Source: Gelidibacter gilvus (GTDB lineage: Bacteria; Bacteroidota; Bacteroidia; Flavobacteriales; Flavobacteriaceae). From it: 64,000 bases of DNA. The position numbers were made by a program, and so were the translations under genes. The stretch spans positions 310,001-374,000 of the forward strand of contig NZ_SDDZ01000002.1 in NCBI RefSeq assembly GCF_004115975.1, in the 5' to 3' direction. The stretch's first letter is position 1, and every line of letters begins with the position of its first letter. Below are positions 1 through 64,000 of the stretch, piece by piece. A model generated the notes under the pieces. That model was not told where the DNA came from and ran no database searches. It saw only the letters and a list, made by a program, of their open reading frames with translations.

Positions 1-990
1 AGAATTGCTCAAACCGAAAGTAATAAACTTGCTAAATTACCAGAACTGATCAAAGGAAAAGTTATTGGACAGGACGAAGCCGTTGCCAAGGTGGTTAAGG
101 CCATCCAGCGTAATCGTGCTGGCCTTAAAGATCCAGACAAGCCAATTGGGTCGTTTATATTTTTGGGTCAGACTGGAGTTGGTAAAACGCAGTTAGCCAA
201 AGTATTGGCGAGAGAGCTTTTTGACAGTGAAGATGCTCTTGTAAGAATTGACATGAGTGAGTATATGGAAAAATTCGCTATTTCAAGACTTGTTGGTGCA
301 CCTCCAGGATATGTAGGCTATGAAGAAGGCGGACAATTGACCGAAAAAATCAGACGTAAGCCTTATGCTGTTGTATTATTGGACGAAATTGAAAAAGCAC
401 ATCCAGATGTATTTAATATGCTTTTACAGGTTTTGGATGATGGGTATCTTACGGATAGTCTCGGACGAAAAATTGATTTTAGAAACACCATCATTATCAT
501 GACCTCTAATATTGGAGCTCGTAAGTTAAAGGATTTTGGACAAGGTGTCGGCTTTGGAACGGCTGCAAAAGCTGCCCAGGCAAGTGATAATACAAGAAGC
601 ATTATTGAAAATGCTCTTAAAAAGGCATTTGCACCAGAGTTCTTGAACCGGATTGACGATGTTATGGTTTTCAATACTTTGGAAAAAGAACATATCAATA
701 AAATTATTGATATTGAACTGGAGAAATTGATTATTCGTATCAAAGATTTAGGTTATGAACTTATCTTAACTTCTGAAGCTAAAGATTATATTGCTGAGAA
801 AGGATTTGATCAACAATATGGTGCTCGACCATTAAAACGTGCGATTCAAAAATATGTTGAAGACACCTTGGCAGAAGAAATTATTTCTGCTAAAATTAGT
901 GAAGGAGATACTATAACTATGGATTTGGATGCAAAAACAAATGAATTGGTCATTAAGATTGAAAAACCTGAAACACAAACAGAATCTTAA
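1..990 (+). CDS. clpC: ATP-dependent Clp protease ATP-binding subunit ClpC, C-terminal part (5' truncated by window)
   Basis: The frame is open from base 1, so this is the C-terminal 329 residues of a longer gene that starts outside the window. Visible is the second AAA+ module: Walker A GQTGVGKT near residue 56, Walker B VVLLDEIEKAHPD, arginine finger region FLNRID and the sensor-2 GARPLKRAI of the ClpB-type C-terminal domain. The short VGF between Walker B and sensor regions matches the loop with which ClpC/ClpA proteins dock on ClpP; ClpB disaggregases lack it, so ClpC is the better call. The family unfolds proteins in the cytosol and feeds them to ClpP. The internal GTG at 91 is not a real start, since the coding frame and homology continue upstream of it. 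A strong terminator follows. Confidence 0.93.
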   Translation, partial: RIAQTESNKLAKLPELIKGKVIGQDEAVAKVVKAIQRNRAGLKDPDKPIGSFIFLGQTGVGKTQLAKVLARELFDSEDALVRIDMSEYMEKFAISRLVGAPPGYVGYEEGGQLTEKIRRKPYAVVLLDEIEKAHPDVFNMLLQVLDDGYLTDSLGRKIDFRNTIIIMTSNIGARKLKDFGQGVGFGTAAKAAQASDNTRSIIENALKKAFAPEFLNRIDDVMVFNTLEKEHINKIIDIELEKLIIRIKDLGYELILTSEAKDYIAEKGFDQQYGARPLKRAIQKYVEDTLAEEIISAKISEGDTITMDLDAKTNELVIKIEKPETQTES

Positions 991-1010
991 TTATTCCTCA
1001 TAACAAAAAT

Positions 1011-1042
1011 AAAGCATCTGTAATTTGGCAGATGCTTTTTTG
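1011..1042 (+). terminator. Rho-independent terminator of clpC
   Basis: A perfect 10-bp stem (AAAGCATCTG / CAGATGCTTT) with an 8-nt loop is followed by a T-rich run. It lies 20 nt downstream of the clpC stop codon. Confidence 0.85.
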
Positions 1043-1072
1043 CTTTTATATGTTTATTGATTAACTTTATAT

Positions 1073-1447
1073 ATGACAGATTTATTAAAATTTGATTTTT
1101 GTGAGATGCGAATCTATGACTCGTATGTGATCGTTACAATTAACGAAGGCATAACTATTTCTCCAAAGCACAACATAGAACTCAACAACGTAGTGGAAAC
1201 ATATTTTATAAACAAGAACTTTGTTTATATATCGAATCGCATAAACTCGTATGCTGTGGATCCCTCAACCTATATTGAAACCTCAAAGATTAAAAATCTT
1301 AAAGGCTTTGCTGTGGTTTCAAAAGACTATAAGGCAAAATCCAACGCCGAGGTGGAAAAATTATTTCTTACTAAGCCCTTTGAAATCTTCAATGACATGA
1401 CCAAAGCGATTGATTGGACAAATTCAATTTTAAATCAAGAGGATTAA
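1073..1447 (+). CDS. Small STAS/SpoIIAA-like cytosolic protein of unknown role
   Basis: 124 residues, no signal peptide or membrane segment. Alternating hydrophobic strands (VIVTINEG, FVYISNRI, GFAVVS) and a C-terminal helix ending in a conserved-looking DMTKAIDW resemble small Bacteroidota proteins with a SpoIIAA/STAS-like fold; this is fold-level pattern recognition only. It stands alone: the preceding gene ends at a terminator and the next gene is convergent, 12 nt away. No catalytic motif is visible. Function unknown. Confidence 0.7.
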   Translation: MTDLLKFDFCEMRIYDSYVIVTINEGITISPKHNIELNNVVETYFINKNFVYISNRINSYAVDPSTYIETSKIKNLKGFAVVSKDYKAKSNAEVEKLFLTKPFEIFNDMTKAIDWTNSILNQED

Positions 1448-1459
1448 TCACACCTTAGG

Positions 1460-2992
1460 TCAATCGAAAAGGAGATCATTCTCAATAGAAAAATCGTCAA
1501 TGAATTGAACCGATTTTTTTATAAGGTCATGGAATATTTCATCTTGAGTAACAAATTTAATTTCACTGTGATAACTCTTTAAAAATGATTCGATTAATGG
1601 TGATGATGTTGCAGGTTTTCTAAAAGCAATGGCCTGAGCAGCATTCAATAATTCAATAGCCAAAATACGCTCAACATTATATATTAAAGTGTGTGCTTGT
1701 GTAGCAGAATTCGCACCCATGCTCACATGGTCTTCTTGACCATTTGAAGAAACAATGGAATCCACACTTGCTGGGGTTGCCAGTTGTTTATTTGCACTTA
1801 CAATGCTCGCGGCCGTATATTGTGGAATCATAAATCCTGAATTAAGTCCGGGATTATCTACCAGAAATGTTGGAAGACCTCTTTGACCAGAAATGAGCTG
1901 ATAAATGCGCCGTTCAGATATATTTCCCAATTCGGCCATGGCAATCTTTAAATAATCTAAAGCCAAGGCTAATGGTTGTCCATGAAAATTGCCTCCAGAT
2001 ATAATTTCATTCTCTTCAATGAATATATTCGGATTGTCGGTAACAGAATTGATTTCGGTTTTTATGGTTTTATGCACAAACTCCAAAGTGTCTTTTGAAG
2101 CGCCATGAACCTGAGGTATACATCTAAAAGAATAAGGATCCTGAACATGCTGTTTTTGTTGTGAAATAAGTTCACTGTCTTCCAGGAACTCTCGAATGCG
2201 TTTTGCTGTTTTTAATTGGCCATTATGCGGTCTTACCAAATGTACCAACTCATTAAACGGTTCAATCCTTCCATCGAATGCATCCAAGGAAATACTTCCA
2301 ATAAAATCTGCCAAATACGACAGTTTATAAGATTTCAATAATAAATGTACGCCATAGGCACTCATAAATTGGGTGCCATTTAAAAGCGCCAATCCTTCTT
2401 TTGATAAGAGCGTAATTGGCTGCCATTTAAAAACGTCCATGACCTCTTGCGCCGACCTTACCTGTCCGTTGTAAAACACTTCTCCCTTACCAATTAAAGG
2501 CAAAGCAAGATGTGCTAAAGGCGCTAAATCTCCAGAGGCACCTAAAGAACCCTGTGTATAGATGATAGGTAAAACATCATGATTATAAAAATCAATCAAA
2601 CGCAAAACCGTATCCAACTGTATGCCGCTATGGCCATAACTTAAAGACTGAATTTTTAACAACAACATCAATTTTACAATACTATTTGGTACTTGATCAC
2701 CAATACCGCAAGCATGTGACATCACCAAATTCTCCTGTAGTTGTGTGAGCTTATCCTTAGAGATTTTCACATTGTACAAAGAGCCAAAACCGGTATTGAT
2801 ACCATAAATAGGCTCATCTTGCCCAAGCATCCTCTCATCTAAGTAGTTTCTGCACTTTTTTATTTTGGAAATAGCCTCTTCTGAAAGTTCTAGCTTTTTA
2901 TCATAAAAGAGAATATCGCTTATAGTCGCTAATTCTAATGTTTTGGTGGATATGAAATGTGTTAATGTCATGGCTATTTTTTCTGCGTTCAA
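1460..2992 (-). CDS. hutH: Histidine ammonia-lyase
   Basis: 510 residues, the usual length. The enzyme deaminates L-histidine to urocanate in the cytosol, the first step of histidine use. The MIO prosthetic group forms from the A-S-G tripeptide at residues 152-154 inside GSLGASGDLAPLAHL, and the active-site tyrosine motif YGINTGFG is at 63-70. C-terminal signatures such as QEDHVSMG are present. A start at the second Met (residue 8, 2971) is also possible. No hutU, hutI or hutG is nearby, so either the rest of the pathway lies elsewhere or the enzyme acts alone. An aromatic ammonia-lyase or aminomutase is the main alternative, but the overall sequence reads as HutH. A palindrome sits just upstream of the start. 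Confidence 0.93.
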   Translation of the reverse strand: MNAEKIAMTLTHFISTKTLELATISDILFYDKKLELSEEAISKIKKCRNYLDERMLGQDEPIYGINTGFGSLYNVKISKDKLTQLQENLVMSHACGIGDQVPNSIVKLMLLLKIQSLSYGHSGIQLDTVLRLIDFYNHDVLPIIYTQGSLGASGDLAPLAHLALPLIGKGEVFYNGQVRSAQEVMDVFKWQPITLLSKEGLALLNGTQFMSAYGVHLLLKSYKLSYLADFIGSISLDAFDGRIEPFNELVHLVRPHNGQLKTAKRIREFLEDSELISQQKQHVQDPYSFRCIPQVHGASKDTLEFVHKTIKTEINSVTDNPNIFIEENEIISGGNFHGQPLALALDYLKIAMAELGNISERRIYQLISGQRGLPTFLVDNPGLNSGFMIPQYTAASIVSANKQLATPASVDSIVSSNGQEDHVSMGANSATQAHTLIYNVERILAIELLNAAQAIAFRKPATSSPLIESFLKSYHSEIKFVTQDEIFHDLIKKSVQFIDDFSIENDLLFD

Positions 2993-3007
2993 AAATCAGC
3001 ATAACCT

Positions 3008-3020
3008 TTGCATTATGCAA
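3008..3020. promoter_or_regulatory. Palindrome upstream of hutH, possible operator
   Basis: TTGCAT-T-ATGCAA is a perfect 6+6 inverted repeat around one base, 16 nt upstream of the hutH start codon and about 50 nt from the divergent gene's -7 box. Its place fits a repressor or activator site, but no regulator gene is next to it. The operator role is inferred from position and symmetry. Confidence 0.35.
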
Positions 3021-3070
3021 CAAAATGTTAATAATTAATGAAATTTTATACTATTGTGTCTACAAACTCT

Positions 3071-3078
3071 TACTTTTG
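3071..3078 (+). promoter_or_regulatory. Candidate Bacteroidota -7 promoter box (TAnnTTTG)
   Basis: TACTTTTG matches the Bacteroidota primary sigma factor -7 consensus TAnnTTTG, 28 nt before the ATG of the thioredoxin lipoprotein. The nearest TTG (3054) is only 14 nt upstream, closer than the usual 17-23, so the -33 element is weak. Confidence 0.5.
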
Positions 3079-3106
3079 AAAAATTTTAAAATATAAAATT
3101 ATAAAA

Positions 3107-4144
3107 ATGAAAAATTTATTTATTTTCTTCTGTGTATTAACTATAGTGTCATGTAAGGAAGAACCTAAGGACTATGTTACTTTTTCTGGAAAAATAGAGA
3201 ACAATACTAGCGATTCAATCTTATTGAGAAGTAGAATGTTGACCAAAACCATACTGGTGGCTCCTGACGGTACTTTCTCAGACACACTTAAAATCAATGA
3301 TCCTGAAGTTTTCGGTTTTTTTAATGGAAATATCGCTGCGCCAGTTTTCTTAAAAAATGGGTTTGACATTAAAATGAACGCAGACATGGACGATTTAGAG
3401 AAAACAGTAAAGTTTTCAGGACGTGGATCTGAACACAATAATTACTTGACCGAACAAATGCAGTTAGAAAAGAAATTATTGGATCAGGATAAATTGAGCA
3501 GTTTAAGCTCAGAAGGTCTTAATAAAGAAATAGAAGACATTAGAAAAGAATTACTCGCATTTTATAGCCGTGACAAAAGCATAGACTCAACGCTCACGAG
3601 TATGGCCAAAGCAAACTTAGAGCCGATGCTGAATATGTATCACAATTATTTTGCTGAAACAATTGCCATCAGAGAACAATTTCCAGTAGGATCTCCTTCT
3701 CCAACTTTTGAAAATTATGAGAATCATAAAGGTGGAACGACCTCTTTATCAGATCTTAAAGGAAAATATGTTTATGTTGATGTTTGGGCTACCTGGTGTG
3801 GACCTTGTATAGCAGAAATTCCTTCATTAAAAGAGCTTGACGCAAAGTATGCCGATAAAAACATTCAATTTGTGAGCATTTCTATTGATGATGCAATGAG
3901 AAGTGGCGGTGGCGACCTTGCTGTTGCAAAAAATAAATGGCGAACGATGGTTGAAGAAGAAAATTTAATCGGGATGCAATTGTTTTCTGATGAAAACTGG
4001 CAGTCAAAATTCGTTAAAGACTACAAAATTAATGGCATTCCACGTTTTATCTTAATTGATCCAAACGGCAATGTTGTTGATGCAAATGCACCAAGACCAT
4101 CTAGCAAAAAACTTGTGGAATTATTTGACAGTTTAAGTATCTAA
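3107..4144 (+). CDS. TlpA/ResA-family thiol-disulfide oxidoreductase lipoprotein (DUF4369 + thioredoxin)
   Basis: 345 residues. The N-terminus is a lipoprotein signal with lipobox IVSC, acylated Cys at 16. Residues about 22-115 form a DUF4369-like beta domain, followed by a helical linker, then a TlpA/AhpC-TSA thioredoxin fold from about 193 with the redox pair CGPC at 231-234 and the cis-proline segment GIPRF. The protein should sit in the cell envelope and reduce or isomerise protein thiols, for example for cytochrome maturation; the actual partner is not shown. It is a single-gene unit with its own promoter box and terminator. Confidence 0.9.
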   Translation: MKNLFIFFCVLTIVSCKEEPKDYVTFSGKIENNTSDSILLRSRMLTKTILVAPDGTFSDTLKINDPEVFGFFNGNIAAPVFLKNGFDIKMNADMDDLEKTVKFSGRGSEHNNYLTEQMQLEKKLLDQDKLSSLSSEGLNKEIEDIRKELLAFYSRDKSIDSTLTSMAKANLEPMLNMYHNYFAETIAIREQFPVGSPSPTFENYENHKGGTTSLSDLKGKYVYVDVWATWCGPCIAEIPSLKELDAKYADKNIQFVSISIDDAMRSGGGDLAVAKNKWRTMVEEENLIGMQLFSDENWQSKFVKDYKINGIPRFILIDPNGNVVDANAPRPSSKKLVELFDSLSI

Positions 4145-4165
4145 ACTGAAAAACACAGCTGATTT

Positions 4166-4207
4166 AAAACCGCACTTAAATTTAATTTTTAAAGTGCGGT
4201 TTTTTTA
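4166..4207. terminator. Terminator between convergent thioredoxin and nnr genes
   Basis: AAAACCGCACTT pairs with AAGTGCGGTTTT over 12 bp, followed by T residues on the plus strand. The minus-strand copy also ends in TTTT, so it may serve both converging genes. Confidence 0.85.
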
Positions 4208-4209
4208 TT

Positions 4210-5763
4210 TTATAAATTTTCCTCCTCATTTTCTGCCGGAGGCTGAGCAGGTGGCATTGCAAACAGATCTAGAAACGCTTGAGCGACATAGTCAACCACA
4301 TGGCTTGCGGTTAAACTCTGATAGCCATAGTCTTCCACGGCGATATCTGCCGATTTCCCATGCAAATAAACACCAAACAAACTTGCAGTTAAAGGTTCAT
4401 ATCCCTGACATATAAGTCCGGTAATAATACCTGTTAAAACGTCTCCCGTCCCTCCTGTGGCCAAACCTGGATTACCCGTAGAATTGACGTACAATTTATC
4501 TTCAAACACTGTAATGGTATGTGCGCCCTTTATGACGATAATACATTTGTATTTCTTTGAGAACGCTTTAGCTTTTTTCAACTTATCAAAATCGTTTTTC
4601 CATTTGCCCAATAGACGTTCCAGCTCTTTGGGATGTGGCGTTAATACGGTTTGAGGTTTCAACAATTTTAAATCGTCTTTATGTTTGGACAACAGGTTGA
4701 TACCGTCTGCGTCAATAACTAAAGGAACACTATTGGATTTTAGAAACTTTTGAAATGTGGTTTGGGTTTTTTCATCTTGCCCCATTCCCATGCCAATACC
4801 AATAGCAGTTGGTGCGATCTCAAATTTGATTGCGGTAAGTTTCTCATCATCGACATCAGTGATGACCATAGCTTCAGGAACAACTGATTGCATGGGAATA
4901 TAACCGCATTTAGGAATAAAAGTGGTGACCAAACCCGCACCAGAAGCTAAAGTGGCCCGTCCAGAAAGTATCATCGCCCCTATCTTACCATAACTGCCGC
5001 CAATGAGCAATCCGTGGCCATAAGTGCCTTTATTCGAGAATTTTTCTCTAGGTTTATAGATGGGCAACATTTCATTTTTGCCTATCAGCTCCACTTCGGT
5101 ATCTGTTTGTTGTAAAAACTCTAGGTCAATCCCTATATCAAGTGCTTCCCATTGTCGGGTATATTTTGAAGTGTCCGGAAGAAAAAACACCAGTTTAGGC
5201 GATTGAAAACTCAAAGTGTAATTTGCCCAAACCACGCCATCTTCATCTTCGGGAACTTTATCGGCATACAATCCGGAGGGTAAATCAATAGCTAGTGTAA
5301 ATGCATTTGACGCTCTGAAATGCTGGAATAAACTTTTCACCCATTCATTTGGTGGTCTATTTAATCCTATTCCAAAAACGGCATCTACAATGATATCATC
5401 AGGCCCAATTGGAGGAAAATCTGCTTTACAATTGAGCATTATTGGCCATTTCTTTGTGGTTTGCTTGATCCGTTCATAATTGACCAAAAAATCCTGCGTA
5501 CGCTTATCGCTGCAATTCACCACATAGGTATGCACGTTATATCCATAATTGATCAATTGTCTTGCCAACACCAATCCATCGCCACCGTTATTACCAATCC
5601 CACAAAACACGTGAATGGGTACTTGGGCACCTTGCATCCGTTGATGGATCCAGTTAAAGATTTGCGTTCCCGCACGTTCCATTAATTCTGTGGAGGTTAT
5701 ATTTTGTTTCTTGGCTGTTAGTTTATCGCCTTTATAGATTTGTTCTTTTGAGAATATCTTCAT
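4210..5763 (-). CDS. nnr: Bifunctional NAD(P)HX epimerase / ADP-dependent NAD(P)HX dehydratase
   Basis: 517 residues, the normal length of the fused enzyme. It repairs hydrated NADH and NADPH in the cytosol. The N-terminal YjeF epimerase domain (about 1-215) has the nucleotide-binding GIGNNGGDGLVLARQL. The C-terminal ribokinase-like dehydratase (about 235-500) has DADGIN, the TPHPKE segment and the catalytic GGTGDVLTG. The C-terminal tail is acidic. It is convergent with the thioredoxin gene, and the 286-bp gap on its 5' side is shared with the thr operon leader. Confidence 0.95.
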   Translation of the reverse strand: MKIFSKEQIYKGDKLTAKKQNITSTELMERAGTQIFNWIHQRMQGAQVPIHVFCGIGNNGGDGLVLARQLINYGYNVHTYVVNCSDKRTQDFLVNYERIKQTTKKWPIMLNCKADFPPIGPDDIIVDAVFGIGLNRPPNEWVKSLFQHFRASNAFTLAIDLPSGLYADKVPEDEDGVVWANYTLSFQSPKLVFFLPDTSKYTRQWEALDIGIDLEFLQQTDTEVELIGKNEMLPIYKPREKFSNKGTYGHGLLIGGSYGKIGAMILSGRATLASGAGLVTTFIPKCGYIPMQSVVPEAMVITDVDDEKLTAIKFEIAPTAIGIGMGMGQDEKTQTTFQKFLKSNSVPLVIDADGINLLSKHKDDLKLLKPQTVLTPHPKELERLLGKWKNDFDKLKKAKAFSKKYKCIIVIKGAHTITVFEDKLYVNSTGNPGLATGGTGDVLTGIITGLICQGYEPLTASLFGVYLHGKSADIAVEDYGYQSLTASHVVDYVAQAFLDLFAMPPAQPPAENEEENL

Positions 5764-5851
5764 TTTAATAGTCTTTTTTTATGATATGCCTAATAATTTA
5801 TTTTTTATTCCTAAAAGTGAGCCGTAAATTTTTTTATAACAGTAAAAATAA

Positions 5852-5859
5852 TACTTTTG
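5852..5859 (+). promoter_or_regulatory. Candidate -7 promoter box of the thr operon
   Basis: TACTTTTG fits TAnnTTTG. It lies 18 nt before a 30-codon ORF and about 190 nt before thrA. No clear TTG is seen at the -33 position. Confidence 0.45.
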
Positions 5860-5877
5860 GAAGGTTTAGAACAAGAT

Positions 5878-5970
5878 ATGCATACTTTACAACACATAAA
5901 AAATGTTTTCATGACCTTTACCTCTTCCGAAGGCAACATTACTTTTAACATGATTACCCTTTGGGGTTAA
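5878..5970 (+). CDS. Possible 30-aa leader peptide upstream of thrA
   Basis: ATG to TAA, 31 codons, begins 18 nt after a -7 promoter box and ends 79 nt before thrA. The peptide holds five Thr (3, 13, 15, 22, 27), three Ile and three Met among 30 residues, with a C-terminal NMITLWG. Thr and Ile enrichment is the mark of translation-sensing thr leaders. I see no run of consecutive Thr codons and no GC-rich terminator with a T-tract after it; only small stems (CTTCCGAAG; TTACCC against GGGTTAA) are visible. It may be a regulatory uORF or chance. Confidence 0.3.
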   Translation: MHTLQHIKNVFMTFTSSEGNITFNMITLWG

Positions 5971-6049
5971 TTGTTATATTTTATCTCGTCCTATATTTTT
6001 CCATTTACTATAATTTTACATTTATTTCTAATCCATCATATCACTAACT

Positions 6050-8494
6050 ATGAACGTATTGAAATTTGGAGGAACCTCAGTCGGTTCCGCAGAAAACATT
6101 AAAAAAGTCATCGCAATTCTCGATAGTTATTCGCAAAAAGAATCTGTTATTTGTGTGGTTTCTGCGGTCGGTGGCATCACTGATAAATTATTGAGGGCAG
6201 GTGAATTTGCTCAACAAAAAAACGAAAGTTATCTTTCTGAATTTAAGGCAATTAAGGAGATTCACCTAAATCTCTTGTCAGAACTTATTCCCATACAAAA
6301 TGACGCTGTAAAAGAATATGTAGAAAGCAAATTGACCATCTTAAAAAGCTTGTTGGATGGCATTTACCTGATCAACGAACTCTCCCCTAAAACATCGGAT
6401 AAATTGGTGAGTTTTGGAGAGCTCCTTTCGTCTTATATTGTTGCAGAAACCATGAAAAGTCAAGGTTTAAATGCCGTTAGAAAAAACAGTCAAGATCTTA
6501 TAGTCACCAATTCCAAATTCACTAAAGCTGAAGTCAATTTTGGGGTTACAAACATGAATATTCGTGAATATTTTAAGAACGCCAATCAAAAAATCACGAT
6601 CCTTCCTGGGTTTATCTCAAAATCTGATTCAGGAGAAATCACTACTTTAGGACGTGGTGGTTCAGACTTTACTGCCGCAATTATTGCAGCTGCACTGAAA
6701 GTTAACCGATTGGAAATTTGGACAGACGTCAGTGGCATGTACACCGCAAACCCCAAACTGGTAAAACAAGCCTACCCTATCGAGAGGTTATCCTATCAAG
6801 AGGCGATGGAATTGTCACATTTTGGAGCTAAAGTCCTTTATCCACCATCGCTTCAGCCGGTTCTCGTTTTAGATATTCCTATCCTTATTAAAAACACAAA
6901 CGATCCCGACGCTCACGGAACGGTCATTACCAGCGACAAAAGCAATGGTTTCTCTAAGGCAGCAAAAGGCATTAGTAATATTAGTAATATCGCTTTATTG
7001 ACCTTGCAGGGCAATGGAATGATTGGCATTCCTGGATTCTCAAAGCGACTTTTTGAAACCTTGGCGCAGGAAAAAATAAATGTCATCTTCATAACGCAAG
7101 CTTCTTCTGAACATTCCATCTGTTTTGGGATTGATGAAAATGATGCCTCTCTTGCAGCTGAAAGCATTAATTTGACCTTCGAAAACGAAATTTCATTACT
7201 AAAAATTGATCCTATTATTGTAGAGAAAGACTTATCGATTGTTGCTTTGGTTGGAGATAATATGAAAAACCACCAGGGTATCAGCGGCAGGATGTTTAGT
7301 GCCTTAGGAAAAAACAATATCAATATTAGAGCTATTGCACAAGGTGCATCAGAAAAGAATATTTCAGCAGTCATTGCCGAAAAAGATGTGAAAAAGGCAT
7401 TAAACACCATTCACGAAAGTTTTTTTGAAGACCAGACCAAGCAGTTAAATGTCTATATCACCGGTGTTGGAAATGTGGGTGAACGTCTAGTAGAACAAAT
7501 TCAACAACAGAAAAAATACTTGAAAGAGCAATTGAAAATCAATTTGAGAGTTATTGGGCTATCCAATTCCAGAACGATGATTTTTGATGAATCCGGACTT
7601 TCCTTAAAATCTTGGAAAGAACAATTGGCGTCTGGAGAAAAAGCGACACTTGAAGGGTTTTTAGAGCGTAACAAGAGTTTTAACTTGCGCAACAGCATTT
7701 TTGTAGATGTTACAGCAAATGAGGAGGTTTCTAAAGTTTATGCCGATTATCTCAGAGAAAGCATTGCCGTTGTGGCCTGTAACAAAATCGCGTGTTCAAG
7801 TACCTTTGAAAACTACAGCAATCTTAAAAGATTATCCGTAAAATATAACGCGCCATTTTTATTTGAAACCAATGTTGGCGCTGGTTTGCCAATTATCGAT
7901 ACCTTGAATCACCTCATTGCTTCAGGTGATAAAATAACCTCCATTCAAGCCGTACTTTCGGGTAGTTTGAACTTTGTGTTCAATAATTTTGATGATACCG
8001 CTAAGTTTCATGATGTCGTTAAACAAGCTCAAAAAGAAGGTTATACAGAACCTGATCCACGAATCGATTTGAGCGGTGTGGATGTTGCTCGTAAAATCTT
8101 GATTTTAGCCCGTGAAAGTGGTACAAAAATGAATTTGGAAGATATTGAAAATGATTCGTTTTTAACCGAAAACAATTTAAAGAGCGATTCTGTTGACGAT
8201 TTCTACAAAACCTTAATTGCTGATGAAGCACATTTCCAAAAGTTATATGCCTCTGCAAAAAAGAACGATTGTCAATTGAAATATGTCGCCGAATTTAATG
8301 GTGAAAATGCAAAAGTTGGTTTAAAGGAAATTCCGAGCGATCATCCATTTTATAATCTGAAAGGAAAAGATAATATTGTCATGTTTTATACACAACGGTA
8401 TCCAGAACAGCCTCTAATCATTAAAGGTGCAGGCGCTGGTGCGGACGTGACTGCTTCAGGGTTGTTTGCGGATATTATTAGGATTGGGAATTAG
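6050..8494 (+). CDS. thrA: Bifunctional aspartate kinase / homoserine dehydrogenase I
   Basis: 814 residues, typical of fused ThrA. It catalyses the first and third steps from aspartate to homoserine. The aspartokinase domain starts with KFGGTSVGS at residues 5-13 and has TLGRGGSDFTA. Two ACT regulatory domains follow (about 310-460). The homoserine dehydrogenase half begins with the NAD(P)-binding ITGVGNVGERL near 467 and includes the catalytic lysine segment FETNVGAGLP and the ...LSGSLNFVFN motif. The ACT domains imply feedback control by threonine. First gene of thrABC; a possible leader ORF precedes it. The start is the ATG directly before the KFGGTS segment. Confidence 0.97.
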   Translation: MNVLKFGGTSVGSAENIKKVIAILDSYSQKESVICVVSAVGGITDKLLRAGEFAQQKNESYLSEFKAIKEIHLNLLSELIPIQNDAVKEYVESKLTILKSLLDGIYLINELSPKTSDKLVSFGELLSSYIVAETMKSQGLNAVRKNSQDLIVTNSKFTKAEVNFGVTNMNIREYFKNANQKITILPGFISKSDSGEITTLGRGGSDFTAAIIAAALKVNRLEIWTDVSGMYTANPKLVKQAYPIERLSYQEAMELSHFGAKVLYPPSLQPVLVLDIPILIKNTNDPDAHGTVITSDKSNGFSKAAKGISNISNIALLTLQGNGMIGIPGFSKRLFETLAQEKINVIFITQASSEHSICFGIDENDASLAAESINLTFENEISLLKIDPIIVEKDLSIVALVGDNMKNHQGISGRMFSALGKNNINIRAIAQGASEKNISAVIAEKDVKKALNTIHESFFEDQTKQLNVYITGVGNVGERLVEQIQQQKKYLKEQLKINLRVIGLSNSRTMIFDESGLSLKSWKEQLASGEKATLEGFLERNKSFNLRNSIFVDVTANEEVSKVYADYLRESIAVVACNKIACSSTFENYSNLKRLSVKYNAPFLFETNVGAGLPIIDTLNHLIASGDKITSIQAVLSGSLNFVFNNFDDTAKFHDVVKQAQKEGYTEPDPRIDLSGVDVARKILILARESGTKMNLEDIENDSFLTENNLKSDSVDDFYKTLIADEAHFQKLYASAKKNDCQLKYVAEFNGENAKVGLKEIPSDHPFYNLKGKDNIVMFYTQRYPEQPLIIKGAGAGADVTASGLFADIIRIGN

Positions 8495-8518
8495 TTTTCA
8501 GTCTCAGTTAATTAATAA

Positions 8519-8545
8519 AAAATCCGTGCATTCGTGACGAAAAAT
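8519..8545 (+). repeat. Short intergenic repeat copy before thrB
   Basis: The stretch with CCGTGCATTCGTGACGAAAA closely resembles the stretch with TAGTGAATTCGTGGCAAAAA in the thrB-thrC gap. Both end directly before a start codon. It appears to be one copy of an interspersed sequence found between the thr genes. Confidence 0.55.
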
Positions 8546-8553
8546 AAAAACTT

Positions 8554-9480
8554 GTGAATAAAAACGAAATAAAAATATTCTCACCGGCAACGGTTGCCAA
8601 TGTATCCTGCGGGTATGACGTCCTTGGATTTTGTTTGGATACGATCGGTGACGAGATGGTCGTCAGAAAGACAGATAGAAAAGGGATTTATATCACCAAA
8701 ATCGAAGGCTATGATCTGCCACTTGATGCCACAAAAAATGTAGCAGGTGTTTCAGCATTGGCGATGATTGCGGATGCGAAACCCAACTTCGGATTTGAAA
8801 TTGAAATCTACAAAAACATTAAACCGGGTAGCGGCATTGGAAGCAGTAGTGCCAGCGCTTCCGGGAGCGTATTTGCCATCAATGAACTTTTAGGACGACC
8901 TTATAATAAAACTCAAGTGACAGATTTTGCCATGAAAGGTGAAGCCTTAGCCAGTGGCAGCGAACATGCGGATAATTTGGCTCCCGGTATTTTTGGGGGA
9001 TTTACCTTAGTTAGAAGTACGTCACCTTTAGAGGTCTTACAATTACCGACCCCAAAGGATGTTTATGCGACCATTATCCATCCACAAATAGAAATAAAAA
9101 CTTCGGATGCCAGAGCTATTTTACCTAAGACATTTCCATTGAAGGATGCCATAACGCAATGGGCAAATCTGGGCAGTTTTGTTCATGCCCTGCACACCAG
9201 CGATTATGAGTTACTGAAAAGAAGTCTGCAAGATGTCATTGTAGAGCCTCATAGAAGTCAATTGATTCCTCATTTTGCAGAGGTCAAGTTGGCGGCATTG
9301 GCCCATGGTGCTTTAGGAGCAAGTATTTCTGGAGCTGGACCTTCGATTTTTGCCTTGTCCAAAGGGATTGAAAATGCAAAAAATGTGGAAAAAGCGATGA
9401 GAAATGTGTATTCTAAAACATCTATTGCATTTGAAACGTATGTTTCGAAGATTAATACAGAAGGAATTAGAGAAATTTAA
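8554..9480 (+). CDS. thrB: Homoserine kinase
   Basis: 308 residues, GHMP kinase family; phosphorylates homoserine with ATP. The ATP-binding glycine/serine loop IKPGSGIGSSSASASG is near residues 88-103, the N-terminal FSPATVANVSCGYDVLGF binds substrate, and the C-terminal ISGAGPSIFAL is the third GHMP motif. The start is GTG, with family alignment beginning at once; no ATG lies between the upstream stop and the conserved FSPATVAN. It is 59 nt after thrA, and the gap holds a short repeat. Confidence 0.95.
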   Translation: MNKNEIKIFSPATVANVSCGYDVLGFCLDTIGDEMVVRKTDRKGIYITKIEGYDLPLDATKNVAGVSALAMIADAKPNFGFEIEIYKNIKPGSGIGSSSASASGSVFAINELLGRPYNKTQVTDFAMKGEALASGSEHADNLAPGIFGGFTLVRSTSPLEVLQLPTPKDVYATIIHPQIEIKTSDARAILPKTFPLKDAITQWANLGSFVHALHTSDYELLKRSLQDVIVEPHRSQLIPHFAEVKLAALAHGALGASISGAGPSIFALSKGIENAKNVEKAMRNVYSKTSIAFETYVSKINTEGIREI

Positions 9481-9492
9481 ATTATAAAGTTA

Positions 9493-9570
9493 TTTCACAG
9501 AGTTACACAGAGAAGCACAGAGTTCCACAAAGAAATTCTGAAAGATATTAGTGAATTCGTGGCAAAAAAA
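9493..9570 (+). repeat. CACAGAG-type interspersed repeat before thrC
   Basis: Near-direct repeats of CACAGAG spaced by 3-5 bases (TTCACAGAGTTACACAGAGA, then AGCACAGAGTTCCACAAAGA) lead into TAGTGAATTCGTGGCAAAAA. I recall similar sequences between genes of unrelated bacteria. It fills almost the whole thrB-thrC gap and ends just before the thrC start; an in-frame GTG inside it could be mistaken for the thrC start. Confidence 0.6.
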
Positions 9571-9576
9571 AACAAC

Positions 9577-10878
9577 ATGAATTATTACAGCCTAAACAAA
9601 AAAGCCCCAAACACCTCATTCAAAGATGCCGTTATAAAAGGCATCGCACCTGATAAAGGGCTTTATTTTCCTGAGAACATAACGCCTTTACCAGCTTCGT
9701 TTTTTGAAAACATCGATTCTTTATCTTATGAAGAAATTGCCTTTGAAGCGATAAAGCAATTTGTCAGTCCGGATATTCCGGAAGACATTTTGAAAACCAT
9801 CATTGCTGAAACCTTATCATTCGATTTTCCGGTTGTTGAGATTAACGACAAGGTCTCTACTTTAGAGCTTTTTCATGGTCCAACAATGGCATTCAAGGAT
9901 GTTGGTGCTCGATTTATGGCGCGCTGTCTTGGTTATTTCAATCAACATAACACAGAGGAAGTTACTGTTTTAGTAGCCACTTCAGGTGATACCGGAGGCG
10001 CTGTTGCCAATGGTTTTTTAGGTGTGAAGGGTGTTAATGTGGTCATTTTATATCCGAGTGGGAAAGTAAGTGATATTCAGGAAAAACAATTGACTACACT
10101 TAAGCAAAACATTACCGCTTTAGAAGTAGATGGTGTTTTTGACGATTGCCAAGACATGGTGAAACGTGCCTTTTTAGATGAAGAATTGACCAGTAAAATG
10201 CAATTGACATCGGCAAATTCGATTAATGTCGCGCGTTGGTTACCACAAATGTTCTATTTCTTTTTCGCCTATAAACAACTTCATAAAACGCATAAAAACA
10301 TAGTGTTTTCAGTACCAAGTGGTAACTTCGGGAATATTTGTGCAGGTATGATGGCACAACAATTGGGCTTGCCAATTCATCATTTTGTCGCAGCAAATAA
10401 TGAAAACAATGTGGTGACGGAATATCTCACTACCAAACTTTACCAACCAAAACCTTCCGTTCAGACCATCAGTAATGCTATGGACGTAGGCAATCCGAGT
10501 AATTTTATCAGAATTCAGGAAATTTATAAAAATAATTTTGAGGAACTGAAATCCAATTTATCTTCTTATAGCTTTTCTGATGATGAAACCCGAGAAGCTC
10601 TAAAGGAATTATATAACGATTTTAAATATATTGCCGATCCACACGGTGCCGTTGGTTATTTGGGATGTAAATCGTATTTGAAAGATAAGAACGGTGTACA
10701 CTGCGTGTTTTTGGAAACTGCGCACCCTACTAAGTTTTTGAATGTTGTAGAAGAGGTCATTCCTGAGAATATTGCTCTACCACCGCAGATTGAAGCGGTT
10801 ATGGATCAAGAAAAAATCTCGATTCCGATAGCGCATTATGACGAATTGAAAGACGTTCTTTTAAACAGTATAACTTAA
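9577..10878 (+). CDS. thrC: Threonine synthase
   Basis: 433 residues from the chosen ATG. This PLP enzyme turns phosphohomoserine into threonine. The PLP lysine is in GPTMAFKDVGARFM, the phosphate loop is SGDTGGAVANGF, and the N-terminus YSLNKKAPNTSF matches the thrC1-type family. An upstream in-frame GTG at 9559 lies inside a repeat and adds only six residues (mostly Lys and Asn), so the ATG is preferred. Last gene of the thr operon; a hairpin terminator follows within 8 nt. Confidence 0.96.
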   Translation: MNYYSLNKKAPNTSFKDAVIKGIAPDKGLYFPENITPLPASFFENIDSLSYEEIAFEAIKQFVSPDIPEDILKTIIAETLSFDFPVVEINDKVSTLELFHGPTMAFKDVGARFMARCLGYFNQHNTEEVTVLVATSGDTGGAVANGFLGVKGVNVVILYPSGKVSDIQEKQLTTLKQNITALEVDGVFDDCQDMVKRAFLDEELTSKMQLTSANSINVARWLPQMFYFFFAYKQLHKTHKNIVFSVPSGNFGNICAGMMAQQLGLPIHHFVAANNENNVVTEYLTTKLYQPKPSVQTISNAMDVGNPSNFIRIQEIYKNNFEELKSNLSSYSFSDDETREALKELYNDFKYIADPHGAVGYLGCKSYLKDKNGVHCVFLETAHPTKFLNVVEEVIPENIALPPQIEAVMDQEKISIPIAHYDELKDVLLNSIT

Positions 10879-10885
10879 ACACAAC

Positions 10886-10914
10886 GAAAGAGGCAAATTG
10901 CCTCTTTCACTATT
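10886..10914 (+). terminator. Terminator of the thr operon
   Basis: GAAAGAGGCAA and TTGCCTCTTTC form an 11-bp inverted repeat around one base, followed by a T-rich stretch. It separates thrC from a convergent gene. Confidence 0.8.
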
Positions 10915-10933
10915 TTTATATATATTTTAAACT

Positions 10934-11569
10934 CTATTTTATGGAGAATTTTTCCACAGCTTCACCGATTAGAGTATCACCATTCAAAATTTCAAAAGAC
11001 ACTTTATTCGCAGTATCATCATTAAGGACACGCACCAAAGTTTGAGCCACGTCTGCCCTACTGATTTCTCCAGATTGAGATAGTTTTTCCTTTAATTGAA
11101 TATGGTTGGTAGCATTATCATTAGTCAATGTTCCCGGTCTTACGATGGCATAATTTAAACCACTGTTTTTTAGATGCTCATCGGCATTCTGTTTCGCTTT
11201 CAAATATTCCTGTAATTGCTCAGCTTTCTCGGGAGCATCGGCGCCCATGGAGCTTAACATTACAAATTTCTTGATATTGGAATGCTTCGAAGCGTCGATC
11301 AAACGTTTGGCACCTTCCTGATCTACGCCAATCACGTTTTTTCCTCCTGAGCCAGCAGCAAATATCACTTTATCAATGTTTTTAAAGGCGTGAGAAACAT
11401 CCTGTTCCAAATCGCCCAAAACTGTTGAGATACCTTCAGTTTCAAACTGCGCCATCTGTTCTTTTTTTCTGACCATCGCCACAGGATTAAAATCCTGAGT
11501 TTCAGACAAAAGTTTTACAATCTGTTTTCCGGTGGTGCCGTTAGCACCTGCTACTAATACATTTTCCAT
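10934..11569 (-). CDS. NAD(P)-binding atypical SDR (NmrA/YwnB-like)
   Basis: 211 residues. The Rossmann N-terminus VAGANGTTGKQIV carries the GxxGxxG dinucleotide motif; VMLSSMGAD and AIVRPGTL are typical of atypical short-chain dehydrogenases (SDR a5 type) related to NAD(P)H-sensing or biliverdin reductase-like proteins. The family contains redox sensors as well as enzymes, so the substrate cannot be named. It stands alone between the thr terminator and a gap with a divergent small gene. Confidence 0.85.
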   Translation of the reverse strand: MENVLVAGANGTTGKQIVKLLSETQDFNPVAMVRKKEQMAQFETEGISTVLGDLEQDVSHAFKNIDKVIFAAGSGGKNVIGVDQEGAKRLIDASKHSNIKKFVMLSSMGADAPEKAEQLQEYLKAKQNADEHLKNSGLNYAIVRPGTLTNDNATNHIQLKEKLSQSGEISRADVAQTLVRVLNDDTANKVSFEILNGDTLIGEAVEKFSIK

Positions 11570-11769
11570 ACCTTCAATCTAACAATAATTTGCGCTTTAC
11601 CTATTTCCAAAGCGCATTTAACTTAAGTTTATCAACCTTTACCCTCTGTTTGTGTGACTTGGATAGTTTAATAAAATTTTGCTACAAATGATTGGCATAA
11701 GATCATAAAGTGTGCTTTTTACCATATTTTTAATCGCTGCCATTCATTTTTAAAACAGATAATTTTTGA

Positions 11770-11777
11770 TACTTTTG
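11770..11777 (+). promoter_or_regulatory. Candidate -7 promoter box for the 50-aa membrane protein
   Basis: TACTTTTG, a TAnnTTTG match, ends only 10 nt before the ATG at 11788. A transcript starting 5-7 nt downstream would be almost leaderless. Confidence 0.45.
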
Positions 11778-11787
11778 TGACGCACTT

Positions 11788-11940
11788 ATGGAGGATATAT
11801 TAATAGGAATTGTAAAGTTTTTCGGACATACAATGGAAAGTATATTTTCCGGCATGAGCTTTAAAAAAGGATTGCTTTATTCATTTTTGATACTATCCAT
11901 TATATTTGTCATCGTTTATATTTTAACAAAGGAATTTTAA
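11788..11940 (+). CDS. Small single-pass membrane protein (50 aa), unannotated size class
   Basis: ATG to TAA, 50 residues. An N-terminal amphipathic stretch (EDILIGIVKFFGHTMESIF) is followed by FKKGLLYS and a strongly hydrophobic helix of about 17 residues (SFLILSIIFVIVYIL), ending in TKEF. A -7 promoter box lies right before it and gcvT starts 59 nt after. The composition is that of a real membrane miniprotein rather than chance, but no family is recognised. It might be cotranscribed with gcvT. Confidence 0.6.
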   Translation: MEDILIGIVKFFGHTMESIFSGMSFKKGLLYSFLILSIIFVIVYILTKEF

Positions 11941-11999
11941 ATAAAATATCCGTTACTTCCTAACGAAAGAAAGTTTTCGGAAATAAAAAAAATAATTTT

Positions 12000-13082
12000 A
12001 TGAAAAACACAGCCTTAACAGCAACTCACGAAGCACTTGGAGCAAAACTTGTTCCCTACGCAGGATTTAATATGCCTGTTCAATACGAAGGCGTTAGCGC
12101 AGAACATGAAACTGTCAGAAACGGCGTTGGCGTATTTGATGTATCGCATATGGGTGAATTCTTAATAGAAGGACCACATGCTCTTGAGTTAATTCAGAAA
12201 GTATGCAGTAACGATGCTTCAAAATTAGCCATTGGAAAAGCGCAGTACAGTTATTTGCCAAATGAAGATGGCGGGATTGTAGATGATTTGATTATCTATA
12301 AGATGGAAGAAGACTCTTATTTATTGGTAGTTAATGCCAGTAATATTGAAAAGGATTGGAATTGGATCAACTCTAAAAATGATGTTGGTGCAACAGTTAG
12401 AGATCTTTCCCCAGAATATTCATTGTTGGCTATTCAAGGACCTAAGGCGGTTGAAGCCATGCAAAGCTTAACAAGCCATGACCTTTCAGAAATCAAATTT
12501 TACAACTTTGTAGTAGGCGATTTTGCAGGTGTGGAGCATGTGATCATTTCTGCAACCGGTTATACAGGAAGTGGCGGATTTGAAATCTACTGTAAAAACT
12601 CAGAAGTAAAACAAATTTGGGATAAGGTTTTTGAAACTGGCGCCCCTTACGGCATCAAACCGATTGGATTGGCTGCTCGTGATACCTTACGATTAGAAAT
12701 GGGTTATTGTCTCTACGGAAATGATATTGACGAGACGACCTCTCCTATTGAAGCTGGATTGGGCTGGGTAACAAAATTCACTAAAGATTTCACCAATAGT
12801 GAAGCACTTAAAGCTGAAAAAGAGCAAGGACCAAAAAATAAATTGGTCGGTTTTGAACTGGACGAAAAAGGCATCCCACGCCATGGATACGATATTGTGG
12901 ATGATCAAGGTAAGATCATTGGGAAAGTCACTTCAGGAACCATGTCGCCATCACTTCATAAAGGCATTGGTTTAGGTTATGTGCCGACGAACTTATCTGA
13001 AGTTGGCAGCAAAATATATATTCAAATCAGAAAAAATGCCGTACCTGCAACCATTGTAAAAACGCCATTTTATAAAGTTTAA
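12000..13082 (+). CDS. gcvT: Aminomethyltransferase, glycine cleavage system T protein
   Basis: 360 residues, normal GcvT length. It moves the aminomethyl group from the H protein to tetrahydrofolate. Visible signatures: [12 protein letters not shown] and [11 protein letters not shown] at the N-terminus, [13 protein letters not shown] in the folate-binding core, the aspartate region [13 protein letters not shown], and the C-terminal [10 protein letters not shown]. The H, P and L genes are not in the window, as is common in this phylum. glsA begins 3 nt after its stop, suggesting cotranscription. Confidence 0.97.
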
Positions 13083-13085
13083 TAC

Positions 13086-14000
13086 ATGATCGACTTCCAA
13101 AATGTCATTGATACCATACATAATAACTTAAAGGATGAAGTTTTTAGAGGACTGGTGGCTGACTATATTCCAGAGTTAGCGGATATTGATGTACAGAATT
13201 TCGGAATTCATTTGAGGCTTTTGGATGGTCAAACTTTTGCTACTGGCGATTGGAACAAGAAATTCTCCATTCAGAGTATTTCAAAAGTGTTGACACTCGC
13301 CATGGCATTGCCCATGTATCCTGAAAACTTGTGGCAACGGGTAGATGTCGAGCCTTCGGGGAATCCTTTCAACCATTTATCACTGTTGGAACTGGAAAAC
13401 GGCATTCCTAGAAATCCGCTTATAAATGCTGGAGCAATCGTTATTGCAGATATTTTAGTCAGCCTTCTTAAAAATCCGAAAGAAGATTTTTTGAATTACG
13501 TTAGAGCAGTTGTTGACGATCATACAATCACTTTTAATTTGGAGGTTGCCGAATCTGAACGTTTGACGGGCTATAACAATTATGCCGCTGCCAATTTATT
13601 AAAAGCCTACGGAAATTTAGAAAATGATGTGGATGTCGTGTTGGACTTCTATTTTCATCAATGTGCCATAGAAATGAACTGCGAGCAATTATCCAAAGCC
13701 TTTATAATGTTCGCAAATCATGGGACCTGTTGTTTGAAAACCAACCAACTTTCAGCGAGCCAAGCCAAACGTATCAATGCCATTATGCTGACCTGCGGAT
13801 TTTACGATGAAGCAGGTGAATTCGCTTTTGAAGTAGGCCTACCAGGAAAAAGTGGTGTTGGAGGTGGCATTGTTGCACTTTTGCCCAATCATTTCACAAT
13901 TTCAGTATGGTCTCCCGGCTTAAACGATAAAGGCAATTCATTGTTGGGAATGCAAGCTTTGGAACAGTTTACAACCATGACCAAATTATCTATTTTTTAG
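13086..14000 (+). CDS. glsA: Glutaminase A
   Basis: 304 residues, beta-lactamase-like glutaminase family; hydrolyses glutamine to glutamate and ammonia in the cytosol. The catalytic SxxK is S64-I-S-K67 within FSIQSISKV. PSGNPFN, NPLINAGAI and the late GKSGVGGGI are further family motifs. Starts 3 nt after gcvT; the next gene starts 18 nt after its stop. Confidence 0.95.
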   Translation: MIDFQNVIDTIHNNLKDEVFRGLVADYIPELADIDVQNFGIHLRLLDGQTFATGDWNKKFSIQSISKVLTLAMALPMYPENLWQRVDVEPSGNPFNHLSLLELENGIPRNPLINAGAIVIADILVSLLKNPKEDFLNYVRAVVDDHTITFNLEVAESERLTGYNNYAAANLLKAYGNLENDVDVVLDFYFHQCAIEMNCEQLSKAFIMFANHGTCCLKTNQLSASQAKRINAIMLTCGFYDEAGEFAFEVGLPGKSGVGGGIVALLPNHFTISVWSPGLNDKGNSLLGMQALEQFTTMTKLSIF

Positions 14001-14018
14001 TAAATTCCGCCCCTTAAT

Positions 14019-14867
14019 ATGATGACACCAGACAACAAACATCGCATTCTTATCCTTGGAGCCAGTGGCTTTATAGGAAATGCTCTGTATAAGGAACTGG
14101 GCCCATATTTTAAAACCTTTGGCACCTATCATCTTTCAAACAAATTTTACGAGAATAACCAGCATTTCTTCCAATATCGTGTGGAAGAAGATGATATTTT
14201 TGAAATTCTCCAAGCAGTCAAACCTTCTATCATCATTTCCTGTTTGCGTGGCGATTTTCATGCACAGGTAATTGCCCATCAACACATGGCTGAATATGTG
14301 GCATCTCAAGGTTGTAAAATTATTTTCTTCTCTTCGGCGAATGTCTTTGACGCTTACAGCAAATATCCCAGTTATGAGGAAGATAAAACCTTGAGCGATA
14401 GTATTTACGGCCATTTCAAAATTAAGATTGAGAACATGCTCCTGCGTTTACCAAAAAAGAAAGTGGTCATTATCAGGCTCCCCATGGTTTTTGGCACCCA
14501 ATCCCCTCGCCTCAAAGAAATCAAGGAACACATAGCAGAAAAAACACCAATTGAAGTCTTTCCAAATCTGATCATGAATGTGACGACAGATTTTAAGATG
14601 ACCCAACAAATCCATTATATCATCAATCGGAATAAATATGGGGTCTTCCATTTGGGAAGTTCAGATTTGGTACATCATGACGATTTCATTAAGGAAATCG
14701 TTGACTTGATGACATCAGAGCAAGTACGTTTCAAACAAGTGTATACAACAAATGAAGATCGCTATTTGGCGGTGATGCCCAAAAGCAATAAACTACCAAA
14801 ACACCTCCACATTAGCAGCACAGAACTTCTTGAAGAATTGGATAATTATATGAATTATAACCCTTAG
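14019..14867 (+). CDS. RmlD-like NAD(P)-dependent sugar-nucleotide reductase family protein
   Basis: 282 residues, extended SDR fold. GASGFIGNALY near residue 13 binds the dinucleotide, SSANVFD is the Ser strand, and YGHFK provides the YxxxK catalytic pair. The pattern is that of dTDP-4-dehydrorhamnose reductase (RmlD) and relatives, but no rhamnose genes are nearby, so the substrate is unknown. Two adjacent ATGs are possible starts. It sits between glsA and the pterin dehydratase gene on the same strand. Confidence 0.85.
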   Translation: MMTPDNKHRILILGASGFIGNALYKELGPYFKTFGTYHLSNKFYENNQHFFQYRVEEDDIFEILQAVKPSIIISCLRGDFHAQVIAHQHMAEYVASQGCKIIFFSSANVFDAYSKYPSYEEDKTLSDSIYGHFKIKIENMLLRLPKKKVVIIRLPMVFGTQSPRLKEIKEHIAEKTPIEVFPNLIMNVTTDFKMTQQIHYIINRNKYGVFHLGSSDLVHHDDFIKEIVDLMTSEQVRFKQVYTTNEDRYLAVMPKSNKLPKHLHISSTELLEELDNYMNYNP

Positions 14868-14922
14868 TTCTATAATTTGTCAATTATAATTTATAATTTT
14901 AAGAAACTTAAAAACCGTAATT

Positions 14923-15213
14923 ATGGCTCCATTATCTGATGACATCATCGAAAAAAAATTATTGCATTTTCCTGACTGGGAATATTATGACAACGCCCTG
15001 CATGCCGAGTTTGAATTTGACAATTTCAAGGATTGCTTCAGTGCCATGAGCAGAATTGCCTTTGAATGTGAGGCGCAAAACCATCACCCAGATTGGAAAA
15101 ATGTCTACAATATATTGACTATAACGTTATCCACGCATAGCGCCAAAGGAGTTACAGAAAAAGATTTCAAATTGGCAGAAGCTATTGAGGCTATAGTAGA
15201 AGTTCAGGAATAG
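14923..15213 (+). CDS. phhB: 4a-hydroxytetrahydrobiopterin dehydratase (PCD/DCoH)
   Basis: 96 residues. The active-site segment is NHHPDWKNVYN, with the three-histidine-type PCD signature followed by LSTHSAKGVTEKD. The enzyme recycles the pterin cofactor after aromatic amino acid hydroxylation; no hydroxylase gene lies next to it. It is 55 nt after the RmlD-like gene, with the ctp gene 21 nt after its stop. Confidence 0.93.
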   Translation: MAPLSDDIIEKKLLHFPDWEYYDNALHAEFEFDNFKDCFSAMSRIAFECEAQNHHPDWKNVYNILTITLSTHSAKGVTEKDFKLAEAIEAIVEVQE

Positions 15214-15234
15214 TAAGAAATTCCATTTTAAATT

Positions 15235-17283
15235 ATGTTGAAAAAGCTGACTATAATCGCTTTTAGTTTCTTCATTTCTTTGTCTTATGCGCAAGAAGAT
15301 GCAGTGTTCTGTGAACAAATAAATGCCTTAAATCAACGCGTGCAAGAGTTCCATTTCCGTCCAAAGCCACTTAATGACAGTCTTTCCAAAGCTGTATTTA
15401 AATTATTTTTAGAGCGATTGGATGAAAATAAGCAGTTTTTTCAACACTCTGATTTGGTGTTATTCCAATCTGATGAATTTCAACTTGACAATGCCATTGC
15501 TTCCAATGATTGCCGTTTTATTGAGAAATATAGCGCAACACTCCAACAACGTATTGAAGCTTCCAAAGCCTATATTGCTACTTTAAAAAATGAAACGTTT
15601 GATTATTCAGGAACCGATACGCTTTATTTCAAGTCTGAACCCAATTCCCAATATTTCAAGGATGATTTTTCATTCAAAAAATACTGGAACAAACGCATCC
15701 GCTATTTTATTCTTGATCATTTGGTGGAACAGGACAGTACTCTTTCATATTTGGAAGATAATTTTAAAACCTTGGAAGCTGATGTCAAACCAAAAATAAT
15801 TCAAAATCAACTCTGCCTTTTAGATGAACTCCTCCATAAAAATGGTGGGATGGCTGTTTTTGTAAAGGAATCTTTTTTGAATGCTTTCGCCAACTATCAA
15901 GACCCGAATTCGTTTTTTTATAACGATTCAGATAAATCGCAATTTGAAGATTCTGTGTCCAACCACCAATTAACCTTTGGTATTGACACCGCAAAAAATA
16001 AAAATGGTGATATTGTCATTGCTTACATTGCTCCCGGAGGCGCAGCCTTTTTAAATGGGAATTTTGAAGAGAATGATGTGATTAAATCACTGACTTCTCC
16101 CACACAAACATTGGAAACTTTTTGTGTGTCCATCGAGGATATTTCGGCATTTACGGCCAATGAAAAAAATGAAACCATCATCTTTAAGATCAAGAAGCAA
16201 AATGGTGCTATCCAGGATATTCCACTCACAAAAACCGAACTCAAAGTCGAACAAAATTCCTGCACCGCATTCATAGTAAAACAAAAATCGAATTTTGCGT
16301 ATTTAAACATCCCAAGCTTTTACACAGATTTCGATTCACCTGATGGCAACGGATTAGCACATGACGTGGCAAATCAACTTGAAATTCTAAACAAAGAAAA
16401 TGTTAAGGGGTTGATTATAGACTTAAGATTTAATGGTGGAGGTTCAATGAAAGAAGCTGCAGAACTTTCTGGATTATTTATTAACAAAGGACCTTTAGCC
16501 ATCCTGAAATATGGAAATGGGGATATGTTTACGATAACGGACGATTTTAGAGGCACGCTCTTCAACAAGCCTATTGTCATCCTTATTGATAATTTCAGTG
16601 CTTCAGCATCTGAGTTTTTCGCAGGAGTAATGCAAGATTATAACCGTGCCATTATCGTTGGCTCACCAAGTCATGGCAAGGCTTCGGCACAAGTTATTTT
16701 ACCTTTAAATGACACCGATGATTTAGGTTTTTGCAAACTGACCATTGAAAAATTTTATCGTGTTACGGGAAAAAGCCACCAATCGATTGGGATTGTCCCT
16801 GATGTTATTTTACCCTCGTTATATGACGGCTTTAAAACCAATGAATTCCACAGTCCATTTGCACTCTCCAATGATGCGATAATCCCTGCTTTTCGACATA
16901 GTTCCTACAGAAAATTGCCGATGGCTGATATTCAATCAAAAAGCAAGATCCGCGTTGAAAAGAATGAAAGTTTCAAAGCTATAAAAACCATTAACACGTT
17001 GATGTTAAACACCTACATCGACCGAGATTTAAGCTATGCCCTAACATTGAATAACATTTATGAAGATGTCCAAAATTATAATACCCTATGGACGAATTTA
17101 TATCAGACTCTTGATTTAGCGACTAAAAGCATCACCGTCAAAAACACGTCGGTCACCAAAAACAAAATAAGTGCTGATGTTTTGGAGCTAAATGAAAGTC
17201 TACTTGAAGATATTTCTACCGATATATACATTCATGAAGCACTAGCAATTCTGTCGGATGCAAGGAAGGTAAAACTTCGTTGA
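15235..17283 (+). CDS. Carboxy-terminal processing protease, S41 family (Tsp/Ctp-like)
   Basis: 682 residues with an N-terminal signal peptide (hydrophobic to about residue 18, SYAQ end). A helical N-terminal part is followed by a PDZ-like domain (about 225-330) and the S41 domain. Catalytic Ser is the middle one of FSASASEFF (residue 457) and Lys 482 is in SHGKASAQ, with the same 25-residue spacing as in E. coli Tsp. The C-terminal region resembles Tsp rather than short CtpA. It acts in the periplasm on protein C-termini. Last member of the closely spaced gcvT-to-ctp run. Confidence 0.92.
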   Translation: MLKKLTIIAFSFFISLSYAQEDAVFCEQINALNQRVQEFHFRPKPLNDSLSKAVFKLFLERLDENKQFFQHSDLVLFQSDEFQLDNAIASNDCRFIEKYSATLQQRIEASKAYIATLKNETFDYSGTDTLYFKSEPNSQYFKDDFSFKKYWNKRIRYFILDHLVEQDSTLSYLEDNFKTLEADVKPKIIQNQLCLLDELLHKNGGMAVFVKESFLNAFANYQDPNSFFYNDSDKSQFEDSVSNHQLTFGIDTAKNKNGDIVIAYIAPGGAAFLNGNFEENDVIKSLTSPTQTLETFCVSIEDISAFTANEKNETIIFKIKKQNGAIQDIPLTKTELKVEQNSCTAFIVKQKSNFAYLNIPSFYTDFDSPDGNGLAHDVANQLEILNKENVKGLIIDLRFNGGGSMKEAAELSGLFINKGPLAILKYGNGDMFTITDDFRGTLFNKPIVILIDNFSASASEFFAGVMQDYNRAIIVGSPSHGKASAQVILPLNDTDDLGFCKLTIEKFYRVTGKSHQSIGIVPDVILPSLYDGFKTNEFHSPFALSNDAIIPAFRHSSYRKLPMADIQSKSKIRVEKNESFKAIKTINTLMLNTYIDRDLSYALTLNNIYEDVQNYNTLWTNLYQTLDLATKSITVKNTSVTKNKISADVLELNESLLEDISTDIYIHEALAILSDARKVKLR

Positions 17284-17352
17284 GCAAGGCAATAATTTAT
17301 GTGTGCACATATGGTTTGATCAAATGATTTTTTAAATTTGCTCAGAAGTTGG

Positions 17353-17417
17353 GATGACCGATGACCGATGACAGAATGATAATAATAATAAAATGAGATT
17401 CCCTCCTGCGAGGGAAT
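17353..17417. repeat. Heptamer repeats and REP-like hairpin before yebC
   Basis: Three tandem 7-bp units (GATGACC, GATGACC, GATGACA) at 17353-17373 are followed by an AAT microsatellite and by ATTCCCTC-ctgc-GAGGGAAT (17398-17417), an 8-bp stem with a 4-nt loop. The hairpin lies 17 nt upstream of the yebC ATG and has no T-tract, so it is more likely a REP element than a terminator. Confidence 0.55.
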
Positions 17418-17434
17418 GAAAAATAACATAAAAA

Positions 17435-18145
17435 ATGGGAAGAGCTTTTGAATTTCGTAAAGCACGTAAAATGAAAAGATGGTCAGCAATGAGTAAAGCC
17501 TTTACACGTATTGGCAAAGACATTGTAATGGCTGTCAAAGATGGTGGCCCTGATCCTGATACCAACGCCCGCTTAAGAGCGGTCATACAGAATGCCAAGG
17601 CTGTAAATATGCCCAAAGACAATGTGGAACGCGCTATCAAAAGAGCATCTGATAAGAGTCTTGGAGATTTTAAAGAAGTGATTTTTGAAGGTTATGCACC
17701 ACACGGAATTGCCATATTGGTTGAAACTGCCACAGACAATAACACCAGAACGGTTGCAAATGTGCGCAGTTATTTTAATAAATGTGATGGCAGTTTAAGT
17801 ACTTCTGGTTCTGTAGTTTTTATGTTTGATCATACGTGTAATTTCAGGATTCCCGCCGAAGGTTTGGATCCAGAGGAATTGGAATTGGAATTCATAGATT
17901 TTGGTGCAGAAGAGGTTTTTATGGATGACGATGGGATTCTAATCTATGCCCCTTTTGAAAGTTTTGGAGCTATTCAATCTGAATTGGAAAACAGGGAGAT
18001 TGAAATTCTTTCCTCCGGATTTGAACGTATTCCACAAGTTACCAAAAAACTGACCGCCGAAGAAGCTGAAGATGTTGAAAAACTTTTAGAAAAGCTGGAA
18101 GAAGATGATGACGTACAGAACGTCTACCACACTATGGAGGAGTAA
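17435..18145 (+). CDS. yebC: YebC/PmpR-family regulator or translation factor (TACO1-like)
   Basis: 236 residues, standard length. N-terminal GRAFEFRKARKMKRW and the conserved GGPDPDTNARLR and NMPKDNVERAIKR are diagnostic, as is YAPHGIAILVE. Members bind DNA as transcription regulators or assist ribosomes at difficult motifs; which role applies here cannot be seen. An acidic stretch with EEDDDVQNVYH closes the protein. It follows the ctp gene by 151 nt, with a REP-like hairpin between. Confidence 0.95.
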   Translation: MGRAFEFRKARKMKRWSAMSKAFTRIGKDIVMAVKDGGPDPDTNARLRAVIQNAKAVNMPKDNVERAIKRASDKSLGDFKEVIFEGYAPHGIAILVETATDNNTRTVANVRSYFNKCDGSLSTSGSVVFMFDHTCNFRIPAEGLDPEELELEFIDFGAEEVFMDDDGILIYAPFESFGAIQSELENREIEILSSGFERIPQVTKKLTAEEAEDVEKLLEKLEEDDDVQNVYHTMEE

Positions 18146-18702
18146 ATATATAACGCTGCGCTTTATAAGCAATGGCCTTATTTTCAGAAGGATGTGATTG
18201 TTTAAATTTTTTCAAATTTCGGACTAATAGCGAACTTCTAGATTTCAAAAATCAGATTTCGAATAACCTGTAAAAAATGGTACCCATTGAGTGCATTAAT
18301 TTATAAAAATTCAAATATTGCCAAATCATACTGAGCGAATTTGAAGTATCAGGGCGATGTTTTGAAGTCGTTATTTTTATAATTATACAACAAAAATATC
18401 CTTCAGATCTAAGAAAAGGAACAACAGAGATTTTGTTAAAATCCTTCTACAAACTTCATCATTACTCTATGTCGAATTTGTAATAAAAAAATCTTTAAAT
18501 GTATGCATTTAACGAATTTTGAGAATAATAAAGAAATCTCGAATATTTCATATTAATTTCAGCTCATCTCCCCTTTTGCCTTTCTATATGGCGGATTATT
18601 AATTTATAATGTGAATTGGATCTGAATATTAGAACGAAGCATCTGTAACAAATTGGAATCTAAAGTAGTCTTATAACAGAATCTGTCTAATGATAACATC
18701 CT
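18146..18702. other. 557-bp intergenic region without recognisable gene
   Basis: AT-rich, stops in all frames, no convincing ORF, RNA gene or T-tracted terminator seen. It holds one REP-like inverted repeat (listed separately). Confidence 0.6.
18328..18349. repeat. REP-like inverted repeat (CTGAGCG...GAAG type)
   Basis: ATACT-gagcgaatttga-AGTAT has 5-bp arms around a core resembling the CTGAGCGnnGTCGAAG sequence that is widely scattered in bacterial genomes. A related core occurs at 24004-24030. Confidence 0.4.
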
Positions 18703-19161
18703 ATGAAGACTTCAACTAACAAATCAAACCATTTAATTGATTTTAAAATAAATATTAAAATCAAGTTGGCAGGATTATGGACGGCTACAACCCTTTGTTA
18801 TTTATACGGAGACTACTTCCAATTATATATTCCTGGGCAAGTTGAAAGTTTAATAAGTGGGGAAAATGCATTAGACAGTCCAGTGATGCTTTTTATAGCT
18901 TCGGTTATTTTAGCAATTCCCCCAATAATGATTTTCCTTTCTCTTGTTTTAAAACCTACTTTAAATAGAATATTAAATATTGCTTTCGGATTGTTATTTA
19001 CAATTATGATGGTCTTAATTGCCATTAATTCCTTTACCCCTTGGTATGCATTCTATCTCTTCTTAGGAATTGTAGAAGCAATTTTGACCTTCATAATTGT
19101 TTGGGTAGCATTTAAATGGCCTAGAGAAAATGAACAACACCCATTGCAAACTACGAAATAA
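18703..19161 (+). CDS. DUF6326-like four-helix membrane protein
   Basis: 152 residues with about four membrane helices (near 20-38, 62-84, 92-110, 116-140). The KIKLAGLWTATTLCYLYGDYFQLY start and PGQ segment match my memory of DUF6326 proteins. Function unknown. It is followed by the remains of another small membrane protein gene, which suggests a small accessory cluster that is eroding. Confidence 0.75.
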   Translation: MKTSTNKSNHLIDFKINIKIKLAGLWTATTLCYLYGDYFQLYIPGQVESLISGENALDSPVMLFIASVILAIPPIMIFLSLVLKPTLNRILNIAFGLLFTIMMVLIAINSFTPWYAFYLFLGIVEAILTFIIVWVAFKWPRENEQHPLQTTK

Positions 19162-19203
19162 GAGTTGTTTTCGAAATCCGTTGATTGAAACTAAATAAAA
19201 ACT

Positions 19204-19349
19204 ATGAACACAAAAACTTTAATGGTAGCAACGGCTATTTATTTTGGACAGTTGGCCTTAGTCTGACATTTCTTCCAAAAGAAATAGCAGGGTTTGATGC
19301 TGAAAATAGTCAAACTTTAATATTAGCCTTGCAGATCTTGGGAGAGTAA
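19204..19349 (+). pseudogene. Decayed small membrane-protein gene (frameshift and early stop)
   Basis: The ATG frame reads MNTKTLMVATAIYFGQLALV and stops at TGA. In a shifted frame it continues LSLTFLPKEIAGFDAENS, then TLILALQILGE and a TAA. Together this resembles flavobacterial membrane proteins that start MNTKTLM...GLTFLP.EI and run to about 130 residues; here the part after LQILG is missing. The TGA right after a coding-like start, the frameshift and the truncation indicate a dead gene. Confidence 0.6.
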
Positions 19350-19412
19350 TGTGGTCAAAAACAAAGTACATTAATTTTCCCTAAGATTTTTTGATAAGTT
19401 TCATATTCATTG

Positions 19413-20828
19413 TCACATATTCCCCCGATAATACTCTAAAATTCTAACGCGCAGGGCATATTCATAATTCACATTTGCCAGATTCGTTTGGGCATTATCC
19501 ATGTTGTTTTTGCTAATGATATAGTCCACGCTATTGGATACACCATTGTTAAAGCGTATCTCATTGATTCGAAAAGATTCGTTATAAGCGTCCACTTGAT
19601 TCTGCAACAATTTATAACGTTCATAAGCTGTTAACATAGCATTGTAGGACTGCTTAATGGATTGCTTCAAATCGAGTTTAATCTGTGCCAAAGCTGTCTG
19701 CGCTTCCTCCCTTTTAATTTTTTCGAGGGCAACATTGTTTTTGGCTCTGAAGCCATTAAAAATAGGCACACTCACTGAAACACCAATTGAAGAATTCAAG
19801 TTATTGTCAAATTGATCCCGATAGGCAATGTGATCACTTGTAAAATTGGTTTGTTGGGTAAAAATCGAATACTCCTGATTATTTATGGTTACAAAGTCAT
19901 TTGTACCCACAATACTTGTCCCCGATTCGTTAAAAAGTCGTGCAGCACTGGAATAGTTGGTGTTCAAATTAGCAAAGAGACTTATTTCAGGTACATAATG
20001 TGACCGTGCCACGGCTATTGCTTTTTCAGAGGCTTCCAAACTTAAATCGCGCGCTTTAATTGTAGGGAAAACTTGAAGTGCCTGTTCAAAAACATCTTGT
20101 GCGGTATAACCATACATTTCAACATCCAATTCGATATTCAAAGGAGCGACCGTGATGGATTCCTCTATATTGGTTAGAGTATTAAGGTTTATTAATTCTG
20201 TTTCAAGAACGTTTTTACTTTCTATAATATTGGCCGCATCCAAAGCCATTTGTCCTTGAAGGTCATGATATTCAGCTGGATTTCCGGTTTCTTCTTCATA
20301 AAGACTGCGCAACCGGTCGAGTTGACCTTGCGTGGTTTTTAATCGTGATTCTGCCAGTTTAACTAAATCCTGAGCGTTTAATACACGTAAGTAGGTCAAA
20401 GTCACATTCAAAATCAACGATTGCTTGTCTGCTTCCACTTCCATTTCGGCAGATTTCAAGTTCAACCTCACCTGTTTCCAGCGATTGATAAGTCTAAATC
20501 CGTTAAAGGCCACAACGTCAAGTCCCAGAGCAGCATTAGAAAAAGTGAATTCTTGGTTGACAATCCCATTGGTAAAAGGGTCAATACTCCGGCCATTTGC
20601 AACACCTAGATTATACGATCCGTTGACATTAGGTAGCAATGCATTTTTGTTTTGCTTGAAATTGACATCCCAAGTTTCTTTAGTCAACTTGGTAGCTTTA
20701 AGATCTAAATTGTTTTCAATAGCCAAACTAATACACTCCTCAAGAGTCATTGCTGTTCTTTGATCTGACTGGGCAAAAAGAATTAAAGTTGCTGCAAAAT
20801 AGAATGCTATGGAAAGTTTAAAAGTCAT
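19413..20828 (-). CDS. TolC-family outer membrane efflux protein of the ABC cluster
   Basis: 471 residues from the ATG at 20828, which opens a clear signal peptide (hydrophobic, ending FAQ). An open frame extends 54 codons further upstream but overlaps the ATPase gene and reads as non-secretory sequence, so it is rejected. Repeated amphipathic helices and the N-terminal TLEECISLAIENNLDLKA are typical of TolC-type OEPs. It would form the outer-membrane exit duct for the ABC/MFP exporter encoded upstream. The ATPase gene ends 25 nt before its start, so it is probably the last gene of that operon. Confidence 0.92.
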   Translation of the reverse strand: MTFKLSIAFYFAATLILFAQSDQRTAMTLEECISLAIENNLDLKATKLTKETWDVNFKQNKNALLPNVNGSYNLGVANGRSIDPFTNGIVNQEFTFSNAALGLDVVAFNGFRLINRWKQVRLNLKSAEMEVEADKQSLILNVTLTYLRVLNAQDLVKLAESRLKTTQGQLDRLRSLYEEETGNPAEYHDLQGQMALDAANIIESKNVLETELINLNTLTNIEESITVAPLNIELDVEMYGYTAQDVFEQALQVFPTIKARDLSLEASEKAIAVARSHYVPEISLFANLNTNYSSAARLFNESGTSIVGTNDFVTINNQEYSIFTQQTNFTSDHIAYRDQFDNNLNSSIGVSVSVPIFNGFRAKNNVALEKIKREEAQTALAQIKLDLKQSIKQSYNAMLTAYERYKLLQNQVDAYNESFRINEIRFNNGVSNSVDYIISKNNMDNAQTNLANVNYEYALRVRILEYYRGNM

Positions 20829-20853
20829 AATTTTATGATTGATGAATTGTTTT

Positions 20854-21522
20854 CTAATTGAAATCCCGTCTGCCATCCAAAAGATGTAAAACGCGTGATC
20901 CATAGGCGGCATTGGTTTCAGAATGTGTGGCCTGAATAATGGTAACCCCTTCTTGGTTAAGTTCTTTAAAGAGTTGCATAATTTCCTCACTCTGTTTCGA
21001 ATTCAGATTTCCTGTCGGTTCATCGGCCAAAATGAGCTTTGGCTTTGTAATCAAGGCACGTGCTACACCAACTAATTGCTGTTGGCCACCGCTCAACTGA
21101 CTTGGGAAAAGATCTTTTTTACCCACAATATTAAAGCGATCCAACATATCAGCCACCAAAGCTTTTCGCTCAGAAGAGTTTATGTCTTTATAAAGTAATG
21201 GCGTTTCGATATTTTCATACACCGTCAACTCATCAATAAGATGGTAGGCCTGAAATACAAACCCAATGTATTCCTTATAAAGTTTTGAACGGTTCTTTTC
21301 TTTCATAGTATGAACGGATTCACCCATAAAATTATATTCTCCCTCTTGAAATCCGTCGAGCATCCCGATGACATTGAGCAACGTGGATTTCCCAGAGCCC
21401 GATGGCCCCATAATAGAGATGAATTCGCCTTCGTCAATTTTAAGGTTGATGTCGCTCAGAAGAAAAATTCGTTTTCCGCCTTGATTTACCCATTTGAAGA
21501 TGTTATTTAATTCTAGTAGCAT
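20854..21522 (-). CDS. ABC transporter ATP-binding protein (MacB/LolD type) with variant signature
   Basis: 222 residues. Walker A GPSGSGKST, Q-loop FVFQAYHL, Walker B LILADEPTG and H-loop ATHSE are intact. The signature region reads LSGGQQQLVGVARA, where the usual Arg after the QQQ is Leu, and the D-loop reads GNLNS instead of GNLDS. The second ATPase in this cluster has the standard forms. It should energise one or more of the adjacent FtsX permeases. Spaced 24 nt after permease 1 and 25 nt before the tolC-like gene. Confidence 0.92.
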   Translation of the reverse strand: MLLELNNIFKWVNQGGKRIFLLSDINLKIDEGEFISIMGPSGSGKSTLLNVIGMLDGFQEGEYNFMGESVHTMKEKNRSKLYKEYIGFVFQAYHLIDELTVYENIETPLLYKDINSSERKALVADMLDRFNIVGKKDLFPSQLSGGQQQLVGVARALITKPKLILADEPTGNLNSKQSEEIMQLFKELNQEGVTIIQATHSETNAAYGSRVLHLLDGRRDFN

Positions 21523-21546
21523 TCTTTTGTTAATTATTGTTTATTT

Positions 21547-23946
21547 CTATTCTGTTCTTAAACTTTTTACAGGATTTGCCATCGCTGCTTTTATTGCTTG
21601 AAAACTTACTGTTATCAACGCGATGCAAAGCGCAGCAATGCCTGCAAAAGCAAAAACCCACCAACTGATTTCTGTGCGATAAGCAAAATCCAATAACCAA
21701 TTGCGCATGATCAAATAAGCCACGGGAGCGGCTATAACGAAGGCCACTAGCACCAATTTCAAAAAGTCTTTGGAGAGCAATCGTGTAATTCCAGTAACTG
21801 TAGCACCCAAAACCTTTCTTACGCCTATCTCCTTGGTGCGTTGCTCTGCGGTAAAAGCCGCAAGACCAAATAAGCCCAGACAAGCAATAAAAATGGCTAA
21901 CACGGAAAACAAGGTGGCAGTACTCGCCGTTTTTTCTTCGGAAGCATATAACTGCGCCACATGCCTATCCAGAAATTGGTAATCAAAAGCGGTGTTTGGT
22001 AGCGCTTCGTTAAACGTTTGCTGCAATTGGCTCATGAATTTTGACAAGTCCTGAGTATTATAGCGCACCAAAAGCGTACGGATCCCTTCAGGAGCTTTTC
22101 GAGATTTGTAATACATATACCCACCAACACTTTCCTTGAGGGAATTGAAATTAAAGTTTTCTACTACTCCAGTTATGATCGCCATTGAACCAAGTTCTGT
22201 ATGGATAATTTTGCCAATTGCATCTTCGGGAGTTTTATAATCTAAATAGTTAAGAATTTTCTCATTGATTAAACTGTAGATAATCGAATCGCCCTCTGGA
22301 ATAGTTTCTGGAAGTTCGTTACCAGCAATTACTTTTAGTTTTAGGGTGTTAACGATATTACCATCGGTGCGGCAACTGGCAATAGGCAGTCCTGTTCCGT
22401 CCGTAGCCATTTTGTAAACCGAGCGCCCACTTTCGTTCGCGCCCGGCATTGATTGTACAGCCGAAACACTTTCAACGTTAACCAGTCTTTCCAAGCCTTT
22501 TATTAAGCTTTCAACTTGTTGCTCTGTTTCGGCCGATTTAACCGAAACGGCGACAATGCCGTTAGGATCATATCCCAGATTTCTATTTTTTATAAATGCC
22601 ATCTGCTGAAGGATAATCGTTACTGCAATGATCAAAACGATGGAAGCCGCAAATTGGAAAACGACCAATCCTTTCCGAATCAATTCAGAAGCTGAACCTT
22701 TTTTCTTTGATTTATTGACTAGAATTAATGGCGAAATATTCGACATTGAAATCGCTGGATAACTGCCCGCAACCAAGGTTACCAAAATCCAAATAATCAA
22801 TAATCCGATCAAAATTGGCGTGTCTAGTAAATCTTGATAGCTGAGTTCGTTGCCTGTAATACTCTTAAATAATGGCAAGGTCAAAAATGAAACGGCGTAC
22901 CCTATGGCAATCGATAAAAACACCATAATTCCTGTTTCAACATAAAACAGCGACAACATTTGACGTCGGTTGGCGCCCAAAACTTTATTAATGCCGATAC
23001 CTTTGGCACGTTTCTGTGCATTGGCGGTGGCAAGATTCATATAATTGATACAAGCGATTAACAATACCAACAACGACAAAAACAACAAACTTTTTATGGC
23101 CGTAATGCTTCCCATTTTAGAAGAATAAGCTTCACGAACATGAGCTGAGTGGAGATGAATTTCAGTTAAAGGCTGAAAAATGAACTTTGTAAAATATTGA
23201 TTGTCCTTATCGACATATTTATCGATCAAACCCGTCGCCTGATTTTGTAGGTTACTCACATTCGAATTTGGTTCAAGTTGCAAATAGGTTTCATAACTGG
23301 CATTGCTCCAGTATACATTGGTTCCCATCCATGTATCCATGATATTATAAACCATATCAATATCCATCACACTGTTTTTTGGCAAATCGGCATAAATGCC
23401 CGAAACCTGTAGCGTATTTATATTATTTACAATGATCAATTGTCCCATTGCGTCTTGATTCCCAAACAACCGTATTTTAGCAGATTGTGATAGCACAATG
23501 GATTTTGGTTTTGAAAAAGCATCGTTAGAATTCCCTTCTAAAAACTTAAAATCAAACATTTTAAAGATTGCGGAATCTGCTAAATAAAGTCTGTTTTCCG
23601 TGAAATTCTTATCGCCAATCTTTAAGGATGCTGTCGCGCCAAAATCATCTTTAATAAGTCGCGTCATTAGTTTTACCTGCGGAATATCCTGCGCAATCGC
23701 CGGACCTACGGCATTGGGCATGGTCGCCCAAGTTTCAAAATTATATTCTTCAGAAGTTTCCATATTAACCCGATAGATATCTTCTGAGTTGGAATACATC
23801 TTATCAAAACCGAGCTCGGTGTTCACAAACGAAAACAAAATCATACAAACGCATAGTCCAATGGCCAGACCTGCGATATTTAACGCTGTAAAGAGTTTGT
23901 TGGATCGAATATTTCGCCATGCGATTTTAAAATAATTTCTGATCAT
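21547..23946 (-). CDS. ABC transporter permease, tandem MacB_PCD/FtsX (permease 1)
   Basis: 799 residues with the Bacteroidota start MIRNYFKIAWRNIRSNK. About eight membrane helices: near 20-40, three around 285-400, one near 430, and three at about 675-785. Two large periplasmic MacB_PCD-like domains lie between. The C-terminal FtsX domain has the GVRKVLGA and NPVKSLRTE ends common to this family. Such proteins export peptides, lipoproteins or antimicrobials, or act as mechanotransmitters. One of three paralogues in tandem here. Confidence 0.93.
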   Translation of the reverse strand: MIRNYFKIAWRNIRSNKLFTALNIAGLAIGLCVCMILFSFVNTELGFDKMYSNSEDIYRVNMETSEEYNFETWATMPNAVGPAIAQDIPQVKLMTRLIKDDFGATASLKIGDKNFTENRLYLADSAIFKMFDFKFLEGNSNDAFSKPKSIVLSQSAKIRLFGNQDAMGQLIIVNNINTLQVSGIYADLPKNSVMDIDMVYNIMDTWMGTNVYWSNASYETYLQLEPNSNVSNLQNQATGLIDKYVDKDNQYFTKFIFQPLTEIHLHSAHVREAYSSKMGSITAIKSLLFLSLLVLLIACINYMNLATANAQKRAKGIGINKVLGANRRQMLSLFYVETGIMVFLSIAIGYAVSFLTLPLFKSITGNELSYQDLLDTPILIGLLIIWILVTLVAGSYPAISMSNISPLILVNKSKKKGSASELIRKGLVVFQFAASIVLIIAVTIILQQMAFIKNRNLGYDPNGIVAVSVKSAETEQQVESLIKGLERLVNVESVSAVQSMPGANESGRSVYKMATDGTGLPIASCRTDGNIVNTLKLKVIAGNELPETIPEGDSIIYSLINEKILNYLDYKTPEDAIGKIIHTELGSMAIITGVVENFNFNSLKESVGGYMYYKSRKAPEGIRTLLVRYNTQDLSKFMSQLQQTFNEALPNTAFDYQFLDRHVAQLYASEEKTASTATLFSVLAIFIACLGLFGLAAFTAEQRTKEIGVRKVLGATVTGITRLLSKDFLKLVLVAFVIAAPVAYLIMRNWLLDFAYRTEISWWVFAFAGIAALCIALITVSFQAIKAAMANPVKSLRTE

Positions 23947-24003
23947 TTTGAAAAAGGTTAATTGTTGTTGTATTTGTTTTACTGTGATCTGCTACTGAAT
24001 TAG

Positions 24004-24030
24004 GTTGCTGAGCTTGTCGAAGCACTGAAC
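24004..24030. repeat. REP-like element between permeases 1 and 2
   Basis: The stretch around GCTGAGCTTGTCGAAGCACT matches the widely scattered GAGCTTGTCGAAGC type; TGCT and AGCA form short arms. It lies in the 91-bp gap between two permease genes. Confidence 0.5.
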
Positions 24031-24037
24031 ACTTTTT

Positions 24038-26485
24038 TCATTCCGTTCTCAAACTTTTTACTGGATTCTCATTGGCAGCCGATATCGTTTTGACACTCAT
24101 AATAATCAGCGACAACAAAATAATTCCCAATCCGCTAAGCGCGAAAATCCACCAGCTGAGATTTGTTTTATAAGCATAATCCTGAAGCCAATTGTGCAAA
24201 CCATACCACGCCAACGGTGCCGCTATTACAAACGCAATACCTATCAACACCAAAAAGTCCTTACACAACAATACATTAAGCTGTGTCAATGACGCCCCTA
24301 AAATTTTGCGCACACCAATTTCCTTGACCCGACGCTCAGTTGTATAAATGACTAACCCGAAAAGCCCAAGACAGCTAATAAGTACTGAAAGTCCTGTAGC
24401 CCAATTGAGAAGCTTGGTCATACTGGTTTCCTTATCATAAAATTTGGCAATGGTTTTATCAATGAATTCGATTTTGAAATCTGATTCGGGATAGATGCTG
24501 TTCCACACCACTTCTATATTTGCGATATCTTTCGGCCAATTATCAGAACTGTTTTTATTCAATTGCATGTGAATCGTATTAAACTGCGAATAACGTTTTC
24601 TACTCCAATCGCCAATTAATGCCATGGGTTCTATCTTAGATTTTACTGAATACTGATTAAAATCTTCCATGACGCCAACAATTGGAATTGCATTCTCCCC
24701 TTGCCCAACAATTTTATTTATGGCGTCTTGAGGTGTTTTAAAACCAAGAAGTTTTCGGTAAGTATCGTTTATGACGTATTCCTGAATGGTATCGTTAAGC
24801 AAATTTCGACCAGCTAATAATTTGATGTCATACAAATTGAGATAGTTGTCATCACCATAGAGCAATTGCAAATCGGTTTGTATTTCCTTTTTACCGTCCA
24901 AGTATATAACTCCGCTAGCATGTATGGTGTTAGATGCTGGTGGCATACCACCAAGACTTAGACTTTCAATTTGTGGAATGGCAGCCAGTTTCTGCATAAA
25001 CAATTGACGTTTTTGTAAGGATCCATCCATCCAAGGTGTTTTTACATAAGTGATCGCTTCGGTTTTAAATCCCATATCCTTGCTCATCATAAAATGTATC
25101 TGCCGACCCACAACGATCGTGGAAATCACAAAAACCTGGGCGATGATAAATTGAAATACAATTAGTCCTTTTCTTATCGAAACATTGCTATGCGTCGAAA
25201 TTATACGATTTTTAAGTACGGAAACGGGTTTAAATGAAGACAGGATCATGGCCGGATAAAACCCAGAAAGCAAACTGATGATAAGTATCAGCACGACTCC
25301 AAAACCGATAATCAAAGGATCAGCAAACAGACCAAAATGCAAACCTTCTGGAATAAAATCGGCAAATATTTTTAACAAAACAGCCGCCAATCCTAGCGAC
25401 AAAACTGCTGCAACAAGGGTCAACATGAATGTTTCCCATAAAAATTGGAATACCAACTGTTGTTTAGAACTGCCCAGAGTTTTACGGATTCCGATTTCTT
25501 TAGCGCGCTGCGTGGCTTGGGCAGTATTCAAATTAATGAAATTTATACATCCCAAAAGCAATAAAAATGCGGCTATAAACAGTAAATTAGTTAAAATTGA
25601 TTTGTCAGCATTATATTCCGTAAAATCAAAAATCCCGATGTCTTTTCCAAAATGAAGATCCTTTAAGGGTTGCAGATAAAAACTCCGATATTCGTTATAC
25701 TTTACAGCTTTCTCGCTCTCATTTTTCTTCGCCAAGACATCCAACTGGTTCTGAACATTTGATAGGGCTTTTTTATCATTCAGTTTTATAAAAAGCTGGG
25801 TCATGGAACTTGTACTGTTCCAATTTTCATCAGTAATCTGGTCTTGCATATAGGATTGCTTACCAGTATCCAACGAAATGATTTCTTCAAAAGTGAAGTC
25901 GGTGCGTTCTTTAAAATTGGCAACGATGCCGGTAACGGTGGTAGAAACGGAATCATCATAAATAAGGATTTCACCAAGGATATCGCTATAGTCCCTATTT
26001 GGAAAATATTTTTTGGCCCTACGCTCCGTCAGAACTACTTTATTGGGGCCATCAATTGCAGATTCTGAATTTCCAGCAAGCCATTCATAGCTTAAAAATT
26101 TGAAAAAATCGGAATCTGCATAAATTACTTTTTCTGGAGTATTATATGCTTTTGAAAAGGAAGCATTCATTATCCGACTCGGTTCTGCCGTAAAAAAAGC
26201 AGTCGATTGCTGAATTCCCGTTAGGTTCTGTTTTACTTCTGCAATCAACGGTACAGACACACCGTAATTGTAATCGACTTCCTCTGGCGACGTATAAACG
26301 GTTGTAATCCGGTAAATGAGATCGCCATCTTTATGAAACTTATCAAAAGTAAAGTCGTAGTAGACCATCAAGCCAATGACAAAGGATGCACTTAAGCCAA
26401 TGGCTAGACTTATGATATTGATAAATGAAAAAAGCTTGTTCTTCCAAATATTCCGCCACGCGATTTTAAAATAGTTCCTAATCAT
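24038..26485 (-). CDS. ABC transporter permease, tandem MacB_PCD/FtsX (permease 2)
   Basis: 815 residues, same build as permease 1: start MIRNYFKIAWRNIWKNK, TM helix near 20-42, helices near 300-430, a second periplasmic domain and a C-terminal FtsX block with GVRKILGA and NPVKSLRTE. The sequence between helices differs strongly from permease 1, so this is an old duplication rather than a recent copy. It reads intact. Confidence 0.93.
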   Translation of the reverse strand: MIRNYFKIAWRNIWKNKLFSFINIISLAIGLSASFVIGLMVYYDFTFDKFHKDGDLIYRITTVYTSPEEVDYNYGVSVPLIAEVKQNLTGIQQSTAFFTAEPSRIMNASFSKAYNTPEKVIYADSDFFKFLSYEWLAGNSESAIDGPNKVVLTERRAKKYFPNRDYSDILGEILIYDDSVSTTVTGIVANFKERTDFTFEEIISLDTGKQSYMQDQITDENWNSTSSMTQLFIKLNDKKALSNVQNQLDVLAKKNESEKAVKYNEYRSFYLQPLKDLHFGKDIGIFDFTEYNADKSILTNLLFIAAFLLLLGCINFINLNTAQATQRAKEIGIRKTLGSSKQQLVFQFLWETFMLTLVAAVLSLGLAAVLLKIFADFIPEGLHFGLFADPLIIGFGVVLILIISLLSGFYPAMILSSFKPVSVLKNRIISTHSNVSIRKGLIVFQFIIAQVFVISTIVVGRQIHFMMSKDMGFKTEAITYVKTPWMDGSLQKRQLFMQKLAAIPQIESLSLGGMPPASNTIHASGVIYLDGKKEIQTDLQLLYGDDNYLNLYDIKLLAGRNLLNDTIQEYVINDTYRKLLGFKTPQDAINKIVGQGENAIPIVGVMEDFNQYSVKSKIEPMALIGDWSRKRYSQFNTIHMQLNKNSSDNWPKDIANIEVVWNSIYPESDFKIEFIDKTIAKFYDKETSMTKLLNWATGLSVLISCLGLFGLVIYTTERRVKEIGVRKILGASLTQLNVLLCKDFLVLIGIAFVIAAPLAWYGLHNWLQDYAYKTNLSWWIFALSGLGIILLSLIIMSVKTISAANENPVKSLRTE

Positions 26486-26556
26486 TTTGATTCTTATTAA
26501 TTATTAAAATTTCCATCCGAGTGAACATTCCCTCTTCATGCAATTAGGCTTCTTTT

Positions 26557-28940
26557 CTACTCTGTCTTCAAGCTTTTTGTTGGGTTTGCCATTGCTGATT
26601 TTACTGCTTGTATTCCGACCGTAAATGCTGTTATAAGCAAAGCGATCAATCCACTAAGTCCAAACATCCACCATTCAAGATTTATGCTATAAGCAAAACT
26701 CGTCAGCCAAGCGTTCATTACATACCATGCTATCGGAAAGGCAATTATAGCTGCCATCATCACTAGCAGTATATAATCTTTTGATAGTAATAGGATTAAT
26801 CTTGGAACACCTGCACCCAAAACTTTTCGGATGCCAATTTCTTTGATGCGTCTTTTTGCCATGAAGGCAATCAAACCGAACATCCCCAAACACGAAATAA
26901 AAATGGTCAATAGGGCTACAACATTTACCGTTTTTAACATCCCTTCGATCAACTGGTATTGGGCACTAACTTTATCCGCCAAATAGTCCTGTTGGTAAGT
27001 TCTTTTAGATGCTATGTTTTCAAACCCATTGGCAAGAAGTTTCTGAACACTCTGTTCATGGCCATCTGCAACCCTAACCGATATAAAGCGATGGGATGCT
27101 AAGGCATTCTTTTCACGATAAAAATGAACCAAAGGCTTCACTGTGTTTTGCATATTCTCATAATGGAAATCTTCCATAACCCCAACAACAGGAAATCCCA
27201 CTGAAACATTTCCTTTTTCCTTCAATTGTTTACCTTCAATAGTGTACCATCCCAAAGCTTTCATTGCGGTTCTATTGATTATTACCGAACGAGCTTCCTC
27301 TTTATCCAGATTCTCATCGAAATCCCTTCCCATCACTAATGGAATTTGAAGTGTGGTTAAATAATCATCATCCGTACGACCATAACGCGTACGTATTTCC
27401 GTCTCCGTTTCTGGGTCATAAAACTGGTTGTAATTGGGATAATAATCTGAAGGAACAGCATTGCTGAGCGTTACACCTTTTACATAAGGATTTGCATCGA
27501 GCTGGTTCAATATCGCTTTGAATTTTGATGTAGCCAATGCTTTATTTTTATATTCCAAATCGATATTCCCAACAATAACATGCTCTTGCTTAAAACCTAA
27601 GGAGACGTTTTTCATAAAGCCGATTTGGTTATTCAGAATAACTGCCACACAAATAAATAAGATGGCAATGGTAAATTGTAGCACGATAAATGAATTGCGC
27701 ACCAAAAAACTTCTTTTGATTGCATCTATTTTTCCTTTTATTCCTGTTGAAATTGGCACCGAGATAAATCGTAGCGTCGGCAGAATGCCAACTACTAGCG
27801 TAACAAAAATGCCTAAGCCATAGCAAATAAAATCACTGGATAATCATTTGCTACAGTAAATGTAATCTCCCCAAAATCAGCCCCGTATATCATGTTCAAT
27901 TTTGGCAACAATAATCCTAAAAATAGAAGTGCTGAAATTAGGATGGACGTAAATACCAAAATGCCATTCTCAATACAGAATTGGGTAATGATTTCTTTTT
28001 TACTACTCCCTAATATTTTACGCACAGCAATATCCTTAGTGCGACGATACATTGTGGAAGCATTTAAATTGAGTAAATTAATAAGTACAATGAGCAACAC
28101 AAATACTGCAGCGGCTATTGAACCACTAATGATAGTTTTCACCACTGGAATTGAGTCCGTTCTCATGTCAGCAAAGGGCATTAACTTAATGGAAGCAATG
28201 ATATTAGGATCTGCATAGTTTTTCTTAGCCAATTCTTTTATATGACTTTCAAACTGAGCAATATTTGTTGTTGGATTCAGTCTCAGATAATTAACTGTAA
28301 AACTATCCGCCCAATTGGCACGCGCTATAAAACTAGGATAGTCTTCTAAAAGTTGCGTCGATGCTAAAGCACCCAAACGAAATGTAGAATAAGGACTAAT
28401 AGGTTCTAAAACCCCAGTAACGGTCAAGCTCAACGTGTCATCAACTTTTATAATTTCACCCATTGGATTTTTTTCTCCAAAAATCTTTCTACTTACCTTA
28501 TCAGTAAGTACAACAGAATTCTTCTTTTCCAGAACTGTTTCGCGATTACCATATTTTAAGGGCAATGAGAATACATTAAAAAAATCAGGCTCTACATAAT
28601 CAACTCTTTCGTGAAAATCGGAACCGCCATATTCCAACCATGGCATTCCCCAACCCTGTAAATGGGTGGCAGCAACAACTTCTGGCGATGATTCACTGAT
28701 TTCTTTCAATAGCGGGTATGGTGTGTCCACATAGGAGTCACCGCTAATATTGGTCGTTTTTAAATAATAGATGTTTGCTTGATCTACAACATTGGAGTCG
28801 GCATTATAATATGCATATACTGAAAACATCAAAGTCAATACGCTACCAATCCCTATACTCAATCCTAAAAGATTGAGCGTGGATAGCAATTTGTTTTTCC
28901 ACAAATTGCGAAGAGATATTTTAATATGATTTCTGATCAT
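26557..28940 (-). pseudogene. ABC transporter permease 3 (FtsX family), broken by a one-base frameshift
   Basis: The 5' part (28940 to 27813, 375 aa) starts MIRNHIKISLRNLWKNK and stops at TAG after VILFAMA. In the next frame translation continues LGIFVTLVVG, then ILPTLRFISV and PISTGIKGK, into the 400-aa 3' part ending at 26557. One base missing near 27816-27821 (GGCTTAGG for an expected GGCTTTAGG) restores a 794-aa permease, the size of its two neighbours. Both halves look otherwise well kept: GVRK-like IGIRKVLGA, NPTKSLKTE and the periplasmic domains are present. So the break is recent, a sequencing error, or a recoding site. Confidence 0.85.
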
Positions 28941-28976
28941 GATTGTTCGTTTTTTGATTGCTGTTGATTTTTCTAT

Positions 28977-29009
28977 AGACCTGACAGGTTTTTGAAACCT
29001 GTCAGGTCT
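28977..29009. repeat. REP-like perfect palindrome (15-bp arms, 3-nt loop)
   Basis: AGACCTGACAGGTTT is followed by TTG and its exact reverse complement. Such CCTGACAGGTTT hairpins are familiar intergenic elements in Bacteroidota. It stands between permease 3 and the second ATPase gene. No T-tract follows, so REP or mRNA-stabilising hairpin is likelier than terminator. Confidence 0.65.
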
Positions 29010-29058
29010 GGATTGGAAGCTATTTCATTTCCGCCCAAGCAAGAGTCCCCTTTGGAGG

Positions 29059-29745
29059 TTAGGAGATCTCCATTAAAATATTCTCCGTCACCTTCTGCCC
29101 ATCTAGCATTCTAATAATACGATGGCTATATTTAGCATCGTGTTCACTGTGTGTTACCATGATGATCGTGGTACCCGCTTCGTTTAATTCGGTCAGTAAA
29201 TCCATGACCTCATTCCCATTGGTACTATCCAAATTCCCTGTAGGCTCATCGGCAAGGATCAGTTTGGGGTTGTTGATGACGGCACGGGCAACCGCCACAC
29301 GCTGTTGTTGACCTCCTGATAATTGCTGTGGAAAGTGTTTACGACGGTGCATTATCTGCATTTTTTCGAGAACCGCTTCTACACGTTCTTTCCGTTCTGC
29401 AGGTTTTACACCGGTATAAATCAAAGGCAGTTCTACGTTTTCAAATACCGTGAGCTCATCAATAAGGTTAAAACTCTGGAATACAAAGCCGATATTGTGT
29501 TTGCGCAGTTCGGCGCGCTTGCGCTCATTAAAACCTGCCACTTCAATTCCGTTGAACACAAAACTGCCACCGTCGGGATCGTCCAATAACCCAAGAATAT
29601 TCAATAAGGTGGATTTCCCACAACCTGAAGGCCCCATTACGGCAACAAACTCCCCTTTCTTTACATTAAAAGATAATTTGTTCAGGGCAATGGTACGCAC
29701 TTCCTCTGTGGCGTAATATTTTTCGAGATCCGTTATTTTTATCAT
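29059..29745 (-). CDS. ABC transporter ATP-binding protein (MacB/LolD type), canonical
   Basis: 228 residues. Walker A GPSGCGKST, Q-loop FVFQSFNL, signature LSGGQQQRVAVARA, Walker B LILADEPTG, D-loop GNLDS and H-loop VTHSE are all standard. It is the likely main motor for the three permeases that follow. It sits 118 nt upstream of permease 3, with a REP palindrome between, and 125 nt after the adaptor gene. Confidence 0.95.
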   Translation of the reverse strand: MIKITDLEKYYATEEVRTIALNKLSFNVKKGEFVAVMGPSGCGKSTLLNILGLLDDPDGGSFVFNGIEVAGFNERKRAELRKHNIGFVFQSFNLIDELTVFENVELPLIYTGVKPAERKERVEAVLEKMQIMHRRKHFPQQLSGGQQQRVAVARAVINNPKLILADEPTGNLDSTNGNEVMDLLTELNEAGTTIIMVTHSEHDAKYSHRIIRMLDGQKVTENILMEIS

Positions 29746-29870
29746 TTTTTATATGTTGTTTTCGTTGTTATATTTTTCGATCTAAAAGGTCGTTTACACC
29801 TCGCCCATTCCTTGCTAATTTCTTAGCAATTCCTCACAGGCTACAAGTCCCACTTCGGGTATTCAGGGGA

Positions 29871-31121
29871 TTACTTCAACACCAACTCCTGCACATCGCT
29901 ATAATTATCATAGGTGCTGGTAATTACTTTATCACCCGGTTGAAGTCCGCTCAGCACTTCATAATATTCTGTATTTTGGCTTCCTAAAGTAATATCTGCT
30001 TTAAAAGCGGTGTCGCCATTTTCACTTACTTTAAAAATCCAATTGCCACCAGTCTTTTGAAAGAAACCGCCTTTTGGTATGAGTAATGCTTGTTTTTCAT
30101 CACTGAGAGCCAAACGTATTTGTAAGGTCTGGCCACGACGGATGCCTTCTGGAAGATCGTCTCCAAACTCCATATCCACTTGAAATCTTCCATTCGTCAC
30201 TTGGGTGTAAACTTTTTTAATAGTCAACTTATAAGGTTTTCCATTGATATTAAAACTTCCGGTTTGTCCGTTATAGATTCTTGAAATATAATGCTCATCA
30301 ATATCCGCACGTACCTTAAAACCACTCAAGACGTCTAATTGTCCCAAACGTTCACCCTTGTTCTTTGATTGACCAATTTCAGCATCCAAAGAGGTCAATT
30401 GACCATCAACTGGTGCTTTTACCACAAGATCCGCTACTTTTCGACGCATGAGCTCTAGAGCGTTTTGAGTCCGGGCATAACTACTTTGCACCTGACTGTT
30501 TTCTTGTTTTATGGCGATAGAATCCTGACCTAATATCTGTTTAGAAAGTTGCATCCGTTCTTTTTGATAGTTGTAATCGTTTTGCGATTTAATCAAGTCC
30601 TGTCTGCCAATCGCGCCTTTTTCGTATAATCTGGTATTAAGATCATAAACTCTTTTGGCCTCAATTAATCCGCTTTCAACGTCAGTATATTGATTCAGTT
30701 TATTGATGGTATTTTGACGGGCTGCATTTTGTGAAATCTGCATTTGGGTCAACAGATTATAAACCTGCGTTTCCTGATTAATTAAGCTTAATTCGAGATC
30801 TGTATTGGACAGTCTTAAAATAGGATCACCTTTTTTGAGTACAGCACCATCTTCAACATATTTCTCTTCCACACGCCCGCCTTCCATAGCATCCAAATAG
30901 ATGGTGGTTATGGGAAGTACAATTCCATTGACAGGAATGTTTTCCTGAAAAACACCATTTTCAACGGTATTTATACTGATGCGTTCTTTATCCACATTCA
31001 GTTTTGAACCTCCTAATGAAGAGACAATCACAAAACCGATTAAAACTAATAAAAGAAAAGCCCCTCCTATGAGTAGTAATTTCTGGGTTGAGAATCGTTT
31101 CTTTTCCAATTGAATGTCCAT
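29871..31121 (-). CDS. HlyD/MacA-type membrane fusion protein (periplasmic adaptor)
   Basis: 416 residues from the Met at 31121 (an 11-residue upstream extension is possible but unlike the family). A single TM anchor at about 15-38, then a lipoyl-like half, a long coiled coil (about 110-215, rich in Gln, Asn and Arg), the second lipoyl half VKAPVDGQLTSL and a beta-barrel domain to the C-terminus. It bridges inner-membrane ABC permease and TolC duct. First gene of the minus-strand cluster, divergent from the NtrC-type regulator. Confidence 0.92.
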   Translation of the reverse strand: MDIQLEKKRFSTQKLLLIGGAFLLLVLIGFVIVSSLGGSKLNVDKERISINTVENGVFQENIPVNGIVLPITTIYLDAMEGGRVEEKYVEDGAVLKKGDPILRLSNTDLELSLINQETQVYNLLTQMQISQNAARQNTINKLNQYTDVESGLIEAKRVYDLNTRLYEKGAIGRQDLIKSQNDYNYQKERMQLSKQILGQDSIAIKQENSQVQSSYARTQNALELMRRKVADLVVKAPVDGQLTSLDAEIGQSKNKGERLGQLDVLSGFKVRADIDEHYISRIYNGQTGSFNINGKPYKLTIKKVYTQVTNGRFQVDMEFGDDLPEGIRRGQTLQIRLALSDEKQALLIPKGGFFQKTGGNWIFKVSENGDTAFKADITLGSQNTEYYEVLSGLQPGDKVITSTYDNYSDVQELVLK

Positions 31122-31327
31122 ATAGTGTCGTGTATTTAATAGATATATACTCAATATGATGCCGTAAATACAATTTGCTGATTATTAATTTATTACACCT
31201 GTAGGCGCCATCATAAAGTGTTCGGTTTTGATACACCTCCTGTTCGAAGTCGATACAGTTTTTTTAATTCGGAATAATGGTTTCGGAATCCGCATTTAAA
31301 AGACCTGAATTTATTAATATTGTAGTC

Positions 31328-32671
31328 ATGCTTTTCCACAACGCCAAAATATTAATTATCGACGACGATGAGGATGTTCTCATCGCACTTCGGCTTTTGT
31401 TAAAATCGAAAGTGAAAGAGGTGGTTACCAACAAAAACCCCAATACCATTTTAAGTTTGATGCAGCAACATGCCTTTGATGTGGTCATCTTAGACATGAA
31501 TTTTAACGGCTTGGTAAATACCGGCAACGAAGGGATTTTTTGGCTGAATAAAATTAAAAAACAAAAACCGGAGATTGACGTCATTCTCATCACAGCTTAT
31601 GGCGATATTGATTTGGCCATTCGCTCCTTAAAAGAAGGTGCCTCTGACTTTCTTGTCAAACCATGGCAGAACGAAAAAATATTGGAAACAATTCGGGAGC
31701 ATGTTGAAAAACAAGAAATAAAGCAGCCGAGAAAGCCTCATTTAAATACTGAAACCACAATCATTGGCGAAAGTGAGCCGATGCAGGATGTTTTTGTTAA
31801 ATTAAAAAAAGTAGCACCAACCGATGCTAATATTCTTATTCTAGGAGAAAATGGAACTGGAAAAGATCTTATTGCTAAAGCAATCCATGACAATTCCCAT
31901 CGCAAGGATAAACCTTTTGTCAAAGTAGATGTAGGATCTTTAACCGATACGCTTTTTGAAAGCGAACTTTTCGGATATAAAAAAGGTGCTTTTACGGATG
32001 CTCGTGAAGACCGAAAAGGACGTTTTGAAACCGCTCATGGTGGCACTCTTTTTTTAGATGAAATTGGCAATATAACGCTTAGGCAACAGGCACGTTTACT
32101 CACAGTTTTACAGAATAGGCAGGTCACGCCTTTGGGAGCCAATCAACCCATCGCCATTGATATTCGATTAATCTGCGCCACCAATGTATCCATTAGCGAC
32201 TTGGCCGAAGAAGAACGTTTCAGAAAGGATTTAATTTATCGAATCAATACTGTCGATATTATGATTCCGCCATTAAGAGAGCGCGGAACCGATATCACAC
32301 TTCTTGCCCATTATTTTATCGATTATTATGCTGAAAAGTATGGTAAAAGTGCTTTTAACATGTCATCTTGCTTTATTCAAAAGCTAAAAAAACATCATTT
32401 TAGTGGCAACGTGCGAGAGCTCCAATATGCCTTGGAACGCGCCATTATTATGGCAGAACATCAAACCTTGGAAGCTGATGATTTAACCTTTTCAGCCATC
32501 GAGCAACCGCAGATAATAACCAGTCAAAACGAAACGAATCTGGATGCACTAGAAAAAAACACCATCCTTGCGGTCATTGAAAAAAATAATGGAAACATCT
32601 CTAAATCGGCCAAGGAACTAGGCATTACCCGTACCGCACTTTATCGTAGACTTCATAAATATGATCTATAA
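31328..32671 (+). CDS. NtrC-family sigma-54-dependent response regulator
   Basis: 447 residues from the ATG at 31328, directly before the receiver domain (an in-frame ATG 17 codons upstream is less likely). The receiver has acidic IIDDDEDVL and phosphoacceptor Asp in VVILDMNF. The AAA+ domain has Walker A GENGTGKD, the sigma-54 loop GAFTDA (a common variant of GAFTGA), LFLDEIGN and the R-finger region. A Fis-type HTH (ISKSAKELGITRTALYRRL) ends the protein. It probably activates the divergent export operon; I found no convincing -24/-12 site there. It overlaps the kinase gene by 11 nt. Confidence 0.93.
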   Translation: MLFHNAKILIIDDDEDVLIALRLLLKSKVKEVVTNKNPNTILSLMQQHAFDVVILDMNFNGLVNTGNEGIFWLNKIKKQKPEIDVILITAYGDIDLAIRSLKEGASDFLVKPWQNEKILETIREHVEKQEIKQPRKPHLNTETTIIGESEPMQDVFVKLKKVAPTDANILILGENGTGKDLIAKAIHDNSHRKDKPFVKVDVGSLTDTLFESELFGYKKGAFTDAREDRKGRFETAHGGTLFLDEIGNITLRQQARLLTVLQNRQVTPLGANQPIAIDIRLICATNVSISDLAEEERFRKDLIYRINTVDIMIPPLRERGTDITLLAHYFIDYYAEKYGKSAFNMSSCFIQKLKKHHFSGNVRELQYALERAIIMAEHQTLEADDLTFSAIEQPQIITSQNETNLDALEKNTILAVIEKNNGNISKSAKELGITRTALYRRLHKYDL

Positions 32672-34004
32672 AAGCTACTTGTTTTCACTCACACTTAGGG
32701 TTTTAGGATTGCTTTTTGCCTTAATCCTCTTGGCTTTTGGAATTGTTAACTTACATACTTATGCTATTATTGGGGGAGCGATCCTCACAATAATTTCCAT
32801 GTACAATCTCTACCAGTTTGCGATAAAACGCTTTTTGGAAGTGGACGATTTTTTGGAATCGGTAAAATACCGTGACTTTTCAAGATGGTTTGTTGAAACC
32901 AAAGGGCCACAGGATATCCGCCAACTTCACAAAGGTTTTAATTTGGTCAATAAAACGATCAAAGCGATCGATAATGAACGCCAGGCGCAATTTGTTTACC
33001 TTCAAAAAATTTTGGAAATGGTCAATATTGGGATCATTGCCTATAATGTGGAAAGTGGCGATGTGCTTTGGGCTAACGATTCTTTTTTAAAGACCTTAGA
33101 TTTTCCTTCCTTCAAAAACATCAGTTTTATTGAAAAAAGAAGACCAAAAATCTATGACGAATTATTCGAAACCTACCATTCCAACACCGCTTCGGTTACT
33201 TTAGAAATGCAGCAGGAAACCATGAAAGTGCTTATTTCTGATACCGTTTTCGAAATGGAGGAACATTCGTTTAAACTGATTGTCCTTCAAAACATAGAAG
33301 AAACCCTTAATAGAAACGAAAGTGAAGCATGGAAAAAACTGCTGAGCGTGATGACGCACGAAATCATGAACAGCATTGCTCCCATCACGTCCTTGGCTGA
33401 AACCCTCCAGAAAAATATTCAAGAGACTATAGAACAGCCTCAAACTGCAGTTTTGGAATTAGAAGATATTCATGCCGGACTAAGCAGTATAAAAAAACGA
33501 AGCGAAGGCTTGATGAAATTTGCACAAACCTATCGCAGCCTGAACAAAGTCACGCATGTACATAAAACCAAAATTAAAGCTTCCCTTCTGTTCAGTAGCA
33601 TAGACGAACTGTTAAAACCTTCATTGGAAGATAAAAACGTCATCCTAAATTTTGACTTGAATGATCCCAATCTGACCTTTGAAATTGACGCTTATCTCAT
33701 TGAGCAAGTGCTCATCAATCTTATTCTGAACGCTATTGATGCCACATCTACGGTTTCTAACCCGCAGATTCTGGTTTCTGCAAACATCAGTCACAAAGGA
33801 ACTGGGCAAATAAAAGTTACAGATAACGGTACTGGCATTCCTGAAGAAATCATGGATAGTATTTTTGTGCCTTTTTTCAGTACTAAGAAAACTGGAAGCG
33901 GTATTGGCCTGAGTCTTTGTAAACAGATTATGCTATTGCACGGCGGTAAAATTCAACTGCAAAGTTCGGAAATGAAAGGAACGGTGGTAAATTTACTTTT
34001 TTGA
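32661..34004 (+). CDS. Sensor histidine kinase (NtrB/NtrY-like), partner of the NtrC-type regulator
   Basis: 447 residues. Two TM helices near 8-28 and 33-53 with almost no periplasmic loop, so it likely senses within the membrane or cytosol. A PAS-like region (about 115-220) precedes the H-box SVMTHEIMNSIAPITS, N-box LINLILNAIDA, G1 DNGTGIP and G2 GSGIGLSLCK. It overlaps the regulator's stop, so the two are translationally coupled. Together they should control the MacAB-TolC-like cluster on the opposite strand. Confidence 0.92.
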   Translation: MIYKSYLFSLTLRVLGLLFALILLAFGIVNLHTYAIIGGAILTIISMYNLYQFAIKRFLEVDDFLESVKYRDFSRWFVETKGPQDIRQLHKGFNLVNKTIKAIDNERQAQFVYLQKILEMVNIGIIAYNVESGDVLWANDSFLKTLDFPSFKNISFIEKRRPKIYDELFETYHSNTASVTLEMQQETMKVLISDTVFEMEEHSFKLIVLQNIEETLNRNESEAWKKLLSVMTHEIMNSIAPITSLAETLQKNIQETIEQPQTAVLELEDIHAGLSSIKKRSEGLMKFAQTYRSLNKVTHVHKTKIKASLLFSSIDELLKPSLEDKNVILNFDLNDPNLTFEIDAYLIEQVLINLILNAIDATSTVSNPQILVSANISHKGTGQIKVTDNGTGIPEEIMDSIFVPFFSTKKTGSGIGLSLCKQIMLLHGGKIQLQSSEMKGTVVNLLF

Positions 34005-34479
34005 TTTTTTAGAGATTTAAAAACATGTTTTGCATTGGAAATTGGTATTAGTACGTATAGCTTTTTAAAATGCCAATTAGGATCTAGTTTCTTGATATCT
34101 GTCATAAATTCTTACATATTCTCTCCTATAGGTACCCTGATTTGTGTTCGACTATATGTATCGTAAAATTCAAGCGTGTACGAAAAATCACTATTTTAGA
34201 CGTCGAAAAATGAAAGTGAATTTGAGAAGCCAGAAATCAATAGATAAGAAAAACGGACAAAATTAATACTAGTTATGAAGCTGAGTTAATCAATCTAGAG
34301 CCTGAAACAAATTATGGAAAAGATCATTCTGGAAACGTTGTGTTGAAATTTAAATCTGAAAACAGTTTATAAAATTCACTGAATTTTCGTCCGAATCCAT
34401 CTAGCAAGGTAAATGGCTAATTTTAGATTATCCGAATCCAAATATACATCCCCATACTAATCTAACCCAAATCAATTCT
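34005..34479. other. 475-bp sparse intergenic region
   Basis: No complete gene. A short coding-like remnant (listed separately) is the only structure noticed; no RNA gene or clear terminator after the kinase gene. Confidence 0.5.
34265..34372 (+). pseudogene. Possible gene remnant (36 codons)
   Basis: An open frame reads NTSYEAELINLEPETNYGKD, then HSGNVVLKFKSENSL and TAA. The composition is protein-like and there is no start codon; the frame is closed upstream. It may be the 3' end of a lost gene. Family not recognised; chance cannot be excluded. Confidence 0.25.
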
Positions 34480-35043
34480 ATGAAAAAAATATTACTATCC
34501 CTATTTATTTGTGGCCTCACTTTACAGTCAAATTCACAAAATGCGAGTGTTGAAAAATCAACCTTTGGAGTTCAAACGGGCTTTTTAGGTGTTTGGGTAC
34601 ATAACGAAACTAAATTATCAAATCTAATCGCTTTAAGAAGTGAAATAGGTCTCGATACTGGAGTTTCAATAAGAAACGGCGAAGACATTACTGGATTTTT
34701 GCTGACACCTGTGCTAACACTTGAACCTAGGTGGTATTACAATTTAAATAAGAGAGTAAGCAAGTCAAGGCGAGTAGATGGCAACAGCGGTAATTTCATC
34801 TCCATAAAGACCACATATCATCCGGATTGGTTTGTCATTACAAATGAACGCAATCTTGATTTTATTACTGATATCTCTATTGTACCAACCTGGGGAATTA
34901 GACGGAATATTGGTAACCATTTTACATACGAAGCAGGAATCGGTATTGGTTATTTACATTACTTTAAAAAAGACAACGTGGTTTTAATAAATGAACCTGA
35001 TGTTGCAGTGAATTTACATTTGCGAGCTGGGTATCGGTTTTAA
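34480..35043 (+). CDS. Secreted outer-membrane beta-barrel-like protein
   Basis: 187 residues. A signal peptide (MKKILLSLFICGLTLQSNSQ) precedes strands of alternating hydrophobic residues, and the chain ends in LRAGYRF with the terminal Phe typical of outer-membrane barrels. About eight strands fit the length. It stands alone in a sparse region. Substrate or role unknown. Confidence 0.75.
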   Translation: MKKILLSLFICGLTLQSNSQNASVEKSTFGVQTGFLGVWVHNETKLSNLIALRSEIGLDTGVSIRNGEDITGFLLTPVLTLEPRWYYNLNKRVSKSRRVDGNSGNFISIKTTYHPDWFVITNERNLDFITDISIVPTWGIRRNIGNHFTYEAGIGIGYLHYFKKDNVVLINEPDVAVNLHLRAGYRF

Positions 35044-35180
35044 AATATAAGAGATATAGTATTTTAAGTCATTCTCACTCCTGATTGACTCGATAGAGAA
35101 GTTAATGTAATTTGAAATTTTAACCAATGAGTCGCAGCCAAATCACTGATTTTGCATCTATTAGATAAAACGACCAACTT

Positions 35181-35399
35181 ATGACAAGCAAAATCTACAT
35201 GGTTATATTACTATTAATCAGCAGATTTATATTTTCCTGCTTATCCGATGGCGATTTTAATTATCAAAGTGATTTTTAAAACAATCAAAATGCCTGGTTG
35301 AATTTAAAAGATTCATCGAACAATTTATATAAGTATGTGGTATCAAGAAGCTCCGTTTTTACAACTTTTGGTTACTGCCAAATTACATATCCTGATTAA
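35181..35399 (+). pseudogene. Broken lipoprotein gene, DUF6174-like
   Basis: ATG begins a lipoprotein-like leader (MVILLLISRFIFSCLSDGD, lipobox FSC) that ends at TAA after 32 codons. The same frame continues NNQNAWLNLKDSSNNLYKYV, then VSRSSVFTTFGY and a second TAA. The W..LK...YKYVVSRS.....G pattern resembles small DUF6174-type lipoproteins. The internal stop and the shortened 3' end indicate a pseudogene. The rest of the 592-bp gap (35044-35635) shows nothing recognisable. Confidence 0.45.
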
Positions 35400-35635
35400 A
35401 ATTATCTGTATATAAAATGATGCCACTTAAACAATTTGCCTCAATGTTCAGCAAATGGTTGAACACTCTAACGTTTTGATTTTCTATAAAAATGAATTCC
35501 AAATACCAGGATCACAACCAAAACAAATATATAAACCATATTAAATTGAAATTATTAATCAAAGGATTCCTTTTCAAAGTGTACCTCCCGCAATGTAACT
35601 TCATATAGTATGCAAGGTCAACCAATCGACTATGT

Positions 35636-36184
35636 TTAAAATTTGTATTTGAATTCCACTAAGTAATTGCCTTCACTTTTACTAAAATTTAATTCCATGT
35701 GCTCTTGCTGATATTCTGTTGTAAAAATCAAGGTGCTTCCAATACCTATAACCGCACCGGCAAGGATATCCCAACCATCATGCTTTTGGGCATCGACTCT
35801 ACTAAAGGCGGTAAGTCCTGCAATTGCATAAGCTGGAATACTGTATTTAAAACCGTATCGTTTGTGTATGAATGACGCCGCCTGAAACGTCGTTGAAGTA
35901 TGACCTGAAGGAAACGAATTGTCCCCATTGTTGAACGGTCTAGGCTTATTAATGCTAACTTTTAATCCATAAGTTACTGCTTGATTTAGCAAAAACCCCT
36001 TGGTGAATTGCCAAGTGCCTTGTCCATCGCCTTTAATCAAAGTTATGGTAAGCGCTGCGGCAGGAACGACAATTAAGCCAATATCGCTAGTGGTTTCAAT
36101 TCCTCGATTTTGTGCGTGGGATTCTTGAAAATTAAATAACAAGAAGAGGATTACAATTGGTAAACCAAACAAGTGCTTGAGCAT
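35636..36184 (-). CDS. PAP2-family membrane-associated phosphatase
   Basis: 182 residues from the Met at 36184, which opens a signal-like hydrophobic stretch ending ESHAQ; a start nine codons earlier is possible. The three PAP2 motifs are present: KVSINKPRP, PSGHTS and SRVDAQKHDGWD. The family removes phosphate from lipid phosphates such as phosphatidic acid or undecaprenyl pyrophosphate at the membrane. The C-terminus (YLVEFKYKF) looks barrel-like, as in some Bacteroidota PAP2 proteins. Single gene. Confidence 0.88.
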   Translation of the reverse strand: MLKHLFGLPIVILFLLFNFQESHAQNRGIETTSDIGLIVVPAAALTITLIKGDGQGTWQFTKGFLLNQAVTYGLKVSINKPRPFNNGDNSFPSGHTSTTFQAASFIHKRYGFKYSIPAYAIAGLTAFSRVDAQKHDGWDILAGAVIGIGSTLIFTTEYQQEHMELNFSKSEGNYLVEFKYKF

Positions 36185-36280
36185 GGTTTTAAGATCTAAA
36201 ATTAATATCATTTTGAAGTGTTTCTCTAATTCGATAGCATTGTTGTCTTTTAAAAACTATTAAAAAACAATAAACGATTT

Positions 36281-36440
36281 TCAAGATACCGTCCCTATGG
36301 GACTTGGTTTTTATTAGTTATCCTTTGTTACAAAGACGTCATCCGTCTGGGATTTTATTAGCTCCAAAGAAGCGAAACATCTGTAAATCGGGCCATTCAG
36401 CTGATATATAGTTCCATCGGTGCAAAATCTAATCGGATAG
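36281..36440 (-). repeat. Bacteroidota-type interspersed repeat with GTCCCTATGGGAC palindromes
   Basis: A series of small near-palindromes (GTCCC-TAT-GGGAC at 36291-36303, ATCCGTCTGGGAT, GCTCCAAAGAAGC, GTTCCATCGGTGC) is spaced by about 45-55 nt with conserved-looking linkers such as TTGTTACAAAGACGTCATCC. I know this pattern from many Bacteroidota genomes as a multi-copy intergenic element of unknown function. It fills most of the 350-bp gap between PAP2 and the lipid kinase; nothing else is seen there. Confidence 0.6.
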
Positions 36441-36534
36441 GATTGACTCTATATACACCCTGCTTTTTTCTTATATCAAATATAGACTCGAAATCTAAAG
36501 TAAGTTTAAAGCGATTATATTACTTCGCAAATAA

Positions 36535-37416
36535 TTAAACCAATACATTTAGAGAATCCTTTTTCAGAGACACTGTAATTGTAAACTCCTTTATTTTTGA
36601 TAATTCGCCATCTATCTGCGATTCAAAAAAAGAACGATTTTTCTGAGTTAATGTCAATCTGTCTGTTTGATAGCATTTGACCTCCTTAAGCAGTTCCGGC
36701 CTTTTTAAAAGCATACAAAACCCAAAAAACGCCATTTTTAATCTGCTTATTCTTGGTACAATGATAACATCTAATAGCCCATCCTTTAATGATGCTTTTG
36801 GCGTAAGACTCATGGAATAGCCCATGACATTTGAGTTTGAAATAAAAATTAAAAAAGGATTAACCAGCTTAATGGTATCATCGATAGAAATGACAACTTC
36901 TTCCTTTCTATTATAGTCACGAAACGATTTGAAGCATGCCTGCACATAGTGCGGCAATGTTCTTTTTTGTGAAGCCTCGTAGTTTCCAATAACGCTGGCA
37001 GTGAATCCAAAACCTATATTACTAAAAAAGTAACGCTGATTCAAGCAGCCCACATCAATTTTTGTGCTTTGGTTGTTTTTGATGACAAACAGAGCCTTTT
37101 TTATGGATTTTGGAATGTTTAAATTAGATGCCAATCCATTTCCTGAACCGATAGGGACAATCCCCAAAGGTATGGTTGTACCAACTAAAGTAGAAGCCAC
37201 TTCATTTATAGTTCCGTCTCCACCACAGGCCACAATAATATCCGCTTTTTGACGGATGGATTCTTCTGCGAGTTTGATGGCATGACCTTTATAGCCTGAA
37301 GATTTTATATTAATGTTATAATTTTCTGGTTCAAAATAATCCTGAAGATAGCATTCAGAAAAACTATGATGGCCAGAACCGGCGATTGGATTGAAAATGA
37401 AATGAATCTGTATCAC
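36535..37416 (-). CDS. Diacylglycerol kinase-like lipid kinase (DgkB/YegS family)
   Basis: 293 residues, DAGK catalytic fold. N-terminal FIFNPIAGSG, the nucleotide loop ACGGDGTINEVAS, and GIVPIGSGNGLASNL are the family hallmarks. It phosphorylates diacylglycerol or another lipid or sphingoid acceptor at the inner membrane. It follows the LtaS-like gene by one base, so they are surely cotranscribed, which suggests recycling of diacylglycerol made by that enzyme. Confidence 0.93.
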   Translation of the reverse strand: MIQIHFIFNPIAGSGHHSFSECYLQDYFEPENYNINIKSSGYKGHAIKLAEESIRQKADIIVACGGDGTINEVASTLVGTTIPLGIVPIGSGNGLASNLNIPKSIKKALFVIKNNQSTKIDVGCLNQRYFFSNIGFGFTASVIGNYEASQKRTLPHYVQACFKSFRDYNRKEEVVISIDDTIKLVNPFLIFISNSNVMGYSMSLTPKASLKDGLLDVIIVPRISRLKMAFFGFCMLLKRPELLKEVKCYQTDRLTLTQKNRSFFESQIDGELSKIKEFTITVSLKKDSLNVLV

Positions 37417-37417
37417 C

Positions 37418-39394
37418 TTATTCAGTCTTAATTTTTAAGCCACCATTCCGATACAAATGATCGGCAACCTGATAGAATGAAATGCTTTCCTTTTCGAATT
37501 TTTCTTCGGAAGAAATTGTACTTAAACTATTATCTGAAGGATTCCAAGAATAGAAATTGGCATTCGCCTTTTCATCTAAAATCAAAATTTTATTATCCTT
37601 TAAATAACCTAGCTTTCTGTAGTTTCCAATAAACGCCCGTTCGTCTTCAGGTTGCATGGTTAAGATATCCTTTCCGAAGAGATTCGATTTATAATCCCAG
37701 CTCAAGATCGAAAACAAGGTTGGAAACATGTCAATTTGTGAAGCTAATTTGCCTAACTTCTCAGGCTTTTGATTTGGTAAATTGAAAATTAGCGCAGGAA
37801 TATGATAGTTTTTAACATCCAAGTCCCATCGCCCTGCACTACTCGCACAATGGTCGCTCATAATCACAAAAACGGTGTTTTTGAACCATGGTTTTGCTTT
37901 TGCATTTTTTATAAATTCGTTAATGGCATCATCCGTATATTTTACAGCACCATTCCGTCCTGTTCCTGACGGAATATCAATATTGCCTTCTGGATAGGTA
38001 TAAGGTTTGTGGTTTGAAGTGGTCATTATAAAGTCGAAAAACAGTTTTCCAGATTCGTGTGCTTTGTCTGCTTCCTTAATCACTTTATTATAAATATCCG
38101 TATCGCAAACGCCCCAAGCATTCTCAAAAGTCACCTCGTTATCTTCAATATTGGTGCGTGTGGTTGTGATGCTTTTATCCAATAAAAATCCTCGTCCCCT
38201 ATCGATGATATTAAAACCGTTCCCACCAAAATAAGTGTTCATATTGTCAAAATAACCATCGCCTCCATAAAAGAAATTGCGCTCGTAACCTTGTTGTTTA
38301 AACACTTCACCAATAGTGAACAACCCTTGATTGTTTTTTCGTTTTACGATACTGCGTCCTGGTGTTGGCGGAATGGATAAGGTGATTGCTTCCATGCCTC
38401 TTACGGTTCGTGTTCCTGTGGCATATAGGTTTTCAAAAAACAAGCTATTATTGGCCAGAGAATCCAATGTTGGAGTGATGTTGTTCTCATTACCAAAAGT
38501 CTTTAAAAAATCACCACTTAAACTTTCGATACAAATAAAAATGACGTTCGGCTTCATCGGCTGAGAAACAGAATCTGAATTTACAATCGATCTATAAATA
38601 GCATCTTCAGTTGGATTTACAAATGTATTTTTCACATCGGATAAACTTGATTTAACAGTTTGAAAAGCCTCTTCTTTCGGAATAGATTTATAGAAGTCAT
38701 TATAGGATAATTCATTGTTTCTGAAGGCTGAAAAGAAGGAATAGATGCCCGATTTCGCCAGTTCATTGTTGAATCGATTTTTTGAGAATTCAGCTTGGTT
38801 ATTTGTAACAAAAAACATACTTAGCGCCACAATGACAGTCCAAGGCGTTGCTGCGAGTAATTTGGGTTTAAATGTCGTTTCACTTGTAAATACTTTCCGA
38901 AAAAAGCCTAATTTATAGATTACAAAAATACTTGTAAGCACTAATAAAACCATAGCAGAAAGAAGTACAGGCAAAGGATAAGATTCATTAATGTTCTTTA
39001 CAACTTCATAGGAATAAATTAAATAATCTACAGCTATAAAATTATAACGTCTTTGAAACTCATCCCAAAATGTAAACTCCCCAAAAAATGAAAAGAACAG
39101 AATAAGAACGCCTATTGAGAATCCAAAATAGGTGATAATTCTATCGGCTATGGAGCCATAGAAATGCTTAGGGATAAGTAATAGATAGATAAGATATGGG
39201 ATGGCAAAAAATGAAATGGTGGCCAAATCAAATAAAAAACCTATTAAGAAAGTATTTCCTAATACAAACAATCCTGTATCGACTTCAGGAAAATTCCAAA
39301 TCAGGAAACTTAGTCTTACTATAAAAGAAAGAATTAAAAACAGGCCGATATAGGCTTTAAGTAACGCAAAACGCGTTGGAAAAATTTTAGACAT
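37418..39394 (-). CDS. LTA synthase-like / sulfatase-fold membrane phosphotransferase
   Basis: 658 residues. Five TM helices in the first ~200 residues, then a periplasmic alkaline-phosphatase-fold domain. Metal and nucleophile motifs: ICIESLSGDF near 290, the Thr in TGTRTVRGMEA, and VIMSDHCASSAGRW near 515. This build is that of LtaS and of phosphoglycerol or phosphoethanolamine transferases. In a Gram-negative host the product is not lipoteichoic acid but may be a glycerophosphate-decorated glycan or lipid; this is inference. A -7 box lies 29 nt before the start. Confidence 0.9.
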   Translation of the reverse strand: MSKIFPTRFALLKAYIGLFLILSFIVRLSFLIWNFPEVDTGLFVLGNTFLIGFLFDLATISFFAIPYLIYLLLIPKHFYGSIADRIITYFGFSIGVLILFFSFFGEFTFWDEFQRRYNFIAVDYLIYSYEVVKNINESYPLPVLLSAMVLLVLTSIFVIYKLGFFRKVFTSETTFKPKLLAATPWTVIVALSMFFVTNNQAEFSKNRFNNELAKSGIYSFFSAFRNNELSYNDFYKSIPKEEAFQTVKSSLSDVKNTFVNPTEDAIYRSIVNSDSVSQPMKPNVIFICIESLSGDFLKTFGNENNITPTLDSLANNSLFFENLYATGTRTVRGMEAITLSIPPTPGRSIVKRKNNQGLFTIGEVFKQQGYERNFFYGGDGYFDNMNTYFGGNGFNIIDRGRGFLLDKSITTTRTNIEDNEVTFENAWGVCDTDIYNKVIKEADKAHESGKLFFDFIMTTSNHKPYTYPEGNIDIPSGTGRNGAVKYTDDAINEFIKNAKAKPWFKNTVFVIMSDHCASSAGRWDLDVKNYHIPALIFNLPNQKPEKLGKLASQIDMFPTLFSILSWDYKSNLFGKDILTMQPEDERAFIGNYRKLGYLKDNKILILDEKANANFYSWNPSDNSLSTISSEEKFEKESISFYQVADHLYRNGGLKIKTE

Positions 39395-39423
39395 TAATCA
39401 GTGAGTTCTATATTAATCTATCC

Positions 39424-39431
39424 CAAAATTA
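39424..39431 (-). promoter_or_regulatory. Candidate -7 promoter box for the LtaS-like/lipid kinase operon
   Basis: The minus strand reads TAATTTTG, a TAnnTTTG match, ending 29 nt upstream of the start codon. No clear -33 TTG. Confidence 0.4.
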
Positions 39432-39547
39432 GTATGCGATTCTAAAGAAATCTTAAAGTCTAAAAGTGGCTGTTCTGAAAAAACAAAACTTCCAAATCTG
39501 AAACAGATTTGGACGCCTTCATCAAATATTAATCTATAACTAATATT

Positions 39548-40804
39548 TTAATTGCTGTTTTTAAAATCAATATTAAAAATATGCCGATGACCTTCAAAAT
39601 GATAGGACATTTTAAATCCATAGAGGTCACATATTTTTCTTACGATTGCCAATCCCAAGCCAGTAGACCTATTGTTGGTATCTTCGCGATAAAACCTGAG
39701 ATGTAGTTTCTCTGGATGGATTAGTGATGACTCACCCGAATTTGAAACTTTTAAGAACTGTTTTTCTGTGAGAATGGAAATACTACTGTTTTTAGAACTA
39801 TGCTTGATGGCATTGGAGACTAAATTATTAATAAGAATATCTGCAAGAAATGGATCCATCTTTATAAAGAGTTCATCGTTTGAAATATGTGCGATGTTAT
39901 GAAGATCCAATTCCTTATAATCTTCTATTTTTTCATCAATAAGCTCGGTTAAAGAAATAGTTTCCATTCTGACATATTGGTTGTTGTCAATTTTGGTAAG
40001 CGTCGTAATTTTCTTATTAAGTTGTTTTAATCGTTGGAGGTCTTTTTGAATGGAAGTAATTTGCTCAAACTGTAAATCGTTTATCGCATGCTCATTGATG
40101 ATATTGTCAATTTTGGCTTGAATAATCGCGAGTGGTGTTTGAATTTCATGAGAAATGTTTTCTGTGAATTGTTTTAAGTTCTCATAATCAACCTTCACTT
40201 TACTTGTTAAAAATTCAATTTGATCTTTTAAATCAGAGAACTCCAACACATCACTGTCTGTTAATAACAAAGCCTCTTTTGAGGTTAATGAAAACTTTTT
40301 CATCGCTTCCAAATTATCGAAAAATGGTTGCCATATTTTAAGATTTCGAGCCGTATTGAAGTAGAAAAGAAAAATAAATGCCAATACAAAAAGACTGATA
40401 TTTGAAATTACGATGGCCAATAAAATAGAGCCTGACTCAACAACTAAGGTTCTTATAGTAATATGATAGTAGTCATCATGTATTTTTTTATAAGTTGAGA
40501 GTTCACGAAAGAGTTCCATTTCGTCTTGAGAAGGGTCATAAATAAGGGTGTCTTTCAGGATTTCGGGCCTCAACTTTTTCACCTTTTTAATCTCACTAAC
40601 AGGAGGCAGTGAATAGACTATTTTGTGATTTTCCAGTGCATCACTAACACGTGCTTCTGTAGAATACAACTCTTCTTCTATCTCCTCTTGAAGCAAATTT
40701 TTAGTGTAAAAATAAAGCACTATGGAACTAAAAATCGTGAGAATGAGCCCAGTTAAGAGAAAGTTCTTGGAGGTTTTGCTTATGAGTTTGGTCTTTTTTC
40801 TCAC
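39548..40804 (-). CDS. Sensor histidine kinase of the RND efflux locus
   Basis: 418 residues. TM1 near 12-32 and TM2 near 128-150 enclose a periplasmic sensor loop of about 95 residues. There is no clear HAMP domain. H-box ENISHEIQTPLAIIQ near 222, N-box LINNLVSNAIKHS, and G2 STGLGLAIVRKI are intact; the G1 region is reduced (VSNSGES). It starts 6 nt after the response regulator gene ends and should phosphorylate it. Confidence 0.92.
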   Translation of the reverse strand: MRKKTKLISKTSKNFLLTGLILTIFSSIVLYFYTKNLLQEEIEEELYSTEARVSDALENHKIVYSLPPVSEIKKVKKLRPEILKDTLIYDPSQDEMELFRELSTYKKIHDDYYHITIRTLVVESGSILLAIVISNISLFVLAFIFLFYFNTARNLKIWQPFFDNLEAMKKFSLTSKEALLLTDSDVLEFSDLKDQIEFLTSKVKVDYENLKQFTENISHEIQTPLAIIQAKIDNIINEHAINDLQFEQITSIQKDLQRLKQLNKKITTLTKIDNNQYVRMETISLTELIDEKIEDYKELDLHNIAHISNDELFIKMDPFLADILINNLVSNAIKHSSKNSSISILTEKQFLKVSNSGESSLIHPEKLHLRFYREDTNNRSTGLGLAIVRKICDLYGFKMSYHFEGHRHIFNIDFKNSN

Positions 40805-40810
40805 TTTTAT

Positions 40811-41485
40811 TTAATCTTCAATAAATTTATATCCGCTGCCATAGGCCGTTTTTATATACTTGGCACCTTCCGCAGTTAACTTCTTTCGTAAATTATTGAT
40901 ATGAACGTAAATAAAATCAAAATTATCCAGCAAATCGCTATGATCACCCCACAGATGTTCTGCTATGATTTCCTTTGAGAGCACACGGCCTTTGTTTGAA
41001 ATAAAAAACACCAATAAATCATATTCTTTTTTAGTAAGCAATATTGATTTACCATTAACATAAGCCGTTCTTGATTTGGTGTCAATGCTTATTTCATGGA
41101 ATTCGATAAGATCTTTTCCACCAAATTTTCCGCGACGAAGCACAGCAGTTATCCGAGAATTAAGTTCTGCAAGATGAAATGGCTTTGTCATATAATCGTC
41201 TGCCCCTAAATCCAGGCCTTCTAACTTATCATTTAATGAATTATTTGCCGAAATAATAATTACACCAGCACTCTTCTTTTCTTTCTTTAGAATTTTTAAA
41301 ATATCGAGACCACTACCTGAAATAAGGTTAATGTCTAAAATAATAATATCGTAGTCGTAAATATAAATTTTATCAGAAGCTTCGTGATAATCAGAAGCAA
41401 CCTCACAAATATTTCCATCTCGAGTTAAATATTGGGCGATGGATTGCTGCAAATCAATTTCGTCTTCAGCTATTAAATATTTCAT
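40811..41485 (-). CDS. OmpR/PhoB-family response regulator
   Basis: 224 residues. Receiver domain with acidic AEDEID, phosphoacceptor Asp in YDIIILDINL and Lys in DDYMTKPFH; C-terminal winged helix with LTKKEYDLLVFF and YVHINNLRKKL. It lies 147 nt after the RND pump gene on the same strand and probably regulates that pump operon; direct target sites were not identified. Confidence 0.94.
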   Translation of the reverse strand: MKYLIAEDEIDLQQSIAQYLTRDGNICEVASDYHEASDKIYIYDYDIIILDINLISGSGLDILKILKKEKKSAGVIIISANNSLNDKLEGLDLGADDYMTKPFHLAELNSRITAVLRRGKFGGKDLIEFHEISIDTKSRTAYVNGKSILLTKKEYDLLVFFISNKGRVLSKEIIAEHLWGDHSDLLDNFDFIYVHINNLRKKLTAEGAKYIKTAYGSGYKFIED

Positions 41486-41632
41486 CTTTTAAATTTAAGC
41501 AATAAAATTAAATGGGGATTCTAAATTTAATCTAAAGTAGACTTATATCATGATAGCTGATCCGTCATTGAATCCAGAGTTTTCTAAGCGACATCATAAC
41601 GATAAGACATTTCTCCACTTATTCACAGGTCA

Positions 41633-44632
41633 TTATTCTTTTATAATTTTTAAAATTGTAGGCAAGACTATAAGCAATAATGGCAAAGCAAATACCAATC
41701 CGCCAATTACCGCAATCGCTAAAGGTTGATGTAATTGTGCGCCTGCACCAATGCCCAATGCTAACGGAGTTAATGCCATAATCGCGGCAAAAGCGGTCAT
41801 TAATTTAGGCCTCAATCGTGCAGCAATCGCGTATTCAATTTTTTCAATATGTGATAAGGATGCATCACTTTCTTGATATTGTCTATAAGTGAAGATTGAG
41901 TTCTCACCAATAATCCCAACAATCATAATAATGCCCGTATAACTTCCAACATTCAAGGGTGTTCCTGTTAAAAAAAGACCCAATAAAGAGCCTGCACCCC
42001 CTAACACAGCAATCACGATGATGGCCAACGCGATTTTTATCTTTCTGAACAAAAACAATATGACAATAAATACAAGCAAAATTGCCGAAATTAAAATCAT
42101 CATCAATTCTTTAAAAGCCTTCTGTTGCTCTTGATACGCCCCTCCATATTCAATAGTATACCCCACAGGAAGCGACAGGTTTTTTCCCAAATGACTTTGA
42201 ATATCTTTTAGGGTAGAGCCCAAATCACGATTGTTCAATCGCGCTGTAATCACACCCATAGATTTTTGATTTTCTCTATTGATTTCGGCGACGCCTCTGC
42301 CCATTTCAATGGTTGCAACATTATTGATTGGCACACTGGAACCATTTGGCAGTAAAATGGCTGTATTTCTAATATTAGCAACAGAAGTATTAATTGCATT
42401 TGGATAAATAAGACGTATGTCTATTATTTGCTCTTTTTCAATCATTGAACTTACCACAGTGCCTTCAATTTGAGTTTGCAGCTGTAATTGAAAATCGGCT
42501 ACGGTCAATCCTAATTGGGCAAGTATGGGAACATTGGGCATTATGGATAAACTTGGGCCAGCAACAATAATTCCATCGTTAACATCGGCAGTACCTGGCA
42601 CCGTTTCTACTTCTTGGGCGATTTTTTTGGATAACTCTTCCAATTTGTTGATGTCAGTTCCAAACACCTTGATTTCTATGGGTTGCACAGAACTCATCAA
42701 ATCACCCAGCATATCCCCTATCACCTGACCAAAATCAATGGTTAATTGTGGCAATTGATCTTCAATACGCTTTCTTATGTCGTCTGAAACCTCCGTTGTC
42801 GTCTTGTGACGCTTATCTTTAAGTTTTATTAAATAGTCACCACGGTTGGGTTCGGTTATAAAAAACCCCATTTGTGTTCCCAGTCGCGCTGAATAGGCTT
42901 CAACCTCAGGCTGTGTATCCAAAACACCATTGACAATTTGCAACATCCGATCGGTTTCCTCCAATGTGGTACCTGACGGACTGTTATAATCCAAAACGAT
43001 GCTGCCTTCATCCATTTCCGGTAAAAATCCAGAAGGTAATTTGGAAGGAATAACTATAAGAATCACGACACAAACGAGCAAAAAGGAGATTCCAATAATC
43101 GGTTTGCTCAAAACACCATGAATCCATTTCGTTTTTGGCTCATGCTTCTTTGTAACCGATGTATTTCGAGAAAACAGAATTGATAGCACTGGTACAATTA
43201 ACCATGTGACCAAAAAGGATGCAGATAAAGCAATAATCATACTAAATGCCATGACCTTAAAATAGGCTCCAGCAACACCTGTCATGAGGACAAAAGGAAT
43301 AAAAATAACCAGCGTACTCAAAGATGAGCCAATCATGGCAGGAAAAAGAAGGGCAATGGCTTCGTGGGCAACCCAACCTATGGATTGCTCTGGATGTTCC
43401 TCCCTGATTTTATGAATTTGTTCTATGATAATCACCACATCATCGATCATTAAGCCAATGGCAGCAGCAACTGCACCCAAGGTCATAATATTAAAAGTGT
43501 AACCTACGGCATCAAGAACAATAAGCGTTAGGGATAAGGAGACTGGAATGGTAAACAAGACGACCATGCTTGCTGAAAAAGACCGCAGGAAAAACATAAC
43601 CACCAAAAGTGCCAAAACCAACCCAATCCACAGCACGTCCTTGATACTTGCAATACTTGTATTTACAAAATCGGCTTGTTTGTAATAGGGTTTTAAAACG
43701 ACGCCCCTAGGCAGCATTTTTGAGAGCTCGGCAACTTTTTGTTCAATGGTATTATTGACTTCAATAAGGTTTGCATTTGGTTGTTTTACAATGGCAATGA
43801 TTGGAACATTTTTACCATTGGCAAGAATTTTCACATATTCCTTGACTTCGTTAACTTCAATGTTAGCCACATCTTTTAGGCGAATCAATCGGTTAGGACT
43901 ATTGATTAATACTAGATTTTGCAAATCATCAATATCATCCACTGCGTTATCGGTAAGCGTGAGATACATTCTATTGTAGTCTGTGATATAGCCATTGGAT
44001 TGCAATACATTAGAATTGACAATAGCACTTTGAATCGTTGAAATAGAAATTCCGAGAGATCTAATAATTTCTGGTTTTAGAACCACTTGCAATTCTTTGT
44101 CCTTGCCACCTATCACAACAATATCCGAAACACCTTGTGTTGCCGCTAAAAATGGTTTGACCTGATATTTCGCGATTTTCTTTAAATCTACTTGTGACAT
44201 CCCTTCACCTTCTAAAGAATAGCCCATAACTGGCAAGATGGAGGGATTCATTTTTTCTACTAAAAATACCGTATTTGGCAAAATACTTCCTCGCGACTGA
44301 TTGATATAGGACTCAATTTGTGCCTTGGCAGTGTTGATGTCCATATTCCAATCTAAAAAAACTGAAATCTCACAACTCCCTCGAGACGTTGTACTGCGTA
44401 TGTATTGCAAGCCTTCCGTTTTACGAATGATATTTTCCAACGGAATGGTTACCGTAGTCATCATTTTATCCACAGGTTGCTGCCCTGCATCGGCAATCAC
44501 CTTTATTTTTGGAAATGTAATATCTGGAAATAAGCCTGTTTTTAGATTCTGATAGGTGAAAAATCCACCAATGAGTATAAGAATACCAATGGCGAGTAGT
44601 GGGAATTTATAGTTGGAATGCAGATTCTTCAT
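41633..44632 (-). CDS. RND-family efflux pump inner-membrane subunit
   Basis: 999 residues, twelve TM helices in two repeats with large periplasmic loops. TM4 carries GLMIDDVVIIIE, the paired Asp of the proton relay as in AcrB/MdtB-type pumps, whereas the LPSGFLPEMDEG segment and short length recall CusA-type pumps. I therefore do not fix the substrate (drug, detergent or metal). It overlaps the adaptor gene by 4 nt (ATGA). The order OEP, adaptor, RND, then two-component genes indicates a regulated tripartite exporter. Confidence 0.94.
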   Translation of the reverse strand: MKNLHSNYKFPLLAIGILILIGGFFTYQNLKTGLFPDITFPKIKVIADAGQQPVDKMMTTVTIPLENIIRKTEGLQYIRSTTSRGSCEISVFLDWNMDINTAKAQIESYINQSRGSILPNTVFLVEKMNPSILPVMGYSLEGEGMSQVDLKKIAKYQVKPFLAATQGVSDIVVIGGKDKELQVVLKPEIIRSLGISISTIQSAIVNSNVLQSNGYITDYNRMYLTLTDNAVDDIDDLQNLVLINSPNRLIRLKDVANIEVNEVKEYVKILANGKNVPIIAIVKQPNANLIEVNNTIEQKVAELSKMLPRGVVLKPYYKQADFVNTSIASIKDVLWIGLVLALLVVMFFLRSFSASMVVLFTIPVSLSLTLIVLDAVGYTFNIMTLGAVAAAIGLMIDDVVIIIEQIHKIREEHPEQSIGWVAHEAIALLFPAMIGSSLSTLVIFIPFVLMTGVAGAYFKVMAFSMIIALSASFLVTWLIVPVLSILFSRNTSVTKKHEPKTKWIHGVLSKPIIGISFLLVCVVILIVIPSKLPSGFLPEMDEGSIVLDYNSPSGTTLEETDRMLQIVNGVLDTQPEVEAYSARLGTQMGFFITEPNRGDYLIKLKDKRHKTTTEVSDDIRKRIEDQLPQLTIDFGQVIGDMLGDLMSSVQPIEIKVFGTDINKLEELSKKIAQEVETVPGTADVNDGIIVAGPSLSIMPNVPILAQLGLTVADFQLQLQTQIEGTVVSSMIEKEQIIDIRLIYPNAINTSVANIRNTAILLPNGSSVPINNVATIEMGRGVAEINRENQKSMGVITARLNNRDLGSTLKDIQSHLGKNLSLPVGYTIEYGGAYQEQQKAFKELMMILISAILLVFIVILFLFRKIKIALAIIVIAVLGGAGSLLGLFLTGTPLNVGSYTGIIMIVGIIGENSIFTYRQYQESDASLSHIEKIEYAIAARLRPKLMTAFAAIMALTPLALGIGAGAQLHQPLAIAVIGGLVFALPLLLIVLPTILKIIKE

Positions 44633-45549
44633 TGCTTCTTAGTGCTTACAATTGTCGAATCCTGCATTTGATAACTTCCCTCAGTAATGACCAGATCAGC
44701 TATGTTAAGCCCGTCAGACTTTACTTGAACCAAAGAATCATCCTTAAGTAAAGTCACTACTTTTTGTTTTACTGCAAGTGAATCGTTCACTATTTTCATG
44801 ACCCAATATTCAGTCAATAACTCATTAGTCTGCAAGGCTGTTTTGGGGATGGTCATTGCTTTTGAATCTTCCTTGTAAATCGTTTTCACCTGAACATTCA
44901 AGTTTTCTGGTAGGTTTGCATCTGGCAAAGCAATTAAAAACACTTGTGATTGTGCTACTGGGTCTATTGTAGGTAAGGTTCCTGTAACTTTTGCAGTAAG
45001 CGATTCACCATTTTGTAGAATAATCTTGCACAAAGAACCTATTTGAATAGCATCTTCATATTCATAAGGTACATTTAATTGAACTACCAAGGATTTCGGC
45101 TGTACTACAGTGGCCAAAACATCGCCCTCAGCTACATAATCATTTGCATTAATATTTAGTGCTGTAATAACACCTGAGGCATTGCTTCGGATGGTAATTG
45201 GGCTGACAAATTTTGATAATGAGCTGTCTATTTTCACCGCTTCTTTAAGCGCATCCTGTTCTTTTGTTCTAACCGATGCAAAGGTTTGTCCGCTCCGAAT
45301 GTTGTCCCCTATTTTATGGTTCATCCAAGAAATATACCCCGTAACATTAGAGCGGATATTTTCCTTTTTCTGATATTGCGTAACGCCGTTGAACGTCAGG
45401 TATTCCTTAATATCATTTTGCTGAACGGCAACAACGACAACGTTAATTGGCGCTTTTTTTCCTGAAGCCGTTTCTGCTTTTTTCTTACATGCGGAAAAAT
45501 TGACAATCATTAATAAGGTGGCTATATATTTGAAGTAATGTTTTTTCAT
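44629..45549 (-). CDS. RND efflux periplasmic adaptor (lipoprotein)
   Basis: 306 residues. Lipoprotein signal with lipobox FSAC (Cys at about 21). It has barrel-sandwich/lipoyl halves (YISWMNHKIGDNIRSGQ and ASGVITALNINANDY) but only a very short hairpin between them, and a beta-barrel domain. Short adaptors like this occur with CusB- or MexA-like systems in Bacteroidota. It is placed between OEP and pump genes, with a 6-nt gap and a 4-nt overlap. Confidence 0.9.
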   Translation of the reverse strand: MKKHYFKYIATLLMIVNFSACKKKAETASGKKAPINVVVVAVQQNDIKEYLTFNGVTQYQKKENIRSNVTGYISWMNHKIGDNIRSGQTFASVRTKEQDALKEAVKIDSSLSKFVSPITIRSNASGVITALNINANDYVAEGDVLATVVQPKSLVVQLNVPYEYEDAIQIGSLCKIILQNGESLTAKVTGTLPTIDPVAQSQVFLIALPDANLPENLNVQVKTIYKEDSKAMTIPKTALQTNELLTEYWVMKIVNDSLAVKQKVVTLLKDDSLVQVKSDGLNIADLVITEGSYQMQDSTIVSTKKQ

Positions 45550-45555
45550 AATAAA

Positions 45556-46836
45556 TTACCAGTTTATAAAATTATATTGGCTTTGTAGTAACCAATAATT
45601 GGTTTGCATTTGAAGTTTGGAATACACATTTTGTTTGTAATTCTGAATGACATTTAAGTAATCGACAATAGATACCTGACCCTGAACCAATTTGCCTTTA
45701 TAGATTTCTAAAATACCTGCTTGTTTCTTCAATTGTTTTTCAAGCAATTGCATTGACGTTTCCAAGGCCTGAATTTGTTGTGAGATACTTTTTAGTTTGT
45801 TGTTTATCTGTATTTTTGAATGCGCTCTATAAAACTCTAAACTTTCTTCTTTCAGAAGGCTTTGTTGCGCATTATACTTCCGCTGCTTTCCATCATAAAT
45901 CGGAATCGTTAAACGCAGTCCTGCACTTGTTCCAAACTTTCGATAGATATTTGGAATCTCTACGGCATTTAAACCTGAATTCGCATAGGCCGAGACTTGT
46001 GGTTTGTATTGATTTTCAAAAACAAGCTGATTGGCAACGATTTGCAAACTATCATTTTGAAATTTTTTCTCATAGAAAAACTCATTAGGATTTTGGTTAT
46101 CATCAATATGAGGTGGTTCCAACTGGTCTATAGTTTGAATTGGAGCACCACATAAGATGTATAACTGAATAATTGCAACCTCGAGATTGCTTTGTATTTG
46201 TTGCAATTCCAATTTCTTGCCATCAATATCCAATTGCAACACTAAATGATCACTTTCCATCAAGACAGCACGCTTCACTAATAACTCAACAACTTGTAAA
46301 CGAATTTCGAGGTCTTTAAGAATTTCCTTTGTGAACGCCTCTTGTAACTGTAATTGATAGGCCATGATATAGGCATCCGTAATATTCTTGACAACATTCT
46401 GTGAAATCTCCTCGGAAGAAAGCGAGATCGTTTGATTTTGAATCTTATTTTGAAACAATAAATTATCTGTTATGGCTTGATTAAACAGATTTTTGGTCAC
46501 ATTGATTTGTGCAGAATATAAGCCACCATTGGTGATACCCACATCGTAACCATAGGCTTTGGCCGATGGTGTTGTGGTTATATCTACAAACTTTCCATAA
46601 TTATTAAAATATGGAGCAACTAAAATATCTGAAGTTCCATTGACTTGGAAAGAGTTGTTTTGAGCAGTTATAAGACGGCTTTGCAAATCGCCGATTTTTA
46701 AAAGATTTCCATTTTCGATTAAATTGGGCGAATTAGCTTTTGCCAACGCTATGAAAAAATCAAGTTTTCCATTATTTTGGGCAAAGCTTAAAGACCCGGC
46801 AAGACCTATAATGATTAAAAAAAAGATAGCTTTCAA
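45556..46836 (-). CDS. TolC-family outer membrane protein of the RND locus
   Basis: 426 residues with a signal peptide ending SFAQ. Long amphipathic helices and two internal repeats (for example DAYIMAYQLQLQ and the QGQVSIVDYLNVIQNY motif near the end) are OEP features. First gene of the efflux operon; the 787-bp gap upstream should hold its promoter, though I saw no good TAnnTTTG box near the start. Confidence 0.9.
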   Translation of the reverse strand: MKAIFFLIIIGLAGSLSFAQNNGKLDFFIALAKANSPNLIENGNLLKIGDLQSRLITAQNNSFQVNGTSDILVAPYFNNYGKFVDITTTPSAKAYGYDVGITNGGLYSAQINVTKNLFNQAITDNLLFQNKIQNQTISLSSEEISQNVVKNITDAYIMAYQLQLQEAFTKEILKDLEIRLQVVELLVKRAVLMESDHLVLQLDIDGKKLELQQIQSNLEVAIIQLYILCGAPIQTIDQLEPPHIDDNQNPNEFFYEKKFQNDSLQIVANQLVFENQYKPQVSAYANSGLNAVEIPNIYRKFGTSAGLRLTIPIYDGKQRKYNAQQSLLKEESLEFYRAHSKIQINNKLKSISQQIQALETSMQLLEKQLKKQAGILEIYKGKLVQGQVSIVDYLNVIQNYKQNVYSKLQMQTNYWLLQSQYNFINW

Positions 46837-47623
46837 AACAACAAATTAGAATTAAACTATAAAAATAGAAGTCAATTCTAAAGAAGGTCTTAAGTCAGGA
46901 AATTAGGTACGATGATCGAAGATGATATGGTTTAGAGAGCAAATTCGTTTAATGGATAAGAATCACATAAGACTCATTATTGACATGAAAATAACACTTG
47001 AAGCAATGAAACCCGATCGAAGGCGAGCAAAGCAAATCTAAGATGAAGCAAGATGGGGCTGAAGTAAAAATTTGGAATATGATAATTCCTGAAAATCCCA
47101 TCCCCTTAAAACCTTATGAAAAAAAAGTAATCGGAAGCGACTCTAAAAATTACATTTTGATGTCATGTTCTTTTAATATCTGATATCAAGGCCCAAACCA
47201 TACTATTTACCATTTTAGAAAGTCTTAACAATGCCATCCGCATTCCCTTTATCATTATCTTTAAATTGTTCTCTTAATCAGCGGATGAATCCAATAAACT
47301 AAAAAAACAAAAGGCAAATTTCTTGTTGGTCTTGCACTTTCTCATAGCAATGATTTCACAATCAAAAGAAAGTTAACACTTAAAAATTAATAGCTTTTAC
47401 GTCAATAATCTTTACGTAAATTTTATAAAGATGGTTTTATATTGATAAAATAAAAAGCTACCTTTTGAAAAAGATAGCTTTTGGGACGCAAAATTAACTA
47501 ATGTTTCTTTTTAGGGACAAAAAATGTTTACTGTATGTTTCACTAGTCAGATGCATTGACCTTTATTCAAATTGCATGCCAAATAGTATTGTTTGACGCT
47601 TTGGTACCAAAGTAGATCAACTA
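46837..47623. other. 787-bp intergenic region, sparse
   Basis: No complete gene or RNA gene recognised. An open stretch at 47010-47183 reads like protein (QDGAEVKIWNMIIPENPIPL, then KPYEKKVIGSDSKNYI) and could be a gene remnant without a clear start. A hairpin terminator for the minus-strand operon lies at 47453-47482. Confidence 0.4.
47453..47482 (-). terminator. Terminator of the kdsB-kdnB-plsC operon
   Basis: On the minus strand AAAAGCTA pairs with TAGCTTTT, extended inward past one mismatch, and is followed by TTATTTTATC. It lies about 140 nt after the acyltransferase stop. Confidence 0.6.
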
Positions 47624-48172
47624 TTAGGATAAAGCCGGAACTTTGCCTTTGACACCTTCAAAAAAACTACGCATATACTTAAAATCGGCTTCTAAATCTT
47701 CAGTCGGAAAAAAAGGTTCTGAAATCTTGTTTTGCTTATGTTCAAAATCAAAAGTGAACATAATAATGGGCACATTCGCTTTTTTAGCAATATAATAAAA
47801 ACCCGTTTTCCACTCCACAACTTTCATTCTGGTACCTTCAGGTGACAATGCCAACCTGAACTCTTCCCGAGTTTCAAATAATTTTGCAATGGCCTCTACT
47901 TTGTTTTGTCCTGGACGCCTGTCCAACGGCGCGCCACCAATAGCTTTGAAATAATATTTAAAGGGCCATTTAAATAGTTCCTTTTTTGCTACAAAATTCG
48001 ATTTTATTCCAATAACCTGTCGCATTAAAAGGGCAATGTAAAAATCGTGCCAACTGGTGTGTGGTGCCCCAATGATAACCGCCTTTTTAATGGTGTCTTT
48101 TGACATAGTGACATTACCTGCCAACTGCCAACCTAAAACTTTTTTATATATAAATTTTGATAACCACCCCAT
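47624..48172 (-). CDS. 1-acyl-glycerol-3-phosphate acyltransferase family protein (PlsC-like)
   Basis: 182 residues. The catalytic HxxxxD is HTSWHD near residue 37, and SPEGTR near 108 is the acceptor-binding EGTR motif. Shorter than classical PlsC and without a clear long TM, it belongs to the small Bacteroidota acyltransferase group. It may acylate lysophospholipid or another envelope lipid. One base separates its start codon from the kdnB-like stop, so it belongs to the same operon. Confidence 0.88.
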   Translation of the reverse strand: MGWLSKFIYKKVLGWQLAGNVTMSKDTIKKAVIIGAPHTSWHDFYIALLMRQVIGIKSNFVAKKELFKWPFKYYFKAIGGAPLDRRPGQNKVEAIAKLFETREEFRLALSPEGTRMKVVEWKTGFYYIAKKANVPIIMFTFDFEHKQNKISEPFFPTEDLEADFKYMRSFFEGVKGKVPALS

Positions 48173-48173
48173 C

Positions 48174-49256
48174 TTACATTTTCGCGTATATACTTCTCAG
48201 TTTTTCTCTAGTAGCCGTTTGTTTCCAGTTTTTGCCCAGGGCGTTTTCCCATAAAGGCTCCAACCCTAAAGCCACATCAATCATAATGTCAAATTGATAA
48301 TCTTCAAGTTGTGAACAAATACCCTGAGGAATCTTGATGCCATGAATGTCTTTCATCTTTTTAAATAAGGCCACGCCTTCAGGATAAAACTCCTCTAAGT
48401 GATCAAAAACAATACAGTTGCCTACACCGTGCTTCGTTCCTAAAAGATATCCAAGTCCATAACTCAATGCATGTGCAACGCCAACCTGTGAATAAGCTAT
48501 ACTCATTCCACCATGCCAGGAAGCCATCATCAGTTTATCTTGCATTTCTTCTTGCGTATAGTTACCATCAACAAAAATCTCTACACACAAATCATAAGCT
48601 TTCTCTCCATAACTCTTGCTAAAGGCATTTAAAAAAGTTCCGTTCAATGATTCCACACAATGGATGTAGCAGTCCATTCCTGTATAAAACCACTGATCTT
48701 TAGGAACGCCTTTTGTTAATTCTGGGTCTAAAATAACTTGATCAAACGGAGTATAGTCTGAATTGATGCCCAGTTTTCTTTCAGGTCCTGTCAGCACTGT
48801 AGTTCTGGACACTTCTGCTCCTGTACCTGAGATGGTGGGTACACCAACGTGATAGATGGCCGGTGTTTTTACCAAATCCCATCCTTGGTAATTTTTAGAT
48901 TCGCCAGGATTGGTCAACATGATGGACACGGCTTTAGCCAAGTCTAAAATGGTCCCTCCCCCTATTCCAATGACACCTGATGGTCGGTCTATATGAGATA
49001 AAATAATTTGTTCAACCAATTCATCAACTTGAGATGTTTTTGGTTCTTCATCCACCGAAATAAAAATTAATTGGTCGTCATAGGCCAAAGAAATTCTTGA
49101 GATCAACCACGTATTACCTTTAAAAACGTCATCTACCAAATAAATAAAAGGTGCGTTGACATTTAATCGTTTTGGTGCTATAATCTCACTTAATTGGTTG
49201 AAACTGCCTCGTCCAAAAACCACTCTTGACACCATGGGAAAATTTTTATAAATCAT
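48174..49256 (-). CDS. kdnB: Iron-containing alcohol dehydrogenase, KdnB-like (Kdo 8-oxidase)
   Basis: 360 residues, group III metal-dependent dehydrogenase. NAD-binding GIGGGTILDLAKAVS, PTISGTGAEVSRT and metal-site histidines in HALSYGLGYLLGTKHGVGN. Overall it closely matches my memory of Shewanella KdnB (starts with FGRGSF, shares YQGWDL, NSDYTPFDQ and QWFYTGMDCYIHCVESL). KdnB oxidises the C8 hydroxyl of Kdo, after which KdnA adds an amino group to give Kdo8N. The neighbouring kdsB fits; kdnA is not seen. It overlaps the HAD gene by 4 nt. Confidence 0.85.
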   Translation of the reverse strand: MIYKNFPMVSRVVFGRGSFNQLSEIIAPKRLNVNAPFIYLVDDVFKGNTWLISRISLAYDDQLIFISVDEEPKTSQVDELVEQIILSHIDRPSGVIGIGGGTILDLAKAVSIMLTNPGESKNYQGWDLVKTPAIYHVGVPTISGTGAEVSRTTVLTGPERKLGINSDYTPFDQVILDPELTKGVPKDQWFYTGMDCYIHCVESLNGTFLNAFSKSYGEKAYDLCVEIFVDGNYTQEEMQDKLMMASWHGGMSIAYSQVGVAHALSYGLGYLLGTKHGVGNCIVFDHLEEFYPEGVALFKKMKDIHGIKIPQGICSQLEDYQFDIMIDVALGLEPLWENALGKNWKQTATREKLRSIYAKM

Positions 49257-49984
49257 CTTTTATGTTTATCATTTCTATTTTTGTTCAACATTGGAAGTAA
49301 ATCTACTAAACTATTTATGGTTTCGAATTTCTTGTTGTCCGGCTTGTTGGGAACGACCTGTTCGTGTATCCAAGTAGTATGAAATGGTACATGAATTGCT
49401 CTTGCTTTAATGTTTATTAAAGGTAAAATATCGGATTTTAAAGAATTCCCGATCATTAAAAACTCAGAAGGCTTGATTTCCAAATGGTTCAACAATTTGG
49501 AGTAATTGGCTTCCTGTTTATCACTGACTACTTCAATATGATGGAAATAATCCAACAACCCAGATTTCTTTAACTTGCGTTCCTGATCCAAAAGATCACC
49601 TTTGGTCACAACTATCAATCGGTAATCCTGGGATAAAGTATGTAAAACCTCATTTACACCATCCAAAAGCTCAACAGGTTTATTGAGCATATCCTTTCCG
49701 ATGTTCAGTATGGCGCCAATAGTTTCATTACTGACGGAATTATTGGATAATTCCAAGGCTATTTCAACCATTGACAAAATAAAGCCTTTAATTCCGTATC
49801 CGTAAAAAGGCAAGTTCTCTATTTGTCTTTTAAACAGCTCTTGATCCACCTTATTAGCAGTTTCATAAGCTGCCATCAATTTTGAGAACTCAAGCTCCGC
49901 ATCCCTGAAATAAGTTTCATTGACCCAAAGCGTGTCATCAGCATCAAAACCAATCACCTTTATGTTGGTATAATCTATTTCCAT
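49253..49984 (-). CDS. HAD-family hydrolase in the kdsB-kdnB operon
   Basis: 243 residues. Motif [10 protein letters not shown] holds the nucleophile DxD, motif II is VVTKGD, Lys follows later (SDKQEANY), and the acidic motif IV is [10 protein letters not shown] helical cap (about 25-110) puts it with the YjjG/phosphoglycolate-phosphatase-like subgroup, not with the capless KdsC type. A sugar- or nucleotide-phosphate substrate is likely, and a role in Kdo metabolism is suggested only by its place. Overlaps kdsB by 10 nt and kdnB by 4 nt. Confidence 0.85.
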
Positions 49985-50703
49985 AAACGTATTGCGCGTT
50001 CCAAATCTTCTGGTGTATCTATTTCGACACCTTCTACATGGGTTTCTACCATCTTAATGCGTTTTCCGTATTCTAAATAACGAATGCACTCTATCTTCTC
50101 TGTAGCTTCAATAAATTGCATGGGTAACTTATAAAAATCCAGAAGTGCCTGCTTTCTAAAGGCATAAATACCTTTGTGTTTGAAATAGCGCGCACCTGCT
50201 TCTTTATCTCTTGGATATGGAATTGGACTTCTGGAGAAATAAAGTGCAAAATTATTTTGATCTACAATTACCTTTACGGTATTCGGATTATTGATTTCTT
50301 CCCAATCGTGAATTTCAACCATTAATGATGCCAAATCAATTTCTTTTTGATGGTCGTCTTTAAAAGCATTTAAGACCTTTTCTAAACTTTCTCGTTCGGT
50401 AAAAGGCTCATCGCCTTGCACATTCACTACGATATCGACATCCAGAGCCTCAACAGCTTCTGCAATACGATCGCTTCCTGACTGATGCTCTTTTATGCTC
50501 ATGATGGCTTTGCCACCATTGTTTACGATTTCGTCATAAATAATTTTGCTATCCGTTACCACAAACACATCATCAAAAAGGTTGGTATCAACAGTTGCTT
50601 CATAAGTTCGGAGAATAACGGTTTTCCCTGCTAAATCCTTCATCAATTTGCCTGGGAAACGTGTGGCACTGTAACGCGCCGGAATCATTGAAATTATCTT
50701 CAT
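49975..50703 (-). CDS. kdsB: 3-deoxy-manno-octulosonate cytidylyltransferase
   Basis: 242 residues from the ATG at 50703, placed just before the CTP-binding [17 protein letters not shown] longer open frame adds 41 hydrophobic and basic residues that overlap the DUF4126 gene and do not fit the family. [10 protein letters not shown] and the [11 protein letters not shown] segment are KdsB hallmarks. The enzyme activates Kdo (or Kdo8N) as the CMP-sugar for lipid A core assembly in the cytosol. Confidence 0.95.
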
Positions 50704-50749
50704 AGTTTGGTCAAGGATTTCCTTCCAAAAATAATCCTTTTTAAATAGT

Positions 50750-51319
50750 TTATAGTTTGGAATATTTAATCTTTTTATAAAGTTTGTATATGGCAAACAA
50801 AACAAAAATAACCAAGACAAAAGCAATTATAGGTAGAAATATGGAAAAGATGGCAATAACTAATGATGCACCTGTTTCAATGGTTGACACCAGCGGATTA
50901 CCAAAACCTGCAGTGGAAACCGTTGAGGTCACTCGTGAAGCTCCTGCGGCACTTTTTATGGCGGCGGCTGTTCCTCCGCCGGCTATAATTGCCAATGCCC
51001 AAGTAATGAGAGGATTTAAATCGGCTACAGTAGAAACCATAACCGCTGTACCTGCAATGGTTGCTAATGGGATGGCAATAGTATCAAGCAAATTATCCAC
51101 GAAGGGAATATAATATGCCAATATTTCAATGAGCGTGGCGACGCCTAATGTTATCACTGCAGTCAGGCTACCAATCCATAACCATGATGAATTGAGCTCC
51201 CAAACATCAAAATACGATGCCAAACTGAGCGCGAACAATGGTAGAAAGACCCTAAACCCAACTGATGCGGCCAAACCGATACCGAGACAAATACTAATGA
51301 TGGTTTCTGTCATGATCAC
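50750..51319 (-). CDS. DUF4126 membrane protein
   Basis: 189 residues with about four to five hydrophobic helices. The start [21 protein letters not shown], the [11 protein letters not shown] loop and the small-residue-rich [16 protein letters not shown] are characteristic of DUF4126. A C-terminal helix is followed by a Lys-rich tail. Function unknown. It starts the minus-strand run into kdsB (46-nt gap), but its link to Kdo metabolism is only positional. Confidence 0.85.
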
Positions 51320-51431
51320 CTAAATCCCAAAAGGATCTTTTGTTTAGTTAATAATGCATAAAGTTATCAATTTCATCATGAAATTAACTTTTAAAAATCC
51401 CAGATATTTGAATAGTGGATCTAAAACTATC

Positions 51432-52856
51432 CTAAGAAACAAAAAATTCCTCAGGGAATCCAATTAAATATAATTTCTCTTTTGCTCTGGTTATCGCGGT
51501 GTAGAGCCATCTCAAATAATCTTTATCAATGCCGTTAGGTAGATAAGGTTGTTCCACAAAAACCGTATGCCATTGGCCACCTTGAGATTTATGACAGGTT
51601 ATGGCATAAGAAAATTTGACCTGTAATGCGTTGAAATGTTTATTATTCTTAATTTTTAAAAACTTTTTATAATTGGAAGTTTCATCTTCATAATCCTTTT
51701 GAACCTCTTGATACAATCTATTTGATTCTTCGTACGGCAATGATGGCGATTCTGATTCGATGGTATCCAAAAGTAGGACCGTTTCAAAAGGCGCCATTTT
51801 TGGATAATCTACCATTTGGACTTTCACTTCTGCAAATCTGAATCCATATAAATCCTGCATGCTGAAAATCTCCAAAACCTGAATGATATCGCCATTAGCA
51901 ATAAATCCAGCTTCAGAAGTAGGTTTGACCCAAAAATAATTATTTTTTACCACCATTAAAAAATCGCCGACGGTAAGTTCATTTTCGTTATTTAAAATGC
52001 GTTCCCTGATTTGCTTATTATACAAATTCGCACGTTTATTACTTCTTACAATAATGGCGGTCTCTTCATGGCCTTGATCTGAATAACCATCATTTATGGC
52101 ATCCATAATTTCGTACCCATCAATTAATCTTACAATATCTGAATAACCTTTTAGATCAAATTTGAAAGATTCATAAAATTCGCCTTCCAATACTTCACGC
52201 AGGTTTGTGGCATTCATCAAAATTCCGGAATCCTGCTCTTGCCTTACAACCTCGTCCAATTCCATAGAAATGACGTTTTTGTTGTAATTGAGATTGAGTA
52301 GCACAGCATCTAATGCCGGACTTAAATCAGATTTTACAGGTGGCAGCTGCGCTTTGTCGCCAATAAGCAATAATTTACAGTTATGGCCAGAATAAACGTA
52401 TTGCATCAAATCATCTAATAGGGATCCGCTTTCAAAGGAATTTGAATCTGATGGTGCATCAGGAATCATAGAAGCTTCATCAACTATAAATATCGTATTT
52501 CGATGTTTATTTGGTTGCATTACAAATTTAACGCCTCCTCCTTTATCTTTCTTTGGAAAATATATCTTTTTGTGAATGGTAAATGCTTCCTTTCCTGAAT
52601 AATTGGAAATCACTTTTGCAGCTCTTCCGGTTGGGGCCATTAAAACTGCACTTTTTTTAATATGCCATAAATTGGAAACCAAGGTGCCGATAATACTCGT
52701 TTTTCCCGTACCAGCAAATCCTTTTAAAAGATATAATTGGTCAGTATTGGTGTCAAAAACAAAATTTGACAGCTGATCCAGGACAATATTTTGTTTTAAT
52801 GTAGGTTCAAAAGGGAATTTTCGCTTTAAATGTTTATAAAATTCGGAGGCGTTCAT
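51432..52856 (-). CDS. RecD-like ATP-dependent DNA helicase (SF1, UvrD_C_2)
   Basis: 474 residues from the Met at 52856; an in-frame ATG five codons upstream is possible, but relatives begin right before the FYKHLKRKFPFEPT segment. Walker A GFAGTGKTS near 46, motif Ia APTGRAA, motif II VDEAS, motif III GDKAQLPPV, late motif CHKSQGGQW and TAITRAKEKL place it in superfamily 1 with RecD/Dda. It probably unwinds DNA in repair or recombination. Monocistronic. Confidence 0.92.
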   Translation of the reverse strand: MNASEFYKHLKRKFPFEPTLKQNIVLDQLSNFVFDTNTDQLYLLKGFAGTGKTSIIGTLVSNLWHIKKSAVLMAPTGRAAKVISNYSGKEAFTIHKKIYFPKKDKGGGVKFVMQPNKHRNTIFIVDEASMIPDAPSDSNSFESGSLLDDLMQYVYSGHNCKLLLIGDKAQLPPVKSDLSPALDAVLLNLNYNKNVISMELDEVVRQEQDSGILMNATNLREVLEGEFYESFKFDLKGYSDIVRLIDGYEIMDAINDGYSDQGHEETAIIVRSNKRANLYNKQIRERILNNENELTVGDFLMVVKNNYFWVKPTSEAGFIANGDIIQVLEIFSMQDLYGFRFAEVKVQMVDYPKMAPFETVLLLDTIESESPSLPYEESNRLYQEVQKDYEDETSNYKKFLKIKNNKHFNALQVKFSYAITCHKSQGGQWHTVFVEQPYLPNGIDKDYLRWLYTAITRAKEKLYLIGFPEEFFVS

Positions 52857-53017
52857 GATGAGAGGAGTCATTTTCTAAAAACGGAAAGGTAAGGTTTATA
52901 AAGAATTGTTGTAACTTTATGACGGTATTTTTGACAAGTGGAAATAATTTATTTGAAATACATTTTTAAATTGTATCATTTTTATTAGGTTTGGTTTTCG
53001 TGAATTAAAAAAAATTG

Positions 53018-53025
53018 TAGATTTG
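53018..53025 (+). promoter_or_regulatory. Candidate -7 promoter box before the 53061 gene
   Basis: TAGATTTG fits TAnnTTTG; a TTG at 52991 lies 24 nt upstream, close to the expected -33 spacing. The box ends 35 nt before the start codon. Confidence 0.5.
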
Positions 53026-53060
53026 CGTTAGACCATTTATAAAAAATAAACTCACAAACT

Positions 53061-53786
53061 ATGCTAACAGTAATTCTTGCCATTGTAATTGTTATCCTTC
53101 TCACGATTGGAATCGTTTGGTTGATAGACAAATTTGTCCCTAAAAACTTTAAGCCAATTCTACATATTGTACTATGGGCTATTATTGCTTTTCTTGGCTA
53201 CCAAACCTTCATGTCTGTTTATGGCGAGATCCAATTCAATGAACTTAAGGAAAAACGCTACCATGTTGTTATTGAAAAACTAAAAGACATTAGAGATGCT
53301 GAATTGGCATTCAAACAAGTTAACGGGAAGTTTACGGATAACTTTGATGAATTGGTTAAATTTATTGAAAACGGTAAATATACAATTGTACAACGCAGGG
53401 ATTCCTCAATTGTCGACGTGGAAAAAACAAAACTTTTTGGTGGTGTAACGATTATGAAAGACATTGTCCTAATTGATACCTTAGGTACTGTTCCTGTAAA
53501 AGACTCTTTGTTTGGCGCAGATACAAGATATAGAACGATGATGAATGTACCAGTAGGAAAACCAGGAGCGAAATTTGAATTGAAGGCTGGGTTTTTAGAT
53601 AACATTCCGGTGTTTGAAGCTAGTGTAGACAAAGCTATTCTTCTTGACGGTGAAGACAAAAATCTCATCGCAAAGGAAAAACAAGTTGTATCTGTTGATG
53701 GTGTTAACGGACCTAAACTTACTGTAGGATCTATGGAAGAAGTTAAAACCAATGGCAACTGGCCTAAAAACTACTCAACTGAATAA
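53061..53786 (+). CDS. Conserved membrane-anchored protein of unknown function
   Basis: 241 residues. Two TM helices near 3-23 and 31-51, then a soluble domain of about 180 residues with a coiled start (FNELKEKRYHVVIEKLKDIRDAE broken here into parts: ELKEKR, VIEKLKDIRD) and beta-rich remainder. The KDIRDAELAFKQVNGKFTDN stretch recalls pilin-like periplasmic modules that follow a TM helix. It comes before DUF3822 and rsmD on one strand, a neighbourhood that looks conserved in flavobacteria. No function can be given. Confidence 0.8.
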   Translation: MLTVILAIVIVILLTIGIVWLIDKFVPKNFKPILHIVLWAIIAFLGYQTFMSVYGEIQFNELKEKRYHVVIEKLKDIRDAELAFKQVNGKFTDNFDELVKFIENGKYTIVQRRDSSIVDVEKTKLFGGVTIMKDIVLIDTLGTVPVKDSLFGADTRYRTMMNVPVGKPGAKFELKAGFLDNIPVFEASVDKAILLDGEDKNLIAKEKQVVSVDGVNGPKLTVGSMEEVKTNGNWPKNYSTE

Positions 53787-54600
53787 TAACTTGGAATTAA
53801 TAAATCTTAAAAAATTGTCCATTCAAATTAGTTTGAGTGGACTTTCTTTTTGTATCCTTAACAGTACCAACTCCGAAGTTGAGTATTTGAAACGTTTTGA
53901 TTTTAAAAGCAAATTGACGCCAGAAGCTGTTTTGAAAGAGCTGCAAGGCATCTTTTTAGATGAACCCCTGCTCTCTCAGACTTTTGAGAGCGTTTTGGTG
54001 CTTTTTCAAAACGAGCTTTCTAATTTCGTGCCTGAAGAGTTTTTTGAAGAGCAAAATGCCGCAGATTATCTGAAGTTCAGTTCAAAAATAATCAAAACTG
54101 ATTTTATTTCACACGATAAAATAGAAGCCAACGATAGCATTAATGTGTTTGTACCTTATATCAATATTAATAACTATTTGTTTGAGGTGTACGGTGAATT
54201 TGAATACAAACATGCGTCCACTATCTTTTTGGAACAAATTTTAAAGGAAGAAGTAGATTCTACCGATGATAAAATTTATATCAATGTAGAACCTTTCCAT
54301 TTCGAAATGGTAGTGGTAAAAAAAGGACAATTTCATCTTTACAATACCTTTGAATATTACACAAAAGAGGATTTTATCTATTTTATTCTTTTCTCCATTG
54401 AGCAATTAAAATTGGATACTGAAACCGTCATTGTCAAATTATCGGGGAATATTGTTAAAGATGATGAGTTGTATCAAATGCTTTATACCTATATCAGATA
54501 TGTGGAATTTGATGGTCCTTCAAAAAACTATACTTACAACAAATCTGATGAAACACATCCCAAGCATCAGCACACACTTATTTTAAATAGTTTTAACTAA
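53752..54600 (+). CDS. DUF3822 family protein
   Basis: 282 residues, no signal or TM. The LSIQISLSGLSFCI start and the C-terminal YIRYVEFDG are typical of DUF3822, a Bacteroidota family that seems to have an actin/HSP70-like fold. Its first 35 nt overlap the end of the preceding gene in another frame, which points to translational coupling. The rsmD start codon shares one base with its stop. The fixed pairing with rsmD suggests a link to ribosome assembly, unproven. Confidence 0.88.
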   Translation: MATGLKTTQLNNNLELINLKKLSIQISLSGLSFCILNSTNSEVEYLKRFDFKSKLTPEAVLKELQGIFLDEPLLSQTFESVLVLFQNELSNFVPEEFFEEQNAADYLKFSSKIIKTDFISHDKIEANDSINVFVPYININNYLFEVYGEFEYKHASTIFLEQILKEEVDSTDDKIYINVEPFHFEMVVVKKGQFHLYNTFEYYTKEDFIYFILFSIEQLKLDTETVIVKLSGNIVKDDELYQMLYTYIRYVEFDGPSKNYTYNKSDETHPKHQHTLILNSFN

Positions 54601-55142
54601 TGCGAATAATCTCAGGACAATTTAAAGGCAGACGTATCACGCCGCCAAAAAATCTACCAGTACGTCCTACTACTGATATGGCAAAGGAAGCCATTTTCAA
54701 CATCCTGAATAATAACTTCTATTTTGACGAGATTTCGGTGTTGGATTTATTTGCTGGTACTGGAAGTATCAGTTTTGAATTTGCCTCTAGAGGTACGGGA
54801 AACATAACTTCTGTAGACGAAGATTTTGGATGTATCCAATTCATCAATAAAACTGTGGAAGAATTCAAAATGCCAATTACCACCATAAAAAGCGATGTTT
54901 TTAAATTCTTGGAAACGACAAAACTGAAATCAGATGTTATTTTTGCTGATCCGCCATATGCCTTTAGTTTGGAGGAATTTTCTAAAATTCCGGAATTGGT
55001 ATTTCAAAATGACCTTTTGGAAGATGAAGGTCTTTTAATCGTGGAGCACGCCGAACAGATGAAACTCTCCCAATTGCCCTATTTTAGTTATTCCAAGAAA
55101 TATGGCAGTGGTATGTTTAGTTTCTTTGAGAAAGCTGAATAG
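54600..55142 (+). CDS. rsmD: 16S rRNA (guanine(966)-N2)-methyltransferase
   Basis: 180 residues. N-terminal RIISGQFKGRRI and RPTTDMAKEAIFNIL are diagnostic of RsmD; the SAM site is VLDLFAGTGSISFE and the catalytic DPPY is DPPYAF near 119. It methylates G966 of 16S rRNA during 30S assembly. Overlaps DUF3822 by one base. It is followed by a tandem repeat and then the convergent rnpB. Confidence 0.96.
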   Translation: MRIISGQFKGRRITPPKNLPVRPTTDMAKEAIFNILNNNFYFDEISVLDLFAGTGSISFEFASRGTGNITSVDEDFGCIQFINKTVEEFKMPITTIKSDVFKFLETTKLKSDVIFADPPYAFSLEEFSKIPELVFQNDLLEDEGLLIVEHAEQMKLSQLPYFSYSKKYGSGMFSFFEKAE

Positions 55143-55172
55143 AGAATGTTAGGTTATATTAAACCTCATATG

Positions 55173-55357
55173 AGCGGGATTCCAACATATTCCATTGCGC
55201 CTTCGGCTTTTATGTTTTGAGTATAGATCCCTCCCAAAAGCGGGATTAGTTCAACCAACATATTCCAATGCGCCTTCAGCTTTTATGTTTCGAGTATAGA
55301 TCCCGCCCAAAAGCGGGATTAGTTCAACCAATATATTCCAATGCGCCTTCGGCTTTT
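55173..55357. repeat. 73-bp tandem repeat with hairpins between rsmD and rnpB
   Basis: Units begin at 55182, 55255 and 55328 (period exactly 73), the last one partial, with a partial unit before the first. Each holds GATCCCGC-CCAAAA-GCGGGATT (first copy CCTCCC) and GCGCCTTCGGCTTTT. Copies are about 90-95% alike. It lies between the 3' ends of two convergent genes. Confidence 0.8.
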
Positions 55358-55383
55358 GGAATATGGGTTTCACTGAATAAACA

Positions 55384-55409
55384 AAGCTCTTTGAATGAAC
55401 AAAGAGCTT
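55384..55409 (-). terminator. Terminator of rnpB
   Basis: AAGCTCTTTG and CAAAGAGCTT form a perfect 10-bp stem with a 6-nt loop, just downstream of the RNase P RNA 3' end on the minus strand and followed by TTGTTTATT. Confidence 0.75.
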
Positions 55410-55417
55410 GTTTAAGT

Positions 55418-55748
55418 AAGTAAATCTATAAGCCGAATTCTGTCCATTTTCTTATTCAAAAGTATATTCAAAAAAGAGAGATGGCCTTATCATTTATCTG
55501 AATGTACTGTTACCAGTACATTTTAGCTGTCTACCCTCCAACAATCGAGCGTGCCGCCCTCAAGCGTTGGTATACATGACATTGCACCACATAGAGTTTA
55601 CCTGGTTTCACTACAGCTTGACCTGTACATACTTTCTGTTGCACTTTTCCTGATCTCACGACCGATGGTGATTAGCCATTATGTTGCACTATGGTGTTCG
55701 GACTTTCCTCCTCCCGATTTCTCAAGAAGCGATAAGGCGGTTTACTTG
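55418..55748 (-). ncRNA. rnpB: RNase P RNA, bacterial class A
   Basis: The catalytic RNA of RNase P, which trims tRNA 5' ends. On the minus strand the conserved core GAGGAGGAAAGTCCGAACACC lies shortly after the 5' end (broken motif: GGAAAGTCC), GAGGGTAGACAGCTAAAA is in the middle and ACAGAATTCGGCTTA is at the 3' end. AAGTAAA at the 5' end pairs with TTTACTT at the 3' end to form helix P1; these set the boundaries to within a few bases. A promoter box lies 5 nt upstream and a terminator follows. An open frame on the plus strand across it is not a gene. Confidence 0.96.
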
Positions 55749-55752
55749 AGCA

Positions 55753-55760
55753 CAAAGTTA
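55753..55760 (-). promoter_or_regulatory. -7 promoter box of rnpB
   Basis: Minus strand TAACTTTG, a perfect TAnnTTTG, ends 5 nt before the P1 helix, just where the transcript should start. Confidence 0.65.
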
Positions 55761-55790
55761 GTGTAAAGTTTTAGGTCTATAGAATTATAA

Positions 55791-55875
55791 ATACTTAAAG
55801 TTTGGGGTGCTTAAAGTTTACTAATTGCCCAAAACGCATCGTTGTTATCATCTTTAAGTACTTTAGGCACTTATA
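55791..55875. repeat. CTTAAAGT / CTTTAGGCACTT short repeats between rnpB and dnaX
   Basis: ATACTTAAAGTTT and GTGCTTAAAGTTT are followed 35 nt later by the inverse forms CTTTAAGTACTTTAGGCACTT. Similar AGTGCCTAAAGT repeats are common between Bacteroidota genes. The arms could fold together. Confidence 0.4.
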
Positions 55876-55953
55876 ACTCTGACTTTTGATACCATTTGTT
55901 AATAACTAATGCTAAAATTACAAGATGTAATTCCTTTATTAGAACCGAATTTT

Positions 55954-55961
55954 TAACTTTG
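55954..55961 (+). promoter_or_regulatory. Candidate -7 promoter box of dnaX
   Basis: TAACTTTG fits TAnnTTTG, 50 nt before the dnaX ATG. No -33 TTG is seen. Confidence 0.4.
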
Positions 55962-56011
55962 TTACTTCTAGTTTTTCATTCTGAAAAGCGCAACTGAATG
56001 CAGTATAAACA

Positions 56012-57742
56012 ATGGAACATTTCGTAGTATCGGCACGCAAATACAGACCACAAACCTTTAAGGATGTTGTGGGCCAGCAGGCTATTACCAATACGTTGAT
56101 GAATGCCATTGAAAATCATCACTTAGCACAAGCCTTGTTGTTTACGGGACCGCGGGGCGTTGGTAAGACCACCTGCGCACGCATTCTGGCCAAAATGATC
56201 AATAGCGACGGCACAGAAAAAGAAGATGAAGATTTCGCCTTCAATATCTTTGAACTGGATGCCGCCTCCAACAACTCTGTAGATGATATTAGAAACCTAA
56301 CGGACCAAGTTAGAATTCCGCCGCAAGTTGGAAAATATAAAGTGTATATTATTGATGAGGTTCACATGTTGTCGCAAGCGGCTTTTAATGCGTTTTTAAA
56401 AACGTTGGAAGAGCCACCAAAACACTGTATTTTCATTCTGGCGACCACCGAAAAACATAAAATTATTCCGACAATCCTATCGCGGTGTCAAATTTTTGAT
56501 TTTAAGCGCATCACTGTAAAGGACGCTAAAAACTATTTAAAATACATTGCCGAAGAACAAGGTATAGACGCTGAAGATGACGCACTTCACATCATTGCCC
56601 AAAAAGCGGATGGCGCCATGCGTGATGCACTTTCTATTTTTGACAGAGTAGTAAGTTTTTCTGGTAAGAACTTGACGCGACAGGCGGTTACGGAGAACCT
56701 GAACGTCCTCGATTACGAAACATACTTTACGAGCACCGACTTAATTTTAGAGAATAAAATTCCAGAACTGCTCCTTCAATTTAATGACACGTTATCCAAA
56801 GGATTTGATGGACATCATTATATTGCTGGTTTAGCGTCGCATTTTAGAGATTTGATGGTCTGTAAAAATGAACACACCGTTGAACTTCTCGAAGTTGGCG
56901 AGGATACCAAAGTGAAATATATGGAGCAGTGCAGAAAAGCATCCTATGAATTTCTCATGAAGGGCATTGAACTTGCCAACGACTGTGATCTCAAATTTAA
57001 AAGCAGTAAAAATCAACGTCTTCTCGTTGAACTTACTTTAATGCAACTTGCCTCTATCACTTTTGATGGAGAAAAAAAAAATAGCAGTCACTACATAATT
57101 CCGGCGTCCTATTTTAAGGCAAAAGGCATTACTCCAATTGCAGTTACACTTCCAAAAAAAGATACATCAATAAGCCACACTGTTGCGGAGCCTATAGCAT
57201 CCAGTACGCAAACTATAATCAAGGAAAAACCAAGTGTTTTGGTCCAGCCGATGGTTCCTAAAATCGATTTGAAACCCGATCCAAAACGCACTTCCGGGCT
57301 TTCCTTAAAAAGTATTAGGGCTAAAAAAGAACATCTCATCAAACAAATGGAGGTGGTCATTGATCCCAATGATTTACCAAAAGAAGATTTTACACCTGAA
57401 GCCTTCCATAAAGCTTGGGAGGACTACGTCAAAACCTTAGATCAAAAAGGAGAGAAAATCATGGTATCTATTTTGGAAATGAGCAAGCCTAACTTAAGGG
57501 GTACAGAAATACATGTGGAATTCCCCAATGAGTCCCTTAAAATTGAGTTGGAACGTGCACAGTTTCCGTTGATGGAGCACCTCAGAAAAGCAGTTAAGAA
57601 TTTTGATCTAACTTTGCATGTTGAAGTCAATGAGGAAGTCGCAAAACAATATGTCTTTACACCCTTGGACAAATACGAGAAATTAAAAGAGAAAAACCCG
57701 AATATTGAGCTTTTGAGAAAAACCTTTGGATTGGATATTTAA
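56012..57742 (+). CDS. dnaX: DNA polymerase III subunit gamma/tau
   Basis: 576 residues. AAA+ clamp-loader ATPase: SARKYRPQTFKDVVGQ start, Walker A GPRGVGKTT at 46-54, ELDAASNNSVDDIR, Walker B IIDEVHML and SRCQIFDF. It loads the sliding clamp. The four zinc-binding cysteines usually found between Walker A and ELDAASN are missing; the short loop there reads INSDGTEKEDEDFAF, as I recall for other flavobacteria. A variable linker (about 390-450) leads to a C-terminal domain. No slippery A-run for gamma production is evident apart from A8 near 57070. Confidence 0.96.
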   Translation: MEHFVVSARKYRPQTFKDVVGQQAITNTLMNAIENHHLAQALLFTGPRGVGKTTCARILAKMINSDGTEKEDEDFAFNIFELDAASNNSVDDIRNLTDQVRIPPQVGKYKVYIIDEVHMLSQAAFNAFLKTLEEPPKHCIFILATTEKHKIIPTILSRCQIFDFKRITVKDAKNYLKYIAEEQGIDAEDDALHIIAQKADGAMRDALSIFDRVVSFSGKNLTRQAVTENLNVLDYETYFTSTDLILENKIPELLLQFNDTLSKGFDGHHYIAGLASHFRDLMVCKNEHTVELLEVGEDTKVKYMEQCRKASYEFLMKGIELANDCDLKFKSSKNQRLLVELTLMQLASITFDGEKKNSSHYIIPASYFKAKGITPIAVTLPKKDTSISHTVAEPIASSTQTIIKEKPSVLVQPMVPKIDLKPDPKRTSGLSLKSIRAKKEHLIKQMEVVIDPNDLPKEDFTPEAFHKAWEDYVKTLDQKGEKIMVSILEMSKPNLRGTEIHVEFPNESLKIELERAQFPLMEHLRKAVKNFDLTLHVEVNEEVAKQYVFTPLDKYEKLKEKNPNIELLRKTFGLDI

Positions 57743-57839
57743 CTTGAAAATTCATCTGCACAACGAGTATAAGCCCCAAACATTAGCGTCAAAACCGACA
57801 TGGTTTTAGAATCTTTACAGGTTTAAAAAATAACGACAT

Positions 57840-58400
57840 ATGAAAAACTCACTTCTATTACTTGCTTTAATTTCAATTGTTTGTTTGAGTTGTGATGGTC
57901 GACAAACGAAAAAAGAGGCTTTAGACCGCGCGATTTCTGAATTCAATTTGAAACATACCGTATCGGAAATGGTCAACTATCATCCTGAAGCTTATGTTGA
58001 AATAGTGACGGATACTTTAATTTCAAACGGTATTCATGTTCATATCAAAAACTATTCACTTTTGGACGAACAAATTCTGATTTCGCATACAACAGATGTC
58101 ACTTCCAAAGAAGTCAAATATCAACGTGTATTTGAATCGGAAATCATAGTTTCCAATGCTTCAAAAGATATTTTAAGCACCCACATTTCTGCAAAAGATT
58201 TTAAAAGTATGAATACTGATGTATTCTGGGATGATGCTACTTTGCAACATGTCTGGGTAAATCAAGATCTGTCAACGGAAGGCGATATTAAATTGGATAT
58301 TTCTTTTATCAATCCTAAAAACAACGCTTACAAATTGTACAGAATGTCCATCGATGGTTATGGGCAACAAACGCTTAACTTAATTGAAGAACACAGTTAG
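57840..58400 (+). CDS. Lipoprotein of unknown function
   Basis: 186 residues with a lipoprotein leader and lipobox LSC (Cys at about 18). The rest is a mixed helix/beta domain with the DRAISEFNLKHTVSEMVNYHPE helix region (in part) and several beta strands. No known family or catalytic motif recognised. It lies between dnaX and miaE on the same strand, with gaps of 97 and 66 nt. Confidence 0.75.
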   Translation: MKNSLLLLALISIVCLSCDGRQTKKEALDRAISEFNLKHTVSEMVNYHPEAYVEIVTDTLISNGIHVHIKNYSLLDEQILISHTTDVTSKEVKYQRVFESEIIVSNASKDILSTHISAKDFKSMNTDVFWDDATLQHVWVNQDLSTEGDIKLDISFINPKNNAYKLYRMSIDGYGQQTLNLIEEHS

Positions 58401-58466
58401 ATAAAATGAAAATCGTTAGTGATTGAAAAATAAATCTCACGGTTTTAAACTTTTAAATTAAAAATT

Positions 58467-59048
58467 ATGCTCGGATTAAAATTACCCACTGACCCGCGTT
58501 GGGTGAATATTGTTGAAAAAAATATTGAAGACATATTAACAGATCACGCTTACTGTGAACAAAAAGCGACAAGTACCGCTATTTCTTTAATTGTGAGTTT
58601 TCCGGAATATACAGAGTTAGTGCAAGAAATGGTGGCTTTGGTCAAAGAAGAAATTAGTCATTTTAAAATGGTGCACGACAGAATCATCGAAAACGGTTGG
58701 ACTCTCGGGAGAGATCGAAAGGATGACTATGTGGTTCAATTGCTGAAGTTTTTCCCAAAAGGAGGAAGTAGAACTACACAATTGGTCCATAGACTACTAT
58801 ATGCTGCATTAATTGAAGCCAGAAGCTGTGAGCGTTTCCGACTGCTTTCAGAAGAGCTGCAGGATAAAGAATTGGCTGAATTCTACAGAAAATTAATGGT
58901 GAGCGAAGCCAATCACTATACTATGTTTCTAGGATTTGCCAGACAGTATGGTGACCGCCAGGAAGTAGATAAGAAATGGAATGAACTTTTAGAGTATGAA
59001 GCGGAAATAATGAAAAACTTGAGTGTAGGCGAAACGATACATGGATAG
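58467..59048 (+). CDS. miaE: tRNA 2-methylthio-N6-isopentenyladenosine hydroxylase
   Basis: 193 residues, ferritin-like diiron enzyme that hydroxylates ms2i6A37 in tRNA. Diiron ligands fit EEISHF near residue 68, EARSCERF near 116 and SEANHYTMF near 150. The start LGLKLPTDPRW matches MiaE. It needs MiaA and MiaB, which are not in this window. A terminator follows. Confidence 0.93.
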   Translation: MLGLKLPTDPRWVNIVEKNIEDILTDHAYCEQKATSTAISLIVSFPEYTELVQEMVALVKEEISHFKMVHDRIIENGWTLGRDRKDDYVVQLLKFFPKGGSRTTQLVHRLLYAALIEARSCERFRLLSEELQDKELAEFYRKLMVSEANHYTMFLGFARQYGDRQEVDKKWNELLEYEAEIMKNLSVGETIHG

Positions 59049-59097
59049 GTCTTATAAAATATAGGGCCATTTATATATAAAACAAACACTAAAAAAC

Positions 59098-59127
59098 AAC
59101 AAAGCTCCATATTAATGGAGCTTTGTT
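59098..59127. terminator. Bidirectional terminator between miaE and the beta-barrel gene
   Basis: AACAAAGCTCCAT and ATGGAGCTTTGTT form a perfect 13-bp stem with a 4-nt loop. T-rich runs follow on the minus strand in particular (GTTGTTTTTT). Confidence 0.85.
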
Positions 59128-59147
59128 CATATTATATTTAGATGGTA

Positions 59148-59675
59148 TTAAAGTCTGTAAGTAAACCCAAATTGCATCACACCTTGTGTGGCTTTAAGAT
59201 TTAATTCTTCATCAAATACGTTCGAAATCCCGTATATATAACGGAAATCGATACCAATTTCATCAGTAATCATATATTCGGTAAATCCCACACCAGAGAA
59301 TACAAGATTCTTAAATCCGTCCTGATGTTTATGGATTTTCAAACCCAATTGTGGTCCAACACCAACCTTAAATCCGCCAAAAATATTGTAATTCAATATC
59401 ACTGGTAAGTTAAGATAATCAGTTTTATAATACTGTAAATTGGCGCCTTCTGGAGAATATTGCAATTCTGTCATAACAGCCAAAGTTTCGGTCAATCCAA
59501 AATCTACAAATGCACCAAAAACAAAACCGTTTCTATGCGGATTGGCACGAATACCGTCAACTTCATAATCCATATTAGAGACATTGGTGGCAAAATGCAC
59601 CCCGTAATTGATGTCTTGGGAGAATGAGACGGTTGTAATTCCTACAATAAGTAAAAGAGTAAATAGTTTTTTCAT
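59148..59675 (-). CDS. Outer-membrane beta-barrel protein (OMP_b-brl_2/porin-like)
   Basis: 175 residues. Signal peptide ending SFSQ, then repeated amphipathic strands (GFVFGAFVDFGL, LAVMTELQYSP, LNLPVILNYNI, FKVGVGPQLGL) and the terminal GFTYRL. The pattern YLNLPVIL and GVGPQLG is common in Bacteroidota PorT/OMP_b-brl_2 barrels. Eight strands fit the length. Role unknown. Confidence 0.87.
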   Translation of the reverse strand: MKKLFTLLLIVGITTVSFSQDINYGVHFATNVSNMDYEVDGIRANPHRNGFVFGAFVDFGLTETLAVMTELQYSPEGANLQYYKTDYLNLPVILNYNIFGGFKVGVGPQLGLKIHKHQDGFKNLVFSGVGFTEYMITDEIGIDFRYIYGISNVFDEELNLKATQGVMQFGFTYRL

Positions 59676-59768
59676 AATTCATGATTTGAGGCTGTGAATA
59701 TATATTGAAAATAATTATTCCAATGAAATATTAGATATGTAACAATAAAAAGAAGATAAACGGCTAAC

Positions 59769-60677
59769 TTATACCAAGTTTATACTTGATACCGTACCAA
59801 AGTAGACGCTTTTGATAATTCCATCAGAAAGTCCGATTTTTGGAACGTAAATATACTTGGCACCACTCCACTTCATGGCAGAAAGATAGATTCTGGTGGC
59901 GGGAATAATAACGTCCGCTCTATCTTGGTTAAGGTCTAATTCTGTAATACGCTCTTCATAACTGTAGGTTTGGAGCATGTTGTAATAGGAAGTTAAATAA
60001 AAATATGTTAGCGGTTTGCCCGCTGCTCTACCTGAGATTTTAAAGATTTTGTTAATGTTTCCACCAGACCCTAAAAGGTCAATTTTTTCATATCCTTTGG
60101 TGCTTTGTTTGATCCACGTTTCCAATTCCAACCAGACTTCTTTTTGCACAATATCATTTAACAACCTTACCGTTCCTATTTTAAACGATTTTGAAGCTGC
60201 AGTTTTACCCTCATGAATCACAGAAAACTCAGAGCTTCCACCACCTACATCCACATATAAATACGTTTTGCTCGGATCTATATAACTGTTCAAATCTGTA
60301 GCGGCAATAATGGCTGCTTCTTCTTCGCCATCAATAACATCGATCTTTATTTTGGCTTGTTTTTTAATAAGCTTTACAATATCATCGCCATTTTCAGCTT
60401 CACGCATCGCAGAGGTGGCACATGCTTTATAGGTCACAACTTTATGCGAGGCCATGAGCAATTTAAACGCGTTCATCGTGTCTACCAAGCGCAATTCATT
60501 TTCTTTAGAAATTCTCCGATTTAAAAAGACATCCGCCCCCAAACGTATTGGCACACGTACCAATGAGCTTTTTCTGAAAAGTGTTGGCTTTCCTTTTTGT
60601 TCAATTATATTTGAAATAAGCAAGCGTACCGCGTTGGAACCAATGTCAATAGCTGCATATTTTTTAATGTTTAACAT
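59769..60677 (-). CDS. ppx: Ppx/GppA-family exopolyphosphatase
   Basis: 302 residues, the short type consisting only of the ASKHA catalytic core. The phosphate-1 motif is AAIDIGSNAVRLLI, YVDVGGGSSEFS is the central phosphate-binding loop, and GSGGNINKI is a third loop. It hydrolyses polyphosphate or pppGpp; the neighbour ppk1, whose stop is 3 nt before its start, favours polyphosphate. Confidence 0.93.
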   Translation of the reverse strand: MLNIKKYAAIDIGSNAVRLLISNIIEQKGKPTLFRKSSLVRVPIRLGADVFLNRRISKENELRLVDTMNAFKLLMASHKVVTYKACATSAMREAENGDDIVKLIKKQAKIKIDVIDGEEEAAIIAATDLNSYIDPSKTYLYVDVGGGSSEFSVIHEGKTAASKSFKIGTVRLLNDIVQKEVWLELETWIKQSTKGYEKIDLLGSGGNINKIFKISGRAAGKPLTYFYLTSYYNMLQTYSYEERITELDLNQDRADVIIPATRIYLSAMKWSGAKYIYVPKIGLSDGIIKSVYFGTVSSINLV

Positions 60678-60680
60678 AGT

Positions 60681-62741
60681 TTAATCTTGTAGTTTATTGG
60701 CATAATAATTATAGATCTCAAATTGTGACCTTACCTTTGGCAAATTATTACGTCTGTATTTATTTTCATGAGTACCACATAACAAACGAGCCTTTACATT
60801 GTCATTCCAAGCAATATGAAAAACATCCAAAAGCTCATTTTTAATGTCCTGATCGTAAATTGGACAGGTGACTTCTACCCTATTTTCAATATTTCTTGAC
60901 ATCCAATCGGCCGAAGAAATATAAATTTTTGGATCATCATTATTACAAAACACCAATAACCTGGTATGTTCCAAAAACTTATCAATAATACTGATCACCT
61001 CTATATTTTCACTCATCCCCTTAATTCCGGGAACCAAGCAACAAATACCTCTAACGATCATTTGAATTTTTACACCAGCTCTACTGGCCTCATACAACTT
61101 ATCCACCATCATATAACTTGAAAGGCTGTTAAGTTTTAGTTTTATGTACGCGGGTTTGCCGTTTTTGACGTTTTCTATTTCGGTATCAATAAATTTAAAC
61201 AATTTCGTTTTAGTGTAATGTGGCGAAACAATAATGTGCTTATATCTAAAAATTCGATAATTGGTTTCGAAAAAATCAAATACTTTGACCACATCTTTCA
61301 AAATTCTTTGGTCCGAAGTAAACAAGGTATAGTCTGTATAAAGCGTAGCGGTGGATTCGTTAAAGTTACCAGTACTCAAAAATCCGTAGCGTTTTATTTT
61401 ATTGTTTTCCTCTCGCTCAATGACGCACATCTTGCTATGCACTTTGAGACCTTTGACGCCAAACAGAAGGTTGACACCATCTGTTTGCATTTGCTCCGCA
61501 TAATCAATATTGGCCTGCTCATCAAAGCGTGCCTGCAACTCGATAGCTACAGTTACTTTTTTTCCGTTTTTAGCAGCATTGATCAAGGAACTGGCCACGT
61601 GCGAAATTTGTGCCAATCGATAAATGGTAATCTTTATGTTTTTTACTTTAGGATCTAAAGCTGCTTCCCTTAAGAATTTGACGATATATGAAAAAGTCTG
61701 ATAAGGGGTGTGCAACAAATAATCTTTTTTAGCGATATTATGAAAGATACTCGTCTCTAAACTCAATCCTTTTATGGGTAGTGGCTCTATTTTTTCATAC
61801 AGCAAATCGGTTCTTCCTAAACTTGGAAAGTCCATGTAGTCGCGTCTGTTATGGTAGCGTCCACCAGGAATAACGCTGTCTTTGGAATCTATGCCCATCA
61901 TGTTCATGAGCAACAGCAACGTTTCATCATCGATGGTTTTATCGTAGACAAATCTGACCGGTTCTCCTATTTGTCGATGTTTAACGCTGTCTGATATCTT
62001 TTCGATAAAACTCTTGCTCAGATCACTCTCAAAATCCAATTCGCCATCACGTGTAATTTTAATCATGTGGGCTGACACGGATTCATATTTAAAAATATTA
62101 AAAATATCATTCAGACAATACCGTAATAAATCATCCATCAAAATGATATAATTGTCTGGACCTTTTTTTGGCAACACTACAAACCGATCCAATGTCTTAG
62201 GGATTTCAATAAGAGCAAATTGCTTTTTTTGATCGCTAAATACCATTTTGACGGCAAGGTACGCTGCACTATCTTTTAAGGTTGGCAGCTTTACCAATTC
62301 GCTCAAAATAATGATTACCAATGCAGGACTTACACGCTGAATGAAATAGTTTTTTATAAACCGGTGTTGTGACTCGTCAATTTGTGTTTCATTGACGATA
62401 TGGATATTTTTATCTTCCAACCGCTTGTGTATGGTTGCTAAGATCTCGAGACTATCACTTTGTTGCTTGATGACGATTTGTGTGATAATTTCCAATAATT
62501 CGCCAGCGGAAATCCCTCCCAACTCGCTTTTACCGGTTTTTCCTGCTTCATCAATACGTTTGACTGTGGCGTATCGCACCTTAAAAAACTCATCTAAGTT
62601 GTTAGAGAAAATACCCAAAAAGCGAAGGCGTTCAATAAGCGGAACAGATTCGTCTTCTGCTTCCTGCAGAACACGTTCGTTAAACTGTAACCAACTTAAT
62701 TCTCTATTGATGTATGTATTGGAATTGATATCTTTAACCAT
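60681..62741 (-). CDS. ppk1: Polyphosphate kinase 1
   Basis: 686 residues, standard PPK1 length with N, head, C1 and C2 domains. ELSWLQFNERVL at the N-terminus, the autophosphorylated His in GLKVHSKMCVI near 440, and a second His in LEHTRLLVFCN near 600. GRYHNRRDYMDFP is also family-specific. It makes polyphosphate reversibly from ATP. It is cotranscribed with ppx, giving a synthesis/degradation pair. A -7 box lies just upstream. Confidence 0.96.
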   Translation of the reverse strand: MVKDINSNTYINRELSWLQFNERVLQEAEDESVPLIERLRFLGIFSNNLDEFFKVRYATVKRIDEAGKTGKSELGGISAGELLEIITQIVIKQQSDSLEILATIHKRLEDKNIHIVNETQIDESQHRFIKNYFIQRVSPALVIIILSELVKLPTLKDSAAYLAVKMVFSDQKKQFALIEIPKTLDRFVVLPKKGPDNYIILMDDLLRYCLNDIFNIFKYESVSAHMIKITRDGELDFESDLSKSFIEKISDSVKHRQIGEPVRFVYDKTIDDETLLLLMNMMGIDSKDSVIPGGRYHNRRDYMDFPSLGRTDLLYEKIEPLPIKGLSLETSIFHNIAKKDYLLHTPYQTFSYIVKFLREAALDPKVKNIKITIYRLAQISHVASSLINAAKNGKKVTVAIELQARFDEQANIDYAEQMQTDGVNLLFGVKGLKVHSKMCVIEREENNKIKRYGFLSTGNFNESTATLYTDYTLFTSDQRILKDVVKVFDFFETNYRIFRYKHIIVSPHYTKTKLFKFIDTEIENVKNGKPAYIKLKLNSLSSYMMVDKLYEASRAGVKIQMIVRGICCLVPGIKGMSENIEVISIIDKFLEHTRLLVFCNNDDPKIYISSADWMSRNIENRVEVTCPIYDQDIKNELLDVFHIAWNDNVKARLLCGTHENKYRRNNLPKVRSQFEIYNYYANKLQD

Positions 62742-62768
62742 TAAGCGAGGACTGAATTTAATCTACCA

Positions 62769-62776
62769 CAAATATA
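62769..62776 (-). promoter_or_regulatory. Candidate -7 promoter box of ppk1-ppx
   Basis: Minus strand TATATTTG fits TAnnTTTG and ends 27 nt upstream of the ppk1 start. No clear -33 element. Confidence 0.45.
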
Positions 62777-62902
62777 TTCTATTTATACCTTAAAATAAAG
62801 GCGTTACTCAAGATATACTTTCAATTATTACTTCCACCGTAAATGAGAAGTACAGGCATTAACACAACACTCGTATTTCATCACAATGACAAATGAAGTG
62901 GT

Positions 62903-63388
62903 TTATTTAAAATCTTTCGGTTTTAGGATCATTTTGGTTTCACCTTGACTTACCTCTTGCCATTGATTTACATTAAACTCAATCATGACCAAACCTGAAG
63001 TTGGCAGATTGTCAATATCAGCATCTCCAAAACTATTGGCCAAAGATGTAAACGCATGGTTATGGCCAAATATCATGATCTTATCCAAATCGTCATCCAA
63101 AGATTTTATAAAACGTCTCACTTGATTTCCGCCAAAATCATAGAGTTCATGGTCTATGGTCAACAACTTCTTTTCCAAACCAATATTATCCATAAACAGC
63201 TGACAGGTAGTTAGTGCCCGGTTTGCAGGACTGCAGAAAATGGCCTCAGGATTAAAGTTATAAGCTCCAAATGCCTTGGATACCAAATTTGCATCAGTAA
63301 AACCTCGCTTACTCAAAGGACGGTTTAAATCACTGACATCGTGGTCCCAAGAGGATTTGGCGTGTCTTATTAGTACTATTGTTTTCAT
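62903..63388 (-). CDS. sixA: SixA-like phosphohistidine phosphatase
   Basis: 161 residues, histidine phosphatase superfamily. The catalytic His is in LIRHAKSSWDHD near residue 8 (RHA rather than RHG, usual for SixA), and the second His is in IFGHNHAFTSLAN near 108. SixA removes phosphate from phosphohistidine proteins. It lies 161 nt upstream of ppk1 on the same strand; the ppk1 -7 box implies a separate transcript. Confidence 0.9.
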   Translation of the reverse strand: MKTIVLIRHAKSSWDHDVSDLNRPLSKRGFTDANLVSKAFGAYNFNPEAIFCSPANRALTTCQLFMDNIGLEKKLLTIDHELYDFGGNQVRRFIKSLDDDLDKIMIFGHNHAFTSLANSFGDADIDNLPTSGLVMIEFNVNQWQEVSQGETKMILKPKDFK

Positions 63389-63663
63389 ATCTTACTCGAT
63401 TAAATGCGTATTTTATCGACAAAGTGTTGCATATGTCCTCCTTATCGATTATTTTCGTCCCTTCAACATTTATTTTTGTTTTAACTAATTGTTATATGTT
63501 GCTTTGTTCAAATAAATTAATGTAAATGACCCCAAATCAAAAACATGTTAATGAATCCATTCCCGCATTGGTTTGCAATGCAACTTCCCTCTACATATTT
63601 AAAGAATTTCATTTTTAGGCACATTTATTTTTAATAAGAATAGCTTAAAATGAAAACATATTA

Positions 63664-63695
63664 CTTAGTGATCCTATCAAAAAAAGATCGCTAAG
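63664..63695 (+). promoter_or_regulatory. Hairpin in the leader of the secreted-protein gene
   Basis: CTTAGTGATC can pair in RNA with GATCGCTAAG over 10 bp (one G-U pair) around a 12-nt loop, ending 37 nt before the ATG. No T-tract follows. It may be a regulatory hairpin or an operator-like inverted repeat. The rest of the 344-bp gap (63389-63732) shows nothing firm. Confidence 0.35.
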
Positions 63696-63732
63696 TCATG
63701 AAACAATTAGATTAAATAAACTATTTAGGACT

Positions 63733-64000
63733 ATGAACTCCAAATTTAACACAAAGTTTTTAAGTATGATAATACTTATTGGACTTTTCTCGGGCACTTC
63801 TTTTTCTCAAGAAAATGCAATCCATAAATTATCTGATCGTGAACAGACGCTTGCACAAGGCACTACTGTTGGTAAAAGAAGCTCTACGATATCATCGGAG
63901 TTTCCTTATGATTTACTGTATGATTTAAAAGCTACCGTTTATGTAAAAGATAATGGTATTTTAAATGTTATAGGTGCTGGAGCTCCAGTAGTCTTGAAGT
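63733..64000 (+). CDS. Secreted protein, N-terminal part (3' truncated by window)
   Basis: ATG followed by 89 open codons to the window edge. Residues 1-26 form a signal peptide (KFLSMIILIGLFSGTSFSQ) with cleavage after SFSQ. The mature part has a Ser/Thr-rich segment (TTVGKRSSTISSEFP) and begins beta-like strands (ATVYVKDNGILNVIGAG). The gene is likely for a larger exported or surface protein; a family cannot be named from this fragment. Confidence 0.75.
   Translation, partial: MNSKFNTKFLSMIILIGLFSGTSFSQENAIHKLSDREQTLAQGTTVGKRSSTISSEFPYDLLYDLKATVYVKDNGILNVIGAGAPVVLK

Follow-up and report, generated by a model that had tools for sequence, protein, structure and literature searches.

An operon carrying kdsB and kdnB, and an unlinked kdnA, in Gelidibacter gilvus: predicted synthesis of Kdo8N

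To our knowledge, the amino-Kdo (Kdo8N) pathway has hitherto been described mainly from Shewanella, where we take kdnA, kdnB and kdsB to be adjacent. In S. oneidensis, the pathway is said, in work by Gattis et al. in 2013, to proceed via the reactions of KdnA, KdnB and KdsB, and the KdsB of this organism reportedly prefers Kdo8N. In the scheme that we adopt here, KdnB would oxidize Kdo at C8, using NAD+ and a bound metal, to give the 8-aldehyde, which KdnA, a PLP enzyme, would aminate to the 8-amine (Kdo8N); KdsB would then convert Kdo8N and CMP to CMP-Kdo8N, from which a Kdo transferase would put Kdo8N on lipid A. Kdo8N is termed a hallmark of Shewanella species in PMC6357163, where its C8 signal is given near 44–45 ppm, and, for the genus Shewanella, a linking unit in PMC3210612.

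The operon considered here lies in a 64,000-nucleotide stretch of Gelidibacter gilvus DNA (the window), and very probably encodes two of the three enzymes for activated Kdo8N, the third, KdnA, being encoded unlinked in the same genome, such that the whole would serve ordinary Kdo8N synthesis. At the level of sequence, this reading draws on orthologues, their tight co-occurrence, clusters and a fusion in relatives, and a residue pattern; the reactions, the single transcript, the contact between Glu and the amine, and the presence of Kdo8N in the LPS are inferred. The system resembles the S. oneidensis pathway in its orthologous KdnB (57% identical to 5k8c) and KdnA (5k8b), in the presence of KdsB, and in the three-gene clusters of some relatives; it differs in that kdnA is on another contig and not adjacent to kdnB and kdsB, in that the operon includes HAD and acyltransferase genes, and in that one subclade of relatives carries a KdsB–KdnB fusion. 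Literature searches on these organisms turned up neither biochemical work nor analyses of their LPS.

Operon layout and the identity of the dehydrogenase

The features of the interval, in window positions, are as follows:

50750–51319, minus strand: DUF4126 gene upstream of kdsB (PF13548 match), with its start at 51319 (GTG) or 51313 (ATG)
49975–50703, minus strand: kdsB (242 aa), encoding a CMP-Kdo cytidylyltransferase that is predicted to form CMP-Kdo8N (TIGR00466, 193.6 bits against a cut-off of 155.2)
50023–50025, minus strand: GAA codon of KdsB Glu227, the residue separating KdnA-positive from KdnA-negative genomes
49253–49984, minus strand: HAD-superfamily phosphatase gene, 243 aa (PF00702)
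48174–49256, minus strand: kdnB, predicted Kdo 8-dehydrogenase of the Fe-ADH family, 360 aa (PF00465 and PF25137)
47624–48172, minus strand: small PlsC-type acyltransferase gene, 182 aa, the 3'-most of the operon (PF01553)

The first-pass annotation had described a compact operon of kdsB, HAD, kdnB and acyltransferase genes, and the layout agrees: kdsB and the HAD gene overlap by 10 nt, the HAD gene and kdnB by 4 nt, and a gap of 1 nt separates kdnB from the acyltransferase gene, spacing that points to one transcript. The kdsB start is the ATG at 50703, while the mechanical ORF extends to a TTG at 50826. Among the loci of the nearest KdnB relatives (the best 80 of at least 586, with KdnB 76–85% identical to that of the window, and thus a sample biased to near kin), the order KdsB–HAD–KdnB on a single strand recurs in 80/80, and an acyltransferase gene is found within 200 nt in 78/80, a degree of retention that argues against a chance arrangement. 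Most likely, the HAD and acyltransferase genes adjoin the Kdo8N genes while serving other functions. We note that the interval also holds the DUF4126 gene, which had gone unnamed in the earlier annotation; it is separated from kdsB by 46 nt, is found upstream in 47 of the same 80 loci (best 80 of at least 586), and perhaps belongs to the same transcript.

The description of the dehydrogenase as KdnB-like is sustained by comparison with solved structures, in that it matches KdnB 5k8c at 452 bits (E 1.5e-134) and 3rf7 at E 8e-138, as compared to at most 86 bits for solved chains outside the KdnB type (E 2e-23 for the next type). In alignment A1, it is 57% identical to 5k8c, with five Bacteroidota rows at 52–58%, and it retains D195, H199, H262 and H276, the same residues as in 5k8c and 3rf7, at positions that are presumably the metal-binding sites of the Fe-ADH family. 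In the KdnB tree, from which the outgroup row L003 was left out, the Shewanella KdnB is placed among Bacteroidota KdnBs and apart from a second Fe-ADH that the same genome encodes; the outgroup branch is very long, several forks are open, and the deep order is unlike that of the KdnA tree. Judged by sequence, the operon encodes a genuine KdnB orthologue that falls inside the KdnB clade, and the placement outside this clade that the first-pass annotation had set down as its own counter-case is not what the tree gives.

The Kdo link proposed for the operon holds as well. KdnA and KdnB could instead serve another amino-ulosonate, in a capsule or O-antigen rather than as inner-core Kdo, and distant KdnB- or KdnA-like proteins do occur among sugar-type genes, both in viral contigs and in the genomes G159 and G173. 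We consider this quite improbable, as main-clade KdnB adjoins KdsB or is fused to it, the operon KdsB is the only KdsB match at E ≤ 1e-40 in its own genome, and the KdsB residue pattern described below tracks KdnA.

The location of kdnA and its co-occurrence with kdnB

The operon was originally remarked upon for its lack of kdnA, and indeed no KdnA-like gene (>250 bits) was found in it or in any of the 80 nearest-relative loci (up to 8 kb per side; best 80 of at least 586). Three explanations had been offered, of which the genome search bears out one, namely that kdnA lies elsewhere:

G000:C8:99310–100509, another contig of the window genome: kdnA, 400 aa, assigned by its match to solved KdnA 5k8b

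This protein matches 5k8b at 486 bits (E 6.1e-145, 393 residues), with the next match at 188 bits (2.9e-54), and groups with 5k8b, apart from other DegT proteins, in the KdnA tree. A 486-bit KdnA on another contig rules out the absence of kdnA from the window genome, which, from these comparisons, encodes a KdnA orthologue unlinked to the operon. A RibB-like gene is present in the ~1.5 kb flank of kdnA in 10 of 28 loci, such that the kdnA neighbourhood is at best partly conserved. Adjacency of kdnA, kdnB and kdsB is an arrangement and not a defining reaction of the Kdo8N pathway, and a new branch cannot be read from a kdnB that has no kdnA beside it.

In relatives, the genes are found together in several forms: as kdnA–kdsB–HAD–kdnB (G057, L207), as kdnA–kdsB–kdnB without the HAD gene (G194 and G366), and as kdnA–kdnB (G119 and G174, which group with the Shewanella proteins in both the KdnA and KdnB trees). 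Furthermore, of the 223 KdnB frames in the Flavobacteriaceae sample, at least 24 are 611–660 aa long, and all six long frames inspected encode a KdsB–KdnB fusion protein.

KdnB is present in 223 and KdnA in 220 of the 298 Flavobacteriaceae genomes sampled, with every KdnA genome among the 223; in the phylum sample (148 genomes), 12 carry KdnB, 11 KdnA, and 10 both. KdnA is likewise found in 28 of 29 genomes when the window genome is taken together with 28 that have KdnB loci. G360 and the MAG G009 gave no KdnA match at E ≤ 1e-80 (best 6.8e-36), despite carrying KdnB and KdsB Glu227, which assembly gaps may explain. G250 and G173 have distant KdnB-like proteins only, and G159 has a KdnA-like protein (40%) and no KdnB at the limit applied. 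From genes, Kdo8N is predicted to be present in flavobacterial LPS, as the inner-core sugar in 220 of the 298 sampled genomes of the Flavobacteriaceae, a group common in the sea; if true, this would change the view of flavobacterial LPS charge.

The HAD protein

The two other explanations offered, a new step by the HAD protein and another fate of the 8-aldehyde, are not supported by the distribution of this protein. An operon that yields Kdo oxidized to the 8-aldehyde or the acid, or some other derivative, and in which the HAD protein carries out a new catalytic step and amination does not occur, would fit both the lack of kdnA in all 80 near-relative loci and the HAD gene between kdsB and kdnB in 80/80 (again the best 80 of at least 586). 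We nevertheless regard it as highly improbable, as kdnA is present in the window genome and in 220/223 KdnB genomes of the family sample, the HAD gene is missing both from L277 and L278, where kdnA, kdsB and kdnB are together, and from the fusion loci L269–L274, and no HAD match at E ≤ 1e-30 was found in G061 or G143, which both carry KdnA and KdnB. The HAD protein is also present in genomes without KdnA or KdnB, and its candidacy as a required pathway step is ruled out by these distributions. For ordinary Kdo8N synthesis, the HAD protein would thus not be needed in relatives.

Activity as a Kdo-8-phosphate phosphatase, that is, as a second or replacement KdsC, would account for the position of the HAD gene beside kdsB, which it also adjoins in G116, a genome without KdnA or KdnB. 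In favour of this role, too, the closest named solved relative of the protein is, weakly, N-acylneuraminate-9-phosphatase (1.5e-6), and G119, which has the HAD protein, shows only a weak KdsC match (5.2e-8). However, the gene is present in 30 of the 148 phylum genomes and, by coordinate comparison, beside kdsB in just 7 of these 30, and the protein has no match to TIGR01670 (KdsC) at E ≤ 0.01. The window genome encodes a KdsC on another contig (137.7 bits against a cut-off of 106.95; the sole match at E ≤ 0.001), and a KdsC-family match is present in 147/148 phylum genomes, in 114 above the cut-off. Taking both sides into account, we judge this role unlikely; as the sole Kdo8P phosphatase, the HAD protein is ruled out by the separate KdsC and the near-universal KdsC family.

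KdsB residue 227

The operon KdsB belongs to the same family as E. coli KdsB, the enzyme of standard Kdo activation (1vh1, E 2.3e-43), and shares with it the Asp two residues past site 227, whereas the site itself is Glu in the window KdsB and Gly in E. coli. This Asp is presumed, from the end offset of the 2y6p match, to be equivalent to D219 of Aquifex KdsB, which is a Mg-A ligand (PMC3149649). Across 105 sequences, 227 alone among the window columns shows no residue in common between genomes with and without KdnA: the 46 KdnA-positive rows have Glu (44) or Cys (2, in two divergent lineages), and the 59 KdnA-negative rows Gly, Ser, Ala, Pro or Asn, in a count that omits 53 of the 80 nearest-relative loci (52 with KdnA untested, and L034 with KdnA not found), G360, and both KdsBs of G173. 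This separation, as read from the alignment, would be new. On the best tree, independent changes are few, three for Glu and five for Glu/Cys; of two independent pairs on well-supported branches, Glu agrees in one (the other showing no difference) and Glu/Cys in both, and with only two such pairs the association between residue 227 and KdnA is not significant. A Shewanella KdsB was also sought in plasmids, with no match, and in viral contigs, with only three loci carrying distant KdnB-like genes.

KdsB may be tuned to the amino sugar via Glu227, which would contact the C8 amine, and the site offers a one-residue test of KdsB specificity. A more far-reaching reading, which we put forward tentatively and lean against as a whole, is that residue 227 is a Kdo/Kdo8N switch, with Glu (or Cys) taking the C8 amine and Gly, Ala or Ser the C8 hydroxyl, and that KdsB and KdnB act as one body, as in the fused protein of a subclade, such that most Flavobacteriaceae would build their LPS on Kdo8N, with plain Kdo unusable. 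G146 would then be a reversal, having lost KdnA while its KdsB reverted to Gly and a probably dead KdnB frame persisted, perhaps because it partners KdsB. In this genome, KdnA was not found (best match 4.8e-39), KdsB has Gly in place of Glu at 227, and KdnB has Gln at 199 and Arg at 262, two aligned metal-ligand His residues being gone. Finally, the KdsB genes of L017 and L042, two rows that are not counted, have an interrupted frame and an alignment gap at 227, and encode Glu in both cases when read in another frame.

KdnB and an unlinked KdnA

The window coordinates bear out the operon of four overlapping or abutting genes described in the first-pass annotation, and the features of the G. 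gilvus genome considered here are as follows.

Window 47624–51319, minus strand: kdsB, HAD phosphatase, kdnB and PlsC-type acyltransferase genes
Window 50703: ATG, most likely the start of kdsB
46 nt upstream of kdsB, inside the annotated interval: DUF4126 gene
Contig C8, 99310–100509: kdnA

In a comparison with the PDB, the KdnB (Kdo 8-dehydrogenase) of the window scores 463 bits against 3rf7 and 452 bits against 5k8c, with every other iron-dependent alcohol dehydrogenase (Fe-ADH) at ≤86 bits; the former chain is named only as an iron-containing alcohol dehydrogenase, and the latter as Kdo 8-oxidase. We take 3rf7 to be a Shewanella protein and 5k8c to come from S. oneidensis. In a tree rooted with an Fe-ADH paralogue from the same genome, both chains nest among Bacteroidota proteins, beside those of G119 and G174 (95/97), rather than leaving the dehydrogenase outside the KdnB clade, the outcome that the annotation had named as a refutation, in a tree with a very long outgroup branch, many open forks and unsettled bootstrap values. 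The window protein also keeps the residues aligned with the Fe-ADH metal ligands.

The KdnA aminotransferase, not visible in the window, was recovered by the proposed whole-genome search, and its gene lies on a different contig. A DegT-family scan returned nine places, of which the six strong ones were compared with NCBIfam, where no KdnA model surfaced for them, and four of these six also with the PDB. The protein encoded at C8:99310–100509 matches the solved KdnA 5k8b with 486 bits over 393 residues (second-best chain, 188), and clusters with it in a tree, apart from other DegT proteins. Read from the sequence, a ribAB-like gene lies within a few kb on one side of kdnA and recombinase-like genes on the other, such that kdnA may adjoin a mobile element. 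These recombinase-like genes, two in number (L093:12225–15163, on C8), lie close to a contig end.

Co-occurrence and gene order

KdnA was found in 28 of 29 genomes (that of G. gilvus and 28 bearing KdnB loci, with locus L013 left out), the single genome without a match being G009, a metagenome-assembled genome. Across a phylum sample of 148 genomes (KdnB at E ≤ 1e-60, KdnA at E ≤ 1e-80), 12 carry KdnB, 11 KdnA and 10 both; G146 and G173 have KdnB alone, and G159 KdnA alone (40% identity). The comparison across Flavobacteriaceae suggested in the annotation gave KdnB in 223 and KdnA in 220 of 298 genomes, all 220 falling within the 223 when the lists are compared, leaving G146, G250 (weak, 5.6e-69) and G360 with KdnB only.

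KdsB-HAD-KdnB occur in a single direction in 80/80 of the nearest KdnB loci from species genomes, and the acyltransferase follows in 78/80; being the best 80 of 586, and thus near kin, these loci are biased toward the arrangement of the window. In 28 of the 80, an extra gene separates HAD from kdnB, a relative of a CatA-like acetyltransferase whose copy at L215:8017–8634 matches Pfam CAT and scores 111 bits, under the 270-bit cutoff for type A chloramphenicol acetyltransferase. A relative of this gene also adjoins HAD-kdsB in G116, which lacks KdnA and KdnB. Other arrangements are listed below.

Gene arrangements in other genomes
kdnA-kdsB-HAD-kdnB: G057 (locus L207)
kdnA-kdsB-kdnB: G194, G366
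kdsB-kdnB: G143
kdnA-kdnB: G119, G174

KdsB and KdnB are fused in all six long KdnB frames fetched (in L269, KdsB spans 1–242 and KdnB 253–609), never with HAD adjoining; at least 24 of the 223 KdnB frames are of fusion length. At E ≤ 1e-30, HAD is present in 30 of the 148 phylum genomes, many of them without KdnA/B, is not found in G061, G143 or G173, and adjoins kdsB in 7 of the 30 by coordinates (including G116). These sequence comparisons argue that the HAD protein is an operon neighbor and not a required pathway step, which speaks against the new step the annotation had offered for it. A KdsC is encoded elsewhere in the G. gilvus genome.

Residue 227 of KdsB and the G146 locus

Among 105 KdsB rows (46 from genomes with KdnA and 59 from genomes without, G146 counted among the latter), residue 227 is the sole column of the window protein with disjoint residues between the groups: Glu (44) or Cys (2) with KdnA, and Gly, Ser, Ala, Pro or Asn without. 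In the nearest clade alone (44 vs 14 rows), residue 142 separates the groups too. A larger set of 99 rows from KdnB-bearing genomes gave 95 Glu, 2 Cys and 2 gaps, both gapped rows showing Glu when read in another frame. Four rows were set apart, with Glu in G360, Gly in G146, and Ala and Gly in the two KdsBs of G173. On a tree built without site 227, the presence of Glu switches 3 times and that of Glu/Cys 5 times; supported branches give only two independent pairs, with which Glu agrees in 1/2 and Glu/Cys in 2/2, numbers at which a sign test cannot reach significance. Residue 227 should lie near the active site because it is two positions N-terminal to the Asp that, judging by where the match to 2y6p ends, should equal Aquifex D219, a Mg-A ligand (PMC3149649). 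Glu227 might contact the C8 ammonium.

G146 preserves the gene order RecD-like, DUF4126, KdsB, HAD, KdnB and acyltransferase, and has no KdnA, its best match (4.8e-39) clustering with another DegT protein. Its KdnB (L206:6643–7722) has an intact frame and nests among the Flavobacteriaceae proteins (88/97), where its branch is long (1.62); with Gln and Arg replacing two aligned ligand His residues, it is likely a dead enzyme retained in the operon. The KdsB of this genome carries Gly at 227. This natural loss suggests that KdnA, KdnB and KdsB work together. As counterexamples to joint loss, however, G360 and G009 retain KdnB and Glu227 without a KdnA match, which may reflect an assembly gap or a real loss.

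Literature and distant relatives

Searches of open-licence papers yielded no description of Kdo8N from Bacteroidota. In the available portions of the sources, Kdo8N is termed a hallmark of Shewanella species (PMC6357163), named for Shewanella (PMC3210612), or attributed to Shewanella and unnamed "other bacterial species" (PMC4052302), KdnB is listed from S. oneidensis (PMC5125639), and Kdo is discussed for the flavobacterium Bizionia argentinensis with amino-Kdo not mentioned there (PMC9478572).

Distant KdnB-like or KdnA-like proteins occur amid sugar-type genes at L210, L211 and L214, in G173 and G159, two genomes of the same phylum that belong to a different class; they may represent an amino-nonulosonate route analogous to that for Kdo8N. 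Three uncultivated viral contigs (L320, L321 and L322) carry a KdnB-like dehydrogenase (∼40%) at about 5965–7065, followed by a DegT-like aminotransferase and a cytidylyltransferase-like gene, and L320 and L321 additionally an apparent NeuB-like synthase, all assigned by similarity to the window's proteins or by reading alone; these could perhaps form a terminal-amino nonulosonate cluster.
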